Below the pieces are notes generated by a model. It made no database searches. It was not told the origin of the DNA and saw nothing but the letters and a program-made list of their open reading frames with translations. The position numbers and the translations under genes are program-made. From positions 1 to 26,812 of the IMG/VR virus record IMGVR_UViG_3300021960_000421: 26,812 bases of DNA. One strand, written 5' to 3'. Origin of the DNA: a virus. Positions 1-26,812 of this stretch are shown in pieces; position 1 is the stretch's first letter; every line of letters begins with the position of its first letter.

Positions 1-191
1 TGTTGGTCACTGATAATCTTCTTGTTCGATCTGGCGGCAGGAGACAGAGTCTTTTTCAATCAGCTGAAAAAACAATTTTTGTAGGGCACAAGGACGACTG
101 GGAGGCCACGTATCGGAAGGGAATCTCTTCCAGTTCTACTCTTGGAGGAATATTAAGGCAAGCTCTTAGAGAGAAAGCTGAAGCAGTATGA
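1..191 (+). CDS. 3' end of an unrecognised gene (partial at the window edge)
   Basis: The reading frame is open to the first base of the window, so this is probably the C-terminal part (about 63 residues) of a longer protein rather than a gene starting at the TTG at position 3. The visible part is mixed and basic, with a serine run (SSSST) before a helical tail ending in KAEAV. No domain is recognised. Its stop overlaps the uvsW start in an ATGA arrangement (188-191), so it is translationally coupled to uvsW and lies in the same transcript. Function unknown. Confidence 0.6.
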   Translation, partial: LVTDNLLVRSGGRRQSLFQSAEKTIFVGHKDDWEATYRKGISSSSTLGGILRQALREKAEAV

Positions 192-1645
192 GTACTTGTA
201 TGTTACATATCAAGGACGAAGTGAATGTTAAGATAGAAGGATTGGATCTTAACACACGACGCCGACTTATGAACATGTTTAAGTTTGAAATACCTGGCGC
301 ACGTTATATGCCAGCAGTGCGACTAGGGCGGTGGGACGGTACTGTTAGCTTCTTTCAAATGGGCGGTAGTACATTTATTAATTTGTTGCCTGACATACTC
401 CCTGAGTTAGAAAAAGCAGGCTATAACATTGAGTTAAATGATACACGAGATTACACAACCAAATTTGAATTTAAAAAAGTAGACGAAGATTCATACAGCA
501 ACATTGCCTGGCCCAAAGGTCATCCAGCCGTAGGACAACCTATACAACTACGCGACTATCAAGTTGAGATCATCAACAACTTCTTAGACAACCCGCAGTG
601 CATCCAAGAAGTAGCAACAGGCGCAGGCAAAACTATTATGACCGCGGCACTGAGCAAGAGCATAGAAGCCTACGGGCGTAGCATTGTTATTGTGCCCAAT
701 AAGAGTTTGGTTACTCAAACAGAAGCAGACTACATCAACATGGGGTTAGACGTAGGTGTATTCTTTGGTGACCGTAAAGAGTTTGGCAGACAGCATACCA
801 TCTGCACATGGCAGAGTTTGAATGTGCTACTAAAAAATACACGCAACCAAGTTGCTGATATTACCATCGGCGAGTTTATTGAGGACGTTGTGTGCGTAAT
901 GGTAGACGAAGTACACATGGCTAAAGCAGATGCACTAAAGACTCTGCTTACAGGTGTGTTTGCGCGAGTGCCAATTCGGTGGGGATTAACAGGCACCATT
1001 CCAAAAGAAAAGTTTGAACAGTTTAGTTTGTATTGTAGCATTGGCAATGTTATAGGAAAACTCAGCGCCAGTGAATTACAAGAAGCAGGTCATCTAGCTC
1101 GTTGTAAAGTGAATATTGTACAGCTCGTTGACCATTCAGAATATTCCAACTATCAAAGCGAGCTTAAATACTTGTTAGAGCAACCCGACAGGTTGGATTA
1201 TATTGCTAGTATGATTGAACAGATCAGAACTAGTGGAAATACTTTAATATTAGTGGACAGGATAAATGCAGGAACAAAACTTACCGAGAGGATTCAGGGC
1301 GCCGTTTTTGTTAGCGGCGGAACGAAGGCACAAGATCGTAAACAAGAATATGACGAAGTTGCAGATTCTAGTGATAAGGTTATTGTGGCCACTTATGGTG
1401 TTGCCGCTGTGGGTATTAATATCCCTCGCATTTTCAATCTCGTACTTTTGGAGCCTGGTAAAAGCTTCGTTAGAGTTATACAATCTATAGGGCGAGGCAT
1501 TCGTAAAGCAGAAGACAAAGACCATGTAGAAATATGGGATATTACATCTACATGCAAGTTTGCAAAACGTCATCTTACAAAAAGAAAGCAATTCTATAGA
1601 GAAGCAAACTATCCGTTTGAAATTAAAAAGACGGAATGGAAATAA
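188..1645 (+). CDS. uvsW: UvsW-like superfamily 2 DNA/RNA helicase
   Basis: A 485-residue protein close to the length of T4 UvsW (about 500). Visible SF2 motifs in order: LRDYQ (residues 121-125), Walker A ATGAGKT (143-149), DEVH box (240-243), motif III GLTGT (266-270) and an arginine-finger motif VI, QSIGRGIRK, near residue 430. The first 90 or so residues match the small DNA-binding N-terminal domain of UvsW. In T4, UvsW is a RecG-like enzyme that unwinds R-loops and remodels branched DNA, switching replication from origin-dependent to recombination-dependent mode. The ATG overlaps the upstream stop. It is followed by a separate early-type promoter, so this appears to be the last gene of its unit. 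The identification is firm from motifs and length. Confidence 0.93.
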   Translation: MSTCMLHIKDEVNVKIEGLDLNTRRRLMNMFKFEIPGARYMPAVRLGRWDGTVSFFQMGGSTFINLLPDILPELEKAGYNIELNDTRDYTTKFEFKKVDEDSYSNIAWPKGHPAVGQPIQLRDYQVEIINNFLDNPQCIQEVATGAGKTIMTAALSKSIEAYGRSIVIVPNKSLVTQTEADYINMGLDVGVFFGDRKEFGRQHTICTWQSLNVLLKNTRNQVADITIGEFIEDVVCVMVDEVHMAKADALKTLLTGVFARVPIRWGLTGTIPKEKFEQFSLYCSIGNVIGKLSASELQEAGHLARCKVNIVQLVDHSEYSNYQSELKYLLEQPDRLDYIASMIEQIRTSGNTLILVDRINAGTKLTERIQGAVFVSGGTKAQDRKQEYDEVADSSDKVIVATYGVAAVGINIPRIFNLVLLEPGKSFVRVIQSIGRGIRKAEDKDHVEIWDITSTCKFAKRHLTKRKQFYREANYPFEIKKTEWK

Positions 1646-1651
1646 AGCATA

Positions 1652-1680
1652 TTGACTAGTACACTAAAATGTTGTATATT
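1652..1680 (+). promoter_or_regulatory. Sigma-70-like early promoter
   Basis: A -35 TTGACT (1652-1657) and a -10 TATATT (1675-1680) are separated by 17 bases, directly after uvsW and before the 1704 gene. The predicted transcript leader contains AAGGA just before ATG 1704. It should drive the 1704-4682 run of small replication genes using host sigma factor. Confidence 0.7.
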
Positions 1681-1703
1681 AAATTATTAATAAGGAAAAA
1701 TAG

Positions 1704-2204
1704 ATGAGAATACTCACACTTGAAAACAACGCTTTTGACATGACGGAGTTACCTGAAGAAATTGATGACCTACGATTTAGTGTATTAGATAATAGTGATC
1801 CCAAAAACCCTGATTTCTTTTTTATTCCGTTGATATTTTTAGAAAGTTTTAATAGCAGTGCATTGGTTTTACGCATTGGCGGTAAACAAATTCAAATGCC
1901 ACTGGATTGGCATATACTCATTGGTGAGGCTGAAATGGGAGACCTTGAAGTAATTCCTCTGACAAGTATTAATGATAGAGGGTTCAATGCGTTTAGTTTT
2001 AATTCTCTCACCAGTTTCAGACCCGAGTTCTTGCCAATTGAAATTGAAGATATCTTTCAAGATGTAAAATGGTACTTTCCTAAACTCAGGCCAGGACAGC
2101 TACTAGCAGTACCAATTGACACATCTAAAGAACCACGTTGCGTGTATTTTGTTAGTGATATTAGTAGACAGAGCGAGGTAGTTGATTATGGAAAAATTTG
2201 GTAA
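1704..2204 (+). CDS. Hypothetical phage protein
   Basis: An acidic 166-residue protein with no domain I recognise. It contains hydrophobic beta-like stretches (FFFIPLIFLESF near residue 38; VYFVSDISR near the end) and no transmembrane segment, signal peptide or metal motif. AAGGA sits about 9 bases before the ATG, supporting this start. It is the first gene of the unit driven by the promoter at 1652-1680 and its 3' end overlaps the cupin gene by 17 bases, so the two are probably co-translated. The location beside uvsW and gp62 suggests an early nucleic-acid role, but nothing in the sequence shows one. Confidence 0.75.
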   Translation: MRILTLENNAFDMTELPEEIDDLRFSVLDNSDPKNPDFFFIPLIFLESFNSSALVLRIGGKQIQMPLDWHILIGEAEMGDLEVIPLTSINDRGFNAFSFNSLTSFRPEFLPIEIEDIFQDVKWYFPKLRPGQLLAVPIDTSKEPRCVYFVSDISRQSEVVDYGKIW

Positions 2205-2541
2205 TTTAGGACAACTAGTCAGTATAAATGATATTGGCGGAGAGCTAATCAAAGACAACCAAAAGTATGAGCTTTATGATAACAAGCTCTTAAAAAATTT
2301 AGTTTTAAGCAAAACAAGACTGCGAGCAAAACAAAGCACAAACGGACATAGACATGCTGGCCAAGAAGAAGTTTATATTTTTATTAAAGGCCACGGACAA
2401 ATGGAACTAGACTATCGTATCTTTGATGTGACAGAAGGCGACATTGTACTAGTAGAAGACAATGTATTTCACAAAGTACACAATACAGGCGATTACTTTT
2501 TAGATTTTATTTGTGTATTTGATGGTAGGCGTAACCATTGA
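2188..2541 (+). CDS. Small cupin-domain protein
   Basis: A 117-residue single-domain cupin. Cupin motif 1 is seen as G-H-R-H-A-G-Q-E-E (His54, His56, Glu60/61) and motif 2 as GDIVLVEDNVFHKVHN (His95, with His98 nearby), giving the usual three-His/one-Glu metal site. A TTG six bases upstream is possible, but ATG 2188 is preferred because GAGG lies 9 bases before it. Small cupins bind Fe, Mn, Ni or Zn and can be dioxygenases, isomerases or binding proteins; the substrate cannot be inferred. Its stop overlaps the next start (TTGA). Confidence 0.8.
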   Translation: MEKFGNLGQLVSINDIGGELIKDNQKYELYDNKLLKNLVLSKTRLRAKQSTNGHRHAGQEEVYIFIKGHGQMELDYRIFDVTEGDIVLVEDNVFHKVHNTGDYFLDFICVFDGRRNH

Positions 2542-2807
2542 GTACAAAAAAGTATATCTATGAATCACCCGACGGTGGCGAAACTGTATATGCAAGACTA
2601 TCTGGGGAGGATTCAACAAAGCGTTGGAAACTGCCTGACACACCATATCAAAGCGAGCAGACTAGGTTGCATAACGAACGAGTACTAGCACTTGGTATGG
2701 TTAAGTTAGCTCGCTCAAACGAGAGCTTGCGCGAAGCACTTGACCATGCTATAATGATTTATAACTTGATAAAGAATGAAGATGGATCGACTGAACATAC
2801 GAAATGA
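2538..2807 (+). CDS. Hypothetical small protein, TTG start
   Basis: An 89-residue hydrophilic protein with no recognised domain. It begins at a TTG that overlaps the cupin stop codon (TTGA) and its end overlaps the start of the gp62-like gene by about 30 bases. The second half (residues 45-80) is predicted to be helical by eye. Overlaps at both ends support a real, translationally coupled gene. Function unknown. Confidence 0.65.
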   Translation: MSTKKYIYESPDGGETVYARLSGEDSTKRWKLPDTPYQSEQTRLHNERVLALGMVKLARSNESLREALDHAIMIYNLIKNEDGSTEHTK

Positions 2808-3246
2808 AATGAGTGCATTGGATTCAAAGCGACGTGAGTACTTTGATGAAATGACCGATGAGGAGCAGAAAAAGTTTGCTCCGTTTCTAATGATTCGTTG
2901 GGGCAGTAGTGTAACTGGCGATCCAATCCTGCAACAGTATTATTTGGCTAGTTGCAATGAACGTTTAAACAAGCACTTCTTTGATATCAGCGCCAGTAAA
3001 CACAAAAAGTTTTTATGGTTGTTGAGTACAACAGTAAGTCCAGCTATGGGCAACTGTTATCACAAATGGATTAGTCCTAAAAAGAAAACTACGAACAATA
3101 AAGCAATAAAATTTTTACGTGAGATCTTTCCAGACCGCACAGAAGAAGATCTAGAACTATTGGCAAAATTAAATGATAAACGAGATCTTAAAGACTTGGC
3201 AAGAGAACACGGGTGGGATGACAAGCGAATCAAATCCGCGTTTTAA
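2776..3246 (+). CDS. 62: Clamp-loader small subunit, gp62-like
   Basis: A protein of up to 156 residues whose order of features matches phage T4-type gp62: a PFLMIRW segment near residue 37, an N-E-R-L-N-K-H motif near residue 62, a KFLWLL hydrophobic helix, then W-I-S-P-K-K-K and a helical tail. gp62 forms the sliding-clamp loader with gp44, which loads gp45 clamps for the phage polymerase; gp44 and gp45 are not in this window. The true start is uncertain: ATG 2776, 2782 or 2809 are all in frame and none has a strong ribosome site; 2809 lies just after the upstream stop. The C-terminus overlaps the next gene. Confidence 0.7.
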   Translation: MKMDRLNIRNEMSALDSKRREYFDEMTDEEQKKFAPFLMIRWGSSVTGDPILQQYYLASCNERLNKHFFDISASKHKKFLWLLSTTVSPAMGNCYHKWISPKKKTTNNKAIKFLREIFPDRTEEDLELLAKLNDKRDLKDLAREHGWDDKRIKSAF

Positions 3247-3913
3247 GTGCAAGTATTGTGACAAAGCATATCGCAAGGAAAGTACTCTTGCGGCGCATCT
3301 CTGTGAGCCTAAACGTAGATATCAACAAGAAAAAGAACAAGGTGTGCAGATGGGTTTCCAAGCATATCTTAGGTTCTATGAACTCACACAAGGTGGGTCT
3401 AATCTCAAGACATACACACATCTAGTAGAAAGCCCATACTATAATGCATTTGTAAAGTATGGTAGACATTGTCAATCAATTCGTTGTGTTAACTTTAAAA
3501 GTTATACAGACTGGTTGCTTAAAAACAATAAAAAATTGGATCATTGGACCAAGGAGGTTCATTATGTAGAATGGTTAAGCCAGTACTTGCGTAATGAGAA
3601 TGTACAGGATGCACTAGAACGTAGCATTCGAGAGATACAACGTTATGCAGATGAAACCGATAGTCTCCAAGACATAGACTATTTTAGATATGGCAACGCT
3701 AATAAAATTTGCTATCATATAAGTAATGGCAGAGTCAGTGCTTGGGTAGTATTTAATTGTGATTCGGGAGTTGAATTTTTAGAAAGACTCAACGAAGAAC
3801 AACTTAGTGTGATACTTCCGTGGATTGACCCTGAATTTTGGCAACGCAAGTTCCAAGATTATCTAGCCGATAAAGAGTGGGTTAGAGAAATTCTAAAGCA
3901 GGGAGGTTTCTAA
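3218..3913 (+). CDS. Zinc-finger protein of unknown function
   Basis: A 231-residue protein from ATG 3218; the frame is open further upstream, but this ATG follows GGGTGGG and leaves a natural 29-base overlap with gp62. A single zinc-finger-like motif sits at the N-terminus: Cys11-x2-Cys14-x12-His27-x-Cys29 followed by a basic patch (EPKRR). The rest is helical and rich in aromatic residues with no catalytic motif I recognise. The location between a clamp-loader subunit and a polymerase-motif protein suggests DNA binding in replication or late-transcription control, which is inference. Confidence 0.75.
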   Translation: MTSESNPRFKCKYCDKAYRKESTLAAHLCEPKRRYQQEKEQGVQMGFQAYLRFYELTQGGSNLKTYTHLVESPYYNAFVKYGRHCQSIRCVNFKSYTDWLLKNNKKLDHWTKEVHYVEWLSQYLRNENVQDALERSIREIQRYADETDSLQDIDYFRYGNANKICYHISNGRVSAWVVFNCDSGVEFLERLNEEQLSVILPWIDPEFWQRKFQDYLADKEWVREILKQGGF

Positions 3914-4114
3914 ATGTCTCAACATATGGGCAGTCAAGATATGTTAAAAGTTGCTGTACTAGAAGACATTGTGCAGAATTGGATTTATCCCCAATCACAC
4001 AAAACAGAAATAGCACTAACATGGATACAAGAATATGTTAACAATATACGAAAAGGTAACCCAATTAGTTTAACCGGTGATGAATCGAACATACACAAAA
4101 ATGAACAAGTTTAA
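3914..4114 (+). CDS. Hypothetical 66-residue protein
   Basis: The gene starts directly after the previous stop, with a strong GGAGG (3901-3905) eight bases before the ATG. The protein is small and mostly helical (LKVAVLEDIVQNWIY near the N-terminus) with no recognised domain. It overlaps the next gene by about 14 bases if that gene starts at 4101. The strong ribosome site and tight packing are the main reasons to call it real. Confidence 0.65.
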   Translation: MSQHMGSQDMLKVAVLEDIVQNWIYPQSHKTEIALTWIQEYVNNIRKGNPISLTGDESNIHKNEQV

Positions 4115-4682
4115 AAGCGACATTGATATAGACTTTGGTGATAGAGCAGACATTTTAAAACTGCTAGATCATACTCCAGCGAGTATACACAGGAACGGTG
4201 AGTTAGTAAAACATAACACCGGTGTTTATTTTCAAACCGTTCCTGTGGACCCTTTCGGCGGTCTTTGTTCAATTGACCACAAAGAAAGCGAAGATAGAGG
4301 CTATATTAAACTTGATTTATTAAATGTACATGTATACAAACAGGTACGTGACGAAGCACACCTAACAGAACTGTTGACTACTCCTCCGCAGTGGGAACGC
4401 CTATACGAACGTGAGTTCTGTGAGCAGTTAATTCACATAGGCGATCATTATGATACAATGATACGCATGCCTGAAATGGTAGACACTGTTCCGCGCCTAG
4501 CAATGTTGCTGGCAGTGATCCGCCCAAGCAAACGACATCTAATAGGCAAACGCTGGCGTGAAGTTGCTAAAACTGTTTGGGACAAGCCCACAGATGATGG
4601 GTATTATTTTAAAAAGTCGCACAGTGTAGCATATGCGAATCTAGTTGTGGTGAATATGAACCTAATCAGTCTTGCGAACTAG
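4101..4682 (+). CDS. Small protein with DNA polymerase III alpha (DnaE/PolC) palm motifs
   Basis: A 193-residue protein in which several signature segments of bacterial C-family polymerases occur in the right order but with the intervening sequence strongly shortened: S-D-I-D-I-D-F at residues 6-12 (compare P-D-F-D-V-D-F, which carries two catalytic aspartates), H-N-T-G-V at 38-42, G-Y-I-K-L-D-L-L at 67-74 (compare G-L-V-K-F-D-F-L, third aspartate), R-P at 141-142 and K-K-S-H-S-V-A-Y-A at 171-179 (compare N-K-S-H-A-A-A-Y-A). DnaE proteins are about 1,100 residues, so PHP, finger and C-terminal domains are missing. It may be an accessory or structural derivative rather than an active polymerase. 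The start is ambiguous (GTG 4077, ATG 4080 or ATG 4101). The 3' end overlaps the convergent minus-strand gene by 21 bases. Confidence 0.72.
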   Translation: MNKFKSDIDIDFGDRADILKLLDHTPASIHRNGELVKHNTGVYFQTVPVDPFGGLCSIDHKESEDRGYIKLDLLNVHVYKQVRDEAHLTELLTTPPQWERLYEREFCEQLIHIGDHYDTMIRMPEMVDTVPRLAMLLAVIRPSKRHLIGKRWREVAKTVWDKPTDDGYYFKKSHSVAYANLVVVNMNLISLAN

Positions 4683-5042
4683 CGTAATACTGCGACGTTT
4701 GCTACGCTTCTGACTCATTGTTTTAATATTAGTAGCAGGACCAAATCGTATGTCTACGTCCTTGCTGTTCATGGTCTGAATAACAGGCTTAAATTGCTCC
4801 CAATCCTGTTTTAGAAAAATGTTAATAGGAATCATACGATTTGATTCCCACCACCAAACTTCTGCTAGATCCAAAAAATGCATCTTATCATCTCTGGACT
4901 TTAGTTTACCATAGTCATACATGGTAGTAATCTGATCATCAGAGTTTTGGATCACCCCAATATATTCAATACCACCGTAGACCAGGTAAGTTAAAAACGG
5001 ATATTGCTCTAAGAGCTCGGTTATGTTGTCTTGTGTATACAA
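4662..5042 (-). CDS. Conserved-looking hypothetical protein on the opposite strand
   Basis: A 126-residue protein, the only minus-strand frame with protein-like composition. It has an aromatic, acidic first half (YPFLTYLVYGGIEYIGVI), the segment E-V-W-W-W-E-S-N-R-M-I-P-I-N-I-F-L and a very basic tail (QKRSKRRS). No known domain is identified. Initiation appears to be at a TTG (5042-5040) with little Shine-Dalgarno signal, and a TTTACA/TATAAG-like promoter lies just upstream on the minus strand (about 5047-5075). It is convergent with, and overlaps, the 4101-4682 gene. The basic tail suggests nucleic-acid binding. Confidence 0.7.
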   Translation of the reverse strand: MYTQDNITELLEQYPFLTYLVYGGIEYIGVIQNSDDQITTMYDYGKLKSRDDKMHFLDLAEVWWWESNRMIPINIFLKQDWEQFKPVIQTMNSKDVDIRFGPATNIKTMSQKRSKRRSITLVRKTD

Positions 5043-5048
5043 TTTTCT

Positions 5049-5056
5049 TATAAATA
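5049..5056 (+). promoter_or_regulatory. T4-type late promoter, TATAAATA
   Basis: An exact match to the T4 late promoter octamer, 34 bases upstream of the 5090 gene, in the intergenic space between divergent genes. Such promoters are read by host RNA polymerase with the phage sigma gp55. Predicted transcript start about 5062. Confidence 0.75.
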
Positions 5057-5089
5057 CTTAAACATGCAGTGTAAAGAGCGATAAACCCT

Positions 5090-5524
5090 ATGCAAATGAT
5101 TCACAGTTATTTATATACACCAAAAGTTCGAGTACAAATTTCGGATACGGGTGTGACAAACATACAGGAGCGAAGAGTGTACAACCACGTAATTCAACTG
5201 TACAAGGGTACGGATAATCCTGTACAGGTTAGATTTTTAAACCAAGACCAAAAGAAAGTAGACGTAACCAACTACACGTTTGTAGTTGCTGTTATGAATT
5301 CTGACCAAGGACAAACAATTTTTTATCCCACACTAACAGTAACCAATGCTGCCGCAGGGCAAGGAACTGTTACATTTACTGAAGAAGAACTCGCACCTCT
5401 AGATGCAATGCGTTATACGCTGGCTATTAAAGGAACTGTTAATGGGGTAGAAGCCCCTGTCTACAGCGACGATAATTTCAATTTGAGTTTAGATTTGCAT
5501 ATTAATGAAGGATTTTTATCATAA
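5090..5524 (+). CDS. Putative beta-rich virion structural protein
   Basis: A 144-residue protein whose alternating hydrophobic pattern (VQVRFLNQDQK, YTFVVAVMNS, GTVTFTEEEL, YTLAIKGTV) looks like an immunoglobulin-like or baseplate-upper-protein-like beta sandwich. It follows a perfect late promoter, which fits a virion component. No signal peptide, cysteine or catalytic motif is visible. The start could be ATG 5090 or ATG 5096; no strong ribosome site separates them. The end of the gene is covered by a 9-base-pair hairpin. Assignment to baseplate, neck or fibre cannot be made from the sequence alone. Confidence 0.7.
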   Translation: MQMIHSYLYTPKVRVQISDTGVTNIQERRVYNHVIQLYKGTDNPVQVRFLNQDQKKVDVTNYTFVVAVMNSDQGQTIFYPTLTVTNAAAGQGTVTFTEEELAPLDAMRYTLAIKGTVNGVEAPVYSDDNFNLSLDLHINEGFLS

Positions 5525-5531
5525 TCCTTCA
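5506..5531 (+). other. Hairpin spanning the stop codon of the 5090 gene
   Basis: TGAAGGATT (5506-5514) and AATCCTTCA (5523-5531) form a perfect 9-base-pair stem with an 8-base loop that contains the start of the TAA stop. There is no T-run after it, so it is not a standard intrinsic terminator; it may protect an mRNA 3' end or attenuate transcription. Confidence 0.45.
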
Positions 5532-5658
5532 GCATAATATGAAAAGCCATGCAGTTAGAAATACCCAACCTATTAGTAAAGTAACAGCCGCACTAGTCTG
5601 GAACGAAATCTAAACTTAGAATCACCTATAATAAAATTTGAAAGCATTGAAATTCGCA
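5532..5658. other. Leader region before the DUF3050 gene
   Basis: No convincing gene. A 24-codon frame (5539-5613, MKSHAVRN...) exists but has no ribosome site or supporting evidence. A TATAAT hexamer at 5627-5632 could be an early -10 element, though no -35 is visible 17 bases upstream. No tRNA-like structure is seen. Confidence 0.35.
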
Positions 5659-5686
5659 CTTAAATACCTAGCAACTTTATAGGTAT
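5659..5686 (+). promoter_or_regulatory. Late-like promoter overlapping a ribosome-site hairpin
   Basis: CTTAAATA (5659-5666) matches six of eight positions of the late octamer. ATACCTA (5664-5670) and TAGGTAT (5680-5686) form a perfect 7-base-pair stem with a 9-base spacer. The only Shine-Dalgarno-like AGG (5681-5683) before ATG 5691 lies in the 3' arm. A transcript started from the late-like element, at about 5672, would lack the 5' arm, so the ribosome site would be free only in late mRNA. The interpretation is inference. Confidence 0.45.
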
Positions 5687-5690
5687 CCCA

Positions 5691-6512
5691 ATGAAATTAA
5701 ATCTTGATCGTATCCACGAGCGCCAAGCTCGCCTTAGTTCTCACCCGTTGTTTTTGGGTGACTGCTTAAAAACATTGGACGATTTGCACATTTTTATGGA
5801 ACATCATGTGTATGCTGTTTGGGATTTTATGAGTCTTATCAAAGCACTACAACATCATGTGTGCCCAAGTACAGAATGTTGGGTACCTACACGCTGGACT
5901 CGTGCAGGACTTGCTCGCATTATTAATGAAATAGTGTTGGGTGAAGAAAGCGACATTGATATGGGAGGTAAAGGATCAATTACTCATCACGATTTGTATG
6001 CACAAGCAATGCTAGAAGTTGGTGCAAACGGACGCAAGTTTGAGTCTTTTATTGAACGTGTACGTAACCTTGGATTCAATGATGCAATGGAAAATGCCGC
6101 TGTACCTCCTGCCTCAGCAAGTTTTATGAAAACAACATTTTCTTTTATACACACTCGTGAGCCACATGTAATTGCAGGTGCGTTTGCGTTTGGTCGTGAA
6201 ACACTTATACCTGGAATGTTCCAAAGTCTTTTAAATCAAATGCAGATTACTGCACACGATGCACCCAAGTTTCACTACTATCTAAAACGTCATATTGACT
6301 TAGATGGCGATGAACACGGACCAGCCGCTGTTCATATGGTAGAAACATTATGCGATTATGATCCAGTAAAAATACATCATGCAGAACAAGCCGCACTTGA
6401 TGCACTTGATGCACGTATCAGATTATGGGATAAAGTATACGAAATTATTACAGATCCAGAAGAAAAAGAACTTTATAGCGAATTGTTTTTAACTGAAGGG
6501 ATCGCTCCATAA
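5691..6512 (+). CDS. DUF3050 family protein, haem-oxygenase-like metalloenzyme
   Basis: A 273-residue protein, full length for the family, with the features I associate with DUF3050: H-P-L near the start, M-E-H-H-V-Y-A-V-W-D-F-M-S-L at residues 36-49, I-N-E-I-V-L-G-E-E-S-D at 78-88, H-H-D-L-Y at 99-103, P-H-V-I-A-G-A-F-A-F-G-R-E at 158-170, and the hallmark R-H-I-D-L-D-G-D-E-H-G-P at 200-211. The conserved Glu/His/Asp residues (for example Glu80/85/86, His99/100, Glu170, His201, Asp204, His209) look like the metal ligands of haem-oxygenase-like di-iron oxidases. The substrate is unknown. Its last bases overlap the next gene by one base, so it is probably made with the radical-SAM enzyme as one pathway. 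It is not a standard T4-type gene. Confidence 0.85.
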   Translation: MKLNLDRIHERQARLSSHPLFLGDCLKTLDDLHIFMEHHVYAVWDFMSLIKALQHHVCPSTECWVPTRWTRAGLARIINEIVLGEESDIDMGGKGSITHHDLYAQAMLEVGANGRKFESFIERVRNLGFNDAMENAAVPPASASFMKTTFSFIHTREPHVIAGAFAFGRETLIPGMFQSLLNQMQITAHDAPKFHYYLKRHIDLDGDEHGPAAVHMVETLCDYDPVKIHHAEQAALDALDARIRLWDKVYEIITDPEEKELYSELFLTEGIAP

Positions 6513-7990
6513 TGGCTGAAGTTGTTCTGCTTACAGGATTGGCTGTTACTAATAGGCTCTACAGATCAATTAGCGGAGCACAATTAGGCTGGTGGTTACG
6601 CAAGCACGAGTACGATGTACAAGTAATTGACTTTTTCTGCCAACTTACAGACAACGAAATTTATCAACTCATTGACAAGTTCGTTGATAAAAAAACCCGT
6701 GTTATTGGGTGGGGCATTATGGGAACGCATACTCCAATGGCAGGGCAAATCAAACGCTTTGTTGAAGAGATGATGCCTGAACTAAGACGCCGTTATCCTC
6801 AAGTAGTTTTTGTATGTGGCGGTGCCGCCGCACAACTTGCTAGTAAACGCTATACCAATGGTATTGGTTTTGACTACTATATGTTTGGATATGCTGAAAA
6901 TACACTGTTAAGTTTGTGCAATCACATTTTTAGGAAAGGTCCGCCGGTTCCATTTGAACGCAAACTTGGTAATAAAGTTATTAGAGAAGCAACGGTATGT
7001 CCATTGAGCAAAGAAGATACGTTTACTATTAAAGAAGATGATCATATATGGCATGATAGAGATTGTATTTTGCCTGGCGAAAGTTTACCAATTGAAATAG
7101 GGCGCGGTTGTATATTTCGATGTAAGTTTTGTGCATTTCCGCATGTAGGAAAAAAGAAAGGTGAATACACTAGACTTATTGAACACATTGAACAAGAAAT
7201 CGTCAGCAACTACGAACGCTTTGGCACCACCAAATATTATTTGCTTGATGATACATTCAATGATGATATAGATAAAATACGCAATTTTAGAGACATGCGT
7301 CAACGACTACCTTTTAAAATTCATGTTGCAGGATTCTGTCGAGGGGATCTGCTATGGGCGCATCCTGAAAGCCCATACATACTTGAAGAAGCAGGAATGA
7401 TTGGCACATATTTTGGAATTGAAACATTTAACGAAACCGCCGCTAAATTTGTAGGTAAACCCTGGAGCAATACTCATGCACAAGATTATCTAGTAAAGCT
7501 CAGACACGAAATTTGGAAAGAGCATGTGAGTTTTAGATGTTCAATGATTATTGGTTTACCTTATGATACACGTAAAGATTATATTCGTTGGCATCGTTGG
7601 TTTGTAGAAAATGAAATTCCAAATTGGAGTTGGCATCCTCTTCATCTTGAAAGAGACCTAAGAGCTCAAAACAACAGTGCCATTGACAGAGACGCTGAGA
7701 ATTATGGTTATACCTGGATTACAGAAAACAGTCGGGTTATGTGGAAACACAAAGAAACTGGAATGACCTGGCGCGATGCAGAACAACTGTACAATGAGTT
7801 TGAAGCTCTAAAAGCACCATATCAAGTTGAAAACTGTTTTGGATTAATTGAAGAATTTAATTACATGCCTGCAGATACGGACCCATTGGATCATAATTTT
7901 ACTAAGGTTCAATATTCGGTTACCGCAGAGCTCAGTGAAAAAAGACGCAACTTTTTAAACCAATATACCAAAAATCTACTTGCTCTTTAA
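6512..7990 (+). CDS. Radical SAM enzyme with cobalamin-binding-like N-terminal domain
   Basis: A 492-residue protein. Residues 1-140 form a Rossmann-like domain of the B12-binding radical-SAM class (VVLLTGLAVTNR, IGWGIMGTH, VVFVCGGAAAQL, FGYAE). The core shows the cluster motif Cys200-x3-Cys204-x2-Cys207 in R-G-C-I-F-R-C-K-F-C-A-F-P, then YYLLDDTF, a G-I-E motif in YFGIETFNE and S-M-I-I-G-L-P. The tail is rich in Trp and His and may bind the substrate. Members of this class methylate or rearrange unactivated carbons. It overlaps the DUF3050 gene by one base, indicating translational coupling and a shared pathway. All three cluster cysteines are present, so it is probably active. Confidence 0.88.
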   Translation: MAEVVLLTGLAVTNRLYRSISGAQLGWWLRKHEYDVQVIDFFCQLTDNEIYQLIDKFVDKKTRVIGWGIMGTHTPMAGQIKRFVEEMMPELRRRYPQVVFVCGGAAAQLASKRYTNGIGFDYYMFGYAENTLLSLCNHIFRKGPPVPFERKLGNKVIREATVCPLSKEDTFTIKEDDHIWHDRDCILPGESLPIEIGRGCIFRCKFCAFPHVGKKKGEYTRLIEHIEQEIVSNYERFGTTKYYLLDDTFNDDIDKIRNFRDMRQRLPFKIHVAGFCRGDLLWAHPESPYILEEAGMIGTYFGIETFNETAAKFVGKPWSNTHAQDYLVKLRHEIWKEHVSFRCSMIIGLPYDTRKDYIRWHRWFVENEIPNWSWHPLHLERDLRAQNNSAIDRDAENYGYTWITENSRVMWKHKETGMTWRDAEQLYNEFEALKAPYQVENCFGLIEEFNYMPADTDPLDHNFTKVQYSVTAELSEKRRNFLNQYTKNLLAL

Positions 7991-8008
7991 CATAAAATAT
8001 GCTATATT
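7980..8008 (+). promoter_or_regulatory. Possible promoter immediately before the primase gene
   Basis: A TATATT hexamer (8003-8008) follows a poor -35 candidate, TTGCTC (7980-7985), at 17 bases. The -10 ends 6 bases before ATG 8015, so a start at the usual distance would give an mRNA with no leader. There is no Shine-Dalgarno sequence before the ATG. Confidence 0.35.
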
Positions 8009-8014
8009 AATATA

Positions 8015-9025
8015 ATGTGGACTGAAGTACAAGATACATTAACAAGTTTATTACCTCCCAAGCGTAAAACGTCCGGCAGTGGCTGGATTAGTTTTAATGC
8101 ACCTTGTTGTGTACACAACGGAGAAACTCCCGATACCAGAGGTCGCGGGGGAGTAATTTTCAACGGACAAGGCGTAGTGAACTATCATTGTTTTAATTGT
8201 TCTTTTAAAGCAAATTATACACCAGGTAGACATTTAAATTATAAATTTAAAAAGTTATTGTCCTGGATGAATGCAGACGAAAACACAGTTAAACGTTTAG
8301 TTATTGAAGCTATGCGTCTTAAAGAGCTTATTGCTCCTGAGGATATTGCAGAAGAACCCACAGAAGAAATTGTTATTAGAGGACGTGATCTTCCTAAGAA
8401 CACTCTGAGCCTGGGAGAATGTGAAGGACTCTACAACGAATTGCCTCATCAATTACAACATGCAATTGATTATGCTCACGATAGAGGTGTAGATCTTAAA
8501 AAATATGATTTATTGTGGACACCAGAAGAATCTTATAATCTACATCGTCGTGTTATAGTTCCTATCACATGGCGCAATCGCATCATGGGCTATACAGCTC
8601 GTGCATTTGATCCTGTGATTAAACCCAAGTACCACAACAACTATGAAAACAAGCTGGTGTTTAACTTGGATAAACAATTACATACCAGTCGTATTGTTAT
8701 TGTATGCGAAGGTCCGTTTGATGCTATTGCTATCGACGGTGTTGCTACACTGGGCAACAACATCAGCGATGTACAAGCAGACCTAATAGAAAGTTTAGAC
8801 AAGCAGGTTATTGTGGTCCCTGATCAGGATGATGCAGGACAAGGATTGGTACGTGCCGCACTCAACTATGGCTGGAATGTTAGTTTTCCTGTGTGGCAAA
8901 ACGATTACAAAGATATCAATGATGCAGTTTGTAATCTAGGAAAACTATTTGTACTACGAAGTATTATTAGTGGTGTAGAATCTAATCCACTAAAGATAAA
9001 ACTGAGGAGAAAAATTAATGTATAA
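8015..9025 (+). CDS. 61: DNA primase, gp61-like
   Basis: A 336-residue protein equal in length to T4 gp61 within a few residues. The N-terminal zinc site is formed by Cys31/32, His34, Cys59 and Cys62 (PCCVH ... YHCFNC). The TOPRIM domain shows V-C-E-G-P-F-D-A-I-A with Glu232 and P-D-Q-D-D-A-G with Asp270/272, the metal-binding residues. It makes RNA primers for lagging-strand synthesis on the gp41 helicase, encoded 1.5 kb downstream in the same run. The ATG lacks a Shine-Dalgarno sequence; the 3' end overlaps the next gene by 8 bases. Confidence 0.92.
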   Translation: MWTEVQDTLTSLLPPKRKTSGSGWISFNAPCCVHNGETPDTRGRGGVIFNGQGVVNYHCFNCSFKANYTPGRHLNYKFKKLLSWMNADENTVKRLVIEAMRLKELIAPEDIAEEPTEEIVIRGRDLPKNTLSLGECEGLYNELPHQLQHAIDYAHDRGVDLKKYDLLWTPEESYNLHRRVIVPITWRNRIMGYTARAFDPVIKPKYHNNYENKLVFNLDKQLHTSRIVIVCEGPFDAIAIDGVATLGNNISDVQADLIESLDKQVIVVPDQDDAGQGLVRAALNYGWNVSFPVWQNDYKDINDAVCNLGKLFVLRSIISGVESNPLKIKLRRKINV

Positions 9026-9686
9026 AAAGATTCACGCTCATGGCAGTACCTTTACCTGTGGGCGTTATCTACCAGATCAAAATGTTGACAACTATGGATG
9101 GCTATTGCATTTGGACTTGGGTATTCCTGGAGTTAACCAAGGCTTTCATCGAAGCTCAAATGAAGACACATTTTTACGTGCGGCAGTTAGTTTACTAGAT
9201 GCAGATGCAGATTTAATTGTTGTTGAATGGTGTGGCGCAGGTAACCAACGCTACTATCCAGATCACACAGTAACGCACATTGAAACCAATCCCAAGGACA
9301 CACTGTTTAATCAGTACTATAAACTAAGTCAGTTTTTGCCTTTGTTGGACAGCATGGCATTTCATATGCGTAAGCGTATTATTCACTTGACCAGCGATCT
9401 ACTGATTGATCCTGCGTTCTTGGAAATTCCTCTTCCACCAAACAACTCAGAAGATATTTCAGGACTCAGTGACGCCGCCAAAGCAGTTATCTGGCAGACT
9501 GAAGAAACTACACTCACCGAGGCTCGTGCGGCATTAAATAGTATTCGCACACTGTTATTGACCATACGTCAAAGTGATTGGTTAAATCTAACCACAAATT
9601 TAGAACAACAGTTTGGAGACAATATGGTTTCAAAAGAAGCACATCGTTGGGTTGCAGATCGTGTGTTAGAAATAATTCATAGTTAA
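9018..9686 (+). CDS. SGNH/GDSL-hydrolase-like protein
   Basis: A 222-residue protein with SGNH-fold blocks: block I H-A-H-G-S-T-F-T-C-G (Ser10 as candidate nucleophile), block II-like N-Q-G-F-H-R-S-S-N (residues 40-48), a D-L-I-V-V-E-W-C-G-A-G-N-Q-R strand with Gly/Asn (block III, 65-78) and a C-terminal S-K-E-A-H-R-W-V-A-D (His209, block V, although the usual D-x-x-H aspartate is not clear). GAGGAGA sits 7 bases before the ATG. Related phage proteins are common but of unknown substrate; esterase or deacetylase action on a capsular or modified polysaccharide is one possibility. It sits between primase and helicase without an obvious replication role. Confidence 0.7.
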   Translation: MYKKIHAHGSTFTCGRYLPDQNVDNYGWLLHLDLGIPGVNQGFHRSSNEDTFLRAAVSLLDADADLIVVEWCGAGNQRYYPDHTVTHIETNPKDTLFNQYYKLSQFLPLLDSMAFHMRKRIIHLTSDLLIDPAFLEIPLPPNNSEDISGLSDAAKAVIWQTEETTLTEARAALNSIRTLLLTIRQSDWLNLTTNLEQQFGDNMVSKEAHRWVADRVLEIIHS

Positions 9687-9690
9687 TTGT

Positions 9691-10578
9691 ATGAAACTTT
9701 ATTTGATTGGTTTTCCTAGCACATCATTAAATTTTGTTGAAGCTGTACTAAAGTTTTCAACAAATATTGGTATTGACTACGGCGATCAACAATATATTGA
9801 TGCTTTTAAAACCAGCAATAGAGGAGTATTACGTAGTACACAGTCACCTCAGTTTAGTTGTGTTAACACCAATCAAATAAAACAATCTCTATACGATGTA
9901 GGAGATCCTTCGATAGTACAGGTGATCAGTCCTCTCAACGACGGCGAAATAACAGATATATGGGATCATATACATAAACAAACCTGTATATATGTTTCGC
10001 CTGAAGATCCTGTGTTTAACATTGTTAACCATGTAACACTAAAGAACTCAGCTACGATATTTTCTCCAACAGACGATATAAAACGGTTCAATCCAAAAGC
10101 AGAAAAGTTTTCTGATCTTGAACGTTGGCAACGACGAGAATATCTCAGTCAATTTATGGATTATTTCTTTGTAAAAACCAAGCAACAAAAAACTTTTGCG
10201 GATGCAAAAAATATTAAATCATTTGCAACAGAAGGCTTGTTTTATAATCCGCAGGAGACTTTGCGTGAGATCATAAGTTACTTGGGTTTAGAAATCGTTC
10301 ATGATCTAGCATTTACAAATTTATGTACACTATGGGAACTACAGAATCCAGGTATATTAAATGACTATGGTTCTGTCAGCATGTATATAAATGCTATTAA
10401 TCAAAATAATCAAGATCCAGACCTAAAAATTAACTTGCGAAGTGTTGTATATGAAGCTATAATACAACGACACCTTGCAAAAAATAACAAGGAATTGCGT
10501 TGTTATAATCTCAATAATTTTCCTAAAACTGTTAGAGAGTTATCTAAATACTACGAGGAACTAGAACCTAATGTCTAA
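9691..10578 (+). CDS. Hypothetical protein, weak sulfotransferase-like pattern
   Basis: A 295-residue protein that starts with a strand-turn segment L-Y-L-I-G-F-P-S-T-S, where a sulfotransferase would have a PAPS-binding loop, and has a late F-Y-N-P-Q-E-T-L-R-E-I-I-S-Y-L-G-L segment typical of sulfotransferase C-termini. The canonical basic P-loop residues are not present, so activity is doubtful. It also contains R-C-Y-N-L-N-N-F-P near the end. No Shine-Dalgarno precedes ATG 9691. The stop overlaps the gp41 start in ATGTCTAA. Treat as unknown function. Confidence 0.6.
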   Translation: MKLYLIGFPSTSLNFVEAVLKFSTNIGIDYGDQQYIDAFKTSNRGVLRSTQSPQFSCVNTNQIKQSLYDVGDPSIVQVISPLNDGEITDIWDHIHKQTCIYVSPEDPVFNIVNHVTLKNSATIFSPTDDIKRFNPKAEKFSDLERWQRREYLSQFMDYFFVKTKQQKTFADAKNIKSFATEGLFYNPQETLREIISYLGLEIVHDLAFTNLCTLWELQNPGILNDYGSVSMYINAINQNNQDPDLKINLRSVVYEAIIQRHLAKNNKELRCYNLNNFPKTVRELSKYYEELEPNV

Positions 10579-11956
10579 AGAATACACAACTGAATTACAA
10601 AAATTATTTTTAGAAATGATGATGGGAGATGCACAGACATTTGTTCGTATACAAAATATTTTTAACAAAGATAATTTTGATCGTAGTTTGCGTGATGCGG
10701 CAGAGTTTATGCAAAAGCACACAGACGAACACAAAGCAATGCCCACCGCAGATCAGATTCGTGCAACAACAGGTGTGGATCTAAAGTCGCACACAGATTT
10801 ACAAGAAGAACACTATGACTGGTTCATGCAAGAATTTGAATCTTTTACACGTAGGCAAGAACTAGAACGTGCAATTCTAAAAAGTGCAGACCTGCTTGAA
10901 AAAGGTGAATATGATCCTGTAGAAAAATTAATCAAGGACGCTGTACAGATTAGTTTAACCAAGGACATGGGCACAGACTATTTTGCAGACCCACGTGCTA
11001 GATTAGAAGCTATTAGAGCAAACAACGGACAGGTAAGCACAGGTTGGCCTACAATGGACAAGCGTTTGTTTGGTGGCATGAACAGAGGCGAACTCAACAT
11101 CTTTGCAGGTGGCTCTGGTTCGGGTAAGAGTTTGTTTATGCAAAACATCAGCATTAACTGGGTGCAACAAGGTCTTAATGGTGTGTTTATTACACTTGAA
11201 TTAAGCGAAGAACTCTGTGCAATGCGTATGGATGCAATGGTAGCAAACACCAGCACCAGAGAAATCTTCAAAGACATGGACACGCTGGAAATGAAAGTAA
11301 AACTTGCAGGCAAGAAAAGCGGCAAGTTTAGAATCAAGTATATGCCAGCACAAAGCAATGTTAATCAACTTCGCAGTTACTTGAAAGAGCTACAGGTGCA
11401 AACAGGTATGAAAGTTGACTTTGTTATGGTTGACTATTTAGACTTGGTTATGCCAGTTAGTGCTAAAGTATCTCCTAATGATTTGTTTGTTAAAGACAAG
11501 TATGTGTCGGAAGAACTACGCAACCTAGCAAAAGAATTTAACGTGTTAATGATTACAGCATCGCAGTTGAATCGTAGTGCAGTTGAAGAGATTGAATTTG
11601 ATCATTCGCATATTGCAGGTGGATTGAGTAAGATTAATACAGCAGATAATGTGTTTGGTATCTTTACAAGTCGTGCAATGCGTGAGCGTGGACGTTACCA
11701 AATACAGCTAATGAAAACACGTAGTTCAAGTGGTGTTGGACAAAAAGTAGACTTGGAGTTTAACTTAGAAAGTTTGCGTATTACTGATCCTGGTGAAGAA
11801 GGACAAGAACGTGGTCCAGTAGAAGGTGTTAGCACTGGATTACTTGACAAAATTAAAACAAGCTCGTCAACAACTAAAGTAGAGGACAACGCTAAGGTAG
11901 GCGGGCAGGTGGATAGTAGTAAACTAAAGAACATGCTGGCCGGTCTAAAGTCCTAA
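10571..11956 (+). CDS. 41: Replicative DNA helicase, gp41-like (DnaB family)
   Basis: A 461-residue protein, close to T4 gp41 (about 475). The RecA-type core shows Walker A A-G-G-S-G-S-G-K-S (residues 179-187), a catalytic-glutamate strand F-I-T-L-E-L-S-E-E (206-214), Walker B D-F-V-M-V-D-Y-L-D-L (283-292) and the sensor segment I-T-A-S-Q-L-N-R-S, with an arginine-rich C-terminal region. gp41 forms a hexamer that unwinds the fork and recruits primase gp61, encoded upstream in the same overlapping run. The tail (last 50 residues) is acidic and flexible. The identification is firm. Confidence 0.93.
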   Translation: MSKEYTTELQKLFLEMMMGDAQTFVRIQNIFNKDNFDRSLRDAAEFMQKHTDEHKAMPTADQIRATTGVDLKSHTDLQEEHYDWFMQEFESFTRRQELERAILKSADLLEKGEYDPVEKLIKDAVQISLTKDMGTDYFADPRARLEAIRANNGQVSTGWPTMDKRLFGGMNRGELNIFAGGSGSGKSLFMQNISINWVQQGLNGVFITLELSEELCAMRMDAMVANTSTREIFKDMDTLEMKVKLAGKKSGKFRIKYMPAQSNVNQLRSYLKELQVQTGMKVDFVMVDYLDLVMPVSAKVSPNDLFVKDKYVSEELRNLAKEFNVLMITASQLNRSAVEEIEFDHSHIAGGLSKINTADNVFGIFTSRAMRERGRYQIQLMKTRSSSGVGQKVDLEFNLESLRITDPGEEGQERGPVEGVSTGLLDKIKTSSSTTKVEDNAKVGGQVDSSKLKNMLAGLKS

Positions 11957-12036
11957 TAAGTGGAAAGAAACAAACTATAAGTATGGTAGATTGCTGATAT
12001 GTGACGAAATTTGTGGTCGGTGTAATAACGAACGAT

Positions 12037-12044
12037 AATAAATA
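12037..12044 (+). promoter_or_regulatory. Late promoter, AATAAATA
   Basis: Seven of eight positions match TATAAATA, located 26 bases upstream of the TTG start of the 12071 gene. Predicted transcript start about 12050. It should drive the late run 12071-17281. Confidence 0.6.
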
Positions 12045-12070
12045 CAACTATTAACAAAAGAGGTCATTCC

Positions 12071-12328
12071 TTGCAAAAACGTACTCGTAGCTTATTAGAT
12101 GAACTTTCAGAAATATCAATTACTAAAAGTTCTGTAAAACGCGGTAATTTAATTGAATCACGTGCTTTGCATGTAATTCAGGGTGCAATTAACCTAATTA
12201 ATACTATTCGCGAATCCTACGATGATCAAACTGCCTTAGATTTAGAACGCCGTTTGCTAAACAGTATTCGTTCTCAAGATGACTCTAAATTTAAACGAGG
12301 TATTCGGAGAGCCAGAGATGAAGATTAA
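12071..12328 (+). CDS. Conserved small helical protein, TTG start
   Basis: An 85-residue basic, helical protein (RSLLDELSEI, ESRALHVIQGAINLINTIRE, LERRLLNSIRSQD, FKRGIRRARDE). The TTG start is supported by GAGGT (12060-12064) six bases upstream and by the late promoter at 12037-12044. Proteins of this pattern occur in T4-like marine phages, but I know of no assigned function. It overlaps the next gene by 11 bases. The end of this gene is part of the 64-base direct repeat. Confidence 0.75.
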   Translation: MQKRTRSLLDELSEISITKSSVKRGNLIESRALHVIQGAINLINTIRESYDDQTALDLERRLLNSIRSQDDSKFKRGIRRARDED

Positions 12329-12527
12329 AGATGTATTCAAACTAGACGAGAAAATCGGCGATGATGACAAAGCTCGTATTAGAAAAGCGGCTGGCAAAGA
12401 CGGCAAAGTTAATGTAAAGCCACTGGTTCAGTTAGCTAAAAACAAACAAAAAACCGATGAAGAATTCGGAGAGCCAGAGATGAAGATTAAAGATGTATTT
12501 AAACCAGACGAGAAAATTGGCGATGAT
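12302..12527 (+). repeat. 64-base imperfect direct repeat carrying a ribosome site and start codon
   Basis: 12302-12365 and 12464-12527 are 61/64 identical by eye (three mismatches), offset by 162 bases (54 codons, in frame). Each copy contains CGGAGAGCCAGAGATGAAG, that is, a Shine-Dalgarno-like GGAGA and an ATG (12318 and 12480), followed by M-K-I-K-D-V-F-K. The second copy also keeps the preceding codons as coding sequence. It looks like a recent in-frame tandem duplication of the gene start. Confidence 0.9.
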
Positions 12528-13799
12528 ATTAAAGAAGCACAAGATGCTCTAAGACAAAGATATAATCAGTTAGATGAATTAGAAAGCCAAGCCGCCGCTA
12601 CTGCAAAAGGACTTGTACCACAAGCGGCTAGAAATGCATTTAATGCTGTAAAAGGTGGCATCAAAGGTGCATTAACCGGCAAAGGTGTTGGTGCTAGTGC
12701 TAGACAAAGTGTTCAAGGTGCAAAAACACAAACACAGGTATCTAGAATATCTCGAGACGTTGTTGCTCGTTGGAACCAAAAAACATCTGCAAATCCAGAT
12801 TTCCAAACAGATCGTGAATTATACAAGTTTATCGCACAATACTGGAAGCATACACCAGAAGACGAACGCCCAAGTCCACCCAAAGGTGCAGGACAAAATC
12901 CTAAGAAAGCTGAAGCATATATTCAGCAAATAATTTCAAATGAACTTGCACACGGTGAGTTTGGACAAAGAGAACAACCTCAGCAACAAGGACAGCAACA
13001 ACAACAAGGACAGCAACAGGCCACTGAAATCCCACAGGGCATGAAGCAAACTACACAAACTGATCCAAAGAAAATCCCCAAAGGTACAATGTTTACAGTC
13101 TATCAAGCCAAAGGTCCTGGCGGTAAAGGCGGCAAGGAAGTTATGTATCGTTGGGAAGGTGGCCAATGGACACTTAATACAGGATCTGGTAAATGGCAGA
13201 CTGGACAGATCAAAAACGATCTAGCATTTAAATTATATCTAGACGCTGTTAAAAATGGCAAAGCAATGTCTCCAATAGCAGGAGATCCAGATGCAGGTAC
13301 AGCAACCATCGATGCTGACGGTAAAAAAGTTGAACCTTCAAAAGACGGACAACAAGGTGATCAAGCACAAGTTGATGCCAACAAAGACGGCAAAGACGAT
13401 AAAACCGGTGAACCAATGAAGTCTACAGGTGATGCAGACGCAGGTGCCGCAGGTGCCGCAGGTGCCGCTGTTGCTGTTAAAGCAGGTGATGCAGTTACGT
13501 TTACATCAAAAGCAGGAAATGATACTTCTGCTACCGTGGTTAGCGATGCTCCAAATGATCCAGAGTCTGCGGTTGTTAAAACCAACACAGGTAATCAATT
13601 TACTATTAAGAAAGATAAATTGAAACAACCAGAAGGTGGCGCTCAAGCACAACAAGGCGATCAAGCACAACAAGGCGATCAAGCACAACAAGAGTTTGAT
13701 CCTAAGCGTCTTGATGGTGCAATGAACAGTATTAAAACTGCAAACAGTGCATCACTTAGTGCTTTGGAAGAACTACTAAAAATAGAGAAGGCCGCGTAA
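12318..13799 (+). CDS. Large low-complexity, probably head-associated protein
   Basis: A 493-residue protein from ATG 12318, with GGAGA 8 bases upstream; a second ATG with the same ribosome site lies in frame at 12480. The N-terminus M-K-I-K-D-V fits the pattern shared by several proteins in this block. The middle is glycine-, lysine- and glutamine-rich, with a Q-rich tract (coded by 12980-13020), an ordered segment around the codons at 13060-13260 (GTMFTVYQAKG, MYRWEGGQW), alanine/glycine repeats (13440-13466) and Q-G-D-Q-A-Q repeats (13644-13692). No enzyme motif is visible. The late promoter and neighbours suggest an internal or scaffold-type capsid protein; this is inference. Confidence 0.8.
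   Translation: MKIKDVFKLDEKIGDDDKARIRKAAGKDGKVNVKPLVQLAKNKQKTDEEFGEPEMKIKDVFKPDEKIGDDIKEAQDALRQRYNQLDELESQAAATAKGLVPQAARNAFNAVKGGIKGALTGKGVGASARQSVQGAKTQTQVSRISRDVVARWNQKTSANPDFQTDRELYKFIAQYWKHTPEDERPSPPKGAGQNPKKAEAYIQQIISNELAHGEFGQREQPQQQGQQQQQGQQQATEIPQGMKQTTQTDPKKIPKGTMFTVYQAKGPGGKGGKEVMYRWEGGQWTLNTGSGKWQTGQIKNDLAFKLYLDAVKNGKAMSPIAGDPDAGTATIDADGKKVEPSKDGQQGDQAQVDANKDGKDDKTGEPMKSTGDADAGAAGAAGAAVAVKAGDAVTFTSKAGNDTSATVVSDAPNDPESAVVKTNTGNQFTIKKDKLKQPEGGAQAQQGDQAQQGDQAQQEFDPKRLDGAMNSIKTANSASLSALEELLKIEKAA
13440..13466 (+). repeat. Three tandem copies of a 9-base unit, GCAGGTGCC
   Basis: Perfect in-frame triplication coding A-G-A repeats inside the 12318 gene. It is a likely length-variable slippage site. 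Confidence 0.85.
13644..13692 (+). repeat. Tandem 18-base repeat, CAAGCACAACAAGGCGAT
   Basis: Two perfect copies (13644-13661 and 13662-13679) and a partial third (from 13680) code for Q-A-Q-Q-G-D repeats near the C-terminus of the 12318 gene. A degenerate relative lies near 13357. Confidence 0.85.
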
Positions 13800-13800
13800 T

Positions 13801-15495
13801 ATGAAAGTTAACGAATTTAAAACACTCGAACAACGTAAACTGCTTGAAAAACGGTTTATAGATAATAGCAAATTGCTTAGTAAAGTTTGCGAAGGTTTAG
13901 ACTCTGAACAACGTCGTATTGTAGAAGGAGTTTATAATTCTGCATTGCCTTTAATTAAACAAAGCGTTTTATTAGAAGCAGAACTAACTGCTGATCAAAT
14001 TGCACAACTGTTTGGCAATGCAGAAAAAGCCGCTACAGCAAGTGGTTCTAATAGAACAGCACTTGGCAAAGGTAAAGATGTTGTAGATGCTAGTGCTAAG
14101 ATGCTAAAAGATGCGGCAGTTTGGTTACAAGATACTGCACCTGTACAAGCATTTGATAACAAGTTTGAGCAAGGTAAGCAAGCGTTAAAGTCTAAATTAG
14201 GAAATAGTAGTGCAGGACAACAAGTACTAAAATCAGTTGAAGCACTAGGCAATTATGCAAAAGAAAATCCAGGTAAAACAGCATTTGCTATTGGTATTTT
14301 AACAGCAGTTGCTTCTATCGCAGGAGGTCCAGTTGGCGGTGCTATTGCTGGTCAAGTACTAAAAGGTAGTATGGAACTAATTAAAGGTGAAAAACTTTCT
14401 ACAGCCATCGGTAAAGGTCTTAAGGCGGCAGCAATGGGCTTCTTGGCTGGTAAAGCGTTTGAAGCAATTGGCGACATATTTGGCGACTTTGTTGAAGATG
14501 TTAAGTATGGTGATATTGGTAAATTCAACGAGGGTGGCCGCCTAGTTTATAGTCACTATGGATCAGCCGACGTCGGCGGCGGTAGTGTATATAGAGATTG
14601 GGTTTTTGACACAAGTAAACTTAGTGGTGTTTTAACACCAGATCAACAAACTGAGATCACAGACTACTTTCAACAAATTAAAAGTATAGCGTCAGATAGC
14701 ATTGGAGATTCAACAGTTTCTTCAAAGGAGGCTCTGTCAGATATCCGAGGTCTTATTGGAAAACTTGGTGATTTAACCAAAGCATACACTGAAGAAAATA
14801 TTGCAAACAATCCAGGAATTGAAGAATATCTCGAAACTGGCACAACCGGATTACTTGATAGTATTGAACAATGGACTGAAGTAACATCTGCTAGTGTGCA
14901 AGGTGCAGTCACAGGAGCAGTATCAAAAGACAAAGACGCAGGAACAGGCCCGGGTTCACCAGCAACCCAAGGCGATGAAGAAGCAGTAAAAAAAGCCGCA
15001 GAAGAATATGATGTAGAAGGTGTAGCAGTAAAAAGTCAGACTGAAAGTGTTGAAATGACTGAGGCGCAGATTCGTCAGGTATTTGTTGGTGTTAGTTACT
15101 TAACAGAAAGTCGTTTAGACGAACTAAGTTTTGCTGATATTAAAAACAAGGCCGCATCAATTGCCAAAGCTGGAGTAGCTAAAGCACAAGAAGTTGGCAA
15201 GAACATGACAACTCGTGTTACTACTAGCAAACTAAACAAAGCATGGGAAAAAGCAGGCAAACCAACAGACAGTGCGGCTATTATGAAAATACTAAATGAT
15301 GCAGGAGTTGCAGATGAAGTAGCAACAAAAGCATTTACTGATACTGGTATCGAAGCGCCTCCACCTGTAGAAAAACCAAATGTAGACACTAAGAAGTTAG
15401 CTGATTACATAAAAACACTACCAAAAGAACATTATGATAGTGTTATTGCCGCAATTCAAGCACGTAGTAAAGAACTAGCAGGAGCCACAGCATGA
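13801..15495 (+). CDS. Large internal-virion-like protein with glycine-zipper hydrophobic region
   Basis: A 564-residue protein starting M-K-V-N-E-F, with GAGAAGG about 10 bases before the ATG. Residues 158-185 (KTAFAIGILTAVASIAGG...) and about 200-225 are hydrophobic, Ala/Gly-rich helices with G-x3-G spacing, as in membrane-inserting or ejected virion proteins. A short motif occurs twice: E-L-T-A-D-Q-I-A-Q-L-F (61-71) and E-M-T-E-A-Q-I-R-Q-V-F (418-428), suggesting a repeated binding or processing element. A Gly/Ser/Tyr-rich segment lies at about 240-265. No catalytic domain is recognised. The stop overlaps the next start (ATGA). Its role in the head is inferred from the late location and N-terminal pattern. 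Confidence 0.8.
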   Translation: MKVNEFKTLEQRKLLEKRFIDNSKLLSKVCEGLDSEQRRIVEGVYNSALPLIKQSVLLEAELTADQIAQLFGNAEKAATASGSNRTALGKGKDVVDASAKMLKDAAVWLQDTAPVQAFDNKFEQGKQALKSKLGNSSAGQQVLKSVEALGNYAKENPGKTAFAIGILTAVASIAGGPVGGAIAGQVLKGSMELIKGEKLSTAIGKGLKAAAMGFLAGKAFEAIGDIFGDFVEDVKYGDIGKFNEGGRLVYSHYGSADVGGGSVYRDWVFDTSKLSGVLTPDQQTEITDYFQQIKSIASDSIGDSTVSSKEALSDIRGLIGKLGDLTKAYTEENIANNPGIEEYLETGTTGLLDSIEQWTEVTSASVQGAVTGAVSKDKDAGTGPGSPATQGDEEAVKKAAEEYDVEGVAVKSQTESVEMTEAQIRQVFVGVSYLTESRLDELSFADIKNKAASIAKAGVAKAQEVGKNMTTRVTTSKLNKAWEKAGKPTDSAAIMKILNDAGVADEVATKAFTDTGIEAPPPVEKPNVDTKKLADYIKTLPKEHYDSVIAAIQARSKELAGATA

Positions 15496-16223
15496 AACTA
15501 AACGAAGGCGGACATGTTTTTAAAGATGCAGATAAAAATCCGCTAACTCAGCGTATCAATCGAGCCGATGTTGAACCTACAGTTAAGTGGCTTGAACAAT
15601 TAACTGGCCTAAGTCTAGTAGACAATATGCTAGGCACAACTGGTCGTAAAGAAACTTCAGGTGATCTTGATTTAGCAGTAGATGCTAGCAAAATTGATAA
15701 AGATACACTAGTTCAAGTACTACTAAAAAAAGGTGTTGATAAAGCAGATATCAAGAAAAGTGGTGACAACGTACATCACAAAACTCCTATCAATGGAGAT
15801 CCTGCAAACGGTTATGTACAAACAGACTTTATGTTTGGCGATCCTAAATGGCAACATTTTAGCATGCAAGGTGGAAACGAAGGCAGCGACTATAAAGGCA
15901 TGCATAGACATCTATTGTTGGCTAGTATTGCAAAAGCAATGGGCTACAAATGGAGTTATAAAAACGGATTAGTAAACAGAGAAGACAACTCACCGTTAGA
16001 CGGCGGAAAAACATCTGCAGGAGTTGGAAAAATACTTGGTATTCCTGCTAACAAACTAAACAGCGTTGAAGAAATTATTGACGCTATCAAGAGTCGGCCA
16101 GATTATCAACAGTTAGTTGCTGATGCACGTGAAGGTTTTGCACGAGATAATCTAACACTTCCTGAAAGTGCAGGCGATCATGCTCCAGTTGGTACAGCCT
16201 CATGGTTTAGGAAATTTATGTAA
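15492..16223 (+). CDS. Pol-beta-superfamily nucleotidyltransferase-like protein
   Basis: A 243-residue protein. The nucleotidyltransferase signature is visible as L-G-T-T-G-R-K-E-T-S-G-D-L-D-L-A-V (residues 47-63): the G-[S/T] turn followed by Asp58-x-Asp60, with a third acidic residue in V-Q-T-D-F-M-F (Asp112). All three metal-binding aspartates are thus present. AGGAG lies 7 bases before ATG 15492, which overlaps the upstream stop. The N-terminus M-K-L-N-E-G fits the shared pattern of this block. Substrate unknown; this superfamily adds nucleotides to RNA, proteins or small molecules. It is directly followed (1-base overlap) by a ligase-type nucleotidyltransferase, suggesting a joint function. 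Confidence 0.8.
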   Translation: MKLNEGGHVFKDADKNPLTQRINRADVEPTVKWLEQLTGLSLVDNMLGTTGRKETSGDLDLAVDASKIDKDTLVQVLLKKGVDKADIKKSGDNVHHKTPINGDPANGYVQTDFMFGDPKWQHFSMQGGNEGSDYKGMHRHLLLASIAKAMGYKWSYKNGLVNREDNSPLDGGKTSAGVGKILGIPANKLNSVEEIIDAIKSRPDYQQLVADAREGFARDNLTLPESAGDHAPVGTASWFRKFM

Positions 16224-17281
16224 TGCTCATATTAGAGTTTATTAATTCTATAACCGAAGAAGGTCCACGTATTCAGCACCCTGAAGATGCAATCTTCCAA
16301 GGTGTTGATTCAGCAAGAAAGTTGTTGGATGCACTTGAATATGTAATTGACGATCCAGGTAGCGTTAGTATTAAATGGGACGGTGGAATTGCACTACATT
16401 TTGGTAACCTCAACGGAGAGTTTGTTGTAACAGACAAATACATGCCAAACAAAGGTGTTTATCCTAAGAGTCCAGCAGAATGGAAACAGTACGACGAAAA
16501 TCGTGGCGCTGACCGCGGCAACTTGTATTCGCAGATTGAAACAATCTGGCAAGGATTAAAAGATGCTGTTGGAAGTACTGATGGATTATTTAAAGGTGAT
16601 CTAATGTGGGTTGGAGAACTGCAACCCAACAGTGACAATCAATACGTAGTACGCCCAACTACAGTAGAATATCGTATTCCAGCTACAAGCGATTTAGGAA
16701 AAAAGATTGCAGGTAAAGTTGGCGGTATTGTTGTGCATATGCATGATGGTAGTCCTTGGGACGGAAAGTCGGGATTATCAGGTGAAGGAAATGTACTAAT
16801 ACTAACTCCTAAAGCTGGTGTAAACTTTAGTCTTAAGAATCCAGTTCGTTTATTAGCACAAGCTAAAAAAGCTATAAGCGGCGACGGCGCCAAAGCACAA
16901 GAGTTTTTAGATGGTATGCCCAAAGTAGTACGTGCCGCAATACAAACATATATGAACAAACAGATCACCGGACAAACCAACGACAAAATACAGGATTGGC
17001 TTGCTACTAAACTCAGTGGCAAACAGCAAATAGCAATGCTGGATCCTGAAAACGGATACCTATTTCAAAACGCAGATGGCTTAAACGCACTATACAATGT
17101 ATGGAACAGCGTTAACAATCTAAAAATTAACCTAGCCGCACAGTTGGAAAAGCAAGTAACAGGCTTTGAACAATGGACAGGTGGAAAACGCGAAGGCGAG
17201 GGATTTGTGTTTAATAGTCCTGCAGGACTAGTAAAAATCGTTAATAGAGCCGGATTTGGCGGCGCTCATTTTAACAAATAA
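16223..17281 (+). CDS. Ligase-superfamily (KxDG) nucleotidyltransferase-like protein
   Basis: A 352-residue protein with the ordered motifs of the DNA/RNA ligase and capping-enzyme superfamily: motif I I-K-W-D-G-G (Lys51 as the AMP-accepting lysine), a motif-III-like D-L-M-W-V-G-E-L (Glu132), motif IV E-G-F-V-F (Glu326) and motif V L-V-K-I-V (Lys338). The large insertion between motifs III and IV and the absence of an OB domain after motif V are unlike classical ligases, so the partner and substrate are unknown. AGGAAA precedes the ATG by about 9 bases and the start overlaps the upstream stop (TAATG). The N-terminus M-L-I-L-E-F roughly fits the block's shared pattern. Confidence 0.78.
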   Translation: MLILEFINSITEEGPRIQHPEDAIFQGVDSARKLLDALEYVIDDPGSVSIKWDGGIALHFGNLNGEFVVTDKYMPNKGVYPKSPAEWKQYDENRGADRGNLYSQIETIWQGLKDAVGSTDGLFKGDLMWVGELQPNSDNQYVVRPTTVEYRIPATSDLGKKIAGKVGGIVVHMHDGSPWDGKSGLSGEGNVLILTPKAGVNFSLKNPVRLLAQAKKAISGDGAKAQEFLDGMPKVVRAAIQTYMNKQITGQTNDKIQDWLATKLSGKQQIAMLDPENGYLFQNADGLNALYNVWNSVNNLKINLAAQLEKQVTGFEQWTGGKREGEGFVFNSPAGLVKIVNRAGFGGAHFNK

Positions 17282-17287
17282 TAAATA
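17280..17287 (+). promoter_or_regulatory. Late promoter P1, AATAAATA
   Basis: Seven of eight positions match the late octamer, overlapping the stop of the ligase-like gene. Predicted start about 17293, five bases before the hairpin at 17298-17309. Confidence 0.55.
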
Positions 17288-17297
17288 ACATTGTAGA

Positions 17298-17309
17298 GCT
17301 TCACGAAGC
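17298..17309 (+). other. 5' hairpin of the P1 transcript
   Basis: GCTT-CACG-AAGC forms a 4-base-pair stem (5 if the loop is tightened). It shares CTTCACGA with the second hairpin at 17351-17368. Confidence 0.4.
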
Positions 17310-17333
17310 AACTTATACTTTTTACCTAATATT

Positions 17334-17341
17334 GATAAATA
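17334..17341 (+). promoter_or_regulatory. Late promoter P2, GATAAATA
   Basis: Seven of eight positions match TATAAATA, 50 bases upstream of ATG 17391. Predicted start about 17347, just before the hairpin at 17351-17368. Confidence 0.6.
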
Positions 17342-17350
17342 AAAGTATAT

Positions 17351-17368
17351 AACTTCACGAGAGAAGTT
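17351..17368 (+). other. 5' hairpin of the P2 transcript
   Basis: AACTTC (17351-17356) pairs with GAAGTT (17363-17368) around a 6-base loop, ACGAGA. It is placed so that a P2 transcript would begin with this structure, which could stabilise the mRNA. Confidence 0.45.
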
Positions 17369-17390
17369 CATAAAATTAGGAGAAATAAAA

Positions 17391-17636
17391 ATGGCTACAG
17401 TAGCAACATCAGCAACAGTAACCGCAGGCAATGGCCTAGGTTCAACAACCCACATCGTATCAATCAACACAGCAACAGCAACAGTTGCCGCCGCATGTGC
17501 AGAAGCACAAAACGAAGGCTTCACAGTTGCCGCAGTTGAAGGTACAGGTAACGGCGATCACATCGCACTACAGGGTACAGGTACACCAAGCATTACTGGT
17601 GGTACACTAGTTGTAACTTTCACAGCCGCTAACTAA
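17391..17636 (+). CDS. Small abundant virion-like protein without Lys or Arg
   Basis: An 81-residue protein made almost only of Ala, Thr, Gly, Val, Ser, Ile and Asn; it has no lysine, arginine, tyrosine or tryptophan. Repeated strand-like TATVxA segments suggest a small beta fold. Expression appears very strong: two late promoters, a 5' hairpin on each transcript, TAGGAG 9 bases before the ATG and a near-perfect terminator right after the gene form a single-gene unit. This fits a high-copy capsid decoration or tail component. No enzymatic motif is present. Confidence 0.8.
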   Translation: MATVATSATVTAGNGLGSTTHIVSINTATATVAAACAEAQNEGFTVAAVEGTGNGDHIALQGTGTPSITGGTLVVTFTAAN

Positions 17637-17664
17637 TAGCGTTACTGTTTAACAGTTCAGAAAA

Positions 17665-17689
17665 GGGCTACTTTGGTAGCCCTTTTTTT
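17665..17689 (+). terminator. Intrinsic terminator
   Basis: GGGCTAC (17665-17671), TTTG loop, GTAGCCC (17676-17682) and a seven-T run (17683-17689); preceded by AAAA, so it could work in both directions. It closes the 17391 gene unit. Confidence 0.92.
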
Positions 17690-17706
17690 GTGGCATAAGT
17701 ATCTAT

Positions 17707-18129
17707 ATGGAACACTATCAAATACACACGTTAGTGGATATAACAAAGACTGATGTCAATCGCAGTGACAAGGACAGTCTTCTGAGAGATCAACAGCGTA
17801 ATTATCAGACACTGATTCAAAGTTTGGGTTTACGCACACAGCCAATGAACATAACTAATCCAGTGATTATTCACGGAACGTTTGATTACTTTGGTGAAAT
17901 GTATCAAACAGAGCAAAAAGTTTGGCAAATTGAATTTGCCAACGAACACAAAGGAGTGTTCGGTAATAACAAACACCAGTACGGTTTATTACTTGAAGAT
18001 TTAAACGAAGTACCTATTATAAATGGGTTAGAAGAAACAGCAAGATTTTTATTACCTTGTTTTTTCACTACTGGACCATGTAAGAATTTACATATAAGCA
18101 TTAAGGGTACACCAAGTGCTTGGTTCTAA
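17707..18129 (+). CDS. Conserved-looking hypothetical protein
   Basis: A 140-residue mixed alpha/beta protein (HYQIHTLVDITKTDV, VIIHGTFDYFG, VWQIEFANEHKGVF, LHISIKGTPSAWF) with no catalytic motif recognised. No Shine-Dalgarno lies before the ATG; a late-like CATAAGTA at 17694-17701 sits so close that its transcript would begin near the ATG itself. It is downstream of the terminator at 17665-17689 and therefore needs its own promoter. It resembles small proteins seen in marine T4-like phages but I cannot name a function. Confidence 0.75.
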   Translation: MEHYQIHTLVDITKTDVNRSDKDSLLRDQQRNYQTLIQSLGLRTQPMNITNPVIIHGTFDYFGEMYQTEQKVWQIEFANEHKGVFGNNKHQYGLLLEDLNEVPIINGLEETARFLLPCFFTTGPCKNLHISIKGTPSAWF

Positions 18130-18170
18130 TGTGATCAAAAACAGATAGTTTTTAGACTTTTATGCTATTA

Positions 18171-18178
18171 TATAAATA
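18171..18178 (+). promoter_or_regulatory. T4-type late promoter, TATAAATA
   Basis: An exact octamer 92 bases upstream of the GTG start at 18270. Predicted start about 18184, giving an approximately 86-base leader with no gene in it. Confidence 0.75.
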
Positions 18179-18269
18179 ACTACTGCAACACTAGGCACAG
18201 TTTAGGCAATTCTTTTAAGGCACACAATTATAAATTATAAAAAGCCAATCATTTATATGGAGAATTGCT

Positions 18270-18533
18270 GTGGCGACTGCAAGTATTGAAAAGAAAAGTT
18301 TAGAAGCGCATGTCGAACTCTGCGCTGAACGATATGATGCCCTAGAGGCAAAACTAGACAACCTTGATCGCCGAGTTGAAAAAATCGATACCAGTGTTGA
18401 AGAAATTAAAAAAGCCATTCATGGGTCGGCACTTGGTGCCAGCAATAACCTAATTAAAATAGGTACAGCCCTTATCACAGTATTAATTACAGCCGTTATA
18501 GGACTTATCGTTAATTTAATAATGACGAGCTAA
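18270..18533 (+). CDS. Small coiled-coil protein with C-terminal membrane segment
   Basis: An 87-residue protein starting at GTG, supported by GGAG (18259-18262). Residues 5-50 form a charged heptad-like helix (LEAKLDNLDRRVEKIDTSVEEIKKAI); residues about 60-85 are a single hydrophobic span (IGTALITVLITAVIGLIVNLI). The arrangement resembles small phage membrane or holin-accessory proteins, but no lysis gene is near and no function is proven. First gene after the late promoter at 18171-18178. Confidence 0.75.
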   Translation: MATASIEKKSLEAHVELCAERYDALEAKLDNLDRRVEKIDTSVEEIKKAIHGSALGASNNLIKIGTALITVLITAVIGLIVNLIMTS

Positions 18534-18534
18534 C

Positions 18535-18750
18535 ATGAAAATCGTAGAATTAATAAATCATATATCTGTTGCTCTAACTAACGAAGAAGCAGACGTGCTG
18601 TCACAGTTTTCTAACAAACCAATTGTTACAAAGAAGGAATTGAGTGAGCGAGAAGTTGTACTCGCTAATCAACTAGTCGTTAAAGACATTTTAACAAGGC
18701 GGAAAAACAATGGCGTCATTGAATACTGTAAAAAAGGCGGTAGATCGTAA
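18535..18750 (+). CDS. Hypothetical 71-residue protein
   Basis: Starts one base after the previous stop with M-K-I-V-E-L, matching the N-terminal pattern of this block. It has a helix-turn-helix-like composition (TNEEADVLSQF, VTKKELSEREVVLANQLV) and a basic end, like a small winged-helix domain, but this is weak. It overlaps the next gene by 41 bases. Confidence 0.6.
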   Translation: MKIVELINHISVALTNEEADVLSQFSNKPIVTKKELSEREVVLANQLVVKDILTRRKNNGVIEYCKKGGRS

Positions 18751-19240
18751 ATCCTTACAGATAGCTACACTTGATACTATTGCAGAACTTACTGCAATTA
18801 AGGTAGCTCGCTGGCAAAAACGTGAAACTGCACGTTTATTAACCAGCCAGGATGACAATGTTTATATCTTTCCAACAAAGAAAGGATATAAAATTGGTAA
18901 GTTTACTATTACTGGTTATAACAATTATTGGGAAGTTACTGCTCCAAGAGTTACAGAACGATTTTCAACTAAAGCTCAAGCAGTAATATACTCAACACTA
19001 TTACATCGTGGTCAAGATCAGCTAGCTAAAGACTTCAGAGAGCACAACCGTTTGGTGGATAAGTATACAACAGATATTATGTATTACAAACATAATATCA
19101 AACAAAGTAAGGATGAGTTTCGCAGAGATGCTCTTTATAACAGACTTGAAGATTCCGCATATCACTTAGCGGCAGCTCAAAATAACCTTAAAAAAACAAT
19201 TATCTCTGCTAAATACATAAAACTTTGGGAAGAGAATTAA
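18710..19240 (+). CDS. Hypothetical basic helical protein
   Basis: A 176-residue basic protein starting at ATG 18710, inside the end of the previous gene; AAGGCGG lies 8 bases upstream. The central portion has a beta pattern (NVYIFPTKKGYKIGKFTITGYNNYW) and the second half is a long charged helix (about residues 105-176). No domain recognised. The late promoter and virion-like neighbours suggest a structural or internal protein. Confidence 0.7.
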   Translation: MASLNTVKKAVDRKSLQIATLDTIAELTAIKVARWQKRETARLLTSQDDNVYIFPTKKGYKIGKFTITGYNNYWEVTAPRVTERFSTKAQAVIYSTLLHRGQDQLAKDFREHNRLVDKYTTDIMYYKHNIKQSKDEFRRDALYNRLEDSAYHLAAAQNNLKKTIISAKYIKLWEEN

Positions 19241-19242
19241 CC

Positions 19243-19965
19243 ATGAAAATTTCAGAGATCGGCCTTAAGGCCAACAGCAAAAGACTTAATAAGGTAGTTG
19301 AAAGTCGTTTTGGACTTGCTATCGATTATAAAACACTAACAGTTGAAAAAGCAACTAGTTTGGTCGAAGCTATCTCTTCTAGTCTATCACAGTTTTCTAA
19401 AAGCCATAATGTACACCAATCACAAAAGAATCCAAAGTACATGGAATTTTATATGGTTAAGGAAGGCTTAGAAGCATGGCTTGGAGAGAACAACGGTGTT
19501 GAAGAAAAATTAGAACCAGCACCAATTGTTGAAAGCGAAACAGCTAAGAGTGAAGCTATTCTAGCAAGTCGTGATATTGTTGACAGTATCCAAGACATGA
19601 TGGAAAAGATCGGCAAGATGCAGAATGAGCAGATGCCAGCACTACTAGATGCCATTCGTGATCAGATTAGCTCAGAACAAGCAGACGCATTTAAGACTGC
19701 GGTAGAACCAGTACTAACTCAGTTGGAAGATGGTTTACGTACCGGAAGAGAAACAGTAGATGCGGCGGCAAGAACACTAGCAGGCGAACAAGTTGATCAG
19801 CCAATGGATATGCCAGCAGATGATGCAGAAGCTCCAATGGATGCAGAAGCTCCTGCTGATGCTGAAGCACCAGCTGACGATGAGGCTCCTGCAGGTGATG
19901 AGTTTGCGGCAACAGATGCGGCAGCTGGCGGCGATGATGACGCTGGTAGAGAAGAAAGAGTATAA
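19243..19965 (+). CDS. Acidic internal-virion-like protein
   Basis: A 240-residue protein starting at ATG 19243 with GGAAGAG about 8 bases upstream; an in-frame GTG at 19225 is less likely because it lies inside the preceding coding region without a better ribosome site. The N-terminus M-K-I-S-E-I matches the block's pattern. The central helical region (SRDIVDSIQDMMEKIGKMQ, ALLDAIRDQISSEQADAF) resembles virion structural proteins of T4-like marine phages as I recall them. The C-terminal 50 residues are an acidic Asp/Ala/Glu/Pro repeat (19822-19950). It could act in the prohead core, where acidic proteins are usual. Confidence 0.78.
   Translation: MKISEIGLKANSKRLNKVVESRFGLAIDYKTLTVEKATSLVEAISSSLSQFSKSHNVHQSQKNPKYMEFYMVKEGLEAWLGENNGVEEKLEPAPIVESETAKSEAILASRDIVDSIQDMMEKIGKMQNEQMPALLDAIRDQISSEQADAFKTAVEPVLTQLEDGLRTGRETVDAAARTLAGEQVDQPMDMPADDAEAPMDAEAPADAEAPADDEAPAGDEFAATDAAAGGDDDAGREERV
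19822..19894 (+). repeat. Degenerate GATGCAGAAGCTCC-type repeats
   Basis: Imperfect repeats of about 15-24 bases coding D-A-E-A-P units in the acidic tail of the 19243 gene. The low complexity also creates long, meaningless open frames on the minus strand. Confidence 0.7.
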
Positions 19966-19968
19966 TAC

Positions 19969-20382
19969 ATGAGACTGCACGAGTTTAATGTAAGAGCTCT
20001 TGACGCTGATATTATTGAAGATGACACAGACGATCGCGGCGATGATAACTTGATTACCGCACTTCAGTTTCTTCGTAATAAAAGCAAAGATATGCACCTT
20101 ACTCCCAAGGTGCGTGTTGACAGTTTAATTGGGATGGTAAAAAATACAGGCGCAGATTTATTCAATCTAGACAGTTTAACAAATGCATTTAAACAAAACG
20201 AGGCAGTTAAAAGTTTAATCAAAGACATCAAAGATGACGAACAGGGCGTTAAGTATGTTTTCTTAAAGACCTTTAGTGACGATGACGTTGAAGAAGAACC
20301 AGCTATTGCTTATGGCACAAAACAAGACAATCCAGATAAAGTTGTTTCACAGATGGCAGACAGGGCATTAAAAAATGATTAA
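19969..20382 (+). CDS. Small acidic protein, probably virion-associated
   Basis: A 137-residue protein beginning M-R-L-H-E-F, matching the block's N-terminal pattern, followed by an acidic stretch (DIIEDDTDDRGDD) and a conserved-looking helical core (NLITALQFLRNKSKDMHL, VRVDSLIGMVKNTG). The C-terminus is charged. Lies three bases after the previous gene and overlaps the 54-residue membrane-protein gene by 8 bases. No enzymatic motif. Role inferred only from position and composition. Confidence 0.75.
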   Translation: MRLHEFNVRALDADIIEDDTDDRGDDNLITALQFLRNKSKDMHLTPKVRVDSLIGMVKNTGADLFNLDSLTNAFKQNEAVKSLIKDIKDDEQGVKYVFLKTFSDDDVEEEPAIAYGTKQDNPDKVVSQMADRALKND

Positions 20383-20539
20383 TTGGATTAAAGACAGAAT
20401 TATAGAACGAACAAGCTGGGACGGCGCCGCACTTATTGCAGTCGGACTAGTAGTTCTACTACTTGGACCACTTGCTAAGTGGGCGGCATACGCGGCTATT
20501 GCTTATGGCGCATGGACTCTTTGGAAACGAGAAGACTAA
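20375..20539 (+). CDS. 54-residue two-span membrane protein
   Basis: A short gene: ATG 20375 overlaps the end of the previous gene (ATGATTAA). The protein reads M-I-N-W-I-K-D-R-I-I-E-R-T-S-W-D-G, then a hydrophobic span (residues about 17-33), a short turn with G-P-L-A-K and a second span (about 36-49), ending in a basic/acidic tail (WKRED). Amphipathic N-terminus plus two short spans suggests an inner-membrane protein such as a small holin-like or envelope-modifying factor; no test possible here. Confidence 0.7.
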   Translation: MINWIKDRIIERTSWDGAALIAVGLVVLLLGPLAKWAAYAAIAYGAWTLWKRED

Positions 20540-20549
20540 AGAGTTTTAT

Positions 20550-20582
20550 GGGGCATCCATCCCCGTAGTGGCTAGAACCCAC
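20550..20582 (+). other. Two small hairpins before the 20611 gene
   Basis: GGGG (20550-20553) with CCCC (20561-20564), and GTGG (20568-20571) with CCAC (20579-20582). No late octamer is seen in this leader. These could be mRNA processing or stability elements. Confidence 0.3.
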
Positions 20583-20610
20583 ATCGGACTTCTAACAAAG
20601 GAGAAAACAA

Positions 20611-21051
20611 ATGGGAAGACCTATTAACAAAAGATATTTCGGCGTACCTACCGCAGGTGGCAATGAAATTAAAGTTCAGTTCAATGCCGGAAACGGCTCT
20701 ACACCAGGCTACATTGTAAAGCAGACTGGTTCAAAGCGTTTTAAAGTTTCCAATGCTGGTGGCACAGACACAGGTACTTGTTACCTAGTTGACGCCGCAT
20801 CCGCAGCCTTAACATCAGGACAAATGAGTATTACTGTTGACGACAACGGTGTTGCTCGTCAAGTTGTTAAGATTTCAGGTCGTAAAGTTACACTAGACAA
20901 CGGTAACGTTGTTAAATGGGACTTCACAGGCGCAGGCGCTACAGTAGCAGTTGAAGAAGCTGGTACAGGCATTGGTGCAGGTGCTGACGCAACTCCTGGT
21001 ACAGCAGATGACGTACTAACAGGTGCTGACGATACTGAAGGCGATGGCTAA
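20611..21051 (+). CDS. Putative virion structural protein
   Basis: A 146-residue protein beginning M-G-R-P-I-N-K-R-Y-F-G with strong AAAGGAG (20598-20604) 6 bases before the ATG. The centre is beta-rich with repeated glycine turns (NEIKVQFNAGNG, GYIVKQTGSKRFKVSN, VVKISGRKVTLDNGNVVKWDF); the tail is acidic and glycine-rich. The same N-terminal pattern is familiar from marine T4-like phages, where such proteins are thought to be structural. Followed directly by a strong terminator, so it is probably highly expressed. Confidence 0.78.
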   Translation: MGRPINKRYFGVPTAGGNEIKVQFNAGNGSTPGYIVKQTGSKRFKVSNAGGTDTGTCYLVDAASAALTSGQMSITVDDNGVARQVVKISGRKVTLDNGNVVKWDFTGAGATVAVEEAGTGIGAGADATPGTADDVLTGADDTEGDG

Positions 21052-21076
21052 TATTCTTTAGTATATAACTTAGAAG

Positions 21077-21110
21077 GGCTGTACAGTTTAACTGTACAGC
21101 CTTTTCTTTT
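21077..21110 (+). terminator. Intrinsic terminator
   Basis: GGCTGTACAG (21077-21086) and CTGTACAGCC (21092-21101) form a perfect 10-base-pair stem with a 5-base loop, followed by a T-rich tail (21102-21110). It separates the late virion genes from the iscA-like gene. Confidence 0.93.
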
Positions 21111-21113
21111 TAC

Positions 21114-21142
21114 TTGACTTATGCAACAAAAGAAGGTATAAT
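21114..21142 (+). promoter_or_regulatory. Strong sigma-70 promoter
   Basis: TTGACT (21114-21119), a 17-base spacer and a perfect TATAAT (21137-21142). The normal start site seven bases after the -10 would be 21149, the A of the iscA-like ATG, predicting leaderless mRNA. Confidence 0.85.
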
Positions 21143-21148
21143 ACTAAC

Positions 21149-21490
21149 ATGTTTACTGTAACGCAAAAAGCAGCCGACCAAATTAAGAAAATACTAGAAC
21201 GTGATTTTACACTAACAGGTGTGAGTATCGCTGTTAAACCTAGTGGTTGCAATGGATATACATATGATATCAAACCTTGGGTGCAGATTGATGATGACGA
21301 AGCCTATTACGAACACCGTGAGGTAAAAGTTCGTGTTGTGCCAGGAAGCGAACCTTTTTTACATGGTTGTGAATTAGACTATATAAAAAGTGATGATGGT
21401 TTCTCTGCACGATTTGATGTCATTAATCCACTAGAGGTTGGGCGTTGCGGTTGTGGAGAAAGTTTTAACCTTGATAACCCAAAAATTTGA
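21149..21490 (+). CDS. A-type iron-sulfur carrier (IscA/HesB family)
   Basis: A 113-residue protein, the usual length of IscA. The three conserved cysteines are present: Cys34 in S-G-C-N-G-Y and Cys100/Cys102 in R-C-G-C-G-E-S-F. A-type carriers pass Fe-S clusters to recipient enzymes. Within this genome, the radical-SAM enzyme (6512-7990) is an obvious [4Fe-4S] client, though this link is inferred. The gene has its own early promoter and no leader with a ribosome site. It overlaps the exonuclease gene. Confidence 0.88.
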   Translation: MFTVTQKAADQIKKILERDFTLTGVSIAVKPSGCNGYTYDIKPWVQIDDDEAYYEHREVKVRVVPGSEPFLHGCELDYIKSDDGFSARFDVINPLEVGRCGCGESFNLDNPKI

Positions 21491-22199
21491 TTATACTGAA
21501 TGTAGTAGAACAAACATAAATGGCAAGCGTCATTATTGTTTACCCGATGGAAGCCGTGTTCCTAGTGTTACCACAATACTAGATATAACAAAACCCGCTG
21601 AGAAAAAACGTGCTCTCGCTGAGTGGAAGAAACGGGTTGGGACAGAACGTGCCCAGCAGATTACCACCGAAGCGGCCAATAGAGGTACACGTATGCATAC
21701 CTATCTTGAAGGTTATGTAGAAACTGGCAAGCTCAAACCAAGGCCAAGCAATCCTTTTGCATGGCCCAGTCATGCAATGGCCAGTGTTGTTATTGAACAA
21801 GGCTTGTGCAATGCTAGTGAATTTTGGGGCAGTGAGGTTCCTTTGTATTTTCCTGGTGTATATGCAGGAACAACAGATTTAGTAGGTGTACACGACGATA
21901 TGCCAGCTATCATGGATTTTAAGCAGACCAATAAACCCAAGAAAGAAGAATGGGTTGAAGACTACTATCTACAGCTAGCCGCATATGCGCTCGCACACAA
22001 CGAAGTATATGGCACAGATATTAACAAAGGTGTTATTCTAATGTGTGTTAAACCTAAGCTAAACGAGTCTGGCGCAATACTAGAAGATCCTGAATATCAG
22101 GAGTTTGTTGTAGAAGGCGAGCGGTTTGAGCATTGGAAAAACCAATGGTGGAAACGTTGTGAGCAATACTATACAAAAATGGCTAACAACGAATTATGA
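21471..22199 (+). CDS. PD-(D/E)XK (RecB/MGME1-like) exonuclease
   Basis: A 242-residue protein. Nuclease residues: R-G-T-R-M-H (71-76), Glu122, Y-A-G-T-T-D-L-V-G (Asp136), I-M-D-F-K-Q (Asp149, Lys151) and Y-Y-L-Q-L-A-A-Y-A (Gln168), the full Cas4/RecB/MGME1-type set. TTG 21471 is chosen as start because GGAGAA lies 10 bases upstream; an upstream TTG at 21438 has no proper spacing. It probably processes single-stranded ends during recombination-dependent replication, and overlaps the Fe-S carrier gene by 20 bases. No cysteine cluster for an Fe-S centre is seen. Confidence 0.85.
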   Translation: MITQKFDYTECSRTNINGKRHYCLPDGSRVPSVTTILDITKPAEKKRALAEWKKRVGTERAQQITTEAANRGTRMHTYLEGYVETGKLKPRPSNPFAWPSHAMASVVIEQGLCNASEFWGSEVPLYFPGVYAGTTDLVGVHDDMPAIMDFKQTNKPKKEEWVEDYYLQLAAYALAHNEVYGTDINKGVILMCVKPKLNESGAILEDPEYQEFVVEGERFEHWKNQWWKRCEQYYTKMANNEL

Positions 22200-22204
22200 A
22201 CTAA

Positions 22205-22221
22205 GGTAAATAGTTTATAAT
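22205..22221 (+). promoter_or_regulatory. Probable late promoter before the tail-fibre gene
   Basis: GGTAAATA (22205-22212) matches the TAAATA core of late promoters. A TATAAT (22216-22221) is also present but has no -35 partner at the usual spacing. GAGGA just before ATG 22243 gives a good ribosome site. Confidence 0.45.
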
Positions 22222-22242
22222 ATGAATCGTTGAGGAATTACA

Positions 22243-23607
22243 ATGGCCGTTATACAGATATCACGTATTCAAGTAAGACGTGGATTACATGACAATTTAC
22301 CTTCTCTAGCCAGTGCAGAAATGGGCTGGAGCCTAGATCAACGCAGACTGTTTATTGGTAATGGTACCACAGATGAAGGGGCTCCCGTAACAGGACGCAC
22401 TGAAATTATTACTGAACACAGTGATATATTAGCTCTTATTAATGTTTTTAGTTTTAAGGGTCAACCAGCTGGTTTTATTGCTGCCACTGGTCCAAACAAT
22501 ACACAGTTTACTCGTAGCCTACAAGAAAAGCTAGATGACTTTGTAAATGTGCGTGACTTTGGTGCTAAAGGTGATGGTATTACAGACGACACTGGCGCAA
22601 TCACAAGAGCATTGCATAACACATTTGGATATACCAGTGTTAATGCTGGCAGTAGCACAAGACGTACAGTTTACTTTCCAAGCGGAAAGTATTTGGTAAG
22701 TGATGTTATTAAAGTTCCTCCGTTCACACACTTAGTTGGTGATAGCGCAGAAACTGTACAAATTTATAACGAATCAACAACAAGTTTACTTTCAATCTTT
22801 GAAATTGCTGATAGCAACGACAATGTATCAACTAGCTTTGGTAATGCTGTTGGGCTAATTCAAACTCAAACTAAAGATTATACATTTGAACATATTCATA
22901 TCCAAAATGCCAGTGCTGGTATTAATCCTTGTGTAAGAGCCGCAGGCGGTCGTAAATTCTTCTTTAATAATGTTAAGTTTTCTGGTCCTGCCGCAAGTGT
23001 AGTTAATCCAGGTGCTACTCATAGTGCAATTTATATTGAAAACAATACATTAAACTCAAGTCACTTAGCAAAAGAAATTAAGTTAATTGATTGTATTTTT
23101 GAAAACCACGGGTACGGAATTGAAACAGCTGGTGTGGTGTCAGATATTGTTGCACACAGATCTAAGTTTAGTAATCTTTACAGTTCACGAGTTTTTAGTG
23201 CTACTACTACCAATTACAGTTTTATTGATTGTGTGTCAGAAAGTATTGCTAGTGAAACAAACGTAGACACCAGTTATGTTGACGTAAGAGGAAAAATTAA
23301 TTCTAGTATTGGTAAGACCGTAGTAGTTACAGCAGGTACAAATGGTGTTCTTGCTGAAATAGATTATCTCAACGATTACGAAAACCTTACTGTAAATTAT
23401 GTAATGACTATTGGAAACAGTAGACGCAAAGGAGCATTTACAGGAGTTGGTACAGGATCAAATTACTATTGGCAAGACAATTACATAGAAACAAATACAT
23501 TAAATGTTGGATTAGAAGCAGATTCGAGTACAGGAGTTATTCAAATTGATGCTACTAATGCCGCAGGTGATATTACATTTACTTACTCAGTTGAATACCA
23601 CAACTAA
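22243..23607 (+). CDS. Tail fibre/spike protein with pectate-lyase-like beta helix
   Basis: A 454-residue protein. Residues 1-75 form a virion-anchoring domain (IQISRIQVRRGL, AEMGWSLDQRRLFIGNG) of a kind I associate with tail-fibre N-termini of T4-like marine phages. Near residue 105 is the hallmark of the pectate-lyase-3 family: N-V-R-D-F-G-A-K-G-D-G-I-T-D-D-T-G-A-I. The following 250 residues have the repeating short-strand pattern of a right-handed beta helix. It likely binds or degrades a surface polysaccharide of the host. A late-type promoter and strong ribosome site precede it. The C-terminal 100 residues probably form the trimer end. Confidence 0.87.
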   Translation: MAVIQISRIQVRRGLHDNLPSLASAEMGWSLDQRRLFIGNGTTDEGAPVTGRTEIITEHSDILALINVFSFKGQPAGFIAATGPNNTQFTRSLQEKLDDFVNVRDFGAKGDGITDDTGAITRALHNTFGYTSVNAGSSTRRTVYFPSGKYLVSDVIKVPPFTHLVGDSAETVQIYNESTTSLLSIFEIADSNDNVSTSFGNAVGLIQTQTKDYTFEHIHIQNASAGINPCVRAAGGRKFFFNNVKFSGPAASVVNPGATHSAIYIENNTLNSSHLAKEIKLIDCIFENHGYGIETAGVVSDIVAHRSKFSNLYSSRVFSATTTNYSFIDCVSESIASETNVDTSYVDVRGKINSSIGKTVVVTAGTNGVLAEIDYLNDYENLTVNYVMTIGNSRRKGAFTGVGTGSNYYWQDNYIETNTLNVGLEADSSTGVIQIDATNAAGDITFTYSVEYHN

Positions 23608-23627
23608 GGTGGTAACTGGATCAATTA

Positions 23628-24074
23628 ATGGTATGGAAATTCAATCCTAGTACACGCTTGACACTTTGGAAAGAACTTAGAGAAAAGTGTGATCAGTTAG
23701 ATTTAGAATCAGCACTACAAGAAACAGCAGACTTTTGGTGTTCATGTCCCTGGACGCCTTTTTATTTGGATGAAGAAAATCCAAGTAAATGGCCTACACC
23801 TTGGGATCTGTTAGCAGAAAACTACTATTGCCAAACAGCGGTAGCATATGGTATTTGTAGCACAATTTACTTGACAAAACACTGTCCTGATGTTAAGCTA
23901 CAAATACTAGAAGAAGACGTAACCGGATCGACTATATGTATCTCAATTGTGAATGACAAATATGTTCTTAATATGAATTCTGGTGAAGTCTTAAATAGAC
24001 AATACATAAAAGTAAAGTTTAGAATGAAGCATAGCTATACGGCGGCGGATTTAAAACTACACACCTACACTTAG
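23628..24074 (+). CDS. Hypothetical Trp/Cys-rich protein
   Basis: A 148-residue protein with the segment D-F-W-C-S-C-P-W-T-P-F-Y-L, then W-P-T-P-W-D-L-L-A-E-N-Y-Y-C, which would sit around a helical core; the second half is beta-rich (VKLQILEEDV, TICISIVNDKYVLNMNSG). It looks like a compact enzyme-like or binding domain but I recognise no family. The gene lies between the fibre and nrdA and has only a weak ribosome site. AGGAG of nrdA begins directly after its stop. Confidence 0.72.
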   Translation: MVWKFNPSTRLTLWKELREKCDQLDLESALQETADFWCSCPWTPFYLDEENPSKWPTPWDLLAENYYCQTAVAYGICSTIYLTKHCPDVKLQILEEDVTGSTICISIVNDKYVLNMNSGEVLNRQYIKVKFRMKHSYTAADLKLHTYT

Positions 24075-24084
24075 AGGAGCCTCG

Positions 24085-26409
24085 ATGAACACTGCAAATA
24101 TTCAAGTTACCAAACGTGATGGACGCCGCGAACCGTTAGATCTTGAAAAACTACACAAGGTCGTATTTTGGGCATGTGAAGGCATTAACGGAGTTAGTGC
24201 TAGCCAAGTTGAAATCAAAAGCCATATTTCATTTTTTAATGGTATTACCAGTACAGAAATTCAAGAAACATTAATCAAAAGTGCCGCGGATCTTATTACT
24301 GAAGAAACTCCCAACTACCAATGGGTAGCTGGACGACTACTTTCATATCATATCCACAAACAGGTATATGGTGACTTTGCGCCTTGGCCTCTATACAAAC
24401 TAGTTAAGCGTAACGTAGACATTGGTTACTATACACAAGAACTACTAGACAAGTATAGCGAAGCTGAATTCGCAGAGATGGATGCATACATTGATCATAG
24501 CAAGGACGAAAACTTTACCTATGTTGCTATGGAACAATGGCGCGGCAAATACCTAGTACAGAATCGTGTAACTGGTGACATATATGAAACCCCACAGGTA
24601 TCTTATATGATGATTGCGGCTACACTATTTGGTGACTATCCTAGAGAAACACGCATGCAGTGGGTCAAAGACTATTACGACTCAGTCAGCAACTTTGACG
24701 TGAGCCTGCCTACTCCTGTAATGGCAGGTGTACGTACACCACAAAAGCAGTTTAGTAGTTGCGTTTTAATTGAAACAGATGACAGCTTAGATTCAATCAA
24801 TGCTACAACTTCAAGTATTGTAAAATACGTTAGTCAAAAGGCAGGTATTGGTATAGGCGCAGGACGTATTCGTGCGTTGGGCTCGCCTATTCGCAACGGT
24901 GATGCATACCACACAGGTGTTATTCCATTTTACAAAATGTTCCAATCGGCTACACGTTCATGCTCACAAGGCGGTGTACGCAATGGTGCCGCAACACTAT
25001 ACTATCCAATTTGGCACTTTGAAGTAGAAGACCTTCTTGTACTAAAGAATAATAAAGGCACAGAGGATAATAGAGTACGTCATATTGATTACGGTGTTCA
25101 ATTCAACAAATTAATGTACGAAAGATTAATCTCTGGTGGCAATATCACCTTGTTTTCGCCCCACGACGTGCCGGAAATGTTTGAGGCGTTCTATGCTAAC
25201 CAAGAGCGTTTTAAAGAACTCTACGAAACAGCAGAACGTAACACACGTTTACGCAAGAAAACAATTCGTGCCAGTGAACTGTTTGGTGCGTTTATGGAAG
25301 AGCGTAAAAACACAGGACGCATTTATCTAATGAATGTGGATCATGCTAACACGCACAGTCCATTTGATGAGCGAGTTGCTCCAATTCATATGAGTAACCT
25401 ATGTTGTGAGATTGACTTACCCACAGTACCTCTTAATGATGTTAAGGATGAAGATGGACGTATTGCACTTTGCACACTAAGCGCAATTAACTGGGGCAAT
25501 GTTAAATCACCTAAAGATTTTGAAAAGATGTGTACACTAGCAGTTCGTGGACTTGATGCACTGCTAAGTTACCAGAATTATCCAGTACGTGCGGCAGAGC
25601 TTGCTACACAGGAGTTCCGCCCACTGGGCGTAGGCATTATTAACTTTGCATACTTCCTAGCACGTCAAGGTCTTTCTTATAGCGATCCAAGTGCTATCGC
25701 CGTTGTTGATGAATATGCTGAAGCATGGAGTTACTACTTGCTTAAAGCATCTGCGGATCTTGCACAAGAACAAGGAGCCTGTCTCCGTTGGAAGGATCTA
25801 AAGAGTGCTGAAGGTAAACTACCAATTGACACATACAAGCGAGAAGTTGATGAGCTAATAGCACCACAAGAGCGTATGCCTTGGGCAGAACTACGTGAGC
25901 AGATTCGTGAACACGGACAGCGTAATGCTACGCTAATGGCGATCATGCCTGCTGAAACTTCAGCACAGATTTCAAATGCTACCAACGGCATTGAGCCACC
26001 ACGTGCTCTAGTAAGCGTTAAGCAAAGCAAGCATGGCGCACTACGACAGGTTGTTCCAGGTTACTGGAGACTTAAAAACAAATATGAACTACTGTGGGAC
26101 CAAAAGAGCCCAGAAGGATATCTCAAGCTATGTGCAGTATTGCAGAAATATATTGACCAAGGCATGAGTGTTAATACCAGTTACAATCCTCAGTTTTTTG
26201 AAGATGAAAAGATCCCAATGAGTACAATGCTACAGCATCTTCTACTCTGCTATAAATATGGAATTAAACAGTTGTACTATTTCAACACCTATGATGGACA
26301 AGGTGAAGTTGATATAGACAAACTCACCACACAGGTACAACAACCTAATGTGCAAGAACAAGAATTAACTGCCGTGGACCAGGAAGACTGCGATAGTTGC
26401 GTAATTTAA
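24085..26409 (+). CDS. nrdA: Aerobic (class Ia) ribonucleotide reductase large subunit
   Basis: A 774-residue protein, full length for NrdA. N-terminal ATP-cone-like region ([20 protein letters not shown]). Active-site residues: Cys226 (F-S-S-C-V-L-I-E), Asn438-x-Cys440-x-Glu442 in S-N-L-C-C-E-I, Cys463 (A-L-C-T-L-S), radical-transfer tyrosines in L-Y-Y-F-N-T near the C-terminus, and the regenerating cysteine pair in D-C-D-S-C-V-I at the end. It reduces ribonucleotides to deoxyribonucleotides for phage DNA synthesis with NrdB. AGGAG is 6 bases before the ATG. An extra cysteine (441) next to the catalytic one is uncommon (Leu in E. coli). Confidence 0.95.
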
Positions 26410-26419
26410 GGAAATAAAA

Positions 26420-26812
26420 ATGACAGTCTTTAGCTCTAAAAAAATTGACCACACCAAGTCTTTAGCATTTCTAGACAAAAATGGTGGCAATGGCATTCAA
26501 CGTTACGATGTTGTGAAATATCAACAGTTTGAAAAACTAACTGACAAACAACTTGGCTTTTTCTGGAGACCAGAAGAAGTAGATATCTTGCGTGATGCCA
26601 AAGACTTTAAAGAACTAACAGACCACGAAAAGCATATTTTTACATCAAACCTAAAGCGTCAGATCCTATTAGACAGTGTGCAAGGCCGTTCACCTAACCT
26701 AGCACTACTTCCTATTGTTACACTTCCTGAGCTTGAAACATTCATTGAAACTTGGGCATTTAACGAAACCATCCACAGTCGCAGTTACACACACATTATT
26801 CGCAATGTGTAC
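26420..26812 (+). CDS. nrdB: Ribonucleotide reductase small subunit, N-terminal part (cut by the window edge)
   Basis: 131 residues to the window end. The start is ATG 26420, ten bases after nrdA, with AAGGAAA upstream. Visible ferritin-like features: F-F-W-R-P-E-E-V-D (metal-ligand region with Asp), then H-E-K-H-I-F, and [14 protein letters not shown] carrying two Glu and one His of the di-iron site. The tyrosyl-radical site lies further on. It forms the nrdA-nrdB operon with the previous gene. Confidence 0.93.

Follow-up and report, generated by a model that had tools for sequence, protein, structure and literature searches.

The locus studied here raises the question of why a phage carries a DUF3050 gene and the gene of a radical-SAM (rSAM) protein with a B12-binding domain side by side, and whether the two enzymes work together. 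The window, meaning the whole stretch of DNA analysed (26,812 nucleotides), makes up a whole virus record of 26.8 kb. The virus is T4-like and infects bacteria; it also encodes a UvsW-type helicase, a DnaB-type helicase and NrdA/NrdB. Its DnaB-type helicase shares at most 49% identity with those of cultured phages, the nearest by identity being found in Agrobacterium phage Atu_ph07 and the Pseudomonas PA5oct group. A tblastn search with both genes of the pair against 50,697 isolated-phage records returned zero matches, as did searches of the same records with the versions of both genes found at a second type of site, between gp32-like and UvsX-like genes.

The two genes and their products

The features of the locus are as follows.

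5090..5524, + strand: Ig-like virion-type protein, 144 aa; left flank (phrog_1084, weak virion/tail-fibre matches)
5691..6512, + strand: DUF3050 gene, 273 aa; predicted haem-oxygenase-like dimetal oxidase/oxygenase (HDO), HamA-like
6291..6317, + strand: DUF3050 metal-ligand motif H201-x3-D205-x3-H209, the putative ligand role being taken from HDO structures
6512..7990, + strand: B12-binding-domain rSAM gene, 492 aa; its start overlaps the DUF3050 stop by one base
6818..6823, + strand: glycine pair G103-G104 in the cobalamin-binding-type domain, the first invariant and the second at least 90% conserved; aligns with the GG of CysS and TokK
7109..7132, + strand: [4Fe-4S] motif C200-x3-C204-x2-C207, invariant in 68 of 68 aligned sequences
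8015..9025, + strand: primase; right flank and conserved right border of the cargo site (phrog_47, E 3e-41)

The original prediction, made from this DNA alone, placed two full-length, intact genes with a one-base overlap at 5659-7990, between structural and replication genes. The gene structure and the placement are as described: base 6512 is common to both genes within TAATG, and the pair is flanked by the Ig-like virion-type gene upstream and the primase downstream. The end of the span is also correct, while its start has to be moved to 5691. Both genes are under purifying selection, with dN/dS of about 0.05-0.2 where dS is unsaturated. A late promoter for DUF3050 was considered and rejected, one perfect TATAAATA site being located at 5049, before the virion gene and not before DUF3050. 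With one mismatch allowed, this motif occurs at 54 sites in comparison with 53.6 expected, which is no excess, and a sigma-70 promoter scan gave no excess over shuffled sequences either.

The DUF3050 protein matches its Pfam family (PF11251) over the entire profile, positions 1-233 of 233, with 273.4 bits against a cut-off of 22.2 (E 2e-81). Its AlphaFold model (pLDDT 90, pTM 0.88) contains the HO-like helical bundle by which HDOs are recognised, and its best structural match is HamA (9vwb; Z 28.2, rmsd 2.1 over 241 residues, 38% identity), followed by CADD (Z 19.9), by HrmI, UndA and FlcD (18-19) and then by PqqC, BesC and PolF. Six ligand-type residues (E85, H99, E170, H201, D205 and H209) are invariant across 51 aligned sequences, and HamA also keeps the ligand-type E, H and HxxxDxxxH residues. 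On sequence and model, the protein is an HO-like dimetal enzyme with a predicted two-metal, O2-activating function. The haem-oxygenase-like dimetal assignment made previously thus agrees with the fold of HamA and CADD and with the invariant ligand set; of the motif H-x2-x-D-x4-H given for it, the ligands were right and the spacing was not. A canonical, biliverdin-forming haem oxygenase such as cyanophage ho1 was rejected, Pfam matches up to E 0.1 listing just DUF3050 and Haem_oxygenas_2. The PADLOC defence families gave zero matches to DUF3050.

The partner scores above the cut-offs of both Pfam Radical_SAM (PF04055; 56.2 bits, cut-off 29.5) and, in its N-terminal part, B12-binding (PF02310; 37.0 bits, cut-off 32.1). 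Both the CxxxCxxC motif and the radical-SAM core that define the superfamily are present. The model is confident (pLDDT 94.7, pTM 0.92) and matches OxsB (Z 22.7), MgmA (22.4), CysS (22.1) and TsrM (21.0) over its full length. The predicted C-x3-C-x2-C motif therefore proved exact and the cobalamin-type N-terminal domain was recovered. Neither enzyme shows the loss of a metal or cluster site that had been named as a possible objection, since the folds are confident and the ligand-type residues and cysteines are invariant. AprD4 and MiaB/RimO also match the rSAM fold, so the N-terminal domain alone is no proof of B12 use; with no curated NCBIfam cut-off reached and no equivalog among these families, we grade the use of cobalamin by the enzyme as predicted. 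The best NCBIfam score, to the P-methyltransferase PhpK (TIGR04479), stays at 57.3 bits, with the cut-off at 600, and this identity was rejected; a sub-threshold likeness to a lipid-biosynthesis B12-rSAM family was also seen. Identity with a known defence protein was rejected too, the PADLOC match being weak and partial (candidate PDC-M51A, 40.7 bits).

Elsewhere in the window, an A-type iron-sulphur carrier (PF01521) is encoded at 21149-21490 and could act as a helper that loads the rSAM cluster. A tail-spike-like protein with Mtd_N and pectate-lyase-like domains is encoded at 22243-23607.

Adjacency in viruses and bacteria, and the cargo site

We scanned IMG/VR for DUF3050 alone and obtained 80 loci, corresponding to 33 groups at 80% identity. 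An rSAM of the B12 type described here immediately adjoins DUF3050 in 15 of the 33 groups (14 by tally, together with the group represented by L194, most of whose members are paired). Another, non-B12 rSAM type is the neighbour in 12 groups, and in six there is no rSAM neighbour or the contig ends there. As background, the 823 other genes of these loci include a single further B12-rSAM. Nearly all same-strand pairs overlap, mostly by 1 or 4 bases, and adjacency is kept in all three arrangements observed: DUF3050 followed by rSAM, rSAM followed by DUF3050, and convergent. In the DUF3050 tree, the clade of the window (12 members, support 99/99) contains all three, including the Enhygromyxa locus L012; the rSAM-first label of L185 in this tree is a guess, as its contig starts just before DUF3050.

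The view that these genes form a coupled cassette, against which it would have counted if they were never neighbours elsewhere, is strengthened by this recurrence in 15 of 33 groups, set against the background of 1 in 823, and across several gene orders. The same view needs widening, since the pair is also present in other phages and in Myxococcota. Purifying selection on both genes, together with their recurrence as neighbours in many phages, places the pair far from a chance association. The paired state needs four changes in the rSAM tree versus about 20 with shuffled labels, and pairing was therefore gained or lost a few times. Many phage rSAM relatives of this family have no adjacent DUF3050, and at L194 and L213-L217 DUF3050 occupies the gp32-UvsX site by itself. 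As unpaired rSAMs are many and DUF3050 genes lacking an rSAM are a minority, each of the two enzymes may also function on its own.

A second kind of phage DUF3050 cassette was found at L170:820-6756 and in about 11 other DUF3050 groups. Here, four genes lie directly upstream of DUF3050: three are radical-SAM genes by Pfam, one of which has SPASM, and the last is cysteine-rich and has no Pfam match. The rSAMs show their best, sub-threshold likeness to PapB, other RiPP maturases and viperins. In a different cassette (L091, L092, L103, L109 and L209), phage B12-rSAMs of the same family adjoin one to four fatty-acid desaturase genes.

The surroundings of the pair were compared using 80 primase relatives obtained with an alignment search; a single-sequence search recovered close relatives only. 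The conserved frame consists of a polymerase fragment, a 126-aa gene, the Ig-like virion gene, the primase and DnaB, with varied cargo in both the virion-gene/primase and the primase/DnaB gap. The Ig-like gene forms the conserved left border of the cargo site, and we read it as lying outside the pathway. In the window group the virion-gene/primase gap holds DUF3050 and the rSAM and nothing else, while in ten related contigs (L288-L290, L296, L302, L346, L348 and L352-L354) the site is empty, measuring 10-45 bp. In another phage type the pair is located between gp32-like and UvsX-like genes, which were named by reading their sequences only. Since the cargo is exactly the pair, empty sites exist and a second genomic position is occupied, the pair moves as a unit. 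It is inherited as such in the cargo site, and adjacency is retained through rearrangement. The primase/DnaB gap is a second cargo hotspot, which carries a B12-rSAM alone in L302, L304, L309 and L345.

Compared with the nearest sister phages, the rSAM shares 56% identity, in contrast to 84-86% for DUF3050 and 87-96% for the flanking genes. Against L003 the values are 73% for the rSAM, 84% for DUF3050, 81% for DnaB and 60-76% for most flanks. The most plausible explanation of these identities is recombination in which the rSAM was exchanged beside a constant DUF3050. A second allele-swapped gene, with no Pfam match, is present at 9691-10578, between a 222-aa gene and DnaB, and has 47-49% identity in the sister phages versus 92-96% for its neighbours.

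In bacteria, a convergent pair was found in Enhygromyxa salina (L012:6004-12837) beside two Asn-synthase-type proteins. Its DUF3050 and rSAM both nest inside the phage clade, which suggests transfer between phage and myxobacterium. A match to the DUF3050 profile is present in 32 of 284 Myxococcota genomes. Three of these 32 genomes, Enhygromyxa included, carry DUF3050 with an adjacent B12-rSAM, located upstream in the other two. Five weaker matches are CADD/BesC-like HDOs with a B12-rSAM directly upstream, described as HpnR-like on the basis of one of the five loci typed by NCBIfam. In the Myxococcota operons L264-L268 a CADD/BesC-like HDO lies directly downstream of a B12-rSAM, that of L268 being HpnR-like with the order rSAM-HDO-rSAM. 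On a Mesorhizobium plasmid, L228:2564-7777 encodes DUF3050, two radical-SAM proteins and an alanine racemase; transketolase genes precede them and a TldD-related peptidase follows. This locus looks like an undescribed biosynthetic cluster.

What the pair might do

Their recurrence side by side makes it very probable that the two enzymes work together. On balance, we lean towards a single, portable tailoring cassette of two enzymes, whose substrate would be supplied by the host and is probably amino-acid-like. The product classes suggested earlier (small molecule, base or peptide) are candidates at this stage. With a cargo of only two genes, either the host would have to provide the substrate or a phage macromolecule would serve as such. 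Most HDO substrates are of the amino-acid type (PMC13185094), and this precedent, together with the Asn-synthase-type neighbours in Enhygromyxa and the alanine racemase in Mesorhizobium, makes an amino-acid-like substrate the leading guess. The substrate of the rSAM, already supplied by the infected host and most probably an amino acid or one of its small derivatives, would be modified at an unactivated C-H (or P-H) position, typically by methyl transfer from methylcobalamin. After or before this step, the DUF3050 enzyme would use O2 on the same molecule; UndA, BesC, HrmI and the HamA pathway provide models for such a reaction, be it desaturation, N-oxygenation or C-C/N-N chemistry. The modified metabolite made in this way would target the infected cell or competitors. 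If the rSAM sets product specificity, the swapping of its alleles would be explained. A more far-reaching version, which we regard as rather doubtful, is a complete phage-borne natural-product-like pathway, in which the B12-rSAM allele would set specificity and, with the HamA-like HDO, a host amino acid would be turned into a bioactive metabolite that would cripple host metabolism or keep competing phages out. Candidate classes for such a metabolite would be an antimetabolite, a metallophore or a signal, and an N-O or N-N group may be part of it.

Three other substrates were weighed. Hypermodification of a nucleotide or of a base in phage DNA or RNA, combining rSAM methylation with O2-dependent oxidation, would fit the position of the pair next to the primase in the window group and to gp32-like and UvsX-like genes in another, the action of the B12-rSAM OxsB on a nucleotide and the matches to MiaB/RimO-type folds. 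However, these sites are cargo hotspots that also carry unrelated genes, no nucleotide kinase, synthase-like or glycosyltransferase partner travels with the pair, and enzymes of amino acids or fatty acids make up most HDO precedents, so that we consider this role unlikely. A peptide or protein, for example the Ig-like virion protein at 5090-5524 or an unannotated precursor peptide, is a likewise improbable target of the pair. The Ig-like gene persists where the site is empty and is missing beside most other DUF3050-B12-rSAM pairs, and the two genes have no precursor-like ORF between them. DUF3050 does adjoin a small Ig-like virion-type gene both in the window type and in the type with multiple non-B12 rSAMs, but the two Ig-like families are only weakly homologous; RiPP maturases give the best scores for several of the non-B12 rSAMs, none of which reaches the cut-off. 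Lipids or acyl chains are suggested by a fatty-acid desaturase at most four genes away in 14 of 68 sampled rSAM relatives, by the occurrence of FA hydroxylase genes, by the action on lauric acid of UndA, a structural relative of DUF3050, and by the likeness of the rSAM to the lipid-biosynthesis family noted above. The cassette of the window is nevertheless devoid of a lipid gene and the desaturase contexts belong mostly to rSAMs without DUF3050, which leaves little probability for this option.

Two further alternatives concern the coupling itself. DUF3050 might be no pathway step and serve the rSAM, e.g. as an O2 scavenger or cofactor supplier, as its constancy while the rSAM allele changes and its partnership with two quite different rSAM classes would allow. 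The HDO precedents are, however, substrate-specific enzymes, and MgoB and HamA sit in biosynthetic operons with no rSAM among the genes described (PMC3298696, PMC5878181); we consider an accessory role quite improbable. That the two genes are independent cargo sharing a hotspot by chance is disfavoured and very improbable: the virion-gene/primase and primase/DnaB hotspots do vary and include the lone B12-rSAMs, but the two genes are repeatedly adjacent in three gene orders, at various positions in the genome and in bacteria, over a near-zero background.

Relation to known systems

The HDO superfamily (CADD, UndA, BesC, HrmI, FlcD, PolF) resembles the DUF3050 protein in fold and ligand set, at an identity of about 9-15%; CADD has one residue fewer between D and the last His than the HxxxDxxxH of DUF3050. 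Similarly, the rSAM resembles OxsB, CysS, MgmA and TsrM in its two-domain fold over the full length (Z 21-23), in CxxxCxxC and in the GG of its B12 domain, but shares just 13-16% identity with them. In PQQ biosynthesis, an rSAM (PqqE) and an HO-like oxidase (PqqC) belong to one pathway. PqqC is among the fold matches of DUF3050, and we use this pathway as a working analogy only; PqqE is SPASM-type and not B12-type, and PqqC is metal-free.

Closest by family are HamA, MgoB and PvfA of the ham, mgo and pvf diazeniumdiolate operons, which belong to the same Pfam family as the DUF3050 of the window. Their partners are an AurF-type N-oxygenase and an NRPS, whereas here the partner is an rSAM; neither of the former was found among the Pfam-scanned genes of the window, which represent part of the ORFs of a 26.8-kb genome fragment. 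HamA belongs to the fragin/valdiazen cluster, and its role in N-N bond formation is only hypothesised (PMC5878181, PMC11705231, PMC11659414). MgoB is the DUF3050 protein of the mgo operon, and its mutant still made mangotoxin, although slightly less (PMC3298696).

Among phages, the marine T4-like pelagimyophages carry radical-SAM cassettes as variable cargo of hypervariable regions (PMC7029224). This is rSAM cargo like that of the window, with DUF3050 or the pair unmentioned in the accessible part of that paper. In the searchable literature, which excludes most subscription journals, the accessible text of publications naming DUF3050 yielded none on phages, and no publication was found that brings together B12-binding, radical SAM and phage genomes, or HO-like proteins and radical SAM in gene neighbourhoods. 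Within that literature, the earlier statement that no function has been described for this pair in phages remains valid; the families are known, and the coupled phage cassette appears to be undescribed. DUF3050, a family with almost no assigned chemistry, gains a minimal two-gene test system with some fifteen natural variant groups. The usual phage metabolic genes boost an existing host pathway; if our reading is true, this cassette would be a phage-borne tailoring pathway that combines O2-dependent dimetal and B12-radical chemistry to make something the host does not.
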